From assembly GCF_029167625.1 (NCBI RefSeq), contig NZ_CP119145.1:4216001-4280000 (forward strand): DNA of 64,000 nucleotides, in the 5' to 3' direction. The notes below the pieces were generated by a model. The model saw only the letters and a program-made list of their open reading frames with translations, had not been told where the DNA came from and searched no databases. Origin of the DNA: Streptomyces sp. AM 4-1-1. Its GTDB lineage: Bacteria; Actinomycetota; Actinomycetes; Streptomycetales; Streptomycetaceae. Position 1 is the stretch's first letter. Each line of letters begins with the position of its first letter. The position numbers were made by a program, and so were the translations under genes. Positions 1 through 64,000 of the stretch are shown piece by piece.

Positions 1-1040
1 GCGACGCCGAGGTGCTGGGCGTGGCGAAGGAACTGCGAGGCGAACTGGTCGGGACCGGAGTGCTGGAACCTCTGCTCGCGGACCCCGCCGTTTCGGACGT
101 GCTGGTGTCCGCCCCGGACCGGGTCTGGGTGGACCGGGGCGGCGGGCTCGAACTCACCGGGGTGACCTTCCAGGACGCGGCCGCGGTCCGTCGGCTGGCA
201 CAACGGCTCGCGGCGGTGGCCGGGCGGCGGCTCGACGACGCCCACCCCTGGGTGGACGCACGGCTGCCCGATGGGACACGCATGCACGCGGTGCTGCCGC
301 CCGTCTCCGTCGGCTCGACCTGTCTGTCGTTGCGCGTGGTGCGCCCCCAGGCCTTCTCACTGGCGGAGTTGGTTGCGGCGGGGACGATTCCGCCGGGCGG
401 TGAGGAAGTGCTCCGGGCGCTGGTCGAGGCCCGGGTCTCGTACCTGATCAGCGGAGGTACGGGCGCGGGAAAGACGACGCTGCTGTCGAGTCTGCTCGGC
501 GCTGTGGGGGAGCGGGAGCGGATCGTGCTCGCGGAGGACTCCGCGGAGCTGCGGCCCGACCACCCACACGTCGTGAGACTGGAGTCACGACCCGCCAACC
601 AGGAAGGGGCGGGCCGGGTGACTCTCCGGGATCTGGTGCGCCAGGCGCTGCGGATGCGGCCCGACCGGCTGGTGGTCGGGGAGGTCCGGGGTTCGGAGGT
701 CACGGAATTGCTGGCCGCTCTCAATACTGGCCACGAAGGCGGCTGTGGAACGGTCCACGCCAACGCGGCCGAGCACGTACCTGCCCGGCTGGAGGCGCTG
801 GGCACCGCGGCCGGGCTGGATCGGGTGGCGCTGCACAGTCAGTTGGCCGCGGCGCTGTCGGTGGTGGTCCATCTCGTACGGGACAGGGGCGGGCGGCGGC
901 GCATCGCCGAGGTACACGTGCTGGAGCGGGATGCGGCCGGCCTGGTCGTCACGGTTCCGGCGCTGCGGTGGGGGTCCGATGGATTCGTGCGTGAGCGTGG
1001 CTGGGAGCGGCTGCGTTCGTTGCTCGGAGGTCCGAGGTGA
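1..1040 (+). CDS. tadA: TadA/CpaF-type secretion ATPase, 5' end outside the window
   Basis: Hexameric ATPase of the type II/IV secretion superfamily that powers assembly of Flp/Tad pili on the cytoplasmic side of the membrane. The frame is open to the window edge (codons from base 3), so the GTG at 12 need not be the true start. The part seen (about 345 residues) has a Walker A loop (SGGTGAGKTT), an aspartate box (LAEDSAELRP), a Walker B-like segment (RPDRLVVGEVRG) and the histidine box (GGCGTVHAN). The stop overlaps the next start by GTGA, so it is translationally coupled to tadB. A tadZ/CpaE-like gene would be expected upstream. Confidence 0.93.
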   Translation, partial: DAEVLGVAKELRGELVGTGVLEPLLADPAVSDVLVSAPDRVWVDRGGGLELTGVTFQDAAAVRRLAQRLAAVAGRRLDDAHPWVDARLPDGTRMHAVLPPVSVGSTCLSLRVVRPQAFSLAELVAAGTIPPGGEEVLRALVEARVSYLISGGTGAGKTTLLSSLLGAVGERERIVLAEDSAELRPDHPHVVRLESRPANQEGAGRVTLRDLVRQALRMRPDRLVVGEVRGSEVTELLAALNTGHEGGCGTVHANAAEHVPARLEALGTAAGLDRVALHSQLAAALSVVVHLVRDRGGRRRIAEVHVLERDAAGLVVTVPALRWGSDGFVRERGWERLRSLLGGPR

Positions 1041-1942
1041 GCGGCGGTCCGGCGGCCGCGGGGTCGGGGACGGACGTGGGACTGTCGGTGTTGGTGACCG
1101 CTTCCGCGGCGCTGTGCGCGGGGGCAGCGGCTTGGCTGGTGGCCGGACGGGACCGCGGGCTGCGCCGGGCGCGGACGCTGTTTTCGGGGCTCCCGGGCGA
1201 AGCGGCGGAACCGCCACTGTCCGCGGAGCGGGTGCTGCCGGTGTTGAAGCAATGGGCCGGTGGACGCCGGGAATGGCTGTGCCTGCCCATGGCTGTCGTG
1301 TTCGCCGTGTGGGGTCAGTCGTTGTTGCCATTGATCGCGGGAGCCGTAGCGGTGCCGCTGGTCCGGAGATGGCTGCGTCGGCGAAACCTCAAGCGCGAAC
1401 GGGAGCTGCGGGCAGACGAGGTGATGGCCCTGTGCGGCGCGGTGGTCGGGGAGTTGAGGTCCGGACACGAGCCGGGGCAGGCATTGCTGGTCGGTGCGCG
1501 GGAGACCGGCGCGCTCGGCGGTGCGGAGGCAGCGGTGCTGGCGGCGGCGCAGTTCGGCGGAGATGTGCCGTGGGCGCTGCGCCAGGCCGCACGTGAATCG
1601 GGGCTGGAGGGCCTGGCGGGAGTGGCGGCCTGTTGGCGGGTGGCCGTGGACGGTGGTGCGGGTCTCGCTACCGGACTCGACCGTCTTGAGTCCGCGCTTC
1701 GGAAGGAACGGCGTCGGCGTGAGGAGTTGCGCGCCCAGCTCGCGGGAGCCTGGTCGACGGTCGTCGTGTTGGCGTCGCTGCCGGTGGTGGGCCTGTTGTT
1801 GGGCGCCGCGCTGGGGGCCGACCCGTTACGGGTGCTGCTGCACACGCCAGGCGGACTGCTCTGCCTCGCAACGGGGGCCGTGTTGGAGGCCGTGGGTCTC
1901 TTCTGGGCGGCTCGGATCGTCCGGTCAGGGGAGGCGGCGTGA
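1037..1942 (+). CDS. tadB: TadB-like membrane platform protein (T2SSF domain)
   Basis: Inner-membrane platform subunit that works with the TadA ATPase and TadC. The 301-residue protein has an N-terminal hydrophobic helix, a helix near residues 90-110, an arginine-rich cytoplasmic loop (RRWLRRRNLKRERELRADE), the T2SSF domain containing LCGAVVGELRSG and EPGQALL, and two C-terminal helices. The GTG start overlaps the tadA stop by 4 bases and the stop overlaps the tadC start by 4 bases. Confidence 0.85.
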   Translation: MSGGPAAAGSGTDVGLSVLVTASAALCAGAAAWLVAGRDRGLRRARTLFSGLPGEAAEPPLSAERVLPVLKQWAGGRREWLCLPMAVVFAVWGQSLLPLIAGAVAVPLVRRWLRRRNLKRERELRADEVMALCGAVVGELRSGHEPGQALLVGARETGALGGAEAAVLAAAQFGGDVPWALRQAARESGLEGLAGVAACWRVAVDGGAGLATGLDRLESALRKERRRREELRAQLAGAWSTVVVLASLPVVGLLLGAALGADPLRVLLHTPGGLLCLATGAVLEAVGLFWAARIVRSGEAA

Positions 1943-2964
1943 GCGCGGTGAGCGAAGTGGTGGGGAGGGTTGACCTCTTTGGTTCAGCGGGGTGCGCCGG
2001 TTGGGCCGGTTGGCGCGGTTGGGATGGTCAAGGGGGCTCGACCGGCCCGTTCGGTTCGGTGGCTTACGCCGGGTCAGTCGAAGCGGTCGGGGCAGCTGGG
2101 CCTGTCTCGCCACCGGGGTACGTCGGCTCGGTCGGAATGAGTGGTGCGATTGGCATGGGTGGTGCGGTCGACCGGGTCAGCTCGGTCGGGGAATTCGTCC
2201 ACGAACTGGCGATGGTGGCCGCTCTGGGCGCGGTGATGTGGCTGGTCGCGCTGTCGGTCCGCCACAGACAGGCACGGGTGAACCGCCGACGAGGCGCGTC
2301 GGTGTTGGGAGTTGACCAGGAGAAGCCGCCGCGGCGGTGGCTGAAGTGGTGCGGTCCGGCGAAGGAATGGTCGGCGCCGGTGGCCGGGGCAGTGACCGGC
2401 TGGATTCTTGCCGGGGGCGTTGTGGGTGGTGCGGTCGGGGCGGCGGGGGGATATGCCGTACGGCGGTGGCGGGCCGGGCGGGGGAGGCGTGATCCGGGGG
2501 CCTCGGTGCCCGAGGCGGCTGCTGTGGCACGTCAACTGCCTTTGCTGGCAGATCTCCTGGCCGCATGTGTATCTGCCGGAGCCGGGCCGCGGGAGGCGGC
2601 GGAAGCGGTGGGGGAGGCGTTGGGTGGTCCGGCCGGTGAGCGGCTGGCACGCACAGCCGCGGAGATCCGGCTCGGTGGTGAACCCGCCGACGCGTGGGCG
2701 CGGTTCGGGGAGATACCGGGCGCCGCGGCACTCGCTCGGTGCCTGTATCGAGCCGGAGCGTCCGGTGCCCCGGCAGCGGAGCCCGTCTCGCGTCTGGCCG
2801 ACGGAATACGGGCCGAGCGCGCCGACGCGGCCTTGGCGCGCGCTCAGCGGGCCGGGGTGCTGATCACAGCCCCCGTCGGGCTCTGCTTCCTGCCCGCCTT
2901 CCTGGCGGTCGGCGTGGCACCCGTGGTCATCGGCCTGGCGACCGGCCTGCTGCACGGCGCCTGA
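1939..2964 (+). CDS. tadC: TadC-like membrane platform protein with an unusual glycine-rich N-terminus
   Basis: Second T2SSF platform protein of the Tad machine. The recognisable part starts near residue 80 with a hydrophobic helix, then a basic loop, a second helix near 150, the T2SSF domain (LLADLLAACVSAGAGPREA) and a C-terminal helix pair ending in ATGLLHGA. Residues 1-75 are a glycine/serine/valine low-complexity stretch with repeated GSVG/GAVG units and no recognisable domain. The GTG at 1939 overlaps tadB by 4 bases and favours the long form; an ATG at 2139-2144 would give a more normal length. I keep the coupled start but am unsure of it. Confidence 0.75.
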   Translation: MSAVSEVVGRVDLFGSAGCAGWAGWRGWDGQGGSTGPFGSVAYAGSVEAVGAAGPVSPPGYVGSVGMSGAIGMGGAVDRVSSVGEFVHELAMVAALGAVMWLVALSVRHRQARVNRRRGASVLGVDQEKPPRRWLKWCGPAKEWSAPVAGAVTGWILAGGVVGGAVGAAGGYAVRRWRAGRGRRDPGASVPEAAAVARQLPLLADLLAACVSAGAGPREAAEAVGEALGGPAGERLARTAAEIRLGGEPADAWARFGEIPGAAALARCLYRAGASGAPAAEPVSRLADGIRAERADAALARAQRAGVLITAPVGLCFLPAFLAVGVAPVVIGLATGLLHGA

Positions 2965-3020
2965 CAGAACACACGACACCTGCCAGAACAAGGCCTTCTC
3001 ACTCATCAGGTGTTCATCCG

Positions 3021-3257
3021 ATGTATCTCACGAGTTCGGGGATCGACATGCGACAGAAGATCAAGAAGCGGTTGCGGTGGATGGTGCGCCGGGTCCGACA
3101 AGGGGGGACGGATGACGGAATGACCACGTCCGAATACGCGGTCGGGACCATCGCGGCCTGCGCATTCGCCGCGGTGCTCTACAAGGTGGTCACGAGTGCC
3201 CCTGTCCTGGAGGCACTTCAGGGACTGCTGAAGAACGCGCTCGATGCGAAGTTCTGA
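3021..3257 (+). CDS. Small Flp pilin-like protein (DUF4244 type)
   Basis: A 78-residue protein that is probably the major pilin of the Tad system. It has a long basic leader (KKRLRWMVRRVRQ), then a glycine followed by MTTSEYAVG, which fits the prepilin-peptidase pattern of glycine at the cut site and glutamate at position +5, then one hydrophobic helix (about residues 47-64). This is the class III (Flp) prepilin layout and corresponds by position to Rv3656c of mycobacteria. The ATG at 3021 is the first usable start after the 56-base gap from tadC. Its last 14 bases overlap the next gene. Confidence 0.8.
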   Translation: MYLTSSGIDMRQKIKKRLRWMVRRVRQGGTDDGMTTSEYAVGTIAACAFAAVLYKVVTSAPVLEALQGLLKNALDAKF

Positions 3258-3663
3258 GCTGGGCGCCGGCCGGCCCCTCCCGGGTGGCGCACGCGCACTC
3301 CGCGGTGGGTGCGGGCACGGCGATCGGGGTGCGGTGACGGCGGAGGCGGCCATGGTGATTCCGGTGTTGGTGGCGTTCGCGCTGGCTCTGGTCTGGGCAC
3401 TGGTCGCCGCCTCCGCACAGATCCGCTGCGTCGACGCGGCGCGTGCCGGGGCCCGGGCGGCGGCCCGCTCCGAACCGGAGGCGGGAGTCCTGGCCGCCGC
3501 CCGCGAGGCGGCGCCCGGCGGGGCTCGGGTCGTCCTGGAGCGAGCCGGCGAACTGTGGCGGGTACGGGTAGTGGCACCGATACCGGGACTGGGCCCGCTG
3601 GCCATGACGCTGAGCGCGGAAGCGGCGGCGTTGGCCGAGGACACGGTGGGGGTGGAGTCATGA
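3244..3663 (+). CDS. tadE: TadE-like minor pilin
   Basis: 139-residue membrane-anchored pseudopilin. After a short basic N-terminus comes DRGAVTAEAAMVIPVLV, the classic TadE segment with a glutamate inside the start of the hydrophobic helix, then an alanine-rich extracellular part (RAGARAAARSEP). The start is inside the end of the preceding pilin gene and the stop overlaps the following ATG by 4 bases, so all six tad genes look like one coupled operon. Confidence 0.85.
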   Translation: MRSSELGAGRPLPGGARALRGGCGHGDRGAVTAEAAMVIPVLVAFALALVWALVAASAQIRCVDAARAGARAAARSEPEAGVLAAAREAAPGGARVVLERAGELWRVRVVAPIPGLGPLAMTLSAEAAALAEDTVGVES

Positions 3664-4328
3664 CGGAAGCGGGCGGACGCGCCTCCGCGCCGCGCAGGGT
3701 CGTCCCAAGGTCGTTGGCTCTGCCGCGATCCGGACCGACTGCCCCGCGCCGATCTGTTCGGTGGGCCGTCCTGCGGTGGACGTGGAAGCGTGCGAAGAGG
3801 TATCAGGGCCGCGAGGACCAGGGACTGGCAACGGTGTGGGTGGCGGTGACCGCGACCACGTTGTGTGCCGTGTTCGGGGCCGTCCTCGCACTGGGACAGG
3901 TGATCGCCGTTCGTCATCGGGCCGGTGCGGCGGCGGATCTCGCGGCTCTGGCCGCCGCCGACCGCGCCCTGCGGGGCCCGGAGGAGGCGTGCCGGGCGGC
4001 ACGGCGGGTGGCACGTGCGCAGGGAGCGGAGTTGGTGCGCTGCGCGGTCCGCGGGGAGATCGCCGATGTGACGGCTGGGGCGGGCTTCGGCCCGTACGTC
4101 CCCCGGGTCAGGTCCCGGGCCGGTCCGGCGGTTGATCCGACGGCTGCTTCCGGGACGGCCGGAGTTCTGGAGCGGACGTGGGGGGCATCACCCGGGAGCC
4201 CTCCGTCGACAACGGTGACAGTGGTGGGACGGGGATCTGCGGGGTGTCTGTCGCTTCCACCACTTCACCCGCTTCCACGACTTCACCCGCCGCCGCCACC
4301 TCTTCCGGGTCCTCGGGAGCTGCCCTGA
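3660..4328 (+). CDS. TadG/Rv3654c-like secreted pilus-associated protein
   Basis: 222-residue protein with a basic cytoplasmic N-terminus, then the segment DQGLATVWVAVTAT followed by one transmembrane helix and AAADLAALAAADRAL, the pattern of Rv3654c-family TadE/TadG-like proteins. The ATG overlaps the tadE stop. The conserved part ends near residue 140 (about base 4080). The rest is proline/serine-rich and overlaps the convergent helicase gene by 221 bases, so a shorter functional protein with a run-on tail is likely. It closes the tad operon. Confidence 0.75.
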   Translation: MTEAGGRASAPRRVVPRSLALPRSGPTAPRRSVRWAVLRWTWKRAKRYQGREDQGLATVWVAVTATTLCAVFGAVLALGQVIAVRHRAGAAADLAALAAADRALRGPEEACRAARRVARAQGAELVRCAVRGEIADVTAGAGFGPYVPRVRSRAGPAVDPTAASGTAGVLERTWGASPGSPPSTTVTVVGRGSAGCLSLPPLHPLPRLHPPPPPLPGPRELP

Positions 4329-6678
4329 GGAGTTCGGCGAGGAGGCGCACCGCGCCTCGTTTGTGCAGGGGTTCGTTGCCGTTGCCGCATTTGGGGGACT
4401 GGATGCATGACGGGCAGCCGGCCTCGCACTCGCAGGAGGCGATGGCCTGGCGAGTGGCGGTGAGCCAGGAGCGGGCAGTGCGGAAGGCACGTTCGGCGAA
4501 CCCGGCGCCCCCCGGATGGCCGTCGTACACGAAGACGGTCGGCAGGAGGGTGTCCGGGTGGAGCGGCACGGAGACTCCACCGATGTCCCAACGGTCGCAG
4601 GTGGCGAAGAGGGGCAGCATGCCGATCGACGCGTGTTCGGCGGCATGCAGGGCGCCGCCGAGGATTTCCGGATTGACGCGAGCCGCGTCGAGTTGGTCCT
4701 CGGTGACCGTCCACCACACGGCGCGGGTGCGCAGAACACGGGGCGGCAGGTCGAGCTTGGTCTCGCCGAGCACCTCACCGGTGATGAGTTTGCGACGGAG
4801 AAAGGAGACGACCTGGTTGGTGACTTCCACGGAGCCGTAGCAGAGGCGCCCCTGCCCCCACGGAACCTCCGTATCGGTCTCCAGGACGGCGATGGCCGTG
4901 GTGTCGCGTGCGGTGGTGGAGTAGGGCGGGTTCGCCTCCTCGACCAGGGCGACCGAGTCCGCCAGGTCCAGCCGCCGGACCAGGTAGGTGCTGCCCTGGT
5001 GGAGGTGGACGGCGCCCTCGTGGACGGCGCTGTGCGCTGCGGACTCGTCGACCGTCCCCAACAGGCGGCCGGTGCCCTCCTCGACGATCTGGATCGGGCT
5101 GCCACCCTCGCCACGGATGTCGGTCAGGTCGGCGGCCCGTTCGCGACGGGTCCAGTGCCAGCCCGACACCCGTTTGCGGAGCAGCTTCGCGGCCTCCAGC
5201 TGCGGCAGCAGATCGGGCACCGCGGGCCCGAAGAGTTCGATGTCCGACTCGGTGAGCGGCAGCTCGGCGGCGGCGGCGCACAGATGGGGGGCGAGTACGT
5301 ATGGATTGTCCGGGTCGAGGACGGTCGACTCGACGGGCTGCTGGAAGAGGGCTTCGGGATGGTGGACGAGGAAGGTGTCCAGCGGGTCGTCGCGCGCGAC
5401 CAGGATGGCCAGGGCGCCCTGACCGGAGCGTCCTGCGCGGCCCGCCTGCTGCCACAGCGAGGCTCGGGTGCCGGGATATCCGGCGATGACGACGGCGTCG
5501 AGGCCCGACACGTCGATGCCGAGTTCGAGGGCTGTCGTGGCGGCGAGGCCGAGCAGTTCGCCGGAGTGCAGGGCTCGCTCCAGGGCCCGCCGCTCCTCGG
5601 GGAGATAGCCGCCGCGATAGGCGGCGACCCGCCTCGGGAGCGAGCGGTCCACCTCGGCCAGGCGCTCCTTGGCGATGACGGAGATCAGTTCGGCGCCACG
5701 CCGGGACCGTACGAAGGCGACCGAACGGATGCCCTGAATCGTGAGGTCGGTGAGGAGGTCGGCCGTCTCGGCCGTGGCGGTACGGCGCACGGGCGCGCCC
5801 TTCTCCCCGTGCAGTTCGGTCAGCGGCGGCTCCCACAGGGCGAAGACCACCTCGCCACGCGGTGAGGCGTCGTCGGCCACCTCCTGGACGGGCAGGCCGG
5901 TGAGCCGCCCGGCGGAGATCGCAGGATCGGCGGAGGTGGCGGAGGCGAGGAGGAAGACGGGATGCGACCCGTAACGGGCACACAGACGGCGGAGCCGGCG
6001 CAGTACCTGGGCGACGTGGGAGCCGAAGACGCCCCGATAGGTGTGGCACTCGTCGATGACGACATAACGCAGTGCCCGCAGGAAGGAGGCCCAGCGGGGA
6101 TGGGAGGGAAGTATGCCGCGGTGCAGCATGTCGGGGTTGGTGAGGACGTAGTTGGCGTACTGGCGTACCCATTCGCGTTCTTCGACGGGGGTGTCGCCGT
6201 CGTGGACCGCGGGCCGGACGGCGTTGCCGAGGGGGGCCGCCAGGGCCTTCACCGCCCGCCTCTGGTCGGCGGCGAGAGCCTTGGTGGGAGCGAGGTACAG
6301 GGCGGTCGTGCCACGGCCGTTGGGGGCCTCCGAGCCGTCCAGAAGGGCGGACAGGACCGGAGCGAGGTAGGCGAGCGACTTGCCGGAGGCGGTGCCCGTG
6401 GCGATCACCACGGACTCACCGTCCAGGGCGTGCTCGGCAGCCGCCGCCTGATGGGCCCAAGGATGATCGATTCCGGCCCTCCCGATGGCCGTGATCACCT
6501 CCGGGCGGATACGATCGGGCCAGATGGCATGGGTTCCCGTACGCGGGGGCAAGTGCTCCGTATGAGTGATGCGCGCGGCTCGGCCCGCCCCTGCGGCGAG
6601 CCGGTCGAGGATCATGTCGGGAGTGGGACGCATGTCCCCGCTCTCGGGTGGTCGACTGGGGCGGTGATTCTTGGCCAT
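4108..6678 (-). CDS. DEAD/DEAH-box helicase with DUF1998 domain (MrfA/YprA type)
   Basis: Superfamily 2 helicase of the MrfA family (B. subtilis MrfA acts in mitomycin repair; the mycobacterial counterpart is Rv3649). About 856 residues. Visible motifs: Q-motif region (HPWAHQAAAAEHAL), motif I (ATGTASGKSLAYL), motif Ia (LAPTKALAADQ), motif II DECH (VIDECHTYRG), motif III (LLASATSADP), motif VI (QQAGRAGRSGQGA), and a C-terminal DUF1998 region with the four-cysteine cluster CECEAGCPSCIQSPKCGNG. The tail after the cluster is low complexity and overlaps the last tad gene tail to tail. I chose the ATG at 6678; a start at 6732 is possible but would run into the bldG promoter region. Neither start has a good ribosome-binding site. 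Confidence 0.87.
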   Translation of the reverse strand: MAKNHRPSRPPESGDMRPTPDMILDRLAAGAGRAARITHTEHLPPRTGTHAIWPDRIRPEVITAIGRAGIDHPWAHQAAAAEHALDGESVVIATGTASGKSLAYLAPVLSALLDGSEAPNGRGTTALYLAPTKALAADQRRAVKALAAPLGNAVRPAVHDGDTPVEEREWVRQYANYVLTNPDMLHRGILPSHPRWASFLRALRYVVIDECHTYRGVFGSHVAQVLRRLRRLCARYGSHPVFLLASATSADPAISAGRLTGLPVQEVADDASPRGEVVFALWEPPLTELHGEKGAPVRRTATAETADLLTDLTIQGIRSVAFVRSRRGAELISVIAKERLAEVDRSLPRRVAAYRGGYLPEERRALERALHSGELLGLAATTALELGIDVSGLDAVVIAGYPGTRASLWQQAGRAGRSGQGALAILVARDDPLDTFLVHHPEALFQQPVESTVLDPDNPYVLAPHLCAAAAELPLTESDIELFGPAVPDLLPQLEAAKLLRKRVSGWHWTRRERAADLTDIRGEGGSPIQIVEEGTGRLLGTVDESAAHSAVHEGAVHLHQGSTYLVRRLDLADSVALVEEANPPYSTTARDTTAIAVLETDTEVPWGQGRLCYGSVEVTNQVVSFLRRKLITGEVLGETKLDLPPRVLRTRAVWWTVTEDQLDAARVNPEILGGALHAAEHASIGMLPLFATCDRWDIGGVSVPLHPDTLLPTVFVYDGHPGGAGFAERAFRTARSWLTATRQAIASCECEAGCPSCIQSPKCGNGNEPLHKRGAVRLLAELLRAAPEDPEEVAAAGEVVEAGEVVEATDTPQIPVPPLSPLSTEGSRVMPPTSAPELRPSRKQPSDQPPDRPGT

Positions 6679-6689
6679 CGACACCGAGT

Positions 6690-6712
6690 GTGTCACTGGC
6701 GTGACGGACAAT
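6690..6712 (+). promoter_or_regulatory. Candidate damage-type promoter upstream of bldG
   Basis: GTGTCACTG, 8 bases, GACAAT. The layout and sequence match two better copies in this window (11757 and 21204: TTGTCAGTG-N8-CACAAT) and resemble the RecA-independent damage promoter of actinobacteria (TTGTCRGTG-N8-TANNNT). Transcription would start about 120 bases before bldG. The same bases are also an imperfect inverted repeat, so this copy is the weakest of the three. Confidence 0.4.
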
Positions 6713-6836
6713 GCTCCCAAGGCGTCGTGCATGGCTGCTGGTAATGATTGAATGCCATCGCGGCTGGCGATCCCTCCCCTGGCTCCGTCGGGGAGACCGA
6801 GGGGCGACCGCTCGATAGCAAGGTGCTGGAGGATCC

Positions 6837-7190
6837 GTGGACCTGTCCCTGTCGACTCGCAATGTGTCCGGCCCTGGTGGCGACCGTACGGTCGTCGAGG
6901 TCGGTGGCGAGATTGATGTGTATACCGCGCCCAAGCTGCGCGAGCAGTTGGTCGAGTTGGTGAATGACGGCAGCTATCACCTGGTCGTCGATATGGAGGG
7001 AGTCGATTTCCTCGACTCCACCGGACTCGGTGTGCTCGTGGGTGGCTTGAAGCGTGTCCGTGCCCATGAGGGCTCGCTGCGCCTGGTGTGCAACCAGGAG
7101 CGCATCCTCAAGATCTTCCGGATCACGGGTCTGACCAAGGTGTTCCCGATTCACACCACGGTCGACGAGGCCGTGGCGGCCACCGACTGA
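6837..7190 (+). CDS. bldG: Anti-sigma factor antagonist BldG
   Basis: STAS-domain protein needed for aerial development and antibiotic production in Streptomyces; it binds anti-sigma factors when unphosphorylated and is released when phosphorylated on a serine. 117 residues. The phosphorylation site is the serine of [10 protein letters not shown] (Ser61 here). The sequence is recognisably BldG along its whole length ([34 protein letters not shown]), with a few extra residues near position 10 compared with the S. coelicolor protein as I recall it. The GTG start follows a GGAGG motif 4-8 bases upstream. It lies 183 bases before the ATP-binding partner gene. Confidence 0.96.
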
Positions 7191-7373
7191 CGGTCGGTGC
7201 AGGTCGGCCGACGGCCGACGGGCAGGCAGCTGATCGTTGGTCGGCTGTCGGCTTTGTCGGTCCCGCGGGTCCTGGTCCGCAGGGTTCCGTCGGCCTCCGG
7301 AAGAAGAGAGCAGGGGAACCGGGCGGCACGCCCGGCCCCCTGAGACGCACGCTCGTACGTCCGAGGGGATCGC

Positions 7374-7856
7374 ATGGCCACCGTTGAACTCCGCTTCAGC
7401 GCTCAGCCCGAGCACGTCAGGACGGCCCGCCTCGTGGCGGCCGCCGTGGCACGCAGGGCAGGGGTGGACGAAGCAGTGCTCGACGAGGTCAGACTCGCGG
7501 TCGGCGAGGCGTGCAGCCGTGCTGTCGGGCTGCATCGCAGCCGTGGCATCTCGGCGCCGGTCACTGTCGTCCTCACCGACGAGGAGAAGTCCTTCTCCAT
7601 CGAGGTCGGGGACGAAGTGCCTGAAATCGGTCATGACGGTCCGGCCCATGCTCGCGCCGGGGCCCCTGAAGCTTCCGCGGCCACGTCCGGCGCGGGGCTC
7701 GACGAACCGGGTCCCGAGGCCGACGCGGACGGCGAGGACGAGATGGGTCTCGCGGTCATCAGCGGACTGGTCGACGACGTGGAGGTCAGATCCAGCGCCG
7801 AAGGCGGCGTGATCCGGATGACCTGGCCGACGCCCCCCGGTGTGGTGCTGTCGTGA
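7374..7856 (+). CDS. Anti-sigma regulatory factor-like ATP-binding protein (bldG operon)
   Basis: 160-residue GHKL-fold protein of the RsbW/SpoIIAB-like class, expected to be a binding partner or kinase for BldG-type antagonists. The N-box is visible as DEVRLAVGEACSRAV, and the C-terminal beta hairpin ends GGVIRMTWP. The middle (about residues 85-125) is an acidic, alanine-rich insert that replaces much of the usual ATP-lid region, so its kinase activity is uncertain. It sits directly downstream of bldG as in other streptomycetes, where the two are co-transcribed. Confidence 0.85.
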   Translation: MATVELRFSAQPEHVRTARLVAAAVARRAGVDEAVLDEVRLAVGEACSRAVGLHRSRGISAPVTVVLTDEEKSFSIEVGDEVPEIGHDGPAHARAGAPEASAATSGAGLDEPGPEADADGEDEMGLAVISGLVDDVEVRSSAEGGVIRMTWPTPPGVVLS

Positions 7857-8058
7857 AGCGGTCGTCACTCCGGTAGGTACCGAGGTACCCGAACGGCGGT
7901 GAGCGGCTGGCCGGACTCGTGTGGCGGCGACAAGCCGGCGACAAGTGCTCTGTGATGCCCGCGCACCCGGACCCCTGGCCCCGCCCTCCCCGTGAAGTCC
8001 GCGCGCCGGGCCGACCTCTCTGGACTGCCGTCCCGGTCTACCGCCCCGGTTGTCTCGT

Positions 8059-8086
8059 GGCCCTGCTGAGCGGGGCCTCTTTTGTT
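8059..8086 (+). terminator. Candidate rho-independent terminator after the bldG operon
   Basis: Inverted repeat GGCCC / GGGCC (8059-8063 and 8073-8077) followed by TCTTTTGTTT. It is one of the few hairpins in the window with a T-rich tail. The next 140 bases are unusually AT-rich (for example around 8150-8230, with TACAAT at 8226-8231) and probably hold the hppA promoter. Confidence 0.5.
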
Positions 8087-8269
8087 TGGCCTGATCAATT
8101 ATCGCGCGCCGATTCTGCCACCTTTTTGGAATGTCCTCCGGCGCATTCGGTGATACTGATCGTTTCATTGGCGGGAAAATCTCAATCGTATTTACCGGGC
8201 ACTGTTTTGATCGGGTTCCGCTCCCTACAATCCGTCCACGACTTGAGCGCTGAGCATCAAGGAGGACGT

Positions 8270-10768
8270 ATGCCGGGTCTCATCTCCACCCCACTGGCAG
8301 AACTGGCCGGAACCACCGCGTTTCCCGACCGGCCCATCCCGCTCGCAGCCGCCACGCTGACCGACGGCAACCGGACCATCGTGACCGTCGTCGCGGCCGT
8401 GGCCGTCGCGGCGCTGATCGTCGCCCAGCTGCTGGTACGCCAGGTGCTGGCGGCCGGCGAGGGCACCGACCGCATGAAGGAGATCGCGGCGGCCGTGCAG
8501 GAGGGCGCGAACGCCTATCTGGTGCGTCAGCTGCGGACGCTCGGCCTGTTCGCCGTCGTTGTCTTCTTCCTGCTCCTGCTGCTGCCGGCCGAGAACTGGT
8601 CGCAGCGCGCCGGACGTTCCGTTTTCTTCCTGGTGGGCGCGCTTTTCTCGGCGGCCACCGGGTACATCGGGATGCGTCTGGCCGTACGCAGCAATGTGCG
8701 TGTGGCCGCCGCCGCTCGGGAAGCGACATCCGCGGACGGTGATCCGGAAAGCGGCGGGAGTGGCACGGGTGGTGTGGGTGACGGAATGGGAAAGGATATC
8801 GTCAGCGTTTCTCGCGAGGCTTCCCATAACGCTTCCCACAAGGCGATGAAGATCGCTTTCCGTACCGGTGGTGTGGTCGGAATGATCACGGTGGGTCTCG
8901 GCCTGCTCGGTGCCTCCGCCGTCGTGCTCGTCTACGCGGCCGACGCGCCCAAGGTACTGGAGGGTTTCGGGCTCGGCGCGGCGCTCATCGCCATGTTCAT
9001 GAGGGTCGGCGGCGGCATCTTCACCAAGGCCGCGGATGTCGGCGCCGACCTCGTCGGCAAGGTGGAGCAGGGCATCCCCGAGGACGATCCCCGCAACGCG
9101 GCCACCATCGCCGACAACGTGGGCGACAACGTCGGTGACTGTGCCGGTATGGCGGCGGATCTCTTCGAGTCGTACGCCGTGACACTGGTCGCCGCGTTGA
9201 TCCTCGGCAAGGCGGCCTTCGGTGACGCCGGACTGGCGTTCCCGCTGATCGTGCCGGCGATCGGTGTGGTCACCGCCATGATCGGGATCTTCGCCGTCTC
9301 GCCGCGCCGCCGCGACCGCAGCGGGATGACGGCCATCAACCGGGGCTTCTTCGTCTCCGCCGCGATCTCACTCGTGCTGGTGGCCGTGGCGGTCTTCGTG
9401 TACCTGCCGTCCTCGTACAGCGACCTCGACGGGGTCTCCGACGGCGCGGTCGCCGGGCACGGCGGTGACCCCCGGGTCTTCGCCCTGGTCGCCGTCGCCA
9501 TCGGTATCGTGCTGGCCGCGCTGATCCAGCAGCTCACCGGCTACTTCACGGAGACCGGCCGGCGTCCCGTCCAGGACATCGGCAAGTCCTCGCTGACCGG
9601 CCCGGCGACCGTCGTACTCGCCGGGATCTCCATCGGTCTGGAGTCCGCCGTCTACACCGCGCTGCTGATCGGACTGGGCGTCTACGGGGCGTTCCTGCTC
9701 GGCGGCGCGTCGATCACGCTGGCGCTCTTCGCGGTGGCCCTGGCCGGGACCGGCCTGCTCACCACCGTCGGTGTCATCGTCGCCATGGACACCTTCGGAC
9801 CGGTCTCCGACAACGCGCAGGGCATCGCGGAGATGTCCGGCGACGTACAGGGCGCGGGCGCCCGGGTGCTCACCGATCTGGACGCCGTCGGCAACACGAC
9901 CAAGGCCATCACCAAGGGCATCGCCATCGCCACCGCGGTACTGGCGGCCTCGGCGCTCTTCGGCTCGTACCGCGACGCGATCGCCACGGCCGTGGACGAC
10001 GTCGGTGCGAAGACCGACGAGATGGGGCTGAGCCTGGACATCTCGCAGCCCAACAACCTCGTCGGGCTGATCCTGGGGGCCGCGGTCGTGTTCCTCTTCT
10101 CCGGTCTGGCGATCAACGCGGTCTCCCGGTCGGCCGGGGCCGTGGTCCACGAAGTGCGGCGGCAGTTCCGCGAGCACCCCGGGATCATGGACCGCACCGA
10201 GAAACCGGAGTACGGACGCGTCGTCGACATCTGCACCAAGGACGCCCTGCGGGAACTCGCCACGCCAGGCCTGCTCGCGGTGCTGGCGCCGATCGCCGTC
10301 GGCTTCGCGCTGGGGGTCGGCGCGCTCGGCTCGTATCTCGCGGGCGCGATCGCCACCGGCACTCTGATGGCCGTCTTCCTGGCCAACTCCGGTGGCGCCT
10401 GGGACAACGCGAAGAAACTCGTCGAGGACGGCCACCACGGCGGCAAGGGCAGTGACGCGCATGCCGCGACGGTCATCGGCGACACGGTCGGTGATCCGTT
10501 CAAGGACACCGCGGGCCCGGCGATCAACCCGCTGCTGAAGGTGATGAACCTGGTGGCACTGCTCATCGCCCCGGCGGTCGTGAAGTTCGGTTACGGGCCG
10601 GACGCGAGCCCCGGAATTCGTGCCGCGGTGGCCGGATTCGCCGTCGTGGTCGTCATCGGCGCCGTCCACGTCTCGAAGCGTCGCGGGATCGCGACGGGAG
10701 AGGACGGCGAGGGCGCACCGGCAGGTCCGCCGACAGCCTCCTCGGCAGATCCGGCGACGACGTCCTGA
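8270..10768 (+). CDS. hppA: Membrane-bound proton-pumping pyrophosphatase, potassium-independent
   Basis: Integral membrane enzyme that couples hydrolysis of pyrophosphate to proton export. 832 residues, about 16-17 membrane helices. The substrate-binding motif DVGADLVGKVEQGIPEDDPR and the following ADNVGDNVGDCAGM are intact, as are the C-terminal acidic motifs (GGAWDNAKK; DTVGDPFKDTAGPAINPL). The segment AVGNTTKAITKG has lysine where potassium-dependent enzymes have alanine, which marks the potassium-independent type. Start at 8270: ATG with GGAGGA 8 bases upstream; the frame extends further upstream through AT-rich non-coding sequence. Confidence 0.96.
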   Translation: MPGLISTPLAELAGTTAFPDRPIPLAAATLTDGNRTIVTVVAAVAVAALIVAQLLVRQVLAAGEGTDRMKEIAAAVQEGANAYLVRQLRTLGLFAVVVFFLLLLLPAENWSQRAGRSVFFLVGALFSAATGYIGMRLAVRSNVRVAAAAREATSADGDPESGGSGTGGVGDGMGKDIVSVSREASHNASHKAMKIAFRTGGVVGMITVGLGLLGASAVVLVYAADAPKVLEGFGLGAALIAMFMRVGGGIFTKAADVGADLVGKVEQGIPEDDPRNAATIADNVGDNVGDCAGMAADLFESYAVTLVAALILGKAAFGDAGLAFPLIVPAIGVVTAMIGIFAVSPRRRDRSGMTAINRGFFVSAAISLVLVAVAVFVYLPSSYSDLDGVSDGAVAGHGGDPRVFALVAVAIGIVLAALIQQLTGYFTETGRRPVQDIGKSSLTGPATVVLAGISIGLESAVYTALLIGLGVYGAFLLGGASITLALFAVALAGTGLLTTVGVIVAMDTFGPVSDNAQGIAEMSGDVQGAGARVLTDLDAVGNTTKAITKGIAIATAVLAASALFGSYRDAIATAVDDVGAKTDEMGLSLDISQPNNLVGLILGAAVVFLFSGLAINAVSRSAGAVVHEVRRQFREHPGIMDRTEKPEYGRVVDICTKDALRELATPGLLAVLAPIAVGFALGVGALGSYLAGAIATGTLMAVFLANSGGAWDNAKKLVEDGHHGGKGSDAHAATVIGDTVGDPFKDTAGPAINPLLKVMNLVALLIAPAVVKFGYGPDASPGIRAAVAGFAVVVVIGAVHVSKRRGIATGEDGEGAPAGPPTASSADPATTS

Positions 10769-10775
10769 GCCCGGT

Positions 10776-10845
10776 CGGCAGTCACCGTCTGCCGCGTGAT
10801 CAGCGGGCGTGCTGCGAGGCACTTCTGACTGGCCGTCCGCTGATC
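10776..10845 (+). terminator. Two hairpins downstream of hppA
   Basis: CGGCAG-N7-CTGCCG (10776-10794) starts 7 bases after the stop codon. A second perfect 9-base inverted repeat, GATCAGCGG / CCGCTGATC, lies at 10798-10806 and 10837-10845. Neither has a T tract, which is common for Streptomyces terminators. Confidence 0.4.
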
Positions 10846-11035
10846 GTGTGGTGGTTCGTACGGGTGTCCGATGGCTTGAGGCGGTGGGCATGCGGCCATT
10901 CGGGTGAGTTGTATCTCGCTCGATTCCTTTGGTGCAAATGGCTGCAAAAGCTCGCCCACCGGACAGCGGGCACCCGGATGTCGTCCACGTGGCGTGTAAG
11001 TTCCGGGGCCGAGAGCCTTGGAAGGGACCCATCCG

Positions 11036-11632
11036 GTGAACAAGAAGCTTGCGGCCGCACTGTCCGGCGGTGCGCTACTCGTACTGACTCTGTCGGGTTG
11101 CAGTGACGACAGCGACGGCGACAGCAAGGTGAACGACTGGGCCAAGAAGGTCTGTGACCAGGTCCAGCCACAGTTGCGGAAGATCGCGAACGCCAACACC
11201 TCGATCCAGCAGCAGACCGCCGACAACAGCAAGCCCGCCGACGTCCAGAAGACCGACTCGGCCGCCTTCCAGCAGATCTCGCAGGCGTACAAGGCCCTGG
11301 GCGCCGCCGTGCAGTCGGCCGGCGCACCGCCCGTCGACGACGGCGAGACCACGCAGAAGAAGGCCGTCGCGGAACTGAACACCTCCTCCGCGGCCTACGC
11401 CAATCTGCAGAAGAAGGTCGACGCGCTCGACACCACGGACCAGGCGAAGTTCGCCGACGGGCTCAAGGGCGTCGCCGACGAACTGAAGAAGATCAGTAAC
11501 AACGGTGACCAGGCGTTGAGGAAGCTCCAGTCCGGTGACCTGGGCAAGGCGATGGCGAAGCAGGAGGGCTGTCAGAAGCCGAACGGCTCCTCCGCGCCCA
11601 CCACGGTGCGGCCGTCAGCGGGCAAGGCGTGA
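11036..11632 (+). CDS. Small secreted lipoprotein, function unknown
   Basis: 198-residue protein with a type II signal peptide: basic start (NKK), hydrophobic core and lipobox LSGC at residues 18-21, so the mature protein is lipid-anchored at Cys21. The mature part is glutamine-, lysine- and alanine-rich and predicted helical (QQISQAYKALGAAVQSAG; FADGLKGVADELKKI), resembling small alpha-helical lipoproteins of actinomycetes. No enzyme motif is visible. GTG start at 11036, with GGAAGGGA 8 bases upstream; an in-frame ATG at 11018 would place the signal peptide too deep. A strong hairpin follows, so it is probably a single-gene transcript. Confidence 0.8.
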   Translation: MNKKLAAALSGGALLVLTLSGCSDDSDGDSKVNDWAKKVCDQVQPQLRKIANANTSIQQQTADNSKPADVQKTDSAAFQQISQAYKALGAAVQSAGAPPVDDGETTQKKAVAELNTSSAAYANLQKKVDALDTTDQAKFADGLKGVADELKKISNNGDQALRKLQSGDLGKAMAKQEGCQKPNGSSAPTTVRPSAGKA

Positions 11633-11636
11633 CGGC

Positions 11637-11672
11637 GGGGCCCGGCAGTCCCTGAGCGGGAGGCCGGGCCCC
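11637..11672 (+). terminator. Strong hairpin terminator after the lipoprotein gene
   Basis: Perfect 10-base inverted repeat GGGGCCCGGC / GCCGGGCCCC with a 16-base loop, 4 bases after the stop codon, followed by C/T-rich sequence. Confidence 0.6.
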
Positions 11673-11756
11673 GGTCCTTCCCGTGTCCGGTCCCTCCCGT
11701 GTCCGGTGACGGATCGTCGGTGCGGCACAGGCGCTTCGGGGTCGTCCCCGCTGCCG

Positions 11757-11779
11757 TTGTCAGTGGGAGCGGACACAAT
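11757..11779 (+). promoter_or_regulatory. Candidate RecA-independent damage promoter (TTGTCAGTG-N8-CACAAT)
   Basis: TTGTCAGTG at 11757-11765, 8 bases, then CACAAT at 11774-11779. The first element matches the actinobacterial damage-promoter consensus exactly; the second has C in place of T at position 1. Start of transcription would fall on or next to the GTG at 11786, giving a leaderless methyltransferase mRNA. The same arrangement recurs at 21204-21226. Confidence 0.6.
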
Positions 11780-11785
11780 GGGCGG

Positions 11786-13297
11786 GTGAGTACGACCAGC
11801 CTTCCCGCGTCCGACCGTTCGCCCCGGCTTCGCGAAGCCCTGCTCGCCGCCGGCTTCACCGTCGACGGCCTCCTCGACCTGCTCGGCGCGTCCGCCTACG
11901 CCGCGCTCGCCCGCAGCGAGACGGTGCCCGCCCTGCGGGCCACCCGGGGCGAGTCGCCGCTCGACACGCTGGTGCGGCTGTTTCTGCTCCAGCGCTCCGT
12001 CCCGGACCGGGAGGCCGGCGCCGCGCTTCCGCTGGAGGAGTGCGTCGAGGACGGCTGGGTGACCCGCGAGGACGGGGAGGTGCGGGCCGCGGTCGACGTC
12101 CGGCCGTACGGCGGACCGGAGGGCCAGGACTGGTTCATCGTTTCCGATCTCGGCTGCGCGGTCGGTGGCGCGGGCGGCATCGGATCGCACGAGGAAGGCG
12201 TGGTCCTCGGGGTGGGGGGCGCCTCCACCACCCTCGCCGGGATCACGGTCCGCACGCCCGTCGACTCCGCGCTCGACCTCGGCACCGGCTCCGGTATCCA
12301 GGCTCTGCACGCCGCCCAGCACGCGACTCGGGTCACCGCCACCGACCTGAACCCGCGCGCCCTCGCCTTCACCCGGCTCACCCTCGCCCTGTCCGGCGCG
12401 GCGACCGCCGATCTGCGAGAGGGCTCCCTGTTCGAGCCGGTCGGCAGCGAAACGTACGACTTGATCGTCTCCAACCCGCCGTTCGTCATCTCGCCCGCCG
12501 CCCGGCTGACCTACCGCGACGGCGGCATGGGCGGCGACGATCTGTGCCGGACGCTGGTGGAGCAGGCGGGCGACCGGCTGAACGAGGACGGTTACGCGCA
12601 GTTCCTCGCCAACTGGCAGCACATCGACGGCGAGGAGTGGCAGGACCGGCTGCGCTCCTGGGTGCCGTACGGCTGTGACGCCTGGATCGTGCAGCGCGAG
12701 GTGCAGGACGTCACGCAGTACATCGAGTTGTGGCTGCGTGACAGCGGCGACCACCGCACCGACCCCGCGGAGTACACCGCGCGGTACGAGGCATGGCTGG
12801 ACGAGTTCGAGGCCAGTCGGACCAAGGGGATCGGCTTCGGCTGGATCACCCTCAGAAAGGCCCGGGCCGCCGCTCAGTCCCCGTCGATCGTGATCGAGGA
12901 GTGGCCGCACTCCGTGGAGCAGCCCCTCGGCACCGCCGTACAGGCCCATTTCGAACGCCAGGACTATCTGCGTGCCCACGACGACGCGGCCCTGCTGGCC
13001 GCCCACTTCACTCTCGCCGGCGAGGTGGTGCAGGAGCAGGTAGGGCTGCCCGGCGCGGAAGATCCGGAGCATGTGGTGCTGCGCCAGCACCGGGGGATGC
13101 GGCGGGCGACGAAGGTCGACGCGGTCGGCGCCGGGTTCGCGGGCGTGTGCGACGGGACGTTGCCCGCGGGGCGCATCCTGGACGCCATCGCCCAGCTGAT
13201 GGGCGAGGACCCCGTGCTCCTGCGCGATCGCACGCCCCAGGCGATCCGACTGCTGGTGGAGGAGGGATTCCTGGAACCGGTACGGGCCGGAGCCTGA
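11786..13297 (+). CDS. Class I SAM-dependent methyltransferase, HemK/RlmG-like
   Basis: 503-residue predicted N-methyltransferase. An N-terminal helical domain (about residues 1-150) precedes a Rossmann methyltransferase domain with the SAM-binding motif ALDLGTGSGIQAL, the acidic turn ATDLNPRA and the catalytic NPPF (SNPPFVIS) typical of enzymes that methylate an amide or exocyclic amine. The C-terminal third is a winged-helix-like extension. Substrate unknown; rRNA or a protein glutamine is plausible. Start: GTG at 11786 directly after the promoter, giving VSTTSLPASD; the upstream part of the frame is promoter sequence. Confidence 0.83.
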   Translation: MSTTSLPASDRSPRLREALLAAGFTVDGLLDLLGASAYAALARSETVPALRATRGESPLDTLVRLFLLQRSVPDREAGAALPLEECVEDGWVTREDGEVRAAVDVRPYGGPEGQDWFIVSDLGCAVGGAGGIGSHEEGVVLGVGGASTTLAGITVRTPVDSALDLGTGSGIQALHAAQHATRVTATDLNPRALAFTRLTLALSGAATADLREGSLFEPVGSETYDLIVSNPPFVISPAARLTYRDGGMGGDDLCRTLVEQAGDRLNEDGYAQFLANWQHIDGEEWQDRLRSWVPYGCDAWIVQREVQDVTQYIELWLRDSGDHRTDPAEYTARYEAWLDEFEASRTKGIGFGWITLRKARAAAQSPSIVIEEWPHSVEQPLGTAVQAHFERQDYLRAHDDAALLAAHFTLAGEVVQEQVGLPGAEDPEHVVLRQHRGMRRATKVDAVGAGFAGVCDGTLPAGRILDAIAQLMGEDPVLLRDRTPQAIRLLVEEGFLEPVRAGA

Positions 13298-13348
13298 CCT
13301 GCGCGTGGGCCGTTCCGGCGGGACTCGGCTCGTCACGTGCTCGTGCCC

Positions 13349-13415
13349 GGGTCCTGCCGTCCATGCGCGGGGTCCTGCCGTCCGTGTCCGGGGTCCCGGG
13401 GTCCTGCCGTCCGTG
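13349..13415. repeat. Short imperfect tandem repeat (GTCCTGCCGTCC core)
   Basis: Three copies of GGGTCCTGCCGTCCRTG with core starts at 13351, 13372 and 13401, in the 346-base gap between the methyltransferase and the next small gene. No open frame in this gap looks coding. Probably slippage-generated. Confidence 0.6.
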
Positions 13416-13643
13416 CCCGGGGCCGGTTCGGCCCTCGTCGCCGGTCGTCCCATCCGGATCGTTCTCGCCGCCTGGCCACGCGGCCACTCCGCCCCCTTGG
13501 AGTGCCCGGTTGGCGTGTCCGGCTGCCGTGTGTCGCTGTTCACCCGGAGTTCGCGTCGGTGACGTCCCCGGCTGGCAGCCTCCCCTCCGGGACAGGTCGG
13601 CTCCGGTCGGGCCGGACAGGCTACGGGAGAGGGCGGTACGGAC

Positions 13644-13841
13644 ATGGAGAGTGGACCCGCGATCTTCGCCGCGACGGCATTCGGGCTGTTCGGCGCCGCG
13701 CTGTTGCTGTGGACGGGGGCCCGCGCCCGGCACCGCCGGCCCGTGGTGGAGGGCGCGGACCTGGTCGCCTCCACCGCGCTCGCCGTCTCCTGCGGCGTAC
13801 TCTTCCTCCTCCTCGGCGCATGGTGTCTCACCCGGGCCTGA
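13644..13841 (+). CDS. Small two-helix membrane protein, unknown function
   Basis: 65 residues with two hydrophobic helices (about 5-24 and 40-61) joined by a basic loop (GARARHRRPVVEG). ATG start with a GGAGAGGG-like sequence about 12 bases upstream. A small membrane protein at this place, just before topA, is expected in Streptomyces. No motif suggests a function. Confidence 0.65.
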   Translation: MESGPAIFAATAFGLFGAALLLWTGARARHRRPVVEGADLVASTALAVSCGVLFLLLGAWCLTRA

Positions 13842-14427
13842 GCGCACGTTCGGTCAGTCTTCGGTAGTCGTTCGATCCGGGCCGGGGCGGCCTTCGCCTG
13901 TCGAATGACCCCATTTTTCCCTCTTGTTCATCTTGTTCGTCTTTCCCTCTTTGTTTCCCTGCTCCCGGGTCGGTGTCATTTCCCGCCGCCGACGCCCGCC
14001 GCCGACGCCGCCGTCACGCGCCGACGACGCTCCCGCCACACGCCGACGACGCCCCGGCTGAGCACCCGCCGGGCAGCCGCGAGCCCTCGTCGGCGTGCCT
14101 CTCCCGCCTCTCGCGCCTCCCGCCGTCCTTCCGCCCCACCACCGTCGGGCCGGGAACACGCCCGGATTCGGCCTCCCTAAGGGCGTCCGCCAGTAGGTGC
14201 CGAATACACGGCGAAACCCATGGTCGGCAGGGGTGCGCACCACGTACCGGGCGGTCCGGGCGGCAGGAATGGCGGAAGTCGGGTTACCGTTCGAGTGGCC
14301 GTTGCGGGCTTTTGCCGTTTGACACGGGGGCGGGTTGTACCGTCACACTCCGCAGCGACAGCACCGTCGGCAGCGTCATCGCGCTGCCCTGATGCCCATT
14401 GAGTGCCGACCGGAGAGAAGAGCGAAG
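13842..14427. other. Non-coding region upstream of topA
   Basis: 586 bases without a convincing gene. The first part is T-rich (TTTTTCCCTCTTG near 13914). The middle is a run of CGCCGACG-like triplets. The last 130 bases hold likely topA promoter elements, for example TTGACA at 14319-14324 and TACCGT at 14338-14343, although the 13-base spacing between them is too short to be one promoter. topA of Streptomyces is known to be controlled by supercoiling, so this long region may matter. Confidence 0.5.
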
Positions 14428-17322
14428 TTGTCCCCGACCAGCGAGACCGCACAGGGCGGCCGCCGACTCGTCATCGTCGAGTCGCCTGCCAAGGCGAAGA
14501 CGATCAAGGGCTACCTCGGCCCCGGGTACGTCGTCGAGGCGAGCGTCGGGCACATCCGTGACCTCCCGAACGGCGCCGCGGAAGTACCGGACGAGTACAC
14601 CGGCGAGGTCCGCCGCCTCGGCGTCGACGTCGAACATGACTTCCAGCCGATCTATGTCGTCAACGCCGACAAGAAGGCCCAGGTCAGGAAGCTCAAGCAG
14701 CTTCTCGCGGAGTCCGACGAACTGTTCCTCGCCACCGATGAGGACCGCGAGGGCGAAGCCATCGCGTGGCACCTCCAGGAAGTCCTGAAGCCCAAGGTCC
14801 CGGTCCACCGGATGGTCTTCCACGAGATCACCAAGGACGCGATCAGGGCCGCCGTCGCCAATCCGCGCGAGCTCAACCAGCGCATGGTCGACGCCCAGGA
14901 GACCCGCCGCATCCTCGACCGCCTCTACGGCTACGAGGTCTCGCCGGTCCTCTGGAAGAAGGTCATGCCGCGGCTGTCGGCCGGCCGCGTCCAGTCCGTC
15001 GCCACCCGGCTCGTCGTCGAGCGCGAGCGTGAGCGCATCGCCTTCCGGTCCGCCGAATACTGGGACCTCACCGGGACGTTCGCCACCGGCCGCGCCGGGG
15101 ATTCCTCCGACCCGTCGACGCTCACCGCCCGGCTGAGCGCGGTCGAGGGCCGCCGGATCGCCCAGGGCCGTGACTTCGGCCCCGACGGCCGGCTCAAGGC
15201 CGCCTCCGGCCAGGTGCTGCACCTCGACGAGGCCAACGCCCGCGCGCTGGCCGCCGCGCTCGCCGACACGACGTTCGCCGTGCGGTCGGTCGAGTCGAAG
15301 CCGTACCGCCGTTCCCCGTACGCCCCCTTCCGCACGACGACCCTCCAGCAGGAGGCGAGCCGCAAGCTGGGGTTCGGCGCCAAGGCCACCATGCAGGTCG
15401 CGCAGAAGCTGTACGAGAACGGCTTCATCACCTACATGCGTACGGACTCCACGACCCTCTCCGACACCGCGGTCTCCGCGGCGCGGGCACAGGTCACGCA
15501 GTTGTACGGGGCGAACTACCTGCCGGACAAGCCGCGTACGTACGCCGGGAAGGTCAAGAACGCGCAGGAGGCCCACGAGGCGATCCGCCCGTCCGGCGAC
15601 CGCTTCCGTACGCCCGCCGAGACCACACTCACCGGCGACCAGTTCCGGCTGTACGAGCTGATCTGGAAGCGGACCGTCGCCTCCCAGATGAAGGACGCGG
15701 TCGGCAACTCCGTCACCGTCAAGATCGGCGGCCGGGCGAGCGACGGCCGCGACGCCGAGTTCTCCGCGTCCGGCAAGACGATCACCTTCCACGGCTTCAT
15801 GAAGGCGTACGTCGAAGGCGCCGACGACCCGAACGCCGAGCTGGACGACCGTGAGCGACGGCTGCCGCAGGTCGCCGAGGGCGACGCGCTGACCGCCGAG
15901 GAAGTCTCGGTGGACGGTCACGCGACCAAGCCGCCCGCCCGCTACACCGAGGCATCGCTGGTCAAGGAGCTCGAAGAGCGCGAGATCGGCCGCCCGTCGA
16001 CGTACGCGTCGATCATCGGGACCATCCTCGACCGCGGCTATGTGTTCAAGAAGGGCACGGCGCTCGTCCCGTCGTTCCTCTCCTTCGCCGTGGTCAACCT
16101 GCTGGAGAAGCACTTCGGCCGGCTCGTCGACTACGACTTCACCGCGCGGATGGAGGACGACCTCGACCGCATCGCGCGGGGCGAGGCCCAGTCCGTGCCG
16201 TGGCTGCGGCGGTTCTACTTCGGTGTCGGCGACGACAAGGACGGCGCCGGAGCGGCGTCCGCGGCGGGCAACGGGGACGGCGACCACCTCGGCGGCCTGA
16301 AGGAACTCGTCACCGACCTCGGCGCGATCGACGCCAGGGAGATCTCCTCCTTCCCCGTCGGCGACGGCATCATGCTGCGGGTCGGCCGGTACGGCCCGTA
16401 CATCGAGCGCGGCGAGAAGGACTCCGAGAACCACCAGCGCGCCGACGTGCCGGAGGATCTGGCGCCGGACGAACTGTCCGTGGAGTACGCGGAGGAGCTG
16501 CTGGCCAAGCCGAGCGGCGACTTCGAGCTGGGCGCGGACCCGGTGACCGGGCACCAGATCATCGCGAAGGACGGGCGTTACGGCCCGTACGTCACCGAGG
16601 TGCTGCCCGAGGGCACCCCGAAGACCGGCAAGAACGCGGTGAAGCCGCGGACCGCCTCGCTCTTCAAGTCGATGTCCCTGGACACGGTGACGCTGGCCGA
16701 CGCGCTGAAGCTGATGTCACTGCCGCGAGTCGTCGGTGAGGACGCGGAGGGCGTCGAGATCACCGCGCAGAACGGCCGGTACGGCCCGTACCTCAAGAAG
16801 GGCACGGACTCCCGTTCGCTGACCTCCGAGGACCAGCTGTTCGACATCACGCTGGACGAGGCGCTGGCCATCTACGCCCAGCCGAAGCAGCGCGGGCGGG
16901 CCGCCGCCAAGCCGCCGCTGAAGGAACTGGGCACCGACCCGGTGAGCGGGGCGCCGGTCGTCGTCAAGGACGGGCGCTTCGGCGCGTACGTCACCGACGG
17001 CGAGACGAACGCCACGCTGCGCACCGATGACAGCGTCGAGGACATCACGCCGGAACGCGGTTACGAGCTCCTGGCCGAGAAGCGCGCCAAGGGGCCCGCC
17101 AAGAAGAAGACGGCGAAGAAGGCCCCGGCGAAGAAGACGGCCACGAAGAAGACGACCGCGGCGAAGACCACGACGGCGAAGAAGACGGCCGCCAAGAAGA
17201 CGACGGCCGCGAAGAAGACGACGACGGCCACGAAGAAGACCGCCGCCACGAAGAAGACAGCGGCCAAGAAGACGACGGCCGGGGCGAAGGAGACCGCTTC
17301 TTCCGCCTCGTCCTCCTCGTGA
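14428..17322 (+). CDS. topA: DNA topoisomerase I
   Basis: Type IA topoisomerase that relaxes negative supercoils; the essential main relaxing enzyme of Streptomyces. 964 residues from a TTG start (LSPTSETAQ) preceded by GGAGAG; an upstream ATG at 14392 is possible but less likely. TOPRIM domain with VIVESPAKAKTI and DEDREGEAIAWH; catalytic tyrosine in GFITYMRTDST. The C-terminal half carries four GR(Y/F)G(P/A)Y repeats without zinc-binding cysteines. The last 80 residues are a lysine/alanine/threonine repeat tail (KKTTAAKK units), the feature linked to processivity in Streptomyces TopA. A 15-base perfect hairpin follows the gene. Confidence 0.97.
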   Translation: MSPTSETAQGGRRLVIVESPAKAKTIKGYLGPGYVVEASVGHIRDLPNGAAEVPDEYTGEVRRLGVDVEHDFQPIYVVNADKKAQVRKLKQLLAESDELFLATDEDREGEAIAWHLQEVLKPKVPVHRMVFHEITKDAIRAAVANPRELNQRMVDAQETRRILDRLYGYEVSPVLWKKVMPRLSAGRVQSVATRLVVERERERIAFRSAEYWDLTGTFATGRAGDSSDPSTLTARLSAVEGRRIAQGRDFGPDGRLKAASGQVLHLDEANARALAAALADTTFAVRSVESKPYRRSPYAPFRTTTLQQEASRKLGFGAKATMQVAQKLYENGFITYMRTDSTTLSDTAVSAARAQVTQLYGANYLPDKPRTYAGKVKNAQEAHEAIRPSGDRFRTPAETTLTGDQFRLYELIWKRTVASQMKDAVGNSVTVKIGGRASDGRDAEFSASGKTITFHGFMKAYVEGADDPNAELDDRERRLPQVAEGDALTAEEVSVDGHATKPPARYTEASLVKELEEREIGRPSTYASIIGTILDRGYVFKKGTALVPSFLSFAVVNLLEKHFGRLVDYDFTARMEDDLDRIARGEAQSVPWLRRFYFGVGDDKDGAGAASAAGNGDGDHLGGLKELVTDLGAIDAREISSFPVGDGIMLRVGRYGPYIERGEKDSENHQRADVPEDLAPDELSVEYAEELLAKPSGDFELGADPVTGHQIIAKDGRYGPYVTEVLPEGTPKTGKNAVKPRTASLFKSMSLDTVTLADALKLMSLPRVVGEDAEGVEITAQNGRYGPYLKKGTDSRSLTSEDQLFDITLDEALAIYAQPKQRGRAAAKPPLKELGTDPVSGAPVVVKDGRFGAYVTDGETNATLRTDDSVEDITPERGYELLAEKRAKGPAKKKTAKKAPAKKTATKKTTAAKTTTAKKTAAKKTTAAKKTTTATKKTAATKKTAAKKTTAGAKETASSASSSS

Positions 17323-17463
17323 CCGCTCGTGTGAACGAGCGGGAGGGCGGCTGCGAGGACGGCCGACAGGACGGCTGAGCGGGCGGACCGAAGGATCGGC
17401 CGAGTGGCCGTCGTACGGAAGTACGGAAGCCGTACGGGCCGCTGTTCACGGTTCTGCTCTCGT

Positions 17464-17498
17464 CCGATGCCCGGCACCCACGTGGTGCCGGGCATCGG
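17464..17498 (+). terminator. Perfect 15-base-pair hairpin after topA
   Basis: CCGATGCCCGGCACC and GGTGCCGGGCATCGG separated by a 5-base loop (17479-17483), 140 bases downstream of the topA stop. No T tract; very stable. Confidence 0.65.
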
Positions 17499-17550
17499 CG
17501 CGTACGGGCACGTGTTCGGACGGGGCCATCGGCGACCGCGCGGCTCCGGA

Positions 17551-17556
17551 TAGGCT
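17551..17556 (+). promoter_or_regulatory. -10 box for leaderless thymidylate kinase gene
   Basis: TAGGCT ends 6 bases before the ATG at 17563. This spacing puts the transcript start at the A of the start codon, and no Shine-Dalgarno sequence is present. No clear -35 box is visible. Confidence 0.5.
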
Positions 17557-17562
17557 GGGCGG

Positions 17563-20500
17563 ATGACGCGAGCCGAGCAGCCAACGGTCGTGAGCCCCAC
17601 CTCCGACACACTTGCCGCAGACTCACGCGAGCGCGCCGTACGAGCCCTGTTGCGCAACCCTCCGCTGAAGCGGTTGTGGAGCGCCCAGCTCGTCGGCAGT
17701 ATCGGCGATGCACTCGCCCTTCTTGTGCTTGTGCTGTTGTCGTTGCAAGCGGCGGTCCTTGAGGGCTCGTTCGGAGCCGGATACCGCGGGGCGGCCTTCG
17801 CCGTCGCCGCGGTGTTCGGCGCCCGAATCCTTTCCACCCTGCTCTTCGGAGCCGTACTCCTGGGGCCGTTGACGTCGCTGACGGCGCCGGGCGGGCCACT
17901 GGACCGGCGATGGGTGATGATCGGCTCCGACGTACTGCGGCTGGCGCTGCTGGTCGTCGCGCCGCTGTGGATCGACTGGGTGCCGGACAAGGCGCTCATG
18001 ATGATCCTGATCACCGTCTTCCTCGCCGGTACCGGCGAACGCCTGTGGACGGTGGCCAAGGAGAGCGCCGCCCCCGGGCTGCTGCCCGCACCGCCGCTCG
18101 AAGGCGCCGCGGTGCGCCCGCTCCCCGACCACCTGGGAGCCCTCCGACGGCTCTCGCTCCGCACGAATTTCCTGGCCGTCCCCGCCGCCGCCCTGGTCCT
18201 GCTGATCGCCACCCTGATCGGCAACCTGCTGGGCTCGGGCCTGGACTGGTTCTCCTTCCACCAGGCGGCGCTCGGCTCGTATGTCGCGGCCGGGCTGTTC
18301 TCCGCCTCCGTATCGACCCTGTACTTCCTCGAACTGCCCGGTGTCCCCACGCCCCGCCCGCGCTCACCCCTGGAAGGACTGCGCAGGCCGGCCACGGCCG
18401 CCGGTCCCGACAAGGGGCGCACCGGAGTCCTGCCGCTGCTCGTCGGTGCCTGCGCCGCCGTCGCCGGGGCGATCGCCGCCGCGGCGGCCGTCGCCGTACT
18501 GCACGCGGCCGATCTGGGCGCCGGTCCCGCCGCCTTCGCGCTGATCGTCCTCGCCCTGACCGGCGGCACCGGTCTCGGTATCCGCACCGCGGAGAAGGTC
18601 CTGCCCACGCTGTCGCGGCGCAGGCTGCTGGCCCTCGCCATCGCCGCGACCGGGATCGCCCTCCTCGCCCTCGGCCTGGTGCCGGACACCGCGACGGCCC
18701 TGGCGATCACCCTGTTCGCCGGATACGCGGCGGGTGTCGCCGCCCGGATCGGCCACTCCCTCGTCGACCAGGAGACCGAGGAAGCGCGCCGGGTGAGGAT
18801 CACCGAACACCTTCAGGCGGTCGTCCGGGTCCTGGTCGCGCTCGGCGCGGTCGCCGGCCCGCTGCTCGCCGCCGCCATCGGCCGGCACCGGCTGACCGCG
18901 GGCGGTTTCGTCTTCGCCGACGGCGGCGCGGGGTTCGCGCTGATACTCGTCGGAGCCCTGCTGCTGCCCGTCGCCGTGGTCGTCCTCGCCAAGACGGACG
19001 ACCGCGCCGGAGTGCCGCTGCGCCGCGATCTGCGAGAGGCGCTGCGCGGCGGGGAACCGGCCGTGGCGCCCGCCGCGACCGGATTCTTCCTCGCCCTGGA
19101 GGGCGGCGACGGAGCCGGCAAGTCCACCCAGGTCCAGGCGCTCGCCGACTGGATCAGGGCGAAGGGCCACGAGGTCGTCGTCACCCGCGAACCGGGCGCC
19201 ACGCCGGTCGGCAAGCGGCTGCGGTCGATCCTGCTCGACGTGTCGTCGGCCGGTCTGTCGAACCGCGCGGAGGCGCTGCTGTACGCGGCCGACCGCGCCG
19301 AGCACGTCGACTCGGTCGTACGCCCCGCGCTGGAACGCGGCGCGATCGTCATCTCCGACCGCTACATCGACTCGTCCGTCGCCTACCAGGGCGCGGGCCG
19401 TGACCTCTCTCCCACCGAGATCGCCCGCATCTCGCGCTGGGCGACGAGTGGACTCGTACCGCATCTGACGGTGCTGCTCGACGTCGACCCGGAGACCGCG
19501 CGGGAACGCTTCACGGAGGCACCGGACCGGCTGGAGTCCGAGCCGCCGGAGTTCCACGCCAGGGTGCGTTCCGGCTTCCTGACCCTGGCCGCGGCCGATC
19601 CGGCCCGCTATCTGGTGGTGGACGCCGGGCAGGAGCCCGAAGCGATCACCACGGTGGTACGTCACCGGCTCGACCGGGTACTTCCGCTCTCCGAGGCCGA
19701 GATCAAGGCCATGGAGGAGGCGCGGAAGGCCGCCGAGGAGGAGATCAGGCGCAAGGCGGAGGAAGAGGCCGCCCGGAAGGCCGAGGAGGAACGGCTGGAG
19801 CGCGAGCGGCAGGAACAGCTCGCCAAGCTCCGCGCCGAGGAGGAGGAGCGCAAGCGCCGCGAGCTGGAGGAGGCGCGGCAGCGCGAGGCCGAGCGGCAGG
19901 CGGAGGAGGCCCGGCTGCGGGCCGAGGAGGCGCAGCGACGCGCAGAGGAGGAGCGGGTCAGGCGCGAGGCCGAGGAGAAGGCCCGCGAGGCCGAACAGGA
20001 ACGGCTCCGCAAGCAGGCGGCGGAGGAGGCCCGGCTGCGCAAGGAGGCGGAGGAACGCCGCCTGGAGAAGCAGCGCAAGGCGGAGGAGGCTCTGCTGCGG
20101 GCCGAGGAGGCCCGCCGCCAGGCCGAGGCCGAGGCGGCGGCGCGTGCGGAGGCCGAAGCTGCGCGGGCCGAGGCTGAAGCTGCGCGGGCGGCTGAGGAGG
20201 CGCGGGCTGCGGAGGTGGCTCGGGCGGCGCGTGAGGCTGATGAGGCGCGTGAAGCCGAGGCTGCGCGGGCGGCTGAGGAGGCGCGGGCTGCGGAGGTGGC
20301 TCGGGCGGCTCGTGAGGCTGAGGCGGCGCGTGAAGCCGAGGCGGCGCGTGCGGCGCGTGAGGCTGATGAGGCGCGGGCGGCTGAGGCTGCGCGGGCTCGT
20401 GAGGCTGAGGCGGCACGTAAGGCCGAGGCCGGGGCCGCGCGTGAGACGTCCGAGTCGTCGCACGAGACCTCGGGTCGGTCGCGGCGGTCCGGCGGGTCGG

Positions 20501-21198
20501 ATCGGCCGAGGCGGTCCGGGGCCGATGGGACCGGCGAGCCGCGCAGGACGGGTGGGTCGGATGGGGCGGGCGGGTCCGGTGCTCGCGGACTTTCCGGTCC
20601 TTCCGGCTCGACAGGAGCGTCGTCGTCCGGTCTGTCCGATCCGGACAACGAGATCACGGTGCCCACCCCGATCGTCGACCCGAACGAGATCACGCAGCCG
20701 GTGCCCTCACCGGTCGTCAGGCCGTCCGACGAGGCCGAGACGACTCTGCTGCCGAAGTACCGGGACCCGGCCGACCGCCCCGACAGCGGCCATGGTCCGG
20801 CGGGTGCCGCCGACGAGACGGCTGTCCTTCCGCCCGTACGGGACATCCGGGGAGCGCGTGACGCCGATCCGGTCGACCGGGTGCCCCGGGGCATCTTCCG
20901 GGACGAGCGTCCGGCACCGCCCAGGGCCGCACCGGAGAGCGAGAACGAGCGCACCCGCGAGCTGCCGAAGATCAGCGAAGAGCCGCAGGCTCCGCACGCG
21001 CGGACCGGCCGGGGGCGCAAGGATTCCGGTTCCGCTTCCGCTTCCGGTTCCGCTTCCTCGCGCCGGCGCCGGCCCCGCCCGGACTGGGCGGAGGAGACTC
21101 CGCTGGACGACCTGCCGACGCTGGCCGACGAACTGCTCGGCGGCCATGACGACGAGGACCCGGGCAGCTCCGGCCGGGGCCGTCGTCCTCGCCGCTGA
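17563..21198 (+). CDS. tmk: MFS-like membrane domain fused to thymidylate kinase, with long coiled-coil tail
   Basis: 1211 residues in three parts. Residues 1-490: about 12 hydrophobic helices in MFS style. Residues about 506-710: dTMP kinase, which makes dTDP for DNA synthesis, with the P-loop EGGDGAGKSTQ, VTREPGATPVGKRLR and DRYIDSSVAYQG. Residues about 712-965: a charged E/A/R/K-rich stretch predicted as a long coiled coil. Residues 965-1211: disordered, S/G/P-rich, ending in repeated R. The kinase fused to a membrane domain is the known streptomycete arrangement; the coiled coil contains an 81-base tandem duplication. It sits before the delta-prime subunit gene, as tmk and holB often do. 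Confidence 0.93.
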   Translation: MTRAEQPTVVSPTSDTLAADSRERAVRALLRNPPLKRLWSAQLVGSIGDALALLVLVLLSLQAAVLEGSFGAGYRGAAFAVAAVFGARILSTLLFGAVLLGPLTSLTAPGGPLDRRWVMIGSDVLRLALLVVAPLWIDWVPDKALMMILITVFLAGTGERLWTVAKESAAPGLLPAPPLEGAAVRPLPDHLGALRRLSLRTNFLAVPAAALVLLIATLIGNLLGSGLDWFSFHQAALGSYVAAGLFSASVSTLYFLELPGVPTPRPRSPLEGLRRPATAAGPDKGRTGVLPLLVGACAAVAGAIAAAAAVAVLHAADLGAGPAAFALIVLALTGGTGLGIRTAEKVLPTLSRRRLLALAIAATGIALLALGLVPDTATALAITLFAGYAAGVAARIGHSLVDQETEEARRVRITEHLQAVVRVLVALGAVAGPLLAAAIGRHRLTAGGFVFADGGAGFALILVGALLLPVAVVVLAKTDDRAGVPLRRDLREALRGGEPAVAPAATGFFLALEGGDGAGKSTQVQALADWIRAKGHEVVVTREPGATPVGKRLRSILLDVSSAGLSNRAEALLYAADRAEHVDSVVRPALERGAIVISDRYIDSSVAYQGAGRDLSPTEIARISRWATSGLVPHLTVLLDVDPETARERFTEAPDRLESEPPEFHARVRSGFLTLAAADPARYLVVDAGQEPEAITTVVRHRLDRVLPLSEAEIKAMEEARKAAEEEIRRKAEEEAARKAEEERLERERQEQLAKLRAEEEERKRRELEEARQREAERQAEEARLRAEEAQRRAEEERVRREAEEKAREAEQERLRKQAAEEARLRKEAEERRLEKQRKAEEALLRAEEARRQAEAEAAARAEAEAARAEAEAARAAEEARAAEVARAAREADEAREAEAARAAEEARAAEVARAAREAEAAREAEAARAAREADEARAAEAARAREAEAARKAEAGAARETSESSHETSGRSRRSGGSDRPRRSGADGTGEPRRTGGSDGAGGSGARGLSGPSGSTGASSSGLSDPDNEITVPTPIVDPNEITQPVPSPVVRPSDEAETTLLPKYRDPADRPDSGHGPAGAADETAVLPPVRDIRGARDADPVDRVPRGIFRDERPAPPRAAPESENERTRELPKISEEPQAPHARTGRGRKDSGSASASGSASSRRRRPRPDWAEETPLDDLPTLADELLGGHDDEDPGSSGRGRRPRR
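20179..20340 (+). repeat. Two-copy 81-base tandem repeat inside the tmk coiled-coil region
   Basis: Copies at 20179-20259 and 20260-20340 are nearly identical (differences in the last third), encoding 27 residues each of the form AARAAEEARAAEVARAAREA. Further partial copies follow to about 20430. Synonymous third positions in this stretch use more T than the flanking gene, as expected for a recently spread repeat. Confidence 0.85.
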
Positions 21199-21203
21199 CG
21201 GGA

Positions 21204-21226
21204 TTGTCAGTGCCTCCCCGCACAAT
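21204..21226 (+). promoter_or_regulatory. Candidate damage promoter upstream of holB (TTGTCAGTG-N8-CACAAT)
   Basis: TTGTCAGTG (21204-21212), 8 bases, CACAAT (21221-21226), followed by GGGA; identical in both boxes and spacing to the copy at 11757. It overlaps nothing coding and begins 6 bases after the tmk stop. Transcription from here leaves a leader of about 190 bases before the start at 21423; the leader contains many CACC/ATCACC runs (21340-21400). Confidence 0.6.
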
Positions 21227-21422
21227 GGGAGGCAACGCGACAGACCCGTCGGTGTGGGTGCCGCGATGCCCGGGATGTTCCGGCGTCGCGGCACCACGGT
21301 GGTCGATGGCGCCGCACCGCCATGAACTGCCCCGACACCCATCACGACGACCATCACCACGACCTCCCCCATCACCACCTCCAATCGCCACCATCACCAT
21401 CACCACCGGAAGGGCGGTGCCG

Positions 21423-22628
21423 ATGTCCGTCTGGGACGACCTGGTCGGTCAGGACCGAGTGCGCGAACAGCTCGGCGCCGCCGCCAAGGACGCCGATGTG
21501 CTGGTGACCGCCATCTCCGAGCGGGAGCCGGTGCCGCCCGGCTCCAAGATGACCCATGCCTGGCTGTTCACCGGTCCGCCGGGGTCCGGCCGCTCCACCG
21601 CGGCCAGGGCCTTCGCCGCCGCCCTTCAGTGCACCAGCCCCGACCGGGCGCTCGGTGGCGAGCCGGGATGCGGGTTCTGCGACGGCTGCCACACGAGCCT
21701 CATCGGTACGCACGCCGATGTCGACGTGATCCGTACGGACCTGCTCTCCATCGGAGTGAAGGAGACCCGGGAGCTGGTCCGCCGGGCCCAGCTCTCGCCG
21801 GCCGTGGGCCGCTGGCAGGTCATCGTCCTGGAGGACGCCGACCGGCTGACCGAGGGCGCGGGGAACGTCCTTCTGAAAGCGGTCGAGGAGCCCGCGCCCC
21901 GCACGGTGTGGCTGCTCTGCGCGCCGTCCCTGGAAGACGTGCTGCCCACCATCCGGTCCCGCTGCCGCCACCTGACGCTGGGAACGCCGCCGGTCGAGGC
22001 CGTCGCCGACGTACTGATCCGACGGGACGGCGTCGAGCCCGAGCGCGCCATGGCCGCCGCACGGGCCACGCAGGGACACATCGGCCGGGCCCGCCGTCTG
22101 GCCACCGACGAACGGGCCCGTGCCCGGCGGGCCGCCGTGCTGAAGCTGCCGCTCAGGATCGAGGACGTCGGCGGCTGTCTCAAGGCCGCGCAGGAGCTGA
22201 TCGACACCGCGACCGACGACGCGAAAGAGGTCTCGGAAGGCGTCGACGGCAAGGAGACCGAGGACATGAAGGCAGCCCTCGGTGCCTCGGCCGGAGGCCG
22301 GATGCCTCGCGGTACGGCGGGGGTGATGAAGGAACTGGAGGACAGACAGAAGCGCCGCAAGACCCGCACCCAGCGAGACAGCCTCGATCTCGCGCTCACC
22401 GAGCTGACCGGTTTCTACCGCGACGTGCTGGCACTTCAGCTCGGCTCGCAGCTCGCCATCGCCAATGTGGACGTACGGGACTCACTCGACCGGGTCGTCC
22501 GGTCCTCGACCCCGGAGGGCACCCTGCGCCGGATAGAGGCGGTGATCGCCTGCCGCCGGGCGCTCGACCGCAACGTGGCGCCGCTGCTCGCGGTGGAGGC
22601 CATGACGATGGCCCTGCGCGCGGGCTGA
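21423..22628 (+). CDS. holB: DNA polymerase III delta-prime clamp-loader subunit
   Basis: 401-residue AAA+ subunit of the replicative clamp loader, which opens the beta clamp for loading on DNA. Walker-like loop FTGPPGSGRSTAARA; zinc module CGFCDGC preceded by a cysteine 13 residues earlier; sensor 1 region with LLCAPSLEDVLPTIRSRCR, including the SRC arginine finger. ATG start with GGAAGGG 8 bases upstream. The upstream part of the frame is leader sequence. Stands alone downstream of tmk with its own promoter candidate. Confidence 0.93.
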   Translation: MSVWDDLVGQDRVREQLGAAAKDADVLVTAISEREPVPPGSKMTHAWLFTGPPGSGRSTAARAFAAALQCTSPDRALGGEPGCGFCDGCHTSLIGTHADVDVIRTDLLSIGVKETRELVRRAQLSPAVGRWQVIVLEDADRLTEGAGNVLLKAVEEPAPRTVWLLCAPSLEDVLPTIRSRCRHLTLGTPPVEAVADVLIRRDGVEPERAMAAARATQGHIGRARRLATDERARARRAAVLKLPLRIEDVGGCLKAAQELIDTATDDAKEVSEGVDGKETEDMKAALGASAGGRMPRGTAGVMKELEDRQKRRKTRTQRDSLDLALTELTGFYRDVLALQLGSQLAIANVDVRDSLDRVVRSSTPEGTLRRIEAVIACRRALDRNVAPLLAVEAMTMALRAG

Positions 22629-22788
22629 CCGGGTCGGGCTTTCCTCCCGGCGCCCATTTGCCCTGCCCCCACCCCACCCGCGTCCCGCCCCGTCCCCCTC
22701 CCTCCGACCACCTCGGCACTGCCGTTTCCGGTCCTCCCACGCATTCACCCGAACGGGGAACGAATCGGACGAGTCGGCTCAGGACGAC

Positions 22789-22794
22789 TACGCT
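22789..22794 (+). promoter_or_regulatory. -10 box for leaderless peptidase gene
   Basis: TACGCT ends 6 bases before the ATG at 22801, with no ribosome-binding site between. TCGGAC 18 bases upstream is a weak -35. Confidence 0.45.
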
Positions 22795-22800
22795 CCGGGG

Positions 22801-24330
22801 ATGGAATCCAGGCGCCTGCTCCGTATCCTCGCCACCGCGCTCGGCACTGCCGGACTGCTCGTCTCCGGCTGCACCAGCGGCACGTCGACGAAAGGAGCGC
22901 CCTCGCCGGGATCGGCGACACCGGCAGGGCTCACCTCGTACTACGCCCAGAAGCTGAGCTGGCGGGAGTGCGGCGTGCCCGGTTTCCAGTGCACCACCAT
23001 GAAGGCCCCGCTGGACTACGCGAAGCCGGAGGGCGGGGACATCAAGCTGGCCGTCTCCCGCAAGAAGGCCACCGGGCCGGGTCGGCGGATCGGCTCGCTC
23101 CTGGTGAACCCGGGCGGCCCGGGCGGCTCCGCCATCGGCTACCTCCAGGGGTACGCGGCCATCGGCTACCCGGCCCCGGTCCGTGCCCGTTACGACATGG
23201 TGGCCGTCGACCCGCGCGGAGTGGCCCGCAGCGAGCCGGTGGAATGCCTCACCGGGAAGCAGATGGACGCCTACACCCAGGTCGACCAGACTCCCGACGA
23301 CGCCGCCGAGGTCGACAAGCTGGAGGGGGCGTTCGAGGACTTCGCGCAGGGCTGCGAGAAGCGTTCCGGCAAGATCCTCCCGCATGTCTCCACGGTCGAG
23401 GCTGCCCGTGACATGGACATCCTTCGGGGCCTCCTCGGCGACGAGAAGCTGAACTACGTCGGGGCCTCCTACGGCACGTTCCTCGGCGCGACGTACGCGG
23501 GGCTCTTCCCCACCAGGACCGGCCGGATCGTCCTCGACGGCGCGATGGACCCCTCGCTCTCGTCGATCGACATGAACCGCGACCAGACCGCCGGGTTCGA
23601 GACCGCGTTCCAGTCGTTCGCCGCCGACTGCGTGAAGAAGCAGGACTGTCCGCTCGGCACCGGCTCCACGACCGAGGCGGCCACCGCGCTGAAGCGGCTC
23701 TTTACCGACCTCGACACGAAACCGGTCCCGACCGGTGAATCGCGTGAGCTGGGCGAATCCCTGGCGACCACCGGGGTGATCGCCGCGATGTACGACGAGT
23801 CGGCCTGGCCGCAGCTCCGCGAGGCCCTCGGCGGGGCGAAGGACGGCGACGGTTCGGGATTGCTCTCCCTCGCCGACAGCTACTACGAACGCGAGCCGAA
23901 CGGCGCCTACGCCAACCTGATGTTCGCCAACGCCGCCGTGAACTGCGTGGACCTGCCCCCGGCCTTCCGCGACGCGGACGCCGTCACCCAGGCCGTGCCC
24001 AGCTTCGAGAAGGCGTCCCCGGTCTTCGGCAGGGGCTTCGCCTGGGCCGCCCTGAACTGCGCCCACTGGCCGACGAAGCCCACGGGCACCCCGCACCGCA
24101 TCCATGCGGAGGGAGCGGCCCCGATCGTCGTGGTCGGCACCACCCGGGACCCCGCGACCCCGTTCAAGTGGGCCCGGTCCCTCGCCGAGCAACTCTCGTC
24201 CGGCACCCTCCTCACCTACCGGGGCGACGGCCACACGGCGTACGGCCGGGGCAGCGACTGCATCGACACGGCGATCAACACCTACCTGGTCGAGGGCACC
24301 CCGCCCCCGGCCGGCAAAGAGTGCTCCTGA
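22801..24330 (+). CDS. Secreted SlpD/tripeptidyl aminopeptidase-like lipoprotein
   Basis: 509-residue extracellular serine hydrolase of the alpha/beta fold, likely an aminopeptidase releasing short peptides. Lipoprotein signal peptide with lipobox LVSGC at residues 20-24. Oxyanion segment LLVNPGGPGGSA, nucleophile elbow GASYGT, catalytic aspartate in TRDPATP and histidine in GDGHTAYGRG near the C-terminus (TAP-like C-terminal domain). Leaderless start as described for the -10 box. Mature protein would be tethered to the outer face of the membrane. Confidence 0.9.
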   Translation: MESRRLLRILATALGTAGLLVSGCTSGTSTKGAPSPGSATPAGLTSYYAQKLSWRECGVPGFQCTTMKAPLDYAKPEGGDIKLAVSRKKATGPGRRIGSLLVNPGGPGGSAIGYLQGYAAIGYPAPVRARYDMVAVDPRGVARSEPVECLTGKQMDAYTQVDQTPDDAAEVDKLEGAFEDFAQGCEKRSGKILPHVSTVEAARDMDILRGLLGDEKLNYVGASYGTFLGATYAGLFPTRTGRIVLDGAMDPSLSSIDMNRDQTAGFETAFQSFAADCVKKQDCPLGTGSTTEAATALKRLFTDLDTKPVPTGESRELGESLATTGVIAAMYDESAWPQLREALGGAKDGDGSGLLSLADSYYEREPNGAYANLMFANAAVNCVDLPPAFRDADAVTQAVPSFEKASPVFGRGFAWAALNCAHWPTKPTGTPHRIHAEGAAPIVVVGTTRDPATPFKWARSLAEQLSSGTLLTYRGDGHTAYGRGSDCIDTAINTYLVEGTPPPAGKECS

Positions 24331-24459
24331 CCCGCCCGTACCGCACCACGCCTACTCCGACCTGCGGATTCGTACCATCGAACAGCCGGTGCGAAGCACT
24401 CTCCAGAACTGTGTAGACTTGGCGTCGCTGCTGATCGCACCATGGTGTGTTCGGAGCGT

Positions 24460-24533
24460 GCCGCCTTAGCTCAGCTGGCCAGAGCAACGCACTCGTAATG
24501 CGTAGGTCTCGGGTTCGAATCCCGAAGGCGGCT
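24460..24533 (+). tRNA. tRNA-Thr, anticodon CGT
   Basis: 74-base cloverleaf: acceptor GCCGCCT (24460-24466) pairs with AGGCGGC (24526-24532); anticodon stem ACGCA / TGCGT with loop CTCGTAA (anticodon CGT at 24494-24496); T arm with GGTTCGAATCC. CCA is not encoded. This gene marks the left edge of the accessory island; tRNA genes are common integrase targets. Confidence 0.97.
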
Positions 24534-24540
24534 CGGAATT

Positions 24541-24576
24541 ACCCCAGGACTCACTCGCCGTGACCTGGGGTTTTTT
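24541..24576 (+). terminator. Rho-independent terminator after tRNA-Thr
   Basis: ACCCCAGG (24541-24548) and CCTGGGGT (24564-24571) form an 8-base stem followed by six T residues. The best-formed terminator in the window. Confidence 0.85.
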
Positions 24577-24782
24577 CATGTTGTGGTCGTGGCGGGGTGC
24601 TCGGCCGCAGCGGCGTGGAGGGGCTTGTGTGAGCGATGCGTGAGCGGATGGGCCCGGAAGAGGTGCACGGCTGAGCGCTGCGGTTCATGATCTGGCATTC
24701 GCCTCAAACCGCGCGACGCAGTGCCATCAGCGGCTTAGGGTGGCGAAGCTCGGTACTCGGAACGCAGAGAGGTGAAGACGGG

Positions 24783-25838
24783 GTGGCGCGCTGCAACTGT
24801 GGGCAGGAGGTTGACAAGAGTGACACCTTTTGTCGGGCCTGTGGTGTGCGCACCTCTTCGGCCAGCTCGCTGTGTAGAACTCTCAGCCGACGCGCCGAGT
24901 TGACCTTCGAAGCCTTGGCTGCCGAGCACCGTAGGGGCTGGCCGTCGAGCGAAGTGACACACACCGAGGAGAATCTTCGGGCCATCGATCGGGCTCATGG
25001 TGACCGGGTGGCGATCCATCCGTTCGCGAGCGATGAGGAACGCTCGAACGGAGCGGACTGGGAGTGGTGGTTTCACTCTGGTGCCGTGGGGTTCGGCATG
25101 CGTGTCCAAGCGAAGCGTGCCAACCGAAACGGCGGATACGACCTACGATATCGACCCGATGGTGACAGGTATCAGAATGATCTTCTGATCGAGGACGCCA
25201 TGAACGCAGGTTGCATTCCAGCCTATGTCTTCTACAACCACCTCAACTGGCCACAGAGACGACCAGGCAAGCCGTGGTTGGGCTGCGACCATGGCACCTT
25301 CAATGAGGGGCAGCTGGGATGCACCATAGCGTCAGCCCTGGTTGTAAAGCAGACGCTTCGCGGAGCGCGCGCCAGCTCGCGATACGTGAAGGATCGCAGT
25401 CGCCCTTGGAACCGCATCCTTTGCGATGGGAGTGAATCCAGGGCGCCAAGCCTGGAAATTGCTTACGGGAGGGTGCTGAGTCTGCACCAGACGGCTCTTG
25501 CGGAGCTTGAGGGGGAGACGGAGCTCTCGGAGAACTTTCGGGTAGTGGCTAGAACTCCGATCCGGCTGGCCAACCCAGAGAAGCCGGGCCGGGTTGGTCG
25601 TCATCAGCACGATGGCGAGGATGACCGCGGGCGCGTCGAGCACGAGGCGACACGTGGTGCAGCGCCGCTTAGTCCAACTGAACGTGCCCTTCGCGAACAA
25701 CTACGGGAAATGGCAGACCGTCCGGTTGGCCGGCTTCCGCAACGCGTACGAGCCATGGTCCGTGGCGCTGAGGGGGAACCGGCCGACGAGCGAGTTGCCG
25801 GTGCGGTGCTAGTGAATCTTGGCTCGGCTGAGACCTGA
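24783..25838 (+). CDS. DUF6615-like protein with N-terminal zinc ribbon, probable frameshift near its 3' end
   Basis: N-terminal zinc ribbon (CNCGQ near residue 4, CRACG near 17), then a domain matching what I recall of DUF6615: LCRTL...RRAELTFEALA, the motif GADWEWWF, then VQAKRAN and QNDLLIEDAM...PAYVFYNH. An acidic pair followed by Q-A-K resembles the core of PD-(D/E)XK nucleases, so a nucleic-acid or defence role is possible but unproven. GTG start at 24783 with AGAGGTG upstream. GC content is clearly below the neighbours, a sign of transfer. From about 25580 the high-GC third position moves to another frame (read GLVVIST... to a stop at 25812), so the listed C-terminus is probably wrong because of a 1-base indel. 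Confidence 0.6.
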   Translation: MARCNCGQEVDKSDTFCRACGVRTSSASSLCRTLSRRAELTFEALAAEHRRGWPSSEVTHTEENLRAIDRAHGDRVAIHPFASDEERSNGADWEWWFHSGAVGFGMRVQAKRANRNGGYDLRYRPDGDRYQNDLLIEDAMNAGCIPAYVFYNHLNWPQRRPGKPWLGCDHGTFNEGQLGCTIASALVVKQTLRGARASSRYVKDRSRPWNRILCDGSESRAPSLEIAYGRVLSLHQTALAELEGETELSENFRVVARTPIRLANPEKPGRVGRHQHDGEDDRGRVEHEATRGAAPLSPTERALREQLREMADRPVGRLPQRVRAMVRGAEGEPADERVAGAVLVNLGSAET

Positions 25839-25859
25839 GGTTTACCCGGGGCCGCGAGC

Positions 25860-26060
25860 GGCAGGCCATCCCGGAGAAGTCGCCCTTCTTCTTGCCCTTG
25901 GCCCGGTCTTTCGCTTTCACCTTTGCCTTCTTGGCGGCCTTCGCCGCCTTACGGGCGGCCTGCTCGGCCTCGGCCTTGCGCTGGAGGGGGACCAGCTTGG
26001 CGGTGGCCTCTGCGGCGCTCTTCCCGACGTGAGGCAGGACGCTTAATGGTGACGTCGGGT
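25860..26060 (-). pseudogene. Fragment of a lysine/alanine-rich coding sequence, origin unknown
   Basis: On the minus strand an open stretch with coding-like composition reads LPHVGKSAAEATAKLVPLQR, then an A/K-rich tail ending KAKDRAKGKKKGDFSG. No start codon fits it, and it is flanked by non-coding sequence on both sides. It looks like the C-terminal end of a protein from an earlier mobile element. I do not recognise the family. Confidence 0.3.
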
Positions 26061-26142
26061 ATTGGAACTATCCGAATGCCTCTGATCCGGAGCCCCCGGT
26101 GTGCGGCCTGGGAGCCGACGTCAGCCTTGAGTATGCGAGCGC

Positions 26143-26871
26143 TCAGACCTGTTCGAAATGGAACGCCTTGATGAAGCAGTCGCGGGGCTGGGCGACTGCG
26201 AAGAGGATGCAGTCCACGAGCGACTGACCGGTGAGGGGATCCTTGGCCTCGCGCGGGGTGGTCTCCCACTCCTCGGAGAGCGGGTCGGCGTTGTCGAAGT
26301 CGGGCGGGTAGAGCGATATCACCCGGACACCTTGGGGCCGTAGGCGCTTGGAGAGGATCTCGGTGAACCCGGCCTGTGCGCTCTTGGCTGCATAGAAGGC
26401 GTCGTGTGCGTCCGAGCGGTGATGTCCGGCCGTTCCGCAGGCGGAGACCATCGTCACGACGTCCGGCTTGTCCGAGTTGAGCAGGAGCGGGAGGAAGTTC
26501 TTCACGGTCAGGACCGTGCCCGTGGCGCCGGATGCGATGGTGTCGACGATATCGGCGTCGGATGCTGCCTGGAGATCCGGCCCTTCGAGGTAGCGCGAGC
26601 CGTTGTTGATCAGGATGTCGACGCGGTCGGTGTGCTGGGTGACGCTGGAAGCGAAGTCGCGGATTGAGGCGGGATCCGTCAGGTTGCAGGCGTAGGCGTG
26701 GACCCGCTGGTGGCCTCGGTCTCGGATCTCGTCGCGGACACCCTCAGCGGCAGCGAGGCTGCGTGCGGACAGGAAGACCTCGGCGCCAAGGTCTGCGAGC
26801 CGGATGGCCAGAGTTCGCCCGAAGTCGCGCCCGGCAGCAGTGATGACGACGCGGTGGTTGTCGAATCTCAT
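26143..26871 (-). CDS. Short-chain dehydrogenase/reductase (SDR)
   Basis: 242-residue Rossmann oxidoreductase, probably NADP-linked. Cofactor loop TAAGRDFG (residues 11-18, a variant of TGxxxGxG), NNGS at 89-92 in place of NNAG, and catalytic Ser143 (SACG), Tyr160 and Lys163 (YAAK). Substrate unknown. The ATG overlaps the stop of the large zinc-ribbon gene by 4 bases, so it is the last gene of the recombinase operon, an odd place for a metabolic enzyme. Cargo or an accessory function are both possible. Confidence 0.8.
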   Translation of the reverse strand: MRFDNHRVVITAAGRDFGRTLAIRLADLGAEVFLSARSLAAAEGVRDEIRDRGHQRVHAYACNLTDPASIRDFASSVTQHTDRVDILINNGSRYLEGPDLQAASDADIVDTIASGATGTVLTVKNFLPLLLNSDKPDVVTMVSACGTAGHHRSDAHDAFYAAKSAQAGFTEILSKRLRPQGVRVISLYPPDFDNADPLSEEWETTPREAKDPLTGQSLVDCILFAVAQPRDCFIKAFHFEQV

Positions 26872-29312
26872 GATTTTGTTCCTTGTTCGTGGACCGGCTG
26901 TTGTTGCGGTGAAGCGCGGCGGGCGACCTCGGCTGCGTAGGTGGCCCAGTCGCCCGCGGAGAGCCGTTGCCAGGCGACGGCGACGTCAGTGTGGATGCCC
27001 AGGGTGCGGGCGAGGATCGCGGCGGGGATCTCGGTGGCGAGCTGGAAGAGTGCGGTGCTGCGGGCCTGATTGGGCCGGATCCCGAGCTGGGTCAGCCGCT
27101 GGGTCAGCTGTGTGGTGCTGATCGGGCGTCCGGGCTGGCCACCGGGGAAGAGCCAGGGTGAGGGAGCCAGGGCGCCGATGGTCGCGTGACCCTTGCGGTT
27201 CGCGGCGACAGTGCGGGCCAGTGCGGCGACGGGCTCGGGCAGTTGGACGGGTGCATCGCCGAGGTGGAGACGTACTGCCTGAGCGCCGACCTCGACGTCC
27301 TCGATGGTCAGTCGGTGGATCGCCGATGGCCCTTGTGCGTAGAGGAGGAGAAGCAGTCCTGCGAGGCGGTCTTCGGGCTTGAGGGTGTCGTCGTGCAGGA
27401 GTCGGCGTGCGACGTTCCACCGGTGCTCGTCATCGAGTGGCTGGGTGGGGCCGTTCCAGCGGATTGCGGGGACGTGGACGGTGGTGAGCTTGTTGGTGCG
27501 AGCCCAGCGGACGAAGTGCCCGGCTGTGTGGCGGTAGGTCGCGGAGTCGTCGGTAAGCCACTCGTCGAGGTCGGCCTGTCGGCAGGTATCCAGGGCGAGG
27601 TCGTGAGCCTGAAGCCAGGTAAGGAAGGCGACGGCCGCGTGGGTGCGTTGACGCGTTGATGCGAACTGCTGCGGGGTCAGGGGGCGGCCGTTGCTGCGTC
27701 GGCGTAGTCGACGGACCAGGTGCCATATCGCGTACTGGTGAAGGACTTTGCGCTGTTCGGGGTCTTGCTGTGCTGCGAGAAGGCCGGTGAGGAAACGTTC
27801 GAGGCGGACCATGTACTCGTCCCGCTCGGGCAGGGCACCGACGCCGACGAGGACTTGGCGGAGGTGGGCGAGGGGCGGGCTGTCGGGCAGCTCGTCGAGG
27901 GCCTCGTGAGTCAGGGCTCGTCTGCCGGCCGCGAGGTCGGCCAGGACCGGAGACACGGACGGCTTGTTCAGCCACCGCCTGGCGGTGAGTGGGTGCTCGG
28001 TGGTGGCGATGTTGTTCCGCAGGGCTTGGAGACCGGGGTGGAGGGCATCGGACGGAGGGCCCAGGAGCTCGTTGAGGCGTCGGTTGATGAGACAACGAGC
28101 GCACTGGCCGGGGTGCGGGTAGTCGGGATCGCTGCAGGTAGGGCAGGTGTGCCAGACCTCAGAGACGGTGCAGTCCGCGCAAAGGGGCTGGTCGAGAGTG
28201 CCGGAGACGACCGCCGCGACGCTGTCGCAGGCTGAGCACGGCGCGGAGTGACGCTGGCAGTCCAGGCACCATGGCCGACCCGTAGTGCGGGAGGTGCCGC
28301 AGGGTTTCTCCGCGTCGCAGATACTGCAAGTCGCGGTGGGCAGGGAGGGGCAGCTTTGGCAGAGCGGGCCGTCCGGTGTGCGGGTGTTCACGACCCTTCG
28401 TCGGCCGCAGTTGATGCAGGTCTCCAGGTTCGCCGGGGCGCTGACCAGGCAGTTCGGACACACTGGCCGGCCTTGGTCGTCGCGGGTGGCGGGCTCTCGG
28501 CGGGCTCCGCATCCCGAGCACTCCTCGATGCGGGAGTGGGAGATGCACATGCGGCAGACCCGCTTTCCGTCCAGAGGCTTGTCGATGCGTACGACTCTGT
28601 GGCAGCCGGGGCAGGACGGCCGGACGATCCCGGCGATGCCGGCCTCGTGCAGCAGGTCGATCAGCTTGAGGATCGCGCGGTGGGGTGCGAGGTGACCGTC
28701 GCCGGTCAGCAGAGCGGGGTGGGCTTCCAGGGCCCAGGCAATTTTCCGCTGGTAGGAAGGGCGAGGCGCCGATCGACGGACCGCGTCGGAGACCGTCTCC
28801 CGTTCGGCCTGCGGATCCAGTTCAGCGATCAGGGCGCCGATCACTGCGATGGGGTCGCGTCCGTCGTCGTCCGGGCACTTGGCGCATCGTGGCTGCCCGG
28901 TCCGGTCGCGTGAAGTGACCCGGCGGGTGTTTCCGCAGGCAGCACACGGCTCGGGCTGTGGCTGTCCGCAGGTCCAGCAGTACCAGTCCTGGCCGCGGCG
29001 CTGGAGCGTTCGTATCTGCGTGCCGCATTCGGCGCAACGCGGCGGCGAGACCGTCTGGGCCCCGGCCTCACGCAGGGCGATGAGCAGGTCGCCGACGGCC
29101 CTGGGCGCCGGCGAGCGACCGTCGTTCAGCACGCGAGGATGCTCAGTGAGATGTGCCGCGAGGAGGCGTGACTTCGAGCGTCCGCCCGCGACGCCGGCGA
29201 CCACGGCACGGATCCGGTCCGGTTCCAGCTGATGCTCGATGGCTGCGACCAGGTCCGCGATGAGCCCGATCGGGTCGCAGACGGCCCGCTCGGGGTGCCC
29301 GGGTGCGGTCAC
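26868..29312 (-). CDS. Large protein with 16 CxxC motifs and a degraded tyrosine-recombinase-like C-terminus
   Basis: 814 residues. Residues 13-98 and 153-238 are an internal duplication (each starts DPI and ends in a helix-rich segment before a cysteine pair). Residues 93-407 carry 16 CxxC motifs, enough for eight zinc ribbons. Residues about 500-790 follow the layout of tyrosine recombinases: a SAM-like DNA-binding part, then LLLLYAQGPSAIHRLTIEDV, WLFPGG and ARTLGIHTDVA. The first catalytic arginine is absent (GPSAIHRL where GLRxxE is usual) and no HxxR box is seen, so catalysis is unlikely. Both ends are coupled by 4-base overlaps to the HTH gene and the SDR gene. I infer a zinc-dependent DNA-binding partner of the adjacent recombinase. 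Confidence 0.7.
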   Translation of the reverse strand: MTAPGHPERAVCDPIGLIADLVAAIEHQLEPDRIRAVVAGVAGGRSKSRLLAAHLTEHPRVLNDGRSPAPRAVGDLLIALREAGAQTVSPPRCAECGTQIRTLQRRGQDWYCWTCGQPQPEPCAACGNTRRVTSRDRTGQPRCAKCPDDDGRDPIAVIGALIAELDPQAERETVSDAVRRSAPRPSYQRKIAWALEAHPALLTGDGHLAPHRAILKLIDLLHEAGIAGIVRPSCPGCHRVVRIDKPLDGKRVCRMCISHSRIEECSGCGARREPATRDDQGRPVCPNCLVSAPANLETCINCGRRRVVNTRTPDGPLCQSCPSLPTATCSICDAEKPCGTSRTTGRPWCLDCQRHSAPCSACDSVAAVVSGTLDQPLCADCTVSEVWHTCPTCSDPDYPHPGQCARCLINRRLNELLGPPSDALHPGLQALRNNIATTEHPLTARRWLNKPSVSPVLADLAAGRRALTHEALDELPDSPPLAHLRQVLVGVGALPERDEYMVRLERFLTGLLAAQQDPEQRKVLHQYAIWHLVRRLRRRSNGRPLTPQQFASTRQRTHAAVAFLTWLQAHDLALDTCRQADLDEWLTDDSATYRHTAGHFVRWARTNKLTTVHVPAIRWNGPTQPLDDEHRWNVARRLLHDDTLKPEDRLAGLLLLLYAQGPSAIHRLTIEDVEVGAQAVRLHLGDAPVQLPEPVAALARTVAANRKGHATIGALAPSPWLFPGGQPGRPISTTQLTQRLTQLGIRPNQARSTALFQLATEIPAAILARTLGIHTDVAVAWQRLSAGDWATYAAEVARRASPQQQPVHEQGTKS

Positions 29313-29650
29313 GGCCGCTCGAAACCGCGGATGCGGGCTCGCTTGGGTCGCAGGTCACCGACACCTGCCTCGGCACCGACAGCCTTCTTTGTGCGGGTAG
29401 TGGTTTCGGCACCCGCCGCGGCGGTCGGCTCGATGAGGTCGTCCATGGTGCAGTCGAGGATGTCGAGCAGGGCCATGAGGATCTTCAGGCTGAGCCGCTC
29501 GGGGCGCTCGACGACGAGCCGGTAGACCTGGCTGGACGAAAGGGTGATGCCCCGCTTGTCCAGCAGCGGGATGAGGTCGGTGGTGGAGAAGAGCCCTCGG
29601 TCGGCCATGACCTTGCGCAAGTGCCAGTGGTAGTCGAGCTTCGCGGCCAT
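29309..29650 (-). CDS. Cro/C1-type helix-turn-helix protein
   Basis: 113-residue small DNA-binding protein. The HTH covers about residues 8-72 (LRKVMADRG; LLDKRGITLSSSQVYRLV; LSLKILMALLDILDCTMDDLI), the Cro-like pattern. The tail is basic (RPKRARIRGFERP). It is coupled upstream to the recombinase (TGATG, 1-base overlap) and downstream to the zinc-ribbon gene (4-base overlap). It may repress the operon or act as a recombination directionality factor. Confidence 0.82.
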   Translation of the reverse strand: MAAKLDYHWHLRKVMADRGLFSTTDLIPLLDKRGITLSSSQVYRLVVERPERLSLKILMALLDILDCTMDDLIEPTAAAGAETTTRTKKAVGAEAGVGDLRPKRARIRGFERP

Positions 29651-30777
29651 CAGCGGTCCTTGTTTGCGGGGAACGAGGCGAGCGCGGGCGCAAGTGCCCT
29701 GTGGAGCATGGTGTTCATGAAGTCGTCGCTGACGTGGGTGTAGATAGCGGTGGAGCTGTCATTCTCGTGACCGACTTGCTGCTGGAGAAACCGGCGGTCA
29801 ACCCCGTCCTCTGTGAGGTGGGTGACGTAGGAGTGGCGAGCGGAGTGGACCGTCAGCGCCTTCGGGAGCTTCAGCGCGTCGCGGTAGGCGACGAACCGGG
29901 CGTTGATCTCGGCCGGCTTGACCCGGCCGCCCCGCTCGGTCACCCACAAGGCGGGGTGATCCTCGCAGCCGAACCGCGGCCGTACGTTCTCCACGTAATC
30001 GGCGACCGCGTCCACCGCCCAGTCCATCACCGACAGCACGTTCCGACGGCGCGGCGGCTGCCCCTTCTTCGCCTTGCCGTAGCGGACGTTGAGGGTGCCG
30101 TACCGGCCGAACTGCGGTGCCTTCGCGTTCCGCCCGAAGTCGACCACATCCAGCTTCGATGTCTCCGTCCGGCGCAGACCCCACCCATAGATGACCTTGA
30201 AGAGGGTGGCATCGCGGTAGGCGGCGAGGGCTCCCTTGCGCTTGGCCCGTACCGCTCGATCGACCTGGTCGTCGGCGTAGTCGAGGAAGCGTTGGATCTC
30301 CTCGCGGGTGAACGGCCTCGCCTCGGGGCGCCCCTCGTAGTCGTTGAGGTGGGCGATGGTGTTCCACTCGTGGCAGATGGCCACGGGGTGAGTGCCGAAA
30401 GCGTCCTCGCAGGCCACCGACCAGCCGTAGCGGCCGTCGATCAAGAACTCGCTGAACAGGCGCAGGCTGCCCTGATAACTGCGGATCGTGGACGGCGCGA
30501 GGTGCTTCTCGCTGGTCAGCCACAGTGACCACTCGTCCACGTGGCCGGGCGTCCAGGCCCACGGGTATTCGTTCGTGTGCTCCAGAAACCGCCGTACGAG
30601 CCGTTCCCGAGCGGTGACCGTGTCCTCCCGGAGCCCGCGAGCGGCTTGTTGGGCCCGCCAGCCCCGCACCATGGCTTCGACCATCGCGTCCTGCGGACGC
30701 AGCTGGACAACCCCGGACACCAGCTCCAGGTGAGCTGCCCCCGCCAGCTCGGCGCGTCGCTGTAGACCCACTTTCAC
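29650..30777 (-). CDS. Tyrosine-type site-specific recombinase, intact
   Basis: 375 residues. N-terminal SAM-like domain (about 30-125, APSTIRSYQGSLRLFSEFL) and catalytic domain with Arg202 (GWGLRRTE), Lys235 (RYGKAKKG), His311 and Arg314 (HSARH), His337 (VGHEND) and nucleophile Tyr346 (AIYTHV). All the expected catalytic residues are present. It is the first gene of a four-gene coupled operon. The target site is unknown; its position 5 kb from tRNA-Thr, with another integrase relic between it and the ABC-F gene, argues against assuming it inserted at the tRNA. Confidence 0.92.
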   Translation of the reverse strand: MKVGLQRRAELAGAAHLELVSGVVQLRPQDAMVEAMVRGWRAQQAARGLREDTVTARERLVRRFLEHTNEYPWAWTPGHVDEWSLWLTSEKHLAPSTIRSYQGSLRLFSEFLIDGRYGWSVACEDAFGTHPVAICHEWNTIAHLNDYEGRPEARPFTREEIQRFLDYADDQVDRAVRAKRKGALAAYRDATLFKVIYGWGLRRTETSKLDVVDFGRNAKAPQFGRYGTLNVRYGKAKKGQPPRRRNVLSVMDWAVDAVADYVENVRPRFGCEDHPALWVTERGGRVKPAEINARFVAYRDALKLPKALTVHSARHSYVTHLTEDGVDRRFLQQQVGHENDSSTAIYTHVSDDFMNTMLHRALAPALASFPANKDR

Positions 30778-30835
30778 CCTCCCCTTCAGAGGGCAAATCC
30801 TGCATCAGATGGGATCCGATTACCAAACTCCCAGC

Positions 30836-32337
30836 TCAGGCCGCCAAGTTGCAGGAGGACAGAGTCCTCCTTTGGACCTGCCCTGACCTCGCGACCTGCG
30901 GTTTCTCGCCCGCCTGATGCAATTCCTGAGGGTTCGGGTAGATGTCCCGCGTGATCCGGGTATCGCTGTGGCCGAGGGTGTCGGAGACGATCTTGACGTC
31001 GATGCCGGCGGCGAGCATGAGTGTGGCAGCTCCGTGCCGGAGGTCGTGTAGGCGGATCGGAGGGAAGCCGGAGACGGCGACGAGTCGTTCGAAGAGGTCA
31101 GTGACCTTACCGGGGTGGAGCCAGGAGCCGTCGGCCTGGGTGAAGACGAGTCCGGTATCGACCCAGGCTGTCGCCCACTCCGCGCGGTCCGCGTACTGCT
31201 GTTTGCGATGGCGTTCCAGGACGTCGACGGTGTCGTCGTCGAGCGCCACGATGCGGAAGCCGCTGCCGGTCTTGGGATCAGACGACTCGACTTCCCAGCC
31301 GTCCTGTACGAGTTGGGAGGAGACGGTGGGGGAGTGGGTGTCGAGGTTCATCTCCGACCATGGCTGCCCGCACGCCTCGCCACGGCGCAGGCCCCGGAAG
31401 GCGATCAGGTGCCACATCGCGTATAGCCGGTCCTCGGCGACGAAGTCGAGGAAGGCACCGGTCTGCTGGGGTGTCCAGACCATCACGGGTGACGGCTTCT
31501 CGCCCGTCTGTTCCCACTTGGCGACCCGCTCGTCCGTCCAGACGAGCGCCTTCGGTTTGCGCACGGGATCGATCTCGACATGGGCGGCGGGGTTGAACGT
31601 GATGATTTGTTGCCGGATCGCATCGTTCAGGGCAGCCGGAGCGTCGTCTTGACGTGCAGGCGCGTGGCGGGTCCGGTCGGGCGCCGGAAGGGCGGCATCT
31701 CGTCGATCGCGGCCTTCATCGCCTTACGGTGGGCGCGGTTCTCCACGCCCTTCCAGGGCACGGTCGCCATCTCGTCGATTGCGGCGCGCCGCTGGGCGTT
31801 GTCCTCCAGGATTTGGGCGTTGGCGTCGCGGATGTCCGTGAACATCTCGTTGAGGTGGCTGACGCGCAGCCGGTCCAGACGCCGGTTTCCGATGCGCGGC
31901 TTCAGGTGGACGCGGATGTCGGTCTCGTAGCGGTTGAGGCCGGACTTGCGTATGCGCTTGCCGGCCAGCCACCGGTCGAGCCACTGCACCACCGGTTCGG
32001 CTTCCTCGGCCTCGGCGAACGCGCGGTACAGCGAGGCGACGGACGGCGAGGTGCCCGCGTTCTTGATGGTCTTGATGGTGAGCTTGCCCGCGATCTCGGG
32101 GACGGAGACGCCTGTCCTGTCGCATTCGAGTCGGTGGGTGACGGGGCTCTGATCTGCGGAGCTTCCAGAGAGTCCGGGAACGCGGTTCGGTTGCGATCTC
32201 AAACGGGTTGGCTTTCGCGGAGGTGGGACCCGCCCTCCCGGCGGCGAGAATCCGGCTTCCCGTGCCGTCCGCGCCGGTGCCGTACGCGTACTCGTCGTCG
32301 CCGGTCGACCGAGGGGATTCGCCCGCCTCTGTTGCAC
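30836..32337 (-). pseudogene. Frameshifted tyrosine integrase with a serine-recombinase-like segment at its front
   Basis: The frame from 32337 ends at 31627 with ...THVKTTLR then a stop; moving one base restores AALNDAIRQQIITFNP, which runs into the catalytic frame from about 31620 to 30836. So one lost base near 31640 splits the gene. The catalytic part keeps Arg (FRGLRRGE), HDLRH and LGHSDTRITRDIY. The N-terminal part has a DNA-binding domain (WLAGKRIRKSGLNRYETDI). Bases 31999-32106 encode SVPEIAGKL...PSVASLYRAFAE, which matches the end of the serine recombinase relic at 34.3 kb, not an integrase. The true start is not identifiable. Confidence 0.8.
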
Positions 32338-32366
32338 CTTTCTGCCACCTCACCGAAGAAAACAGC

Positions 32367-32586
32367 TTGCAGCCCCACGGGCTCCCCGCCTACGGTGCTG
32401 CGCATGGGTTCTCTGTGATATTCCCCGTGCGGCCGCGTTGAGCTCGGCTCCGTCGTCGCGCGTTCTCATCCGTGCTTCCGTTCCTCCCGTGATGCCGTCT
32501 GCCCGGCGTGCCGCGGAGTGTTTCCGGCGTGCGCGGATGCGTCCGTCCACCCGTGCCGATCGGCCCGGCCGAGAACAGGGGACTCC
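32367..32586 (+). promoter_or_regulatory. Promoter and leader with a 4-codon ORF upstream of the ABC-F gene
   Basis: TTGCAG (32367-32372), 18 bases, TACGGT (32391-32396) makes a good promoter; transcription would start at the ATG of a tiny ORF ATG-GGT-TCT-CTG-TGA (32404-32418, peptide MGSL). About 170 bases of G+C-rich leader follow, with self-complementary stretches such as GCCGATCGGC and CGGCCCGGCCG, before the gene start. A leaderless mini-ORF and structured leader are the parts of ribosome-mediated attenuation, which is known for ABC-F resistance genes. I did not fold the RNA. Confidence 0.5.
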
Positions 32587-34248
32587 ATGCTTACCGCACA
32601 GCTATCTCTTCAGAACGTCACCCGCCGCTACGACGACCACGTCGTGCTGGACGACGTGTCCTTCAGCGTCAAGCCGGGCGAGAGGGCCGGCATCGTCGGC
32701 GACAACGGAGCCGGTAAATCCACCCTGTTGCGACTGATCGCCGGACAGGACCGGCCCGACAACGGCGAACTGACTGTGATCGCACCAGGCGGCTCGGGCT
32801 ATCTGGCCCAGTCGTTGACCCTGCCATCCGAGGCCACCGTCCAGGACGCGGTGGACATGGCTCTTGCCGACCTGCGTGAACTCGAAGCGCGGATGCACCA
32901 CGCCGAAGCCGGGCTCACGGGCTCGGCGGGGGCGGAGCTCACCGCCGCGCTGGACGCCTACGCCCGCATGGTCGCCCAGTACGAGGCGCGCGCCGGCTAC
33001 GAGGCCGACGCCCGGGTGGACGTCGCCCTGCACGGGCTCGGCCTGCCGGGTCTGGCTCGGGACCGGGCCCTGGGCACGCTGTCGGGCGGTGAGCGTTCAC
33101 GGCTGGCGCTGGCCGCGACCCTGGCGTCCCAGCCGGAGCTGCTACTGCTGGACGAGCCGACCAACGATCTGGACGACCAGGCGGTGAGCTGGCTGGAGGC
33201 ACACCTACGGGCGCATCGCGGCACGGTGCTCGCGGTCACCCATGACCGGGTGTTCCTGGAACGGGTCACCACCACGATCCTGGAGGTCCGCGAGGGCAAG
33301 GTGACGCGTCACGGCGACGGCTACAACGGCTACCTTGCCGCCAAGGCCGCTGAGCGGCGGCGCCGTCTGCAGGAGTACGCGGACTGGTGCGCGGAGCTGG
33401 CCCGCAACCAGAAGTTGGCCGCCACGAACGTGGCACGGCTGGAGGCGGTGCCTCGCAAGCTGCCGTTTGCCGTGTTCGGCCACGGCGGCTTCCGTGCCCG
33501 CGGCCGTGGTCACGGGGCGATGGTCCGTATCCGCAATGCGAAGGAGCGTGTCGACCGGCTGACGGACAATCCTGTCGCGCCGCCGCCCGAACCGCTGGTC
33601 TTCGCCGCTCGGATGACCACCACCGACGGTCGGACGTCGCAGGCCGCGGCGGAACTCACCGGCATCCGTGTCGAGGAACGGCTGCACGTACCTTCGCTGC
33701 GGATCGGCGGCGGGGAGCGGCTGTTGGTCACCGGGCCCAACGGGGCCGGCAAGACGACGCTCATGCGGGTGCTGGCGGGGGAGTTGCAGCCCGATGAGGG
33801 GACGGTGCGTACGCGGGGCCGGGTCGGGCACTTGAGACAGGAGGAGACACCGTGGCCGCCTGGCCTGACCATCCCACAGGCGTTCGCCCACGGCCGCGGA
33901 GGCGAACTGGACCAGCACATCGCCCATCTGTTGTCCCTCGGCCTGTTCAGCCCTGCCGACCTGCGCCTGAGAGTGAGCGAACTGTCCTACGGACAAAGGC
34001 GCCGGATCGAACTGGCCCGCCTCGTCAGCGAACCCATCGACCTGTTGCTGCTGGACGAGCCCACCAACCATCTCTCCCCCGTCTTGGTCGAAGAACTGGA
34101 AGGAGCCCTGGCCCGCTACCGAGGCGCGGTCGTCGTCGTCACCCACGACCGCCGCATGCGAACCCGCTTCACCGGCAGGCACGTGGAACTGAACGCCGGC
34201 CACGTCGCACAGCCTCGGCCCTGTTCCCCCGGAGCAACGGCGAAGTGA
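32587..34248 (+). CDS. Antibiotic-resistance type ABC-F ribosomal protection protein
   Basis: 553-residue cytoplasmic protein with two ABC ATPase domains and no membrane helices. Domain 1: Walker A GDNGAGKST, signature LSGGERSRLALA, Walker B LLLLDEPTNDLDD. A linker of about 80 residues (RLQEYADWCAEL...RGHGAMVRIRNAKERV) carries the interdomain tip. Domain 2: GPNGAGKTT, LSYGQRRRIELA, LLLLDEPTNHLSP. It resembles the TlrC/LmrC/VarM group that dislodges macrolides, lincosamides or streptogramins from the ribosome. ATG at 32587. It lies between two recombinase relics and has its own regulated promoter, so it is probably island cargo. Confidence 0.88.
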   Translation: MLTAQLSLQNVTRRYDDHVVLDDVSFSVKPGERAGIVGDNGAGKSTLLRLIAGQDRPDNGELTVIAPGGSGYLAQSLTLPSEATVQDAVDMALADLRELEARMHHAEAGLTGSAGAELTAALDAYARMVAQYEARAGYEADARVDVALHGLGLPGLARDRALGTLSGGERSRLALAATLASQPELLLLDEPTNDLDDQAVSWLEAHLRAHRGTVLAVTHDRVFLERVTTTILEVREGKVTRHGDGYNGYLAAKAAERRRRLQEYADWCAELARNQKLAATNVARLEAVPRKLPFAVFGHGGFRARGRGHGAMVRIRNAKERVDRLTDNPVAPPPEPLVFAARMTTTDGRTSQAAAELTGIRVEERLHVPSLRIGGGERLLVTGPNGAGKTTLMRVLAGELQPDEGTVRTRGRVGHLRQEETPWPPGLTIPQAFAHGRGGELDQHIAHLLSLGLFSPADLRLRVSELSYGQRRRIELARLVSEPIDLLLLDEPTNHLSPVLVEELEGALARYRGAVVVVTHDRRMRTRFTGRHVELNAGHVAQPRPCSPGATAK

Positions 34249-34265
34249 CAAGTGGCTCTCTGTCA

Positions 34266-34650
34266 TCAGAGTGATGCCCGGTCAGGGGGAGTGAGGCGGG
34301 GTCCGGGGACTCCGCCCGTCTGGAGGGCGGCGAAGTCGGCGTGGGCCCGTTCGACGGCCTGCGGGTACGCCTCGCGCTTGGCGTGCTCGGCGAGCGCCCG
34401 GTAGACGTTGGCCACCGAAGGGTTCCGACCCTTGTGCTTGCCGGTGGGGCTGATCAGGGCGGGCCGGATCTGCCCGGCGGACTCACCTCCCGCGCGACGT
34501 CGCAGCACGGTGTGCAGCATGTCGTCGGTGATGACCGGCGCCCGGCCGCCGTGCTTGCCCTTGGCGGGCCGCGGTGTCGAGCCCCTCCAGCGTCGACTCC
34601 CGGATGTTCTCCCGCTGGGTCTCCGCCATCGAGGCGAAGAACGCGAAGCG
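34266..34650 (-). pseudogene. Serine recombinase remnant, 5'-truncated and frameshifted
   Basis: Two frames join to give the end of a resolvase/invertase-type recombinase. The upstream part reads FAFFASMAETQRENIRES and continues to LDTAARQG; after one extra base near 34568 the frame goes on as KGKHGGRAPVITDDMLHTVL...GKHKGRNPSVANVYRALAEH. The catalytic N-terminal domain (with the active-site serine) is missing, so it cannot recombine DNA. Confidence 0.8.
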
Positions 34651-34742
34651 GCGGGTGTGGTAGGCGCAGGCGACTGCGCCGCCGCGCGAGCGGCACGGTG
34701 AGCCGGTTTGTGCGTCACACTTCGGACAGGCCCCCTGCCCGC

Positions 34743-36077
34743 TTACTTGTGATCGCGGAGGAAGGCCGGGATGTCAGCTCGGGTCGGGTAGTCGGGCAGC
34801 GGTGCGGGCTTGTCCTGGAGGAACGCGGTGATGACGGCTGCCGCTCGTTGGTCGTTGTCACCCAGGCCGTTCCACATGTGGTGGCCGACGCCTGGCATGT
34901 ACTGGGTGCGCTGGATGGCGGGGTTGTCCGCAAGGATGGTCGTCGCCCACTGCCGGACCTGGGAGGAGCACTCGGCGATCATCAGCATCGCGGGTGTCCG
35001 GGAGCGCCTCAGCTGAGGAGCGATGGAAGCGGAGTCTTTGATCGTTTGCTGGATACGAAGGCTGGCGGCGGCGCTGAAGGAGAAGTTTCCCGCCGTGTCT
35101 TCGACCGGGATGCGCTGCGCGTCCCGCGCGCAGTAGGCGGACGCGGTGTCGCTGCCGAGATCAGCGGCGGTGAAGGCGTTGTCGCCCTCCGCCTGTCCTA
35201 CCAGCCCGTTGTCTGGGCTGAGCAGTCCGAGCCGCATGAGGCCGAACGCGACCGCGTAACGCGGGACGTGTGTGGAGCGCGGTCCGGTCATGGCCGGTGC
35301 GACGCTGCGGGCTGACGGTCGGCCCTTCTGCCCCGCGATCCGGGCGGTGGGGCCGTCCATCGGGCCTGGCTCGGCGACGACCGCCCGGCGCAGGTGTGCG
35401 GCGGTGGCCGGGTCGGCGAGCGCGCGGGTGAGCACGACCGCGCCCGAGGAGAACCCCAGCACGTCGACGCGGCCCTTGCCGAGCTTACCGACGAAGGCGC
35501 CGAGGTCATGGACGGACCGGGTGATCGAGTACTGGTTCATGGGTAGCAGGTCGCTGCGTCCGCCGCCGGCCTGCTCGTAGGCGTACACGTCGTAGCCCTG
35601 CCCCGCGAGCCGCTGCAGGAAGTGGTGGTCGAGCACCGAGATACCGCGCACCGGCCCGCCGTTGAGGTAGACGAGCGGCACGGGACGCCGGGGGCTGTTG
35701 CCGGTGGGCGGGTAGTGGTAGACCGCGACCCGGGCGCCGGTGGACAGGCGCCAGTGCTCGGTGGTCACGAACGCCAGGGCGGGCGGGTAGTGGCGCGTCG
35801 TGGAGACGGTGGGGACGCACACCGACAGAGTCAGGGCCGCTGCGACGAGCACCGGCAGGAATGGCACCAGCCGTCCCCGCCAGGAGCGTCGGCGGCCCCA
35901 CCACAGCGCCGCGATGACCGCGACCCCGACAGCCGCGAACCATGCGGCGAACCCCGATCCCGCTCCGTCGGTGGCGACGATCAGCGCCAGGAAGAAGGCG
36001 ACCAGCCCCACCGCCGCGGCGGCGGCCGCCAGCAGGCGGGCCATGAAGCGCAGGGGACGTATGACGGACGGTGGCAT
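34743..36077 (-). CDS. Membrane-anchored alpha/beta hydrolase
   Basis: 444 residues. Three or so hydrophobic helices occupy the first 90 residues, then an alpha/beta hydrolase domain faces outward: oxyanion region LVYLNGGPVRG, nucleophile elbow LGFSSGAV (GxSxG), and the catalytic histidine in PGVGHHMWNG. The layout resembles proline iminopeptidase-like hydrolases. Start: ATG at 36077 with GGAAGAG 8 bases before; a TTG at 36092 lies inside that signal. Divergent from a TetR gene that probably controls it through the repeats at 36095-36117. Confidence 0.8.
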   Translation of the reverse strand: MPPSVIRPLRFMARLLAAAAAAVGLVAFFLALIVATDGAGSGFAAWFAAVGVAVIAALWWGRRRSWRGRLVPFLPVLVAAALTLSVCVPTVSTTRHYPPALAFVTTEHWRLSTGARVAVYHYPPTGNSPRRPVPLVYLNGGPVRGISVLDHHFLQRLAGQGYDVYAYEQAGGGRSDLLPMNQYSITRSVHDLGAFVGKLGKGRVDVLGFSSGAVVLTRALADPATAAHLRRAVVAEPGPMDGPTARIAGQKGRPSARSVAPAMTGPRSTHVPRYAVAFGLMRLGLLSPDNGLVGQAEGDNAFTAADLGSDTASAYCARDAQRIPVEDTAGNFSFSAAASLRIQQTIKDSASIAPQLRRSRTPAMLMIAECSSQVRQWATTILADNPAIQRTQYMPGVGHHMWNGLGDNDQRAAAVITAFLQDKPAPLPDYPTRADIPAFLRDHK

Positions 36078-36094
36078 GGTGATCTCTTCCAATC

Positions 36095-36138
36095 TTTTGA
36101 AACGCTGTTTTGAAACGATGTTACAGCACGGGTAGACT
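36095..36138. promoter_or_regulatory. TetR-type operator and promoter between the hydrolase and TetR genes
   Basis: Direct repeats TTTTGAAACG at 36095-36104 and 36108-36117, with GTTTTGAAAC itself palindromic (GTTT/AAAC). TTGAAA (36110-36115), 17 bases, TAGACT (36133-36138) forms a good promoter for the TetR gene with a leaderless start. The repeats cover the -35 box, as expected for autorepression. Confidence 0.6.
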
Positions 36139-36145
36139 GCTTCCC

Positions 36146-36763
36146 ATGGGAAGACCGAGGACGAACGACGCCGCCGTCAGAGAACGGCTCGTGGCATGCG
36201 CGACCGAGATGTTCGCCACCCGTCCCCAGGGGTCGGTCACGGTCCGCGCGCTGGCCACCGCCGCCGGAACGTCGACTGCGGCGGTGTACACCTTGTTCCA
36301 GGGCAAGGACGGGCTGATCCGCGAGGTGCGCGACCAAGCGGTCGCCGGCCTGTTCCAGGACCTGACGGCCGTTCCCGGCTCTGGGGCCGCCTTGGAGGAT
36401 CTGCACGCGTTGGCCGCGGCATATCGCCATTGGGGACGCGAACACCGCCACCTGTACACGGTGTTGTTCGGCGGCGCGCAGTCCTTCGTCCCGTCGCACC
36501 GGATCGGCGACCGCGACCCAGTGCGGCCGCTTGTCGCGGCGATCGACCGCGCCGTGGTGGGCCACATCCTCGCAGGCGACACCACACAGATCGCCGTCTC
36601 GTTGTGGGTCGCCCTGCACGGGCTCGTGACCCTCGAACTCGCCGGCAGCCTTGACGGCGCCGCAGCCGAGACCGCGTTCCGGTCCACGATTGACGCAGTA
36701 CTACGCGGCTGGGCAACTCCCGCCGCCTTCCCTGGCCTTCGACGCGCAGACTCGGCGTTGTGA
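36146..36763 (+). CDS. TetR-family regulator
   Basis: 205 residues. HTH at about residues 10-55 (MFATRPQGSVTVRALATAAGTSTAAVYTLFQGKDGL), then an all-helical ligand-binding domain of the WHG/TetR_C_13 sort. ATG at 36146 (MGRPRTND), 7 bases after the -10 box. Divergent from the membrane hydrolase; likely represses itself and that gene. Ligand unknown. Confidence 0.88.
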   Translation: MGRPRTNDAAVRERLVACATEMFATRPQGSVTVRALATAAGTSTAAVYTLFQGKDGLIREVRDQAVAGLFQDLTAVPGSGAALEDLHALAAAYRHWGREHRHLYTVLFGGAQSFVPSHRIGDRDPVRPLVAAIDRAVVGHILAGDTTQIAVSLWVALHGLVTLELAGSLDGAAAETAFRSTIDAVLRGWATPAAFPGLRRADSAL

Positions 36764-37096
36764 AGCCATTGCTCCGCAGCCGCACGGAGACGGCTGGCGG
36801 AGAGCCGAGTCGAAGTACCCTCCCCAGCCGGCACGGATCGGTTCGTGGCTGTCCATATCGGCCCTCACCGACCACCACCGACGCACCAGGTGAAATGACG
36901 TCCATGAGACTGATCCGGGGCCCGGTGCCGAAGCGCCGGGTGAAGGAGTATCGCCGAGGGTCATGTGGCCGTACGGGAGCGGGGAGAACCGGGCGGCCGG
37001 TCTGGTGACTTCATGCCGATCCGAGCCGGCCACGCGTCGGCTGGGCCGTGGGCGCTCCCGGCGCGGTCCGGTGGCCGTCCGGGGCGGTTGTTGTTG
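36764..37096. other. Gap between convergent TetR and MFS genes
   Basis: 333 bases. No open frame with coding composition, no clear terminator hairpin and no repeat noticed. I see nothing more in it. Confidence 0.5.
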
Positions 37097-38566
37097 TCAA
37101 CGGCTGTTCGTAGGTGTCTTGTTCGAGGTGGTGACCGCGTCGGGATCGGTGGAATGTCGCGGCGCTGTGGAGCCTTCTGCGGGCCTGGATCTGGTCAGCC
37201 ACAGGCCGGTGAACGCGGCGGTGGCCAATGTGATGGCGCCGGCAGTGAGGAAGGCGCTGTTGAGGCCGGTCTCGAAGGAGGCGCCGCCGGATTGCCGGGT
37301 GCGGACGACGGCTCCGAGTGCCGCGACGCCGAGTACCGCGCCGATCTGCCGGGTGGTGCTGCTGATGCCTGAGGCGAGGCCGCCTTCCTGCGGGCTGACC
37401 GCTTGGATGGCGGCTCCCGTCAGGGGGGACATGGTCAGGGCGAAGCCGGTGCCGGCGAGTCCCAGGCGCCACCACACGTTCTCGTAGCCGGTGTCGGCGT
37501 GCACCGTGCCGAGTGACAGCAGTCCCAGGCCGGCCAAAGCCAGGCCGGTGGTGACCACGATGCGGAAGCCGTACCGGGCGGCGAGCCGGCCCGCGTACGG
37601 GCTGACGATGACCATGGCGAGGGACATCGGCAGGGTCTGAAGGCCGGCGCGCAGGATCGAGCTGCCCTGGACGTACACGAAGAACTGGGAGAAGAAGAAC
37701 GACGAGCCCATGAGCGCGAATCCGGCCACGACCATGGCGGTGTTGGACACGGTGAACAGGCGCCGGCGGAACAGCCGCAGCGGCAGCATCGGGGCGGAGC
37801 GCCGCGCTTCGACGGCGACGAAGGCGGCGAGGAGGATCACCGCGGCGGTGAAGCTGCCCAGGATGACCGGTGACGTCCAGCCGCGTGCACCGCCCTCGAT
37901 CAGCCCGTAGGTCAGTATCCCCACCCCCGGGACGGACAGCGCCGTGCCCGGGATGTCGATCGCGGGGGCGCCCGGATTGCGGGACTCGGTGAGGTGGCGC
38001 TGGCCGATCAGCAGAAGGACCACGCCGATGGGCAGGTTGACCAGGAAGATGGCGGGCCAGCCGAAGGCTTCTGTCAGTACGCCGCCGGCCACGGGGCCTG
38101 CGGCCAGACCGATTCCGCTCAGTCCGGCCCACAGCCCGATCGCCCTGATTCGTTCTTGCGGCGCGGGATGGGCGGCGGCGAGCAGGGCGAGCGAGGCAGG
38201 GCTCAGCGCCGCGGCCCCGATGCCCTGCAGCGCCCGGCCGGCGACCAGCCAGCCGGCCGAGGGCGCGAGGCTGCACAGCAGCGACGCGGCGGTGAACACC
38301 GCCACGCCGGTCAGGTACACCCGCTTGCGGCCGAACCGGTCGGCGAAGACACCGCCGGACAGCAGCAGCATGGCGACCAGCAGTACATACGCGTCGACGA
38401 TCCATTGCAGACCGGTCAGCTGGATGTGCAGCCGGTGCTGCATATCGGGCAGCGCCGCTCCGACGATCGTGTTGTCGAGCAGGACCATGAATTGGCCCAG
38501 ACAGGTCACCGTGAGCAGCACGGCCCGGCTTGACCGGCTGTCTGCGGTCGCATGCGTCGCAGTCAT
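37097..38566 (-). CDS. MFS drug exporter of the 14-helix DHA2 family
   Basis: 489-residue proton-driven efflux protein of the EmrB/QacA type. Motif near helix 1 (VLLDNTIVGAALP), motif A (GGVFADRFGRKRVYL), motif C (GPVAGGVLTEAFGWPAIF) and about 14 hydrophobic helices. ATG start with GAGGGGGA just upstream. Divergent from a TetR gene across two matching operators, a typical drug-responsive pair. Substrate unknown. Confidence 0.9.
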   Translation of the reverse strand: MTATHATADSRSSRAVLLTVTCLGQFMVLLDNTIVGAALPDMQHRLHIQLTGLQWIVDAYVLLVAMLLLSGGVFADRFGRKRVYLTGVAVFTAASLLCSLAPSAGWLVAGRALQGIGAAALSPASLALLAAAHPAPQERIRAIGLWAGLSGIGLAAGPVAGGVLTEAFGWPAIFLVNLPIGVVLLLIGQRHLTESRNPGAPAIDIPGTALSVPGVGILTYGLIEGGARGWTSPVILGSFTAAVILLAAFVAVEARRSAPMLPLRLFRRRLFTVSNTAMVVAGFALMGSSFFFSQFFVYVQGSSILRAGLQTLPMSLAMVIVSPYAGRLAARYGFRIVVTTGLALAGLGLLSLGTVHADTGYENVWWRLGLAGTGFALTMSPLTGAAIQAVSPQEGGLASGISSTTRQIGAVLGVAALGAVVRTRQSGGASFETGLNSAFLTAGAITLATAAFTGLWLTRSRPAEGSTAPRHSTDPDAVTTSNKTPTNSR

Positions 38567-38632
38567 GGAATCCCCCTCGGTCGTCAGGTGCGCCCGGTCA
38601 CGGTCGACGCGGGGGCGACCGACCCGAACACA

Positions 38633-38657
38633 CTAAAGCAGTCCGCGACTGCGTTAG
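38633..38657. promoter_or_regulatory. Operator 1 of the MFS/TetR pair
   Basis: CTAAAGCAGTC-N3-GACTGCGTTAG, a 25-base inverted repeat with 10 of 11 positions matching. It lies on the MFS side of the intergenic region and shares its half-site (CTGCGTTAG) with operator 2. Confidence 0.75.
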
Positions 38658-38678
38658 GTGACTATAAGGAGGCCCACC

Positions 38679-38709
38679 CCTTAAACGCAAGTCCCTGCTG
38701 CGTTAAGGT
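38679..38709. promoter_or_regulatory. Operator 2 and promoter of the TetR gene
   Basis: CCTTAAACGCA and TGCGTTAAGG form an inverted repeat with a 9-base centre. It covers the whole promoter TTAAAC (38681-38686), 17 bases, TAAGGT (38704-38709), which ends 6 bases before the ATG at 38716 (leaderless). Confidence 0.7.
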
Positions 38710-38715
38710 GGGGGC

Positions 38716-39282
38716 ATGAACGAGCGACAGCGAGCCCGGCGGCCCGGCGGGCGCAGTGCCCGCGTCGGCACGCAGGTGCATCAGGCGGTCACCGACCTGA
38801 TCGGCGAGCGCGGCTACGGCAACTTCACCGTCGGCGAGATCGCGGCCCGCGCGGGCGTGGCGGACAGCAGCGTCTACCGCCGCTGGGGCAGCCTGGAAAC
38901 CCTGCTCACCGACGTGGCGCTCACCCGCCTCAACGCGCAGTCGCCGATGCCCGACACCGGGAGCCTCGCCGGCGACCTGCGCACCTACGCGGCCCAGGTG
39001 GCCCGCGAGATCACCGGACCCGACGGCCCGGCGGTGCTGCACCTGGCCGTCGCCCTGTCGGGCAGCGGCCAGCAGGGCCTGCGGGCCAGTGCCGACCTCC
39101 GCGCCGAACGCACCCGGCAACTGCGGTCCATGCTCGATCGCGCCCGCGACCGGGGCGAGCACGCACCCGACGCGCTCGACGTGCTGGACCACATCCTGGC
39201 CCCGATGTATATCCGCGTCCTGTTCGGCATGGTCCCGCTCACCCCGGACTACGTCGACGGGCTGGTCGACCGACTGCTGTGA
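38716..39282 (+). CDS. TetR/AcrR-family regulator of the MFS exporter
   Basis: 188 residues. HTH about 18-62 (LIGERGYGNFTVGEIAARAG; DSSVYRRWGSLETLL), with the YRRW form of TetR_C_16-like regulators. ATG start. The two inverted repeats between it and the MFS gene share a half-site, so it probably represses both genes. Confidence 0.9.
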   Translation: MNERQRARRPGGRSARVGTQVHQAVTDLIGERGYGNFTVGEIAARAGVADSSVYRRWGSLETLLTDVALTRLNAQSPMPDTGSLAGDLRTYAAQVAREITGPDGPAVLHLAVALSGSGQQGLRASADLRAERTRQLRSMLDRARDRGEHAPDALDVLDHILAPMYIRVLFGMVPLTPDYVDGLVDRLL

Positions 39283-39653
39283 CCCCCACCCGGCCCCCGC
39301 GATCACCCCTCGGGCGCGGCACCAGGGCTCCGTGAGGTGCGGGCGCCGCCCCGGAGCCGGAGACGTTCCCCCTGCGTGTTCACGACGGCGGCCGGCGCCT
39401 GCGGCCCCGTCCCCGACGTTCTGGACGCGCGTGAACTGCTACGGCCGCTTCGAGCCGGACGGGAACAGCCGCCCGGAGTTGGGAGCTGAACCTGGCCGCC
39501 CAGCCGGCGACGGTGCCCGGCCCCCGCACGGCGCCAGGCCCAAAGGCCCCGCGGCCGACGCCGCACGGCACGGCCGATCGGCGTCCTGAGCAGCGTATGA
39601 GACCCGTCCCCGGTACCGGAGAACCAGTGCTCGGTAGCCGGCCGGGGCCGGAC
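39283..39653. other. Gap between convergent TetR and VOC genes
   Basis: 371 bases. Open frames here are short and lack coding third-position bias. I see no repeat, tRNA or terminator with a T tract. Confidence 0.5.
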
Positions 39654-40106
39654 TTACGCCACGCAGAACTCGTTGCCCTCCGGGTCCTGCATGATCCACC
39701 AGTGCCCGGCCGGCCCTTTGTTCACCTCTCGGACGCGGGTCGCCCCCAGGTCTTCCAGCCTGGCCAACAGCTCGTCGAGGCCGCCGGGTTCGCTGTGGAT
39801 GTCGAGGTGCAGACGGTTCTTGCCCCTCTTGCCCTCGGGCACGTCCTGGAAGAGCAGCCGTCGCCCGCGGCCGACACCGCTGGTCTCGTCGAACGGGTCC
39901 TCGGGGTGGCGGATCGCGGCATAGCCTCGGAAGGTCTTGCGGCCGCGATGCTCGGTGACTGCCTCCTCGCCGATCTGGCCGGCGACCAGCAGTTGCTCGA
40001 TGAGAGCGCTGGGGTCTTCTGTCTCGTACTCCAAGGCCGCGGCCCAGTAGTCCGCGAGGACGGGTGCGTTCGTGCTGTCGATGACCAGCTTCCAGCTCAA
40101 TGCCAT
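39654..40106 (-). CDS. VOC-family (glyoxalase-like) protein
   Basis: 150 residues, two beta-alpha-beta-beta-beta units of the vicinal-oxygen-chelate fold: N-terminal LVIDSTNAPVLADYWAAALEY, then RLLFQDVPEG and NRLHLDIHS, and a final WWIMQDPEGNEFCV with the usual metal-side glutamate. Could be a dioxygenase, isomerase or drug-binding protein. The ATG at 40106 lies inside a palindrome shared with the divergent CGNR gene. Confidence 0.85.
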   Translation of the reverse strand: MALSWKLVIDSTNAPVLADYWAAALEYETEDPSALIEQLLVAGQIGEEAVTEHRGRKTFRGYAAIRHPEDPFDETSGVGRGRRLLFQDVPEGKRGKNRLHLDIHSEPGGLDELLARLEDLGATRVREVNKGPAGHWWIMQDPEGNEFCVA

Positions 40107-40131
40107 GTAACCAGTTATATTGGTTACATGG
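40103..40131. promoter_or_regulatory. Perfect palindrome containing both divergent start codons
   Basis: CCATGTAACC (40103-40112), 9-base AT-rich centre AGTTATATT, GGTTACATGG (40122-40131). The CAT of the VOC gene and the ATG of the CGNR gene lie in opposite arms. The centre carries overlapping -10 boxes: TATATT (40116-40121) for the plus gene and TATAAC (40119-40114) for the minus gene, each about 7 bases from its start, so both mRNAs would be leaderless. Confidence 0.75.
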
Positions 40132-40730
40132 ACTCCTCGGCAACCAAGGGGCTGACGCTGCACTCCCATACCGGCGTCGCCTACCGGTTCGACCCCGGCG
40201 CGCTGTGCCTGGAACTGCTGACCACCGGCGGCCCCGGCCCCTACCGCCGGTACGAGGTCCTGCACGAGCCCGCCGACCTGGCAGCATGGGCGGACCGGTC
40301 GCGGCTGACCCCGACGCCCGCACTGGACATCTCCGAAGCGCAAGTGGCCTACATGCGAGGGCTGCGCGACGCACTGTTCCGGGTGATCATCGCCCACACG
40401 CGCGGCGAGCCTCACCCGCCCTGCGACCTCAAGGCCATCAACGAAGCAGCCGCCCGTCCGGCCATGGCCCCCACCATCACGCCGACCGGCAAGCGACAGT
40501 GGGCCGGAACCCCCACCGGCACGCACCTGGCGGCCACCGTCGCCCGGGACGCCGTCGAGCTGCTGACCGGCCCCTTCGCGCACCGCATCCGCGCCTGCGC
40601 CGCCGAGGACTGCCACCTCGTCTACGTCGACACCTCACGCCCCGGCCGCCGCCGCTGGTGCTCCATGGAGCACTGCGGCAACCGCCACAAGGTCAGGGCG
40701 CTGCGCGCCCGCCACATCGAGGAAGGATGA
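40128..40730 (+). CDS. CGNR zinc-finger protein (ABATE domain)
   Basis: 200 residues. The N-terminal ABATE-like part (about 1-140) is thought to sense a small molecule. The C-terminal zinc finger reads CAAEDCHLVYVD, RRRWCSMEHCGNR and HKVRALRARH, giving the CGNR signature expected to bind DNA. Start ATG in the palindrome arm. Stop overlaps the next ATG (ATGA), so it is coupled to the SRPBCC gene. A likely regulator acting on the palindrome itself. Confidence 0.88.
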   Translation: MDSSATKGLTLHSHTGVAYRFDPGALCLELLTTGGPGPYRRYEVLHEPADLAAWADRSRLTPTPALDISEAQVAYMRGLRDALFRVIIAHTRGEPHPPCDLKAINEAAARPAMAPTITPTGKRQWAGTPTGTHLAATVARDAVELLTGPFAHRIRACAAEDCHLVYVDTSRPGRRRWCSMEHCGNRHKVRALRARHIEEG

Positions 40731-41131
40731 CCGTCATGCCCACCGGACTCACCGAGGACGCCGGCTGGCAGATCGGCGTGTCCCGCCTCCTGCCCCACCC
40801 CGCAACCATCGTCTGGGACTTCATCAGCAGCCCCGAAGGCATCGCCCTCTGGCTCGGCTCCGGCGCGGTCCTCGCACCGGAACACGGCACCCCCTACCGG
40901 ACGACCGAAGGAGTGGCGGGCGAGGTGCGCGGCTACCGCCCCGCAGACCGCATCCGCGTCACCCACGGCACGACCACGGTCCAGGTCGCCCTCACCCCCG
41001 CAGTCGACGGAGCCCGGACGACACTCCGCTTCCACCAGGAGCACCTGGCAAGCGCTGAAGAGCGCGAACGGCAACGGGCGCACTGGCGGCGCGTCATGGA
41101 CCAGGTCGCTACCGCCCTCGACCGGCAGTGA
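40727..41131 (+). CDS. SRPBCC/AHSA1-family protein
   Basis: 134 residues with the START-like fold: VSRLLPHPATIVWDFISSPEG, then LWLGSG, GEVRGYRPADRIRVTH and TTLRFHQEHL with a C-terminal helix (HWRRVMDQVATAL). Binds a hydrophobic ligand or acts as a cochaperone-like protein; role unknown. Start overlaps the CGNR stop by 4 bases with GGAAGG upstream. Confidence 0.85.
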   Translation: MTVMPTGLTEDAGWQIGVSRLLPHPATIVWDFISSPEGIALWLGSGAVLAPEHGTPYRTTEGVAGEVRGYRPADRIRVTHGTTTVQVALTPAVDGARTTLRFHQEHLASAEERERQRAHWRRVMDQVATALDRQ

Positions 41132-41190
41132 CGACGGCTTGCGGCACCTGACCGGAGACCGACACGCACCAAGTCGTCGGAAGTCCTCTC

Positions 41191-41352
41191 ACGAACGAGG
41201 GGGTGTGCGAGGGGCGGCACGGCCATCCGCATCAGGATGAGTCGGTTGCCGTCCGCGCGGGTGGGGTCGGAGGTCAGCTCGTCGCGGCGCACGCAGCGGT
41301 GGACGACCATCCGGTCGCCGGTGCGTAGCACCGCGATGGCGATCGGCGACAT
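41191..41352 (-). pseudogene. C-terminal remnant of an RNHCP-domain protein
   Basis: Reads AIAVLRTGDRMVVHRC, then DELTSDPTRADGNRLILMRM and PPLAHP, the end of RNHCP proteins as I recall it, where the second cysteine of the HRCxxC pair is arginine here. No N-terminal half is found upstream, and the frame runs on without the usual stop. Broken copy. Confidence 0.4.
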
Positions 41353-41632
41353 CCCCGCGTTGCTGTCATGGGTTCGTCCTCGCGCTGGGCCGCAGGGGGT
41401 CCCGGCCGGCCTGCGCGGACACGTCCTGCCGCAGGGCGCGACAGTGCGGCCACGGTCACCGGCGCAAGGGCTCGGAAGCCTCCATGTCCGCCCGCTTCGT
41501 GTTCCCGCGTGTCCGCCCGGCCGGCCGCCGCCCGAAACTCGTCCCGGACGGTGTCATCGCACTGCGGTGGCTGATCGCTCCGTGACCGGAAGGCGAGGAC
41601 CAGCCGGTCGCGTACTGCATCTGTCGACCGGG

Positions 41633-41801
41633 CTGAGGGCTGTCCCGCGATCCCTGGTGGGCGTGCGACGACAGCTACGGCACCTCGCGGCGTTGTCGGA
41701 ACGTCCCCATACAATGCAGTATGCGGACGCCCCTCCGCCTTGCGATGCACCGCATCCGACGCCGCACGCTGATCCACCACGGATCGCGGGACAGCCCTTA
41801 G
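41633..41801. mobile_element. MITE-like remnant of an IS5-type insertion sequence
   Basis: 169 bases bounded by inverted repeats: left GGGCTGTCCCGCGATCC at 41637-41653 continuing as CTGGTGG, right CCACCACGGATCGCGGGACAGCCC at 41774-41797. The two ends match in 23 of 24 positions, then again at GCGTGCG further in. GGGCTGTCCCG termini are typical of IS5-family elements in Streptomyces. Too short for a transposase, so a deletion derivative or MITE. Flanking bases are TGA on the left and TTA on the right, close to the TNA target. Confidence 0.75.
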
Positions 41802-41804
41802 ACT
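41799..41804 (+). promoter_or_regulatory. -10 box of the AraC gene at the edge of the MITE
   Basis: TAGACT, 7 bases before the ATG at 41812, so the transcript is probably leaderless. The box overlaps the right end of the MITE-like element, which therefore supplies all sequence upstream of it, including the -35 region. Confidence 0.5.
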
Positions 41805-41811
41805 CGTCCGC

Positions 41812-42687
41812 ATGGTCCGATCGTCCCGTGGTGAGGCGAACCCCGGGATGCGGCAGCGCGAGGTGGGCACTGTGATGCGCCGGGCCGTGTCGCTCCCGGA
41901 GCAGGCGGTGGCCTCCGGTGCCATCGTCGCCGAGTTCCGGATCGTCCCCGCTCCCACGGAGTGGGCGCCGCACTCGCATCGCCTGCACGAGCTCGTCTGG
42001 GTGCGCGGGGGAACGCTGACGTCCCGGGTGGGTGACCGCGTCTTCACCGTGTTCGAGGGGCACGGGCTGTGGATGCCTGCCGGAGTGGTGCATGCGGGCC
42101 GGGCGACGGAGGGCGCGCAGTTCCACGACGCCTTCTTCGCCCCTGACCGCACGCCGATCGCGTTCGGGGAGCCGAAGGCGATCGCGATGACGCCCTTGCT
42201 CGTGTCGCTGCTGACTCATCTGTCCCGCACGGATCTTCCCGTGGCGGCCCGGCTGCGGGCGGAATCCGTCGTGTTCGACGTGATCCAGCCCTCGGAGCAC
42301 CAGCTCGCGTTGCGGCTGCCTGGCGACCCCCGGATCGACGCGATCGCCGAAGCCCTGCTGGACGATCCCGCCGACTGCCGTTCACTGGACGAATGGGCGC
42401 GGCTGCTGGAAACCAGCGGCCGTACGATCACCCGCGCTTTCCGTCAGACGACAGGTCTCTCCTTCGCGCAATGGCGGCAGATGCTGCGTGTGCACCGGGC
42501 GCTGATGCTCCTCTCCGACGGCTTCGATGTGATGTCGGTCTCCGAGAGCCTCGGCTACGCGCAGCCCAGCTCCTTCATCGCCGCCTTCCGGCGTGTCATG
42601 GGAACCACGCCGGGCGCGTTCTTCGACGCGGCGGACAGAGTGCCCGGGGATGTCCCGAATTCCGTATCGGGTGGCGAGAACGCCTGA
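41812..42687 (+). CDS. AraC-family regulator with cupin sensor domain
   Basis: 291 residues. N-terminal cupin (HSHRLHELVWVRGG; MPAGVVHAGRA) and C-terminal double HTH (about 185-275: LDEWARLLETSGRTITRAFR; GFDVMSVSESLGYAQPSSFI; FRRVMGTTPGAF). Located just upstream of the siderophore importer genes on the same strand, as AraC regulators of siderophore uptake often are. ATG at 41812; later ATGs at 41848 and 41875 are possible. Confidence 0.85.
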   Translation: MVRSSRGEANPGMRQREVGTVMRRAVSLPEQAVASGAIVAEFRIVPAPTEWAPHSHRLHELVWVRGGTLTSRVGDRVFTVFEGHGLWMPAGVVHAGRATEGAQFHDAFFAPDRTPIAFGEPKAIAMTPLLVSLLTHLSRTDLPVAARLRAESVVFDVIQPSEHQLALRLPGDPRIDAIAEALLDDPADCRSLDEWARLLETSGRTITRAFRQTTGLSFAQWRQMLRVHRALMLLSDGFDVMSVSESLGYAQPSSFIAAFRRVMGTTPGAFFDAADRVPGDVPNSVSGGENA

Positions 42688-42724
42688 TTGTCGGCATGGC
42701 GAGTCGAATATAGTCTTCTGGGAG

Positions 42725-42743
42725 TTAGGTAACCCTTAGTTGC
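42725..42743. promoter_or_regulatory. Weak iron-box candidate upstream of the siderophore operon
   Basis: TTAGGTAACCCTTAGTTGC matches the DmdR/IdeR-type consensus TTAGGTTAGGCTAACCTAA at 11 of 19 positions, with a good left half (TTAGGT). AT-rich sequence flanks it. It sits 110 bases before the ATPase gene. Confidence 0.35.
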
Positions 42744-42852
42744 TGCTCGCCGCGCACGGCGCTGTCCGCGCGCGGGAGAGTGTGCGGCCTGGCCGGTGAA
42801 GGCCGGACGGGGGTGCCGCAGTCCGCGCCCCTCCGATCATCCGGATCTCTTC

Positions 42853-43716
42853 ATGTTCACAAGCCCTTTCCGGCGTGCCGGAAGACCCCCGGCCGGCCCC
42901 GCCGCCCCGGTGGCCGTGCTCAACGGGCACGACCTGGTACTGCGCTACGGCGGCAAGCCGGTCGTCCACGGTGTCTCGATCGCCCTGGAACCCGGCCGCG
43001 CGACCGCCCTTGTGGGGCCGAACGGCAGCGGAAAGTCCACGCTGCTGCGCGCACTCTCCCGACTGCATCAGGTGGACGGCGGCCGGGTGACGCTCGGCGC
43101 CCCTGACGGACGGGCCGAGCGTGACGCGGCCCTGCTCAGCCCTCGTCAGTTCGCCCGCGAGGTCACACTGTTCTCTCAGTCGAGGCCCGCACCCCAGGGA
43201 CTGACGGTCGCGGAGGTCGTGGCGTTCGGACGTCACCCCTACCGGCGTGGCCTCGCCGGACCGACCGTCGAGGACGGTGCCGCCGTCGACCGCGCCATGG
43301 GCGTCACCGGAGTACGGGACATGGCGAGCCGGCAGGTCGGGGAACTCTCCGGCGGGGAGATGCAGCGTGTCTGGCTCGCGGCATGCCTCGCCCAGGACAC
43401 CGGTGTCGTGCTGTTGGACGAGCCGACCAACCACCTGGACCTGCGGTACCAGTTCGAGACGCTCGACCTGGTGCGGGATCTGGTGGAGAGGCACGGCATC
43501 GCGGTCGGGATCGTGCTGCACGACCTCGACCAGGCGTCCCGTGTCGCGGACACGCTGGTCCTCATGCGGGCCGGCCGTGTGCACGCGGCGGGCGCACCCG
43601 CCGACGTTCTCACCGCCGAGAACATCGGCGAGGTCTACGACATCCGGGTCGACGTCGGCGTCGACCCGCGCACGGGCCGCCTGCGTATCGACCCCCTCGG
43701 GCGCCACCTCTCCTGA
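42853..43716 (+). CDS. Siderophore importer ATPase (FecE/FhuC-like)
   Basis: 287-residue ABC ATPase. Walker A GPNGSGKST, Q-loop FSQSRPAPQGLTV, signature LSGGEMQRVWLA, Walker B VVLLDEPTNHLDL and H-loop VLHDLDQA. The segment TVAEVVAFGRHPYRRG is typical of the iron-siderophore class. ATG at 42853; the frame is open further upstream without a better start. It opens an uptake operon with the binding protein (70 bases away) and fused permease. Confidence 0.9.
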   Translation: MFTSPFRRAGRPPAGPAAPVAVLNGHDLVLRYGGKPVVHGVSIALEPGRATALVGPNGSGKSTLLRALSRLHQVDGGRVTLGAPDGRAERDAALLSPRQFAREVTLFSQSRPAPQGLTVAEVVAFGRHPYRRGLAGPTVEDGAAVDRAMGVTGVRDMASRQVGELSGGEMQRVWLAACLAQDTGVVLLDEPTNHLDLRYQFETLDLVRDLVERHGIAVGIVLHDLDQASRVADTLVLMRAGRVHAAGAPADVLTAENIGEVYDIRVDVGVDPRTGRLRIDPLGRHLS

Positions 43717-43786
43717 AGAGGGCGGCACCCCTTCCGGAGCAGCCCGTTCGCCGCTCCGGCGAATCGTTCGAGAAAGAAGAACCCTC

Positions 43787-44851
43787 ATGAACCGTGCCAG
43801 TCGCCTGACGGCCGCAGCCTCGACCGGGCTCGCCCTCTTCGCCCTCACGTCCTGCGGTACGACCGACGCCGACAAGATCACGGCCAAGAGCAGCGCCGGC
43901 GCGGCCCCCGCGTCGAAGGACTGCGCCCAGGACACCACGGCCACCTCGACGAAGCCGGTCTCCCTCAAGGACGGCGTCGGTCGGCAGGTGAAGCTCGACA
44001 AGCCCGCCAAGCGCATCGCGGTCCTGGAATGGCAGCAGGTCGAAGACGCGCTGACCCTGTGCGTCACCCCCACCGCCGTCTCCGACGCGAAGGGATACAG
44101 CACCTGGGTCAGCGCGGAGAAGCTGCCCAGCGGGGTGACGGACATCGGCACACGTGAGGAGCCCGACCTCGACACTCTCTACGCGGCCAAGCCCGACCTC
44201 GTCATCGTGGAGGCGTTCGACGCCAAGGACGAGATGATCAAGAAGCTGGAGAAGAGAGGCGTCCCCGTGATGGCCACGCGAGGGGCGAACCCGAAGGACC
44301 CGATCGGGAACATGAGGGAGGTGTTCAGCATGATCGGCGAGGCGACGGGACGCACCGAGCGGGCCGGCCAGGTGCTCAAGGAGTTCGACCAGCACCTTGC
44401 GAAGGCGAAGCAGCAGGTCACCGACGCCGACCTGCCGACGAAGGACTTCGTGTTCTTCGACGGATGGCTTGAGGGAAGCAACCTCACCGTCCGCCCCTAC
44501 AGCGACGGCGCCCTGTTCACCGAGATAGGCAAGGAACTCGGCATGAAGCCCGCGTGGACCAGCAGCGTCAACAAGGAGCACGGTGACGGGGGTGTCGACC
44601 CCGCCTACGGCCTCGCGCAGACGGACGTCGAGGGACTTGTCGCGGTGGGCGACGCCAACCTCTTCTACGCCAACGACGAAGGCGCCGGCGGATACGTCGC
44701 CGCGCTGCGGAAGAACCCGATCTGGAAGACCCTCCCGGCCGTCGAGGAAGGCCGCGCCCACGCGTTCCCGGCGCGGGTGTGGGGCGCCGGCGGCCCGCGC
44801 TCCAACGAGCAGGCGATCGACGCCTACGTCGACGTACTCGACAAGAAGTGA
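43787..44851 (+). CDS. Iron-siderophore binding lipoprotein (FecB-like)
   Basis: 354 residues. Lipobox ALTSC puts the anchor cysteine near residue 24. Periplasmic-binding-protein fold of the siderophore class: GRQVKLDKPAKRIAVLEWQQVE, DIGTREEPDLDTLYAAKPDLVIV, and the later YVAALRKNPIWKTLPAV...AFPARVWGAGG. Receives a ferric siderophore outside the membrane and hands it to the permease. AGAAAGAAG precedes the ATG. Its stop overlaps the permease GTG by 4 bases. Confidence 0.9.
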   Translation: MNRASRLTAAASTGLALFALTSCGTTDADKITAKSSAGAAPASKDCAQDTTATSTKPVSLKDGVGRQVKLDKPAKRIAVLEWQQVEDALTLCVTPTAVSDAKGYSTWVSAEKLPSGVTDIGTREEPDLDTLYAAKPDLVIVEAFDAKDEMIKKLEKRGVPVMATRGANPKDPIGNMREVFSMIGEATGRTERAGQVLKEFDQHLAKAKQQVTDADLPTKDFVFFDGWLEGSNLTVRPYSDGALFTEIGKELGMKPAWTSSVNKEHGDGGVDPAYGLAQTDVEGLVAVGDANLFYANDEGAGGYVAALRKNPIWKTLPAVEEGRAHAFPARVWGAGGPRSNEQAIDAYVDVLDKK

Positions 44852-46950
44852 GCACGGTAAGCACCGCGTCACCGGAAGGGGGAGTGCTGCCGCGCGTGGA
44901 GGGCGGCGGCGGCCCCGCCGGGGTGGCTGTCCTGGCGGTCCTCCTCGTCGCGACCGTCCTGGTGGGCATGTGGCACCTGACCCAGGGGACATCGGGCGTC
45001 GGTGTCGGTGACCTGGTGCGCCATCTCGCCGGGGAACGGGAGAACACCGGCGGCGCGCCGGTCGGCGAGATCCTCACCGGCTCACGCCTGCCGCGCCTGC
45101 TCGCGGGCGTGGCGGTGGGCTTCGCCCTCGGCTGCGCCGGCACGCTGCTCCAGTCCGTCACGCACAACACGCTCGCCTCGCCGGACACCCTCGCGGTCTC
45201 GGCCGGGTCCTACTTCGCCGTCACGCTCATCGCCGCCTTCGGTCTCGCCGTCCCGCTGTGGGCGTCGGGCGTCGTCGCCTTCGCCGGCGGCCTGGTCGCG
45301 GCGGCGCTCGTGCTGCTTCTCGCGGGCCGGGCCGCGGGCACCTCCGGGACCCGCCTCATCCTCGCCGGATCGGCGATGGCGATGGCCCTGGACTCCGCGA
45401 CCGGGATGCTCCTCATCCTGTTCGACCAGAACACGACCGGTCTCTACGCCTGGGGGAGCGGCTCACTCTCGCAGCTGAACATCGACGCGTCGGTACGCGC
45501 CGTCCCCCTCGTCGTCGTGGTGCTGTGCGCCGCCCTGGCACTGTCCCGGCGACTGGACGTGATGAACCTGGGCGACGACGCCGCATCCACCCTCGGCGTG
45601 CCGATCCGGAGCACCCGTGTGACCGCCGTGGTCTGTGCGGTGCTCCTGACCAGCACCTCGGTGACCCTCGCGGGCCCGATGGCCTTCGTCGGTCTCGGCG
45701 CCCCCGTCCTGGCCCGCCTGATCGCGGGGCGGGTCGGCGCGTTGCGCCGGCACCTGCTCCTGATCCCCGCGGCCGGTCTGCTCGGCGCGCTGCTCATCCT
45801 GCTCGCGGACGCGGTTCTGCGTGCGGTGCAGGGGGCGGACGGCGCGGCCTCCATCCCCACCGGTGTGCCGACCACGCTGCTCGGCTCCGTCGTGATCGTG
45901 GTCCTCGCTCTGCGGCTGCGTGACACGGGCCGGCTTCGGCAACCCCCGCGGGCACGGGTCGCCGTACGATCCCACCGCGCGTATCTCCTCGTCGCGTCCG
46001 GCGCGGGAGCACTGCTGGCCGTGGCGGCCCTCGTGGCGGTCCTGGCGGGGAGCCTCTGGCTGCGGACCGGGGACATCGCCCTCTGGGTCCAGGGCACCGC
46101 CCCCGACCTGATCGGCCAGGCGCTCGACGACCGGGTGCCGCGTGTCACCGCCGCGGTCCTCGCCGGCGCGGCGCTCGGACTGGCCGGATGCGTCGTGCAG
46201 GGCACGGTACGCAACCCACTCGCGGAACCGGGGGTGCTCGGCATCACGGCCGGCGCCGGGCTGGGCGCGGCGGGCGTCGTCACGTCGGGGCTGGGCGGCG
46301 GACAGCCGGTGCTCGTCGCGGTCGCCGTCGCGGCCGGGCTCGCCACCTTCGCGGTGATCGCCCTGCTGGCCTGGCGCGGGGGCTTCCTGCCCGACCGGTT
46401 CGTACTGATCGGCATCGGCATGGGGTACGGCCTCAGCTCCGTGACCACCTTCCTCCTGCTGCGCGCCGACCCGTACAACACGCCCCGCATCTTCACCTGG
46501 CTCTCCGGCACGACCTACGGCCGTACGTTCTCCGACGTCGTACCGGTCGCGGTGGCCCTGGCGCTCGCGCTTCCCGTACTGCTGTCCATGCGCGACCGGC
46601 TCGACCTGCTCGCCGTCGACGAGGACACCCCGCGCATCGTCGGCGTCAGGGTGGAGCGCACCCGCTTCTCCGCACTGGCGATCGCCGCGGTGCTCGCGGC
46701 GCTCAGCGTGGTCGCCGTCGGCGTCGTCGGCTTCGTGGGGCTCGTCGCTCCGCACCTCGCCCGTTCGCTGGTGGGTGCCCGGCAGGGCCGCGCGATCCCG
46801 GTCGCGATGTTGCTCGGCGGACTGCTGGTGTGCGTGGCGGACGCACTCGGCCGCACAGTCGTCGCCCCCGCCCAGGTGCCGGCGGGCCTCATGATCGCCC
46901 TGGTCGGCGCACCGTACTTCGTCCGGGTGCTCCGGCAGTCCCGCGCATGA
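44848..46950 (+). CDS. Double FecCD siderophore permease (FhuB-like fusion)
   Basis: 700 residues made of two FecCD permease units in one chain (about 30-365 and 390-700), each with about 9-10 helices. Unit 1 has GSRLPRLLAGVAVGFALGCA and the coupling region LGDDAASTLGVPI; unit 2 repeats them as RVPRVTAAVLAGAALGLAGC and GFVGLVAPHLARSLVG. A single fused chain replaces the usual FecC and FecD pair, as in FhuB. Start GTG coupled to the lipoprotein gene. Confidence 0.9.
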   Translation: MSTVSTASPEGGVLPRVEGGGGPAGVAVLAVLLVATVLVGMWHLTQGTSGVGVGDLVRHLAGERENTGGAPVGEILTGSRLPRLLAGVAVGFALGCAGTLLQSVTHNTLASPDTLAVSAGSYFAVTLIAAFGLAVPLWASGVVAFAGGLVAAALVLLLAGRAAGTSGTRLILAGSAMAMALDSATGMLLILFDQNTTGLYAWGSGSLSQLNIDASVRAVPLVVVVLCAALALSRRLDVMNLGDDAASTLGVPIRSTRVTAVVCAVLLTSTSVTLAGPMAFVGLGAPVLARLIAGRVGALRRHLLLIPAAGLLGALLILLADAVLRAVQGADGAASIPTGVPTTLLGSVVIVVLALRLRDTGRLRQPPRARVAVRSHRAYLLVASGAGALLAVAALVAVLAGSLWLRTGDIALWVQGTAPDLIGQALDDRVPRVTAAVLAGAALGLAGCVVQGTVRNPLAEPGVLGITAGAGLGAAGVVTSGLGGGQPVLVAVAVAAGLATFAVIALLAWRGGFLPDRFVLIGIGMGYGLSSVTTFLLLRADPYNTPRIFTWLSGTTYGRTFSDVVPVAVALALALPVLLSMRDRLDLLAVDEDTPRIVGVRVERTRFSALAIAAVLAALSVVAVGVVGFVGLVAPHLARSLVGARQGRAIPVAMLLGGLLVCVADALGRTVVAPAQVPAGLMIALVGAPYFVRVLRQSRA

Positions 46951-47081
46951 CCTCCGTTCGGTACGGGGCCCGAACCGACCGGCCCCGGGCTCCGGTTCAG
47001 CCCGCCGGCAGGCCGCCTGCACCCACGGGTGAATCCCCGCACCCCGTCCCCCGTCCCCCGCGTCCCGCCAGGAGCACCCGA

Positions 47082-48200
47082 ATGTCGTCCCAGCAGGAGA
47101 GGCCCCTGCGGCCCCCGAAGAGCGTCGTCGTACCGTACGAGCCCGATACCCCGCCGGACCGACTGGCGCGGCTCGTACCCCACGAGGTGTCGGAGCGCTG
47201 GCGCGCGGTCGACCGCTCCGCCCACGCCCCGCACATCGTGGCCGTTCCCGGTGACGACGGCGAGGACTGGACGGCTGCCGCGCTCGTGACCGCACGCCCG
47301 GACACGGCCTATCTGAAGATCGTCGACGCCGTCGGCGACGTGCAGGCGGCCGTCGCGGCCGTCGTCGCCCACGCACGCCGTCGGGAGCTCGCGCAGCTGA
47401 AATGGGAAGGATGGACGGCTGGCCCCGAGGACGCCGTTGCCGCGGGCTTCGCTGCCTTGAGCCCTCCGCTCACGCAGCCGGAGGGCGCGGCCGGACCGGC
47501 TGCCGGTTACGTTCGCTGGTTGCGCGACGGCGTGGTGACCGCACCCCCGTACTACGGGCAGACCACACACTTCACCTGCGGCGCCGTCACCGCCCTGGTC
47601 GCGCAGGTGCACGCGGGAACACTGCCGTGGGAGGCGCTCGACCGCCAGGCGGAGCTGACGCTGTGGCGCGACGCGACCAACTTCCCGGCGTGCGAGCCCG
47701 TCGGCCTGGGTGTTGCCCTGCGCCGAGCCCGGCCGTCGTCCCGGGTCACGGTCCACCTCGACACGGACCGGCCTGTCATGCTCGACCACTACCCTTCGAG
47801 CGACCAGGAGTGGCGTGCCCTGCTCCAGCGCACGTCCCGTACGGATGCCGAACGCATCGGCGTCCCGATCGACCCGCGCCACCTCTCCCTGACCGAGATC
47901 CGGGACGCGATCGGCCGACAGGAGCATGTACTGCTCCTGCTCTCGCTCGCCGGGATGCAGGGGTTCGACGTGCCGCACTGGGTGCTCTGCCACGGCGTCG
48001 TACCCGGCGCCGTCGTGATCGAGGACCCATGGGCCAACGCGGCGACAGGAGACACCTGGGTCGACGCCCACCTCCTGCCGGTGCCGGACCCGTCGCTCGA
48101 CACGATGTCGACGATGTCGCCGGAGGGCTTCCGGGGAGCCGTGACCATCAGCCACCCGCGGCGGCGAGCCGCCTCCCCTGCCGCTCCGGCCGACGAGTAG
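47082..48200 (+). CDS. C39-like cysteine peptidase family protein
   Basis: 372 residues. Papain-like core with oxyanion Gln and nucleophile Cys in YYGQTTHFTCGAV, catalytic His in VPHWVLCHG and Asp in VIEDPW, the Peptidase_C39-like order. The N-terminal 130 residues are unassigned. I chose the ATG at 47082 because AGGAG lies 7 bases upstream; the ATG at 46947, overlapping the permease stop, would add a proline/arginine-rich stretch. Placed after a siderophore importer, it could trim a peptide substrate, but no signal peptide is seen. Confidence 0.75.
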   Translation: MSSQQERPLRPPKSVVVPYEPDTPPDRLARLVPHEVSERWRAVDRSAHAPHIVAVPGDDGEDWTAAALVTARPDTAYLKIVDAVGDVQAAVAAVVAHARRRELAQLKWEGWTAGPEDAVAAGFAALSPPLTQPEGAAGPAAGYVRWLRDGVVTAPPYYGQTTHFTCGAVTALVAQVHAGTLPWEALDRQAELTLWRDATNFPACEPVGLGVALRRARPSSRVTVHLDTDRPVMLDHYPSSDQEWRALLQRTSRTDAERIGVPIDPRHLSLTEIRDAIGRQEHVLLLLSLAGMQGFDVPHWVLCHGVVPGAVVIEDPWANAATGDTWVDAHLLPVPDPSLDTMSTMSPEGFRGAVTISHPRRRAASPAAPADE

Positions 48201-48235
48201 CCCCGTACGGCCGCCCGAGCCGGGTCGCGTGCGCC

Positions 48236-48402
48236 GCGCAATCGCCGCTCGGGAGCCGTGTCGCGCTGCGCAATCGCCACTCGGGAGCCGTTGTCGCCGC
48301 TCAGGTTCCCGCCGAACGTCGCCGATCACGTCGCCCGCGCCCAGCCGACCGCCCGAGGCGACCTGCTCCGGACCTCGCCCGAGGTGACCCGCTCCGGACT
48401 CG
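48236..48402. repeat. Two tandem duplications in the gap before the acetyltransferase gene
   Basis: A 32-base unit (GCGCAATCGCC...GAGCCGT) at 48236-48267 and 48268-48299, then a separate 26-base unit (GCCCGAGGYGACCYGCTCCG core) at 48351-48376 and 48377-48402. TACCCT at 48433-48438 may be the -10 of the downstream gene. Confidence 0.75.
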
Positions 48403-48497
48403 GCCGCTCCGCGTTCGCCATGGCCAGAGGGCTACCCTGCCCTGTGGCCCGACACCACGACCCGGGATGTCGGCATTCCGAGGAGGAAGCGGCAGCG

Positions 48498-49730
48498 ATG
48501 GAGATTCGTTCCACGACCGATGAGGACCTGGACGTCTTCGTCGACACGGTCCACGCGGCGTTCGGGCACTTCCCGGAAACTCCGGTCGCGGACGGCGGGC
48601 GCTGGTGGTCGGCGCTGGAAATGGACCGCGGCCTGCTCGCCGTGGCACCGGACGGGAGGCCCGTGGGCACGGCCGCCGCGTACTCCTTCGAACTCACCCT
48701 GCCCGGTCGGACACTCGTCCCGGTCGCCGGGGTGACCGCCGTCGGCGTCCTGCCCTCGCACCGGCGACGTGGCGTGCTCAGCGCGATGATGCGGCACCAG
48801 CTCACCGAGGTACGGGCTCGGGGTGAGTTCCTTTCCGTGCTGCTGGCCTCAGAGGCCCCGATCTACGGCAGGTTCGGTTACGGACCCGCGACCTCCACCG
48901 CGCGGTTGACGGTGCCGCGCCACAGGGCCGCCCTCGCCGTTCCCCGGGCGCTCGCGACGGCCGACGCACCAGCGACCGGCTCCGGCAGCGGTTCGGTCGA
49001 GATACTGCGGCGTGCCGAGTGCGGCGAGATCCTTGAAGCGGTCTACGACCGGTATCGCCGCGCCCAGCCCGGCGCGCTGTCCCGGCCGCACCGCTGGTGG
49101 GCTCTGGGCGCGGGGCATCCGCCGATCTCCCCGGCGCCGCGCTACGTCGCCGTCCACCGGGACGCCGACGGCGCCGCGGACGGGTACGCCAGCTACTCCA
49201 TCGGCGAGCAGAACACCTTGACGGTCGACGAGACCATCGCCGTCGACGACGCGGTCTTCACGGCCCTGGCCCGGTTCGTACTCGGACACGACCTGGTCTC
49301 ACAGGTCGTGTTCCGGCATGTCCCGCCCGAGCATCCGCTGCGCTGGCAACTCGCCGACCTCCGGGCCGGCGAGGTCGGCGGCCACGCCGACTGGCTCTGG
49401 GTGCGCCTTCTCGATGTCCCGCGTGCTCTGACCGCACGCGGCTGGTTCACGGACGGTGAACTCGTCCTGGACGTCGATGATCCCTTCCTGGGCGAGCACG
49501 GCCGCCACCTGCTGACCATCCGCGACGGCAAGGCCGACTGCGTCCCCACGGACCGGCAGCCCGACCTGTCCCTGGACGTGCGCGACCTGAGCTCGGTCTA
49601 CCTCGGCGGCACCAACCCGAGCACGCTCGTGCGCGCCGGACACATCCGGGCCCACCACCCGGGCGCTGCCGTCCTCGCGGACGCGCTCTTCGGCACCGAA
49701 CGTCCCCCGCACTGCCTGCACTGGTTCTGA
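48498..49730 (+). CDS. Eis-type GNAT N-acetyltransferase
   Basis: 410 residues in three parts: a GNAT domain (acetyl-CoA loop VLPSHRRRGVLSAMM; SEAPIYGRFGYGPAT), a second degenerate GNAT-like domain, and a C-terminal SCP2-like domain (DLRDLSSVYLGGTNPSTL region) ending in a free carboxylate (CLHWF) that serves as the catalytic base in Eis. Family members acetylate aminoglycosides or other amines at several positions. ATG start with GAGGAAG upstream. Host substrate unknown. Confidence 0.88.
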   Translation: MEIRSTTDEDLDVFVDTVHAAFGHFPETPVADGGRWWSALEMDRGLLAVAPDGRPVGTAAAYSFELTLPGRTLVPVAGVTAVGVLPSHRRRGVLSAMMRHQLTEVRARGEFLSVLLASEAPIYGRFGYGPATSTARLTVPRHRAALAVPRALATADAPATGSGSGSVEILRRAECGEILEAVYDRYRRAQPGALSRPHRWWALGAGHPPISPAPRYVAVHRDADGAADGYASYSIGEQNTLTVDETIAVDDAVFTALARFVLGHDLVSQVVFRHVPPEHPLRWQLADLRAGEVGGHADWLWVRLLDVPRALTARGWFTDGELVLDVDDPFLGEHGRHLLTIRDGKADCVPTDRQPDLSLDVRDLSSVYLGGTNPSTLVRAGHIRAHHPGAAVLADALFGTERPPHCLHWF

Positions 49731-49764
49731 TCGGGCCCGCTGCGAGCCGGATGTCGGGCGGGGT

Positions 49765-50130
49765 TCATGCCGTGGCGGTGTAGAGGCCGGGGCCGAGTTT
49801 GTGGTTGAGGCCGGTCTCGGCCCATCCGGAGAGCTGCCGATACGGTCTCCATGGTGATGTCGCCGAAGTGAGAAGCGATGTCACGGGGGCGCCAGTGGCG
49901 GGTGGGGTTCTCCTTGAGCGAGCCAAGGATCGATCCGGTGACGGCGGCGGCCTGGACGACCTGGTCGCGGGCGGTCCGGAGGGCGATGGTGAAACAGCAG
50001 CGGTCCGGATCGGTGCCAGGTGGTGACTCGGCAGCCCCGACCGTCTTGGTGCGCAGGGCCTTCCAGAGGGTGAGCAGGGCCCACATCTCTGCGTCGGGAA
50101 ATCCTGCAACTGGCTTGCGTGACCAGCAGA
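49765..50130 (-). pseudogene. IS4-type transposase remnant (C-terminal part)
   Basis: Reads RKPVAGFPDAEMWALLTLWK, ESPPGTDPDRCCFTIALRTA, a winged-helix part RPRDIASHFGDITMETV, then after a one-base shift near 49840 RQLSGWAETGLNHKLGPGLY and a stop at 49765. This is the end of IS4-family transposases common in Streptomyces. The catalytic DDE half is gone and no terminal repeats were found. Confidence 0.75.
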
Positions 50131-50283
50131 AGCGTTGACTGCCCGGCCTTGGGTCACAGCCCGTCCCGCTCATGGCTGAACAGCCCTGAGACCCCTGCCG
50201 CCACGGCACCACGCCGGAAGATCGGGTCGGCTGTTGTGCGGAGGCGTCGCCCATGCGGGGCGTGGGTGTCCTTCAGCGCTGGT

Positions 50284-50324
50284 GCCGCCCGGGAGCCGAG
50301 GGCGTTGCCTCGGCCCCGGGCGGC
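50284..50324 (-). terminator. Strong hairpin after the two-component operon
   Basis: GCCGCCCGGGAGCCGAGG and CCTCGGCCCCGGGCGGC pair over 17 positions with one mismatch and a 6-base loop, starting 5 bases after the response regulator stop on the minus strand. No T tract. Confidence 0.6.
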
Positions 50325-50328
50325 GGTG

Positions 50329-50991
50329 TCAGGCCGGGGGGATGAGGCGGCTTTCGTGGGCGAGGATCACCGCTTGTATCCGGTCGCGGAGTTCGAGTTT
50401 TTGCAGGATGCGCCCCAGATGGGACTTCACGGTCGCCTCCGCGAGGTACAGGGTGGCCGCGATCTCGGTGTTGGACAGGCCGCGGCCCACCTGGATGAGC
50501 ACTTCGCGCTCGCGGGCGCTGAGCCGGCTCAGCCGCTCGTCGTGGTCGGCGCCGCTGCCGTCGGGGATGTGCGGGCGGAGGTTCTCCAGCAGGCGGCGGG
50601 TGATCCGCGGGGAGACCACCGCGTCGCCCGCGGCGACGCTGCGGATCGCGGTGAGCAGTTCCTCGGGCCTGGTGTTCTTCAGCAGGAAGCCCGAGGCTCC
50701 GGCGTTGAGTCCGGCGAAGGCGTATTCGTCCAGGTCGAAGGTGGTGAGGATCAGCACTCTGCTCCGCGGGGAGACCCGGATGACCTGCCGGGTCGCCTCG
50801 ATCCCGTCGGTCCCGGGCATCCGGACGTCCATGAGGACGACATCGGGGCGCAGCTCCCGGGCGAGGCGTACGGCCTGGGTGCCGTCCGCGGCTTCGCCGA
50901 CCGGTGCCATGTCGGGCTGGGCCTCCAGCACCGTGCTGAAGGCCATGCGGAGCAGCGCTTCGTCGTCGGCGATCAGGATGCGGATCGTCAT
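50329..50991 (-). CDS. NarL/LuxR-type response regulator
   Basis: 220 residues. Receiver domain with acidic DDE near residue 9, phosphoacceptor Asp in VVLMDVRMPGTDG and the conserved Lys in FLLKNTRPEE; C-terminal LuxR HTH (LSAREREVLIQVGRGLSNTEIAATL...VKSHLGRIL). Its ATG overlaps the kinase stop by 4 bases. May bind the repeated palindromes at 52530-52612. Confidence 0.95.
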   Translation of the reverse strand: MTIRILIADDEALLRMAFSTVLEAQPDMAPVGEAADGTQAVRLARELRPDVVLMDVRMPGTDGIEATRQVIRVSPRSRVLILTTFDLDEYAFAGLNAGASGFLLKNTRPEELLTAIRSVAAGDAVVSPRITRRLLENLRPHIPDGSGADHDERLSRLSAREREVLIQVGRGLSNTEIAATLYLAEATVKSHLGRILQKLELRDRIQAVILAHESRLIPPA

Positions 50992-52277
50992 GCGGACGCC
51001 GCTCCGATGCTGCCGAGGTCCAGGCGGGTATGGACTTCCCAGCCGCCGCCCGGGAGCGGTCCGGTCCGCAACTTCCCCCCGTAGGCGGCCGCGCGTTCGC
51101 GCATGCCGGTGATGCCCTGGCCGGATGGTGCCGGGCCGGGGAGCGGTGGGCAGGGGCCGTCGTCGGTGACGTCCACGGTGACGGTCTCGGCCGAGCACCG
51201 TACCCGGACCTTCGCGTGTGTGCCGGTGGGTGTGTGCTTGAGGGTGTTGGTCAAGGCTTCCTGTACCAGGCGGTGGACGGTCAGTTGTGCGGTGGCGGGT
51301 ATGTGGGTGTGGCCGCCCTGGATCTCGACGCGGGTCGGCAGCCCGGCGGCGCACATCTGCTCGGCGAGGGTCTCCAGTTGTGCGATGCCGGGCAACGGGT
51401 GGCGTTCCGCGTCCGGTTCGTCGGTCCGCAGGACGCCCAACGAGCGCCGCATGTCGGTCAGGGCCTGCCGGCCCGTCCGGGAGATCTGGAGCATCGCGGT
51501 GGTGGCCCTGTCGGGCGACCGGTGCTGTGCGTAGACGGCGGCGTCGGTGAGCGCGACCATGACGGACAGGTTGTGGGTGACGATGTCGTGCATCTCCCGG
51601 GTGATGCGCGTCCTCTCCTCGGCGACGGCCAGTCGTGCCCGCTGGTCCTGTTGTTGCTCCAGGCGTGCGGCCCGTTCCTCCAGGGCCGCGAGGTAGGCGC
51701 GCGTGGTTCGCGCGTTCACACCCAGGACGGCGGCGGCGACGACCGTCGCGGTCACCGCGACGAAGGGGGTCAGGAACGCGCCTTCCGCCGCCCAGCGCAG
51801 GCAGGCCAGCAGGGCCCCGCCCTCCACGACGGCACCGGCGACGAGCGTGCCGCGTCGGCCCGAGTTCGCGGCCGCCGTGTAGAGGGCCACCAGCAAGGCG
51901 GTGTCCGCCGGCAGTTGGACGTCCATCAGCCACTGGACGAAGGCCGCGGCTGCCACGGCACCGAACACCGTGAGCGGGGCCCGGCGCCGCCACACCAGGG
52001 GCAGCGCCAGGGCGGCGGTGAGGGCCACGGCCACCGGGAGCTCTCGCGGTGCGCGCGTGGTCACGACGTTGAGCAGGAGCAGCGCCGGCAACAGCGAGTC
52101 CCACACCATGGGCGGCAGCCGGAGGCCCCGGCGTCGGGCGGCCCTCACCAGTCGCGCCGCTCGCACGGAGACCAGGTCGGTGCGTCTCGTCGGCCGTACG
52201 GTCGTCCTCGTCCGCCGTACGTGGTCCCGGTAGCGCACCGGGTGGGCATTGCCGGGCTCTGCGGCCGCCTCGGTCAT
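50988..52277 (-). CDS. Histidine kinase of the NarX/DesK class
   Basis: 429 residues. N-terminal membrane part with about five helices (SLLPALLLLNVV; LPVAVALTAALALPLVW), then a HisKA_3 dimerisation domain with phosphoacceptor His in TREMHDIVTHNLSVM, and an ATP-binding domain with N-box (VQEALTNTLKHT) and G-boxes (VTDDGPCPP; GQGITGMRERAAAYGG). I chose the ATG at 52277 with AGGGA upstream; the frame is open to 52430. Operon: kinase then response regulator. Confidence 0.92.
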   Translation of the reverse strand: MTEAAAEPGNAHPVRYRDHVRRTRTTVRPTRRTDLVSVRAARLVRAARRRGLRLPPMVWDSLLPALLLLNVVTTRAPRELPVAVALTAALALPLVWRRRAPLTVFGAVAAAAFVQWLMDVQLPADTALLVALYTAAANSGRRGTLVAGAVVEGGALLACLRWAAEGAFLTPFVAVTATVVAAAVLGVNARTTRAYLAALEERAARLEQQQDQRARLAVAEERTRITREMHDIVTHNLSVMVALTDAAVYAQHRSPDRATTAMLQISRTGRQALTDMRRSLGVLRTDEPDAERHPLPGIAQLETLAEQMCAAGLPTRVEIQGGHTHIPATAQLTVHRLVQEALTNTLKHTPTGTHAKVRVRCSAETVTVDVTDDGPCPPLPGPAPSGQGITGMRERAAAYGGKLRTGPLPGGGWEVHTRLDLGSIGAASA

Positions 52278-52529
52278 CACACGTCCCTGTCGATTCAGCA
52301 TCGTGGTGGCCCCGGGCGGGACCACCACCGCGTACAGCCGGAGCCGGGTCGGTACGGGGAGCCCGCACCCCGCGCTCCCCGGCGTGTACCGCTGCCCTGT
52401 CACGGTAGGCCGCGGGCCCGCGAAGCACATGAGTCCACCGTCTGACGTCGCCGCGCCGAAGTACGACCGCAGGAGGAGTCCCGCTACCTTCCGCGGTCGC
52501 GAAGCAGCCGTTCACCTGGCGTGTCGATC

Positions 52530-52612
52530 GCGACTCCGATCGCACAGGCGAGATGCCCGGGTACGACTCCGGTCGCACGGGGGACGTGCCTCGGATTGCG
52601 ACTCCGGTCGCA
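52530..52612. promoter_or_regulatory. Three copies of a GCGAC-TCCG-GTCGC palindrome
   Basis: Copies at 52530-52544 (GCGACTCCGATCGCA), 52563-52577 (ACGACTCCGGTCGCA) and 52598-52612 (GCGACTCCGGTCGCA), spaced 33 and 35 bases, about three helix turns. The third has perfect GCGAC/GTCGC arms. They lie in the 392-base gap between the divergent kinase and hydrolase genes. Confidence 0.65.
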
Positions 52613-52669
52613 TGCGATGGCGACCCGGGATCGATGTGGCATCACGTGCCCCGCCCCGAGGATGGCCGG

Positions 52670-54124
52670 GTGACCGAGATCATCGCGGGACTGTACATGT
52701 CCCCTCCGGAATTCCTTGCCTTGCTGGGTGCCGTCACGCTGGTGGTGGCGCGCTGGCTTCCCCCCGCTGTCCGCCCGCGCGTCACGATCGCGGCGGGGGC
52801 GGTTCTCGTGCTGTCCGCGATCGTGCTGGGTGTGGTGGGTATCCGCTGGCAGATGCTGCCGGTGCTGGCAGGCGCTGCCGTCGTGTCGCCGTTCGCGCTC
52901 TCTCCCCTGCTGCGACGCCGTACCGGCCGGTCGGCGTGGCGGGCCCGATGGTGGCTGGCGCTGCCGGGGTCGTTGGCCTGTGTCGGCCTGATCGCCACGG
53001 GTCCGGTGGCCGCCTGGGCCTTTCCCGTACCTGTGTTCCCGGAGCCGTCGGGCCGTTTCGCGGTCGGCACCCGCGTGGTGCAGTGGACCGACCCGCACCG
53101 CCCCGAGAGCTTCACCGCCGATCCGCACGACCGGCGCACGGTCGTGGTCCAGCTCTGGTATCCCGCGCGGAAGAGCCCCGCAGGCGTGCGGCGGGCCCAG
53201 TACCTCGGACGCACGGAGCACGAGGCGCGCACCGTTTCCGATGCCCTCGCCCACGGGGTCGGCCTGCCCGGCTTCCTGGTCGACGGCGTCCCGAGGGCCC
53301 GCACCCATGCGGTCTTCAACGCCCCGGTGGCCGACGGGGGCGGGCGGTTCCCGGTCGTGCTGTTCTCTCCCGGGTCGGGCGGAGTGCGTACCCAGAACAC
53401 CGCCTGGGCGGAGGAACTGGCCAGCCACGGCTATGTGGTCGCCGCCCTCGACCACCCGTACGACTCCGCCGCCGTCGTCCTCGCCGACGGGCGGACGATT
53501 CACGCCAGGACCACCTCCACCGGAGACCGGGACAAGGACGACGAGCTGGCGGTCGGCTGGACGGCTGTACGGGCCGCCGACCTCGGCTTCGTCCTCACCC
53601 AGCTGGACCGCTCGGGCCGAGGTGAGATCACCGGCCCGCTGACCGGACGCCTGGACACCGGCCGGGTCGCGGTCACCGGCCACTCCATAGGTGGTGCCGC
53701 CGCTCTGCAGGCGGCCCGACAGGACCACCGGTTCGACGCCGTCATCGATCTGGACGGCTACCCCCACGGCCCCACCTCTCCCGCCCTCCGCCGGCCGACG
53801 CTCGCGCTCACCCAGGCCATCACCCCCGATACCGACCCGCGTTACCTGCCCCGCCTCACCGAGGCCCTCAGGCTCAGCACCGCGACGAGCTACCGGCTCA
53901 CCCTTCCCGGCGCCGCACACCTCACCTTCATGGACGGCCCCCTGTATCTGCCGCCCGTGCCCTCGATCGTCGGCTCCCTGGGCCGCACCGGCAGCCCGCA
54001 CGTCGTCGCCGCGACCACTCTCGCCTTCCTGGACGCCACCCTGCGGCACGAACCCGGTGACCTGGCCGCCGTTCTGTCGGCCTACGGCGACCTGAGCGTC
54101 CACCACCCGGACACCAGCCGCTGA
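52670..54124 (+). CDS. PAF-acetylhydrolase-like alpha/beta hydrolase with membrane N-terminus
   Basis: 484 residues. Three or four hydrophobic helices in the first 120 residues, then an alpha/beta hydrolase domain: VVVQLWYPA, FSPGSGG (oxyanion), nucleophile VTGHSIGGAAAL, Asp in VIDLDGYP and His in PGAAHLTFMDG. This is the order of platelet-activating-factor acetylhydrolase family proteins, likely lipases or esterases. GTG at 52670 with GAGGA upstream; an ATG at 52634 is also in frame. Likely target of the adjacent two-component system. Confidence 0.82.
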   Translation: MTEIIAGLYMSPPEFLALLGAVTLVVARWLPPAVRPRVTIAAGAVLVLSAIVLGVVGIRWQMLPVLAGAAVVSPFALSPLLRRRTGRSAWRARWWLALPGSLACVGLIATGPVAAWAFPVPVFPEPSGRFAVGTRVVQWTDPHRPESFTADPHDRRTVVVQLWYPARKSPAGVRRAQYLGRTEHEARTVSDALAHGVGLPGFLVDGVPRARTHAVFNAPVADGGGRFPVVLFSPGSGGVRTQNTAWAEELASHGYVVAALDHPYDSAAVVLADGRTIHARTTSTGDRDKDDELAVGWTAVRAADLGFVLTQLDRSGRGEITGPLTGRLDTGRVAVTGHSIGGAAALQAARQDHRFDAVIDLDGYPHGPTSPALRRPTLALTQAITPDTDPRYLPRLTEALRLSTATSYRLTLPGAAHLTFMDGPLYLPPVPSIVGSLGRTGSPHVVAATTLAFLDATLRHEPGDLAAVLSAYGDLSVHHPDTSR

Positions 54125-54281
54125 TCAGCTGTGCCGCGGCGGCCGACGGCACGGCCGTTCCCCTCCCCGGCCGGAGCGCGGTTCGCGCCGCCGCCCCGCC
54201 GTGGACGGTTGGGTGGAGCGGAACACATGAGGAGACAGCGTCCGCCGCCCGGCGGGGGACGGGCCGCGGGGAATGTGCGGG

Positions 54282-54503
54282 TCATATCAGCAGCGCGAAG
54301 AAGAGGAAGAAGGCCGCCACCAGAACAACGACCACCAGGATGGCGATCAGCGGCCCCTTGGCCCATCCCTTGGTCGGCTCATGTCGCGGTCCTGTTTCCG
54401 ACATGCTGCCTTCGGCCGGAGGGGTGTCCCCGACCGGGACGCCTCCCTGGGGGTCGAGGCCGGATGTCTCACGCGGGTCGGGGTCCTGATTCTCGATGTT
54501 CAT
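54282..54503 (-). CDS. DUF6480 small membrane protein
   Basis: 73 residues: an acidic/proline-rich front (DPDPRETSGLDPQGGVPVGD; PPAEGSMSE), HEPTKGW, and one C-terminal helix (PLIAILVVVVLVAAFFLFFA). This matches DUF6480 proteins of streptomycetes. Upstream on the minus strand GTGT-N14-GGGTTA resembles a sigma-B-type promoter, weakly. Function unknown; I infer an envelope-stress role from the neighbours. Confidence 0.85.
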   Translation of the reverse strand: MNIENQDPDPRETSGLDPQGGVPVGDTPPAEGSMSETGPRHEPTKGWAKGPLIAILVVVVLVAAFFLFFALLI

Positions 54504-54663
54504 CCCTTGTGGGTAACCCGTGCGGGAGGAATCACACGGCAAATCGCCGGTCCGGTGTGCCGTGGACGCCGGCGTGCCGAGGGACGCGCCCGAGGTCGGT
54601 CGGGGGTCCACCGTCGGCGTGCGCTGTACGAGACGGCTGTCCGGCGGGGGTGACCGGTGGTGT

Positions 54664-55683
54664 TCAGCCCCCGTCCAGCAGTCGGAGTACGGCCTCCTCC
54701 ACCGGCCCCTGCGTCGCGGGACGGCCGAACACCGCGCCCTCTCCCAGCCGGTCCAGCTCGTCTGCGATCGTCCTTCCCTCCTCGAACAGCTCGATGAGGC
54801 GCGGGTTGATGTAGGAGGCGCGGCACACCGCCGGGGTGTTGCCCAGATAGTGGCTGACCTCCCTCACCACCCGGGCCACGGCCCGTTTGCGTGCGGCCGG
54901 TGTCCGGTGGCTCGCGGGGACTGAGACGGCCAGCCCCACCGCCGCCAGGACGGTGGCGTGCCAGGTGCGGAAGTCCTTCGCGGTGACGTCCATCCCGGCG
55001 AACTCCTTGAGACACGCGTTCAGATCCGTGCTGGTGAGGCCGTGCCACCGGCGCCCCTGCCAGTACTCGAAGAGCTGGCCCTCACCTCCGCGCCTGCAGA
55101 GAAGCGCTCGTACGGTCTCGTAGGCAGGCCGATCCACCAGTGCGCGCACCTGCGGCACGGCCGATTTGCCCGGATAGGAGAAAGAGATCACGCCCGCGCG
55201 GCAGACCACGTGCTCCCGGAGCATCGTGGTGAGTCCGTACGTCTGGTTCTCCCGGGCGTAGGCACGCGTTCCGATGCGGAAGAAGCCGAGGTCGAGCAGC
55301 CGCACCGCGCACGCCGACACCCGCTCCCGTGAAAGACCGCGCCGTGCGAGACCGGTCGCCGCATGTTCCCGCAGCCGTGGCAGGGCGCCGGCGAACTCCC
55401 GTACGTGCTCGTGCTTCGCGTGTTCCTGCCGCGCCCGGAACTCCTCGTGGTAGAGGTACTGGCGGCGGTGGGCCGCGTCCGTGCCGAGCGCCTGGAGATG
55501 GCCGTTGGGCCAAGGACAGATCCACACATCGGTCCAGGCGGGCGGGATGGTCAGTGCACGCACCCGCTCCAGATGGCACGGATCGGTGAGGGGATCGCCG
55601 GCGGTGTCCAGGTATCGGAAGCCCCGGCCGCGGCGCTCTCGCCGCAGCCCCGGCGCCTGGGGGTCCGCCGTTCGCAACCGCAT
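54664..55683 (-). CDS. Bacterial type IB DNA topoisomerase
   Basis: 339 residues, the usual size for the poxvirus-like bacterial TopIB that relaxes supercoils through a 3'-phosphotyrosyl link. N-terminal domain (RRGRGFRYLD; PPAWTDVWICPWPNGHLQA), catalytic domain with KDFRTWHATV, arginine in RIGTRAY and the nucleophile tyrosine in CRASYINP. Stands with stress-associated genes. The start codon is 55683 on the minus strand; no better start is seen. Confidence 0.93.
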   Translation of the reverse strand: MRLRTADPQAPGLRRERRGRGFRYLDTAGDPLTDPCHLERVRALTIPPAWTDVWICPWPNGHLQALGTDAAHRRQYLYHEEFRARQEHAKHEHVREFAGALPRLREHAATGLARRGLSRERVSACAVRLLDLGFFRIGTRAYARENQTYGLTTMLREHVVCRAGVISFSYPGKSAVPQVRALVDRPAYETVRALLCRRGGEGQLFEYWQGRRWHGLTSTDLNACLKEFAGMDVTAKDFRTWHATVLAAVGLAVSVPASHRTPAARKRAVARVVREVSHYLGNTPAVCRASYINPRLIELFEEGRTIADELDRLGEGAVFGRPATQGPVEEAVLRLLDGG

Positions 55684-55921
55684 CGTCGTCAGCGCCTTTC
55701 AGCGTCGTGGGCATGACGCGCCGGGAAGGCGTCACCGTGCCGATCGCCGGGGATTCGACATGTGATCGCTTCCTCGTCGCCGGCGCGAAGGCCGGCGTCC
55801 GTGGTGGCCACTGGGTGCCCCCTCCGCAGAGGCCGAAACGTCCCTCCGTGGCTGCCGCCGCGACGGGCGAGAGCGGGCGGCCTTCTGCCGTGGCGTCACC
55901 GGCGCGGACCGCCCGGCGAGG

Positions 55922-56263
55922 CTATTTCTCGGGGTCGTGGCCCCAGTTCATCAGTGAGTGGCGCCAACGGGTCCCGCTGACGTCGCTATCGGGGCGCTGA
56001 GCCAGGTGCCGCCGCACATAGCCGGTGACCTTGCGCATGTGCGCGAGGTCGGCGTCGCTGAGTTCCGCGTCGCGGGTCCGTAGCAGTGTCACGATCCGTC
56101 GGCCGGAAGTGTGACCGGTGGACTCCCCGCCGCCGTTCTTCTGACCCACCTCGCGCGACTGCTCCGTGCCGAGCCACTTCTCCAGCTCACCGGCGGTCAT
56201 GTTGACGGCCTCGCCGAAGCGGTGGAGCGTGTCCTGCCATTCCTCGTCGCTCCCACCGCTCAC
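55922..56263 (-). CDS. DUF3140 protein
   Basis: 113 residues, recognisable by FGEAVNMTAGELEKWLGTE, GHTSGRRIVTLLRT, ADLAHMRKVTGYVRRHLA and the end RWRHSLMNWGHDP. Probably a DNA-binding or stress-related protein; its function is not known. Start overlaps the DUF2945 stop by 4 bases. Confidence 0.9.
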   Translation of the reverse strand: MSGGSDEEWQDTLHRFGEAVNMTAGELEKWLGTEQSREVGQKNGGGESTGHTSGRRIVTLLRTRDAELSDADLAHMRKVTGYVRRHLAQRPDSDVSGTRWRHSLMNWGHDPEK

Positions 56264-56496
56264 GATCCGCCGCCACTCTTCTTCTTGTCCAGCGACTCCG
56301 GACGGTGGACGGCCTTCCTGCCCGTCCTCCCGCTCCGCACCTCGTACTGCGGCTCGTCCTCGGAGGCGTCCACCGTCCGGCCGGCCGCCTCGGTCCGCTC
56401 CTCGACCTTCCGGGTGACGGACCCCTCGACCTCCTGCCCGTGGCTCCGCCAGGTGACGTCGTCGCCCCTGGAGAGCTTCTTGTCCTTCTTCGCCAT
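56260..56496 (-). CDS. DUF2945 (hypervirulence-associated TUDOR-like) protein
   Basis: 78 residues: KLSRGDDVTWRSHGQEVEGSV, then DEPQYEVRSGRTGRKAVHRPESL, the single small barrel of DUF2945. AGGGATC lies 8 bases before the ATG. First gene of a two-gene operon with DUF3140; the pair is frequent in actinomycetes. Confidence 0.9.
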   Translation of the reverse strand: MAKKDKKLSRGDDVTWRSHGQEVEGSVTRKVEERTEAAGRTVDASEDEPQYEVRSGRTGRKAVHRPESLDKKKSGGGS

Positions 56497-56911
56497 GATG
56501 AGATCCCTTTCGCTCACCGACCGGTGCCGGGATTCCGGACCACCGTGTGCGTGCCCGCCGTCGTCAGGATCACGGCTGCGCGCTCCGCACGCACGGCGGC
56601 GGCCGGCCCTGCGTACCGCCGATCCGCCGATCCGTCGGTCTGCCCGAAGCGGCGCGCAGTGCCGGACCGGGACGTCCACGGTGGTGACGCTGCCGCCGAC
56701 GAACGCCGCCGTACCGCCCACCGCAGGCTTCTGGTCCGGTTGATCCGGTCGAGAGGCCCGCGGTGCGTGACATCGGCCCGGGGCGTGAGCGGGGCATGGC
56801 GCCTGGGCTGGGCGAAAGGACGGAACTCCTGCGCGAGCAGGTGAGGGAGCCGGGCCGGGCGGGCACACGTGTCCGGAAGGTCTCGCGCCTCGATGGGACG
56901 GAGAACAGGTG
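56497..56911. other. Gap between divergent DUF2945 and DUF2243 genes
   Basis: 415 bases without a convincing gene. A GGACGGAGAACAGG sequence at its end is the ribosome-binding region of the DUF2243 gene. I see no operator-like repeat. Confidence 0.5.
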
Positions 56912-57478
56912 ATGGCCACTACAGCGGGCACGGCCCGTGCGGCTACGGGGCCACCGAACACCCTTCGGCTGCCGGGAATCGTCCTGGGAGTCGGTCTGGG
57001 CGGTTTCGTCGACGGCATCCTGCTGCACCAGCTCCTGCAGTGGCACCACATGCTCACCAGCACCAACCACGACCGCATCGGGGTGAAGTACTACAACCCG
57101 AAAACGGTGTCCGGGCTGGAGATGAACACCGTGTGGGACGGCGTCTTCCACGCCGTGTGCTGGCTCGCCGTCCTGCTGGGCCTGGCGATCCTGTACTCAC
57201 GGGTCACCCACGACCGGCGGGCGGTATGGGCCTCGCGCAAGCTGTGGGGCTGGATCTTGGCCGGGTGGGGCCTGTTCAACCTGGTCGAGGGCATCCTGGA
57301 CCACCAGATCCTGGGCATCCACCACGTCCACGGCGGCCCCTACCAGGCTTGGTGGGACACCGGCTTCCTCGTCCTGGGCGGCCTGTTCCTGATCGGCGGC
57401 CACCTGCTCCAGCGCGGCGGCCGGGCCTTCGATCCGGAGGTTCCCCGTGGCGCCGGGCGGGGCGGGGGCCCCGCCTGA
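56912..57478 (+). CDS. DUF2243 membrane protein
   Basis: 188 residues, four membrane helices. Family motifs: GVGLGGFVDGILLHQLLQWHH, DGVFHAVCWLAVLLG and GWGLFNLVEGILDHQILGIHH, with conserved histidines. ATG at 56912 (a GTG at 56909 is also in frame). The stop and next start overlap by one base (TGATG), coupling it to the CtaG-like gene. Confidence 0.93.
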   Translation: MATTAGTARAATGPPNTLRLPGIVLGVGLGGFVDGILLHQLLQWHHMLTSTNHDRIGVKYYNPKTVSGLEMNTVWDGVFHAVCWLAVLLGLAILYSRVTHDRRAVWASRKLWGWILAGWGLFNLVEGILDHQILGIHHVHGGPYQAWWDTGFLVLGGLFLIGGHLLQRGGRAFDPEVPRGAGRGGGPA

Positions 57479-58314
57479 TGGACGGCACGCACCACCACGG
57501 CGACGGCGGTGGTGGCCTGCCGTGGGCGGTGCTGACGGCGCTGGTCCTGCTCGCCGCCGCCGTCGGCCACCTGCTCGCCGTACGCCGGGCCCGACGCCGT
57601 AACCCCGCCCAGCGGTGGAGTTCCTGGCGGGCGGCGTCGTTCCTCACCGGGCTGGCCCTCCTCGCCCTCGCGCTGCTTCCACCGCTGGGGCCGGCCGCGC
57701 ACACCGACTTCCGCGGGCACATGGCACAGCACATGCTCATCGGCATGTACGCGCCGCTGGCTCTGGTGCTCGCCGCGCCGGTCACCCTCCTGCTGCGCAT
57801 CCTGCCGCCCGCGCGAGCCCGTCGGGTCACTGCGGTGCTGCACAGCGCGCCCGCGCGGACACTGACCCGTCCCGCGACCGCCCTGCTGTTGAGCACCGGA
57901 ACCCTGGGCCTGCTGTACTTCACGCCTCTGTACAACGCCGCCATGGCCCATCCGGCCGGGCACTGGCTCATGCACGCGCACTTCCTGGCGTCCGGATGCC
58001 TGTTCGCGTACGTCATCGCGGGCCCCGACCCCGCACCCTCCCGGCCCGGTGTACCCGCCCGGCTGGTGTGTCTGGGCGTCGCGATCGCGGCCCACGCCCT
58101 GCTCGCGCAGGCCATGTACGGCGGGTTCTTCGTCGATGTCCACGCCCCCGTCGGCCAGGTCCGGCAGGGCGCCGAGATCATGTACTACGGCGGAGACATC
58201 GCCGAACTCCTGCTGGCCGGCGCACTGGTGGCCACCTGGCGGCCTGAACGACGCCCCCGGGCAGGGCGGCGGACCAGGCGCCCGGCGGCGGGTACCGCGG
58301 CCGCACCGCGCTGA
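57478..58314 (+). CDS. CtaG-like (caa3-type) cytochrome c oxidase assembly membrane protein
   Basis: 278 residues with about seven helices. The conserved histidine motifs are HMAQHMLIG, HPAGHWLMHAHFLASG and AHALLAQAMYGGFF. This is the Pfam caa3_CtaG family, implicated in copper delivery to cytochrome oxidase. The front is histidine-rich (GTHHHGDGG), a possible metal site. Coupled to DUF2243. Confidence 0.9.
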   Translation: MDGTHHHGDGGGGLPWAVLTALVLLAAAVGHLLAVRRARRRNPAQRWSSWRAASFLTGLALLALALLPPLGPAAHTDFRGHMAQHMLIGMYAPLALVLAAPVTLLLRILPPARARRVTAVLHSAPARTLTRPATALLLSTGTLGLLYFTPLYNAAMAHPAGHWLMHAHFLASGCLFAYVIAGPDPAPSRPGVPARLVCLGVAIAAHALLAQAMYGGFFVDVHAPVGQVRQGAEIMYYGGDIAELLLAGALVATWRPERRPRAGRRTRRPAAGTAAAPR

Positions 58315-58390
58315 CCGGGCGAGGGCATCCCTCACCCGGTACTTCGGGCGCCGCGGCAGCGCCCTCTGAGCCGTGACTCGGACGCCGTTC

Positions 58391-58527
58391 GGCCGTGCGG
58401 GGGAGAGCCCGTGCGGGGGAGAACCCGCACAGGCCCGCACGGAGGAGAACCCGTGCGGGCCCGCACGGAGGAGAACCCGCGCGGGCCCGCACGGAGGAGA
58501 ACCCGCACAGGCGAGAACCCGCACGAC
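58391..58527 (+). repeat. 26-base tandem repeat downstream of the CtaG-like gene
   Basis: Unit GGCCCGCACGGAGGAGAACC-CGYGCG. Full copies at 58432-58457, 58458-58483 and 58484-58509 with degenerate copies on both sides. Contains CCCGCAC / GTGCGGG inverted halves, so RNA from either strand can fold. Not a CRISPR: unit is contiguous without unique spacers. Confidence 0.85.
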
Positions 58528-58609
58528 CCGGCGAAGGAATCCGGCTACGCCGTCCAGCAGGGAGCGCACAGCGTCTTCTCGGCGTACCCGAAGAGCGGCT
58601 CGGTGAGCC

Positions 58610-59083
58610 TCAGCCGTCGGCGCTGGGCACCTTGAGGGGGTCGCGCGGAGCGGTCGGCCTGGCGGCGGCGAGCTGCTCCCCGAGATCGGTCAGACGGTTG
58701 CGCCCCAGGGCGGCCCGGACCTTGGGGAACCACTCCTGTTCCTCTTCCTCGACATGGTGGCGCACGTTCTCGACCAGTACCGTCATCTTGGCGTCGAAGC
58801 GTTCGTCGGTCGGGTCCAGGCCGGTCAGTTCAGCCAGCATCCACAGCACCACGTGGTGTTCCTCCACGCTCTCCAGCACGTGGTCCTTCGTCTCGGGGAC
58901 GGCCTCCCGGGCGGCGGGATAGAAGATCTTCTCCTCGATCCACGCGTGCGCGGTCAGCTCCTCGATGACCTTGTCAGCGATCTTCCGCTTGGTCTTGTAG
59001 GCCCTCTCACCGGCTTGCTCGAATTCCTTGAACAGCTTCTCCACGACCTTGTGGTCGTCCTTGAGCAGTACGATCGCGTCCAT
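58610..59083 (-). CDS. Hemerythrin-like (HHE) domain protein
   Basis: 157 residues, one four-helix bundle with the di-iron ligands in order: His in LKDDHKVVEKL, His and Glu in HAWIEEKIFYP, His pair in VEEHHVVLWML, and HHVEEEEQEWFP. Expected to bind oxygen, nitric oxide or iron. ATG at 59083. Belongs to the stress-gene block. Confidence 0.92.
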   Translation of the reverse strand: MDAIVLLKDDHKVVEKLFKEFEQAGERAYKTKRKIADKVIEELTAHAWIEEKIFYPAAREAVPETKDHVLESVEEHHVVLWMLAELTGLDPTDERFDAKMTVLVENVRHHVEEEEQEWFPKVRAALGRNRLTDLGEQLAAARPTAPRDPLKVPSADG

Positions 59084-59490
59084 CGGTGGGCCGCCTTCCG
59101 GGCACGGCAACCGCCCCTCCGGGTGAGGGGGCGTCAGGGGTGTCAGGCCGCCGTTACGGCGTGCCTGAGCCCTCGTCGTGTGCCCGGTCGCCGCCCTGGA
59201 ACACCCACGGACTGGCCCCACCGGCACGGCCGCCACGTTCTGGCGTTCTGCCGTGCCGGGCATCGAGACGCGGGCGGAGGGGGACCGTCCGCCCGGTGAC
59301 CGGGACCGGCGGGACGAGAGGGGCCGTGCGCCTGACGACTCGGCGCCGGTCGGGCTGTCCCGCGATCGCTGACGGCGCGTCCCCACCGCGGCGACGGTCT
59401 CCGGTCTCCCACAGGTCTCGGACTGCTCATGAGGAACAGGGGTAACAGGGGAAACAGACCACTGTCCGTACCCGCAGGAGTTGGCACAAG
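59084..59490. other. Gap between divergent hemerythrin and glycosyltransferase genes
   Basis: 407 bases, no gene seen. Contains a single copy of GGGCTGTCCCGCGATC (59352-59367), identical to the MITE terminal repeat at 41637, without a partner, and the promoter candidate listed separately. Confidence 0.5.
59421..59445 (+). promoter_or_regulatory. Sigma-B-like promoter of the glycosyltransferase run
   Basis: GACT (59421-59424), 15 bases, GGGTAA (59440-59445). Fits the Streptomyces sigma-B-type pattern GNNT-N14-16-GGGTAY except for the last base. About 40 bases before the GTG at 59491. The DUF5133 gene at the other end has the same form. Confidence 0.45.
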
Positions 59491-60618
59491 GTGACCAGTC
59501 AGACCGCTCTGCCGTCCCTCCCGGCCCGGCCCGCTGCCGGACCGGTACGTGTGGCGTCGGTGCCGGCCGGACACGTCTATGTGCGCCACTGCGCCGACCC
59601 GCACGGCGAGGCCGACGTGGTCCGGTTGGACGATCCTCGCCCCAACGGCGCCCCCAGCACGTCCCAACGCTGGTGGCCGCCCGTGATGCTCGATCCCGCC
59701 TGGGTCGCCGAGCACCATCGCGAGTTCGACGTCTACCACCTGCATTTCGGCTTCGACGCCCAGAGCCCCCGGCAGCTGTCCGAACTCGTCTCCGCCCTGC
59801 GGCGCCACGGCAAGCCGCTGGTGTACACCGTCCACGATCTGCGCAATCCGCATCAACCCGATCCCCGGCCCCATGAAGCCGCTCTGGACGTTCTGGTCCC
59901 GGCGGCTGACCGGCTGATCACGCTCACACCCGGGGCCGCGACGCAGATCCGGAGACGTTGGGGTCGCTCCGCCACCGTCCTGCCGCATCCACATGTGGTC
60001 GAGCAGCCGGCTCTCTCCCGGCCGAGGCCGGGACGGGACAGCTTCGTGGTCGGAGTGCATGCGAAGAGCCTGCGGCCCAACATGGCCGTACTACCCGTGA
60101 CGCGCGTCCTTGCCGAGACGGTCGCCGAACTGCCCGGCGCGGAGCTGCGGGTGAACATTCACCACGAGGTCGCGGACCCGGCCGCCCACGCCTACGCCCC
60201 GGAAGTCCTTTCCGAGTTGCGCGAGTTGCACGAGCGCGGGCTCCTGGAATTGCGTGAGCATGATTACTTCAGTGACGAACAACTGTGGGACTACTTGGCG
60301 GGCCTGGATCTTTCGGTCCTGCCGTACACCTTCGGCACCCACTCCGGCTGGCTGGAGGCGTGCCACGACCTGGGCACCGCCGTCGCCGCGCCCACCTGCG
60401 GCTTCTACGCCGAACAACGTCCCTGTCTGTCATACGCCGGCGAAGCGCCGGAGGGGCCGGACCCCGAGTCGCTGCGTGCGGTGATCACGGAAGCGTACGA
60501 ACGACGTCCCGCGTGGCGGTCCACACCAGGCGAGCGCGCGAAAGAGCGCAGCGCTGTCGCGGCCGCCCATCTCGACCTGTACCACGAGCTGTTGGGGCGG
60601 ACTCCCCGTTGCGCATAG
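59491..60618 (+). CDS. Glycosyltransferase, GT4-like
   Basis: 375 residues in GT-B style. N-terminal Rossmann half with FDVYHLHFGF and LVYTVHDLRNPH; DRLITLTPGAATQIRRRWG; C-terminal half with VVGVHAKSLRPNM and LDLSVLPYTFGTHSGWLEAC. The last motif differs from the EX7E of classical GT4 enzymes, so donor and mechanism are uncertain. GTG start with CAGGAG about 11 bases upstream. First of four overlapping transferase genes. Confidence 0.82.
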   Translation: MTSQTALPSLPARPAAGPVRVASVPAGHVYVRHCADPHGEADVVRLDDPRPNGAPSTSQRWWPPVMLDPAWVAEHHREFDVYHLHFGFDAQSPRQLSELVSALRRHGKPLVYTVHDLRNPHQPDPRPHEAALDVLVPAADRLITLTPGAATQIRRRWGRSATVLPHPHVVEQPALSRPRPGRDSFVVGVHAKSLRPNMAVLPVTRVLAETVAELPGAELRVNIHHEVADPAAHAYAPEVLSELRELHERGLLELREHDYFSDEQLWDYLAGLDLSVLPYTFGTHSGWLEACHDLGTAVAAPTCGFYAEQRPCLSYAGEAPEGPDPESLRAVITEAYERRPAWRSTPGERAKERSAVAAAHLDLYHELLGRTPRCA

Positions 60619-61670
60619 CACTCGTCGCGTCCGCGCGCTTTCCGATCAAAGAACCCTTCGCCGGCGGACTGGAAGCGCACACCTGGACTCTTGCCCGCAC
60701 TCTCACACAACGCGGTCACCAGGTGGAACTCTTCGCCGGTCCCGGGACCGATCCCACCCTCGATGTGCGTGAACTCCCGGTGCGCCGGGCGCGGTTGAGT
60801 GAGTCTGCCCGGTCGGACGTGAGTATGCCCGACGGCCAGTGGATGGACGAGCACCACGCGTATCTCCGGCTGATGCTGGACCTGGCAGGCAGTGACGGCC
60901 GCCGTTTCGACGTCGTGCACAACAACAGCCTGCACTACCTGCCCATCGCCATGGCCGCGGCGCTCCCGCGGCCGGTCATCACGACGTTGCACACGCCGCC
61001 CACCCCCTGGCTCGAATCCGCCATACAGACGAGTGAGCGCTGCCCTGTGGTCTTCACCGCTGTCAGCGCGCACACCGCACGGGTGTGGCGTCCGCTCGTC
61101 CCGGCGGCGCGGGTCGTGCGCAACGGCATCGACACCGCTCTGTGGAGCCGGGGACCGGGCGGTCCCGGGCTCGCCTGGTTCGGCCGTGTGGTCCCGGAGA
61201 AGGGGCCGCACCTGGCGATCGAGGCAGCCCGCCTGGCGGGAGTCCCCCTCCGGCTGGCGGGCCCGGTGGGCGACACGGAATACTTCCGCGAGCGTGTGGC
61301 CCCCTTGCTGGACGACACCATCACCTATGCCGGCCACCTCGACCGCAGGGGCCTGGTGGACTTCGTGGGACATGCGGCGGCAGTCCTCGTCACGCCTTGC
61401 TGGGACGAACCGTACGGCTTGGTCGTCGCCGAATCCCTGGCCTGCGGCACGCCCGTGTGCGGCTTCGACCGGGGGGCTCTCGGGGAGATCCTCACCCCCG
61501 AGTGCGGCAGACTGGCGCCCGCCGACGACGTGGCCGCCCTCGCCGAGCTGATCCCGGAGACCATGCGTCTCGACCGTCTCGCGGCCCGGGACCGCGCCGA
61601 GCGGTTCTGTTCCCTGGACGCCATGGCGGACCGTTACGTCTCCCTCTACGAGGAACTGGCGGCACGGTGA
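60609..61670 (+). CDS. Glycosyltransferase family 4
   Basis: 353 residues, classical GT4. N-terminal loop FAGGLEAHTWTLARTL, FDVVHNNSLHYLP, ITTLHTPPTPW; C-terminal LAWFGRVVPEKGPHLAIEA and the EX7E-like WDEPYGLVVAESLACGTPV. Start: TTG at 60609 (LRIALVASARFP) overlaps the previous gene by 10 bases and places the first beta strand at the N-terminus as expected. Confidence 0.87.
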   Translation: MRIALVASARFPIKEPFAGGLEAHTWTLARTLTQRGHQVELFAGPGTDPTLDVRELPVRRARLSESARSDVSMPDGQWMDEHHAYLRLMLDLAGSDGRRFDVVHNNSLHYLPIAMAAALPRPVITTLHTPPTPWLESAIQTSERCPVVFTAVSAHTARVWRPLVPAARVVRNGIDTALWSRGPGGPGLAWFGRVVPEKGPHLAIEAARLAGVPLRLAGPVGDTEYFRERVAPLLDDTITYAGHLDRRGLVDFVGHAAAVLVTPCWDEPYGLVVAESLACGTPVCGFDRGALGEILTPECGRLAPADDVAALAELIPETMRLDRLAARDRAERFCSLDAMADRYVSLYEELAAR

Positions 61671-62701
61671 TCGGTTACTACGTCCACCACCAGGGCCGGG
61701 GCCATCTGCACCGGGCGATGTGCGTGGCCCGGCACACCCGTACCCCGATCACGGGCCTGTCTTCGTTGCCACGGCCCGAGAGTTGGAGCGGAGAATGGGT
61801 ACGGCTGCCGTTCGACACCGATCCGGGCGCCCCGCAGCCCGTGCGTGACCCCGGCGCGGGCGGCAGACTGCACTGGGTCCCTCTCCACCACGACGGATTG
61901 CGCGCACGGATGGGGGCGATCGCCGACTGGATCACCCGGACGGCACCCTCCCTCCTGGTCAGCGACGTCTCGGCGGAAGTCACCGTGCTGGCACGACTGA
62001 TGGGCGTCCCCGTGGTGGTGTCGGACATGCGTGGGGACCGCTCCGACCCCGCCCACGCCCTGGCGTACGACATCGCCGACTGTCTGATGGCACCTTGGCC
62101 CGAAGAACTGCCGGAGCCGGGCCGCCCACTTCGCTGGCGCCGGAAGACGGTCCACACCGGCGCGTTCTCCCGCTACGACGACCGGCCGCGTCCCGCACCT
62201 GCGCGGCCGAAGGGTCCTCCGCGTCAGGTGCTGGTGATGCTCGGCGCGGGCGGCAGCGACATCAGCGCCGCGCAACTGCGCGACGCGGCCCGGGCCACAC
62301 CTCGGTGGGACTGGCAGGTACTCGGCGGAACGGGACCCACGTGGTGCGCCGATCCGTGGCCCCTGCTGACCACGGCAGACGTCGTGATCACCCATGCGGG
62401 ACAGAACGCGATCGCCGAGTGCGCCGCAGCCCGCCGACCGGCCGTCGTCATCCCGCAACACCGTCCGCACGAGGAACAGCACGCCACCGCACGCGCGCTC
62501 GACACCGCTGGTCTGGCGTCGGTACGGCCGCGATGGCCGGAGCCGCACGAATGGCCCGACGTCCTGGCCGCCGCCTGCCGAACGGACGGCCGCCGCTGGG
62601 CCCTGTGGGCCCCCGGGGACGGAGCTTCCCGAGCCGCACACCTGCTGGACAGCCTCGCGGCGCAGGCGAGGACCGGAGGGACGACATGCGCATCGCGGTG
62701 A
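61667..62701 (+). CDS. MurG/GT28-like glycosyltransferase
   Basis: 344 residues in GT-B style. N-terminal GYYVHHQGRGHLHRAM (HxxGxGH-type loop), SDVSAEVTVLARLMGVPVVV; C-terminal VLVMLGAGGSDISA, DWQVLGGTGP, ADVVITHAGQNAIAECAAARRPAVVIP, the donor-binding block of MurG and UDP-glycosyltransferases. GTG start overlaps the preceding stop by 4 bases. Confidence 0.87.
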   Translation: MIGYYVHHQGRGHLHRAMCVARHTRTPITGLSSLPRPESWSGEWVRLPFDTDPGAPQPVRDPGAGGRLHWVPLHHDGLRARMGAIADWITRTAPSLLVSDVSAEVTVLARLMGVPVVVSDMRGDRSDPAHALAYDIADCLMAPWPEELPEPGRPLRWRRKTVHTGAFSRYDDRPRPAPARPKGPPRQVLVMLGAGGSDISAAQLRDAARATPRWDWQVLGGTGPTWCADPWPLLTTADVVITHAGQNAIAECAAARRPAVVIPQHRPHEEQHATARALDTAGLASVRPRWPEPHEWPDVLAAACRTDGRRWALWAPGDGASRAAHLLDSLAAQARTGGTTCASR

Positions 62702-63516
62702 TCACCCCGGTGGCCGGACGCCACTCCCATCTGCTCCTCCAGCAGGACGGACTCGCCGCCGGCACCCGAGTCCCCGACCACTACGTCCTGGTCACCATGG
62801 ACGACCCGCGCGCCGCCCCCCTCGTCGCCTCCCGGACGCCTGCGGCCGAAACGGTTCCCGTACCGGTTCAGGACGGCTGCCTGCCGCTGGCCGCCGCCCG
62901 TAACGCCGGAGCACGGCACGCGCTGGAGGCCGGCGCCGACCTCCTCGTCTTCCTGGACGTCGACTGCGTGCCGGGGAAGAACACGATCGCCCGCTACGCC
63001 GGGAACGCCGTCGACGGAGCGCTGCTGTGCGGCACCGTGGCCTACCTGCCGCCTCCACCGCCGGAGGGCTACCGCCTCGCCGCTCTTCCGCGGCTCGCGA
63101 AGCCCCATGAGGGACGGCCCGACCCCGCCGAAGGGCAGATCCTCCGAGGCGGCGACCACCGCCTCTTCTGGTCGCTGTCCTTCGCCCTCACCGCTGTCAC
63201 CTGGCACCGGACCGGCGGTTTCTGCGAGGAGTACATGGGTTACGGGGGCGAGGACACCGACTTCGCGCGCCAAGCGGCCGACCTGGGCGTGGAACTCCGG
63301 TGGCTGGGTGGTGCGCCTGTCCATCATCAGTACCACCACGTGAGCAGACCACCCGTCGAACACCTCGACGACATCCTCCGCAACGGCGCCGTGTTCAAAC
63401 GCCGCTGGGGCAAGTGGCCCATGGAAGGCTGGCTGCGCGACTTCGCCGAAATGGGACTCGTACAGTACGACTCGCGCACAGACATGTGGCACAAGGGGCC
63501 ACCGATCGATTCCTGA
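62686..63516 (+). CDS. Glycosyltransferase family 2 with galactosyltransferase-like C-terminus
   Basis: 276 residues in GT-A style: RIAVITPVAGR, ARNAGARHALEAGADLLVFLDVDCVP with the DxD motif (DVD), and the C-terminal GGFCEEYMGYGGEDTDFARQA, the acceptor-binding GED block of beta-1,4-galactosyltransferase-like proteins. ATG at 62686 with GGAGGG upstream; overlaps the preceding gene by 16 bases. Last of four transferases. The acceptor is unknown. Confidence 0.9.
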   Translation: MRIAVITPVAGRHSHLLLQQDGLAAGTRVPDHYVLVTMDDPRAAPLVASRTPAAETVPVPVQDGCLPLAAARNAGARHALEAGADLLVFLDVDCVPGKNTIARYAGNAVDGALLCGTVAYLPPPPPEGYRLAALPRLAKPHEGRPDPAEGQILRGGDHRLFWSLSFALTAVTWHRTGGFCEEYMGYGGEDTDFARQAADLGVELRWLGGAPVHHQYHHVSRPPVEHLDDILRNGAVFKRRWGKWPMEGWLRDFAEMGLVQYDSRTDMWHKGPPIDS

Positions 63517-63727
63517 GTCGAAGGGCCCCCGGTCCGGAGAGGCGGCACTCGACCCCGTTGACCAGCTGTGCGGAGAGGCGTCGCGGTCGCAGCCCTCCCG
63601 CCCGCCGACGCTTCGGCCTGCGCGCACCGTTGGCCGAAGGTGCGGGCGAAGCGGTCACCGTCGGCGCGGACGACGACGCGCGTTCCGACCCGGCTGCTCC
63701 GGGCACGCGCCATGAACAGAACGCGGG

Positions 63728-63752
63728 GAGTACGGCGGCGGGCCCGGGGTAA
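63728..63752 (+). promoter_or_regulatory. Sigma-B-like promoter of the DUF5133 gene
   Basis: GAGT (63728-63731), 15 bases, GGGTAA (63747-63752), the same form and spacing as at 59421. The DUF5133 start codon follows 50 bases downstream. Confidence 0.5.
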
Positions 63753-63801
63753 CCGGATCGTTGCGTGACCCATGTGAGTATTGGTGCAAGGGAGACATTT
63801 G

Positions 63802-64000
63802 ATGCTGATGGCGCATCCCGCGGTCCTGCGGAACCTGGTCGAGCAGTACGACACGCTGCGGATTCTGCACGCACAGAACAGCGGTCCGGAGGCCAGGCAA
63901 CGGATGGACGACATCGCCTACACGCTGTGCGTCTCCACCGGCACCCGCGACATCGACACCGCACTCGTCGCCGCGCGCCACGGTCTGCCCGGCGCCCGCC
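63802..64000 (+). CDS. DUF5133 protein, 3' end outside the window
   Basis: First 66 residues seen: LMAHPAVLRNLVEQYDTLRIL, RMDDIAYTLCVSTGTRDIDTA and LVAARHGLPGAR, which I recognise as DUF5133, small streptomycete proteins without known function. ATG at 63802 with GGGAGA 7 bases upstream. The frame is open at base 64000. Confidence 0.88.
   Translation, partial: MLMAHPAVLRNLVEQYDTLRILHAQNSGPEARQRMDDIAYTLCVSTGTRDIDTALVAARHGLPGAR

Follow-up and report, generated by a model that had tools for sequence, protein, structure and literature searches.

The gamma-mobile-trio (GMT) is a three-gene mobile module with tyrosine recombinase (YR)-type proteins and cargo, and the third protein of Tn554, TnpC, is of the DUF6262 type. 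Inteins and homing introns insert into conserved codons of active sites, which make a dependable target that is hard to lose. According to the sections available of their description (PMC10214605), strand-biased circularizing integrative elements (SEs) are found in Gammaproteobacteria and are organised as intA-tfp-intB-srap, with two live YRs and Srap; the same sections (PMC10214605) list a dead YR, GinC, among the proteins of GInt. The donor att site of Tn554 is described as 'brought in' at the right end in the portion available of another source (PMC12486829), and in both SEs and Tn554-type elements the right hexamer is stated, in these portions, to come from the donor's left flank (PMC10214605, PMC12486829). 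The window, a stretch of 64,000 nucleotides of the Streptomyces sp. AM 4-1-1 genome (G000), contains a four-gene operon that is the body of a 4.9-kb multicopy tyrosine-recombinase transposon (Table 1). What is new about this element of soil bacteria is its target, which is usually the codon for the catalytic Tyr in another recombinase gene and is hit with nearly single-base precision.

Table 1. Coordinates in the window of the element, its genes, its ends and the interrupted integrase.
Feature	Position	Strand	Basis or remark
Whole mobile element, 4891 bp including the right hexamer	26044..30934	-	Alignment of three copies
Catalytically complete tyrosine recombinase, 375 aa	29650..30777	-	PF00589 1.9e-19
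XRE-type HTH protein (HTH_26), 113 aa	29309..29650	-	PF13443 3.6e-14
Zn protein, 814 aa: a pair of helical repeats, 16 CxxC and, at residues ~517-795, a dead YR fold	26868..29312	-	
SDR oxidoreductase, cargo gene	26143..26871	-	PF00106 1.5e-29
Left hexamer TACCCG, Tyr codon (TAC) and next codon of the integrase	30935..30940	-	Target-derived position
Left terminal core site AACCC-TCAGGAATTGCA	30918..30934	-	In register with the reverse-complemented right end
Right terminal core site, plus strand TGACG-TCGGGTATTGGAA	26050..26067	-	Conserved ~40-bp right end
Right hexamer CCATTA, element-borne	26044..26049	-	30/40 complete right ends
N-terminal-side integrase piece, ends ...GHSDTRITRDIY-P	30935..31723	-	Open frame of 262 codons
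C-terminal remainder of the window integrase (SVLPHVGKSAAEATAKLVPLQ...)	25803..26043	-	Joined frame and orthologs

All four genes were found where the earlier note had placed them, and of the overlaps that it gave, TGATG (recombinase/HTH) and ATGA (Zn/SDR) were read correctly, but the HTH/Zn junction is GTGA and not ATGA. The recombinase had been said to possess all catalytic residues, and R202, H311, R314, H337 and Y346 are indeed invariant in an alignment of 38 rows including its own. The 16 CxxC motifs counted in the 814-aa protein were confirmed and compare with a mean of 1.5 and a maximum of 7 in 2000 shuffles; of their 32 cysteines, 21 are invariant in the 40 aligned rows and a further 10 are conserved in 90% of the rows or more. 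The internal duplication proposed for residues 13-98 and 153-238 is real and extends further, over 13-115 and 153-256 (pairwise E 1e-9 at 31% identity). This protein had no match to any Pfam or NCBIfam model at E<=0.1. Structure prediction, suggested earlier for residues 500-790, models residues ~517-795 as a YR. The catalytic arginine claimed to be absent from this recombinase-like end is Arg I, missing by motif register, and the same register, which is an alignment reading and not a structural superposition, puts Trp781, invariant in 40 rows, at the Tyr position. A profile-profile comparison of the live with the dead YR gave no match.

Conservation of the trio was assessed in 40 loci with the best Zn-protein matches (39 from the same genus and one relic from the genome itself; weaker matches lie outside this sample) and in 60 loci from named genomes, recruited through their HTH match; 4 of these 60 duplicate 4 of the 40. 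Recruitment was via the trio and never via the target. The order recombinase-HTH-Zn is kept in 53 of the 60 and 36 of the 40 loci, and a Zn-protein match at E<=1e-20 is present in 108 of 295 genomes. Because the order recurs in dozens of loci, chance is excluded and the operon is real. The recurrence that the earlier note had asked about was thus found, and its pairing of a live and a dead YR with an HTH protein holds as a conserved unit. Neither of the outcomes that it had named as contrary, a Zn protein mostly apart from the other two genes or a C-terminus folded unlike a recombinase, was seen, because the trio is conserved and the C-terminus is predicted to fold as a YR. The multicopy transposon nature of the unit and its catalytic-Tyr target had not been foreseen.

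Three copies of the element are present in G000, in the window and at C1:~3078.4k and ~3874.9k, and were aligned over 4897 bp including the left hexamer, with identities of 99.88, 99.90 and 99.94%; the alignment stops at identical bases in all three. A PF00589 search of the genome gave three places with identical scores, and the Zn protein was found three times at 100% identity together with one diverged relic. This relic (L085, C1:~109508-112445) lies near the chromosome end; its Zn protein shows ~54% amino acid identity and its right end is still recognisable (82% over 50 bp). The left flanks of L009 and of the window copy, L011, are 87.8% alike over 1045 bp with the last 60 nt identical, so that these two may not be independent insertions and gene conversion is possible, and the flanks of L010 are unrelated to both. 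Genome G090 carries three copies, each in a different recombinase; relative to the copy L058, the other two show a difference of 1 base in 4965. Five contigs (L094, L095, L113, L117 and L131) start exactly at the predicted first base, as assemblies do at repeated elements. Among 72,556 plasmid records, 256 contained a Zn-protein match (62 over at least 80% of the protein), mostly from Streptomyces (124) and Rhodococcus (57), and none of 50,697 phage records did. Transfer or mobilisation genes, a feature of ICEs and IMEs, are absent from the element's four genes.

The left end mostly reads [A/G]A[C/G]CC[T]C[G/A]GGAATTGCA. At the right end, read as its reverse complement, 5 bp precede TCGGGTATTGGAA, and every one of the 34 copies compared shows agreement between the two ends at 8-11 of 18 bases. 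Outward of each end lies a 6-bp spacer, TACNNN on the left and CCATTA on the right. The left spacer begins with TAC or TAT in 44 of 47 junctions, non-YR targets included. For the right spacer, 42 right-end motif matches were reduced to 40 complete ends by exclusion of L074 (inside the Zn gene) and L102 (contig end); ten of these carry variants (CCATTT, CCGTTA and CCAGAG twice each, GCATTA, CCATTG, CCATAG and CCGACA once each) and TACNNN occurs in none of the 40. The left hexamer is therefore the target's and the right hexamer travels with the element, and the spacer logic thus differs from that of SEs and Tn554-type elements.

Readable junctions numbered 47, including the three of G000, after setting aside four duplicates, L102 (a run of N), six distant-clade loci (L078, L080, L082, L083, L145 and L152) and loci without a readable motif or with a contig end at the junction. 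In 37 of them the element lies co-directionally, directly after TAC-NNN, with TAC being the catalytic-Tyr codon of a YR as assigned by motif reading; in L062 and L137, where two Tyr codons adjoin, this TAC is the later one (one codon on). Of the 45 upstream frames, three of them from distant clades and several no more than short fragments, 30 matched PF00589 at E<=1e-3, two matched 2_5_RNA_ligase2 and one LigT_PEase. The targets of 36 of the 37 Tyr-codon junctions form 23 clusters (60% identity over 40 aa). All three G000 copies begin exactly at the TAC of the target's catalytic Tyr, in two diverged AICE-type integrases (...GHSDTRITRDI-Y) and one TnpA-like YR (...GHAQLETTKAV-Y). Ten of the 47 junctions lie away from a YR Tyr codon: L071, L072 and L074 are in LigT-like targets with the motif PH[LIV][ST]L[AG]Y (by eye), L063 and L073 are outside YR genes as far as read, the target of L135 reads like an ISL3-type transposase and that of L141 like a helicase motif, and L105 and L119 are in YR genes, inserted 4 bp further on by hand reading of the letters. 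L109 is a tandem insertion, directly behind another right-end-like sequence with the hexamer CCGACG. Seven regions from plasmid records gave three more Tyr-codon junctions (L201, L203 and L205), while three of the other four showed no left end and one is truncated by the start of its record.

Both ends were read in 34 loci (32 with YR targets). When the left flank through TACNNN was joined to the right flank, the frame stayed open for at least 16 codons in all 34, giving typical YR C-termini (DIYG-HLVPRAW, NIYT-HLWPDS, LYV-RRLDVRRIYREAY); as read from these sequences, insertion neither loses nor duplicates a target base. Homologous YRs are interrupted at the same codon (MRYV-RPSATFIEDAY) by elements of different clades, L059 (G090) and L153 (a Mycobacterium plasmid). 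The comparison with relatives at the insertion, also proposed in the earlier note, yielded uninterrupted orthologs, 12 for the target of L086 and L057, all reading TACGCC-CAC as in the occupied copies, and 32 for the window target, 27 of them reading TACCAG followed by AGC or a close variant; these were picked because the match spans the site and so show that empty sites exist, not how frequent they are. What speaks against a straightforward reading is that the two occupied G000 integrases carry TACCCG where the native site is TACCAG, one base off. The ortholog L154 (G085) reads TACCATTA-AGCG, a frameshifting scar resembling a residue of the right hexamer, and the ortholog L196 (G085) reads TATCAG-AACCC...; both are suggestive only, as possible excision scars at the Tyr codon.

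In the window, ORF 30836-31564 of the N-terminal-side integrase piece matched PF00589 at 1.3e-16. The host integrase appears frame-broken between two ORFs (30836-32337), upstream of the insertion, whereas in its paralog at L009 the 476 codons up to the Tyr form an open frame. The YR frame interrupted in L010 is also broken upstream of the insertion, and a Tn554-like module (frames of 352, 707 and 206 aa, by eye) lies downstream of it at L010:12906-16497. Window positions 24460-25838 hold a tRNA-Thr(CGT) and then a DUF6615-like gene, the start of which resembles a zinc ribbon, next to the AICE remnant.

A cargo slot lies between the stop codon of the Zn gene and the right end. It is occupied by the SDR gene in the window copies, in L067, L120 and the degraded L143, and in an S. 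europaeiscabiei plasmid. Nine other cargo frames were scanned, with seven Pfam matches (two GNAT acetyltransferases, CN_hydrolase, HAD hydrolase, nucleotidyltransferase, DUF3626 and Imm21) and two without, and the slot measures only 11-43 bp, leaving no cargo, in L058-L060, L097, L119, L123, L135 and L153. Because other genes or none are found there elsewhere, the SDR is a passenger; its inclusion in the system by the earlier note had to be given up, as it is swappable cargo and several copies have none. The cargo of L061 is an Imm21-type immunity protein (3.6e-44), and L058-L060 (G090) have an extra 885 bp between the recombinase and HTH genes, with the usual slot empty.

A tree was calculated from 60 recombinases, leaving out near-copies and broken frames. 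The 29 rows labelled as targeting YR genes (L105, L119 and L133 among them) fall into one clade of 42 with support of 100/98, which also holds three rows labelled 'other' and ten without a determined target; immediately outside this clade are recombinases with LigT-like targets. In a distant clade, L075, L076 and L080 lie beside antisense coding for a P-loop (Walker A; GPPGAGKT, GASGSGKS). L082, L083 and L152, in distant clades, have a common target that differs from the P-loop. Target class follows the recombinase lineage, with shifts. The element's own recombinase gene carries the target site (GCTATC-TACACC), and its kin are targeted as well: L064 and L065 lie in 49-50% relatives, and L129, probably L125 too, in close relatives.

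Building on the ends, the copies, the cargo slot, the target rule, the target-derived left hexamer and the element-borne right hexamer demonstrated above, we hold with good confidence that this is a tyrosine-recombinase transposon in which the HTH protein and the Zn/dead-YR protein would join the live YR in one transpososome, with YR active-site codons as its target. The dead YR would occupy the non-catalytic positions of the synapse, and the putative helical/zinc array of the Zn protein would read target DNA, mainly sites with the signature of a YR active-site codon being used, with TAC opening the 6-bp spacer. The circular form would carry the element's own right hexamer, and integration would leave the target hexamer on the left and the element hexamer on the right, as in strand-biased exchange. 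Integrase genes of mobile elements would offer an always available and strongly conserved target, and insertion may gain transcription from the integrase promoter as well as transport by ICEs, transposons and plasmids, while the target integrase would be cut off just after its catalytic Tyr. In this the element resembles a parasite of mobile DNA, one whose choice of landing site is very unusual. We infer that the Zn/dead-YR protein chooses the insertion site; the earlier proposal that the unit sets target choice agrees with its striking target, whereas a physical complex and the role of any one protein in picking the site are putative. A possible but less likely variant retains the transposon but lets the live recombinase alone pick the target through a short motif (the TAC spacer and some upstream bases), with the Zn/dead-YR protein in a helper role, structural or regulatory, comparable to that of Tfp or GinC. 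The TAC spacer does recur in the non-YR targets L063, L071-L074 and L135; however, TAC by itself occurs much too often to account for the bias towards YR genes, and the conserved target bases beyond the spacer look imposed by YR coding in a comparison confined to targeted genes.

The integrase fragment that lies directly upstream and co-directional in most copies could be read as the element's own fourth gene, in a RIT- or Tn554-like quartet, instead of its target, but this is very improbable: the upstream YRs are diverse (the 23 clusters among 36), L010 has the trio of L009 and L011 with a different upstream YR, and the idea is refuted by target coding that resumes past the right end and by uninterrupted orthologs that exist without the trio. 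Virtually no weight is given to an island-specific AICE operon with an SDR function that is not self-mobile; the window copy does sit in an AICE-like integrase near tRNA-Thr, but near-identical copies at other places, cargo-free versions and plasmid copies refute it. Benign insertion, in which the element would provide an in-frame C-terminus (Y-x-[NDK]-P-R-E-L-H-Q...) and the target integrase would stay active, is unlikely. The frame is kept after the Tyr codon, with a tail of 34 aa in 33 of 47, and the third codon position is slightly more variable in a group of 22 loci (0.267 vs 0.226 and 0.188), but it is the least variable in the other group of 7 loci (0.145/0.193/0.121) and premature stops occur in L054, L068 and L121. 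The preferred transposon may itself belong to a wider 'active-site homing' family, a view on which we are evenly divided, in which a live YR and a zinc-array/dead-YR selector would read conserved active-site codons. The main clade would be self-referential: its target would be the catalytic-Tyr codon within its own enzyme superfamily, including its own recombinase and kin, and the other clades would have shifted to the 2H phosphoesterase motif PH-x-[ST]-L-x-Y and to antisense P-loop genes.

Recognising the DNA of a protein active site in genes that have diverged so far is an uncommon way to solve the targeting problem, and mobile elements are here seen preying on the integrases of other mobile elements. 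Because the right spacer travels with the element, it provides a clean natural test of strand bias in YR transposition, a question that Tn554, SEs and GInt still pose. The system could provide a modular protein for reading DNA, coupled to precise, scarless YR integration, and offers an explanation for many actinobacterial 'hypothetical protein' and 'site-specific integrase' labels and for many broken integrase genes.

To our knowledge, this target rule is shared by no other transposon, and we know of no YR-active-site target for Tn554. A description of such an element was not found in the open-licence literature, which is no proof of absence. None of the curated GMT models (GmtX, GmtY and GmtZ) reached its cut-off, the recombinase scoring 25.9 of 340 bits with GmtY and 12.2 of 600 with GmtZ, and the HTH and Zn proteins matched none of them. 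Inteins and homing introns splice out and preserve the host protein, whereas the element here does neither. The closest in kind are Tn554, SEs, GInt and RIT, and the element fails a defining test of each. With GInt and RIT it shares an operon of several YR-type proteins, and with GInt also a dead one among them (GinC) and cargo; however, GInt (ginABCD) has three integrases and a small HLH protein whereas only two YR-fold proteins are present here, RIT has three YRs that all possess the catalytic Tyr, which is not the case here, and the available parts of their descriptions mention no zinc array. The Tn554 family (Tn554, Tn552-II/Tn553) is similar in its three-gene YR transposition module, its target specificity, its 6-7-bp spacer and the absence of target duplication. 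However, Tn554 has two live YRs (TnpA and TnpB) where this element has one RHRY protein and another that by motif register lacks Arg I and Tyr, the small protein here matches only HTH_26 in Pfam and not TnpC, and the right end carries no donor att, never reading TACNNN. SEs, as far as the available sections of their description go (PMC10214605), resemble the element as multi-gene YR transposons with a dead-YR partner (Tfp) and in imperfect terminal inverted repeats around 6-bp spacers, with the attB hexamer passing to attL; here too inverted repeats flank 6-bp spacers and the attB hexamer is found at attL, with the window target one base off. The SE gene set was not found, the element having one live YR, an XRE-HTH protein, a Zn array and a YR-gene target. 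Moreover, in those sections (PMC10214605) the left hexamer of the SE donor passes to attR, whereas the right hexamer here is element-borne, which argues against an SE-type circle carrying only the left-flank hexamer.
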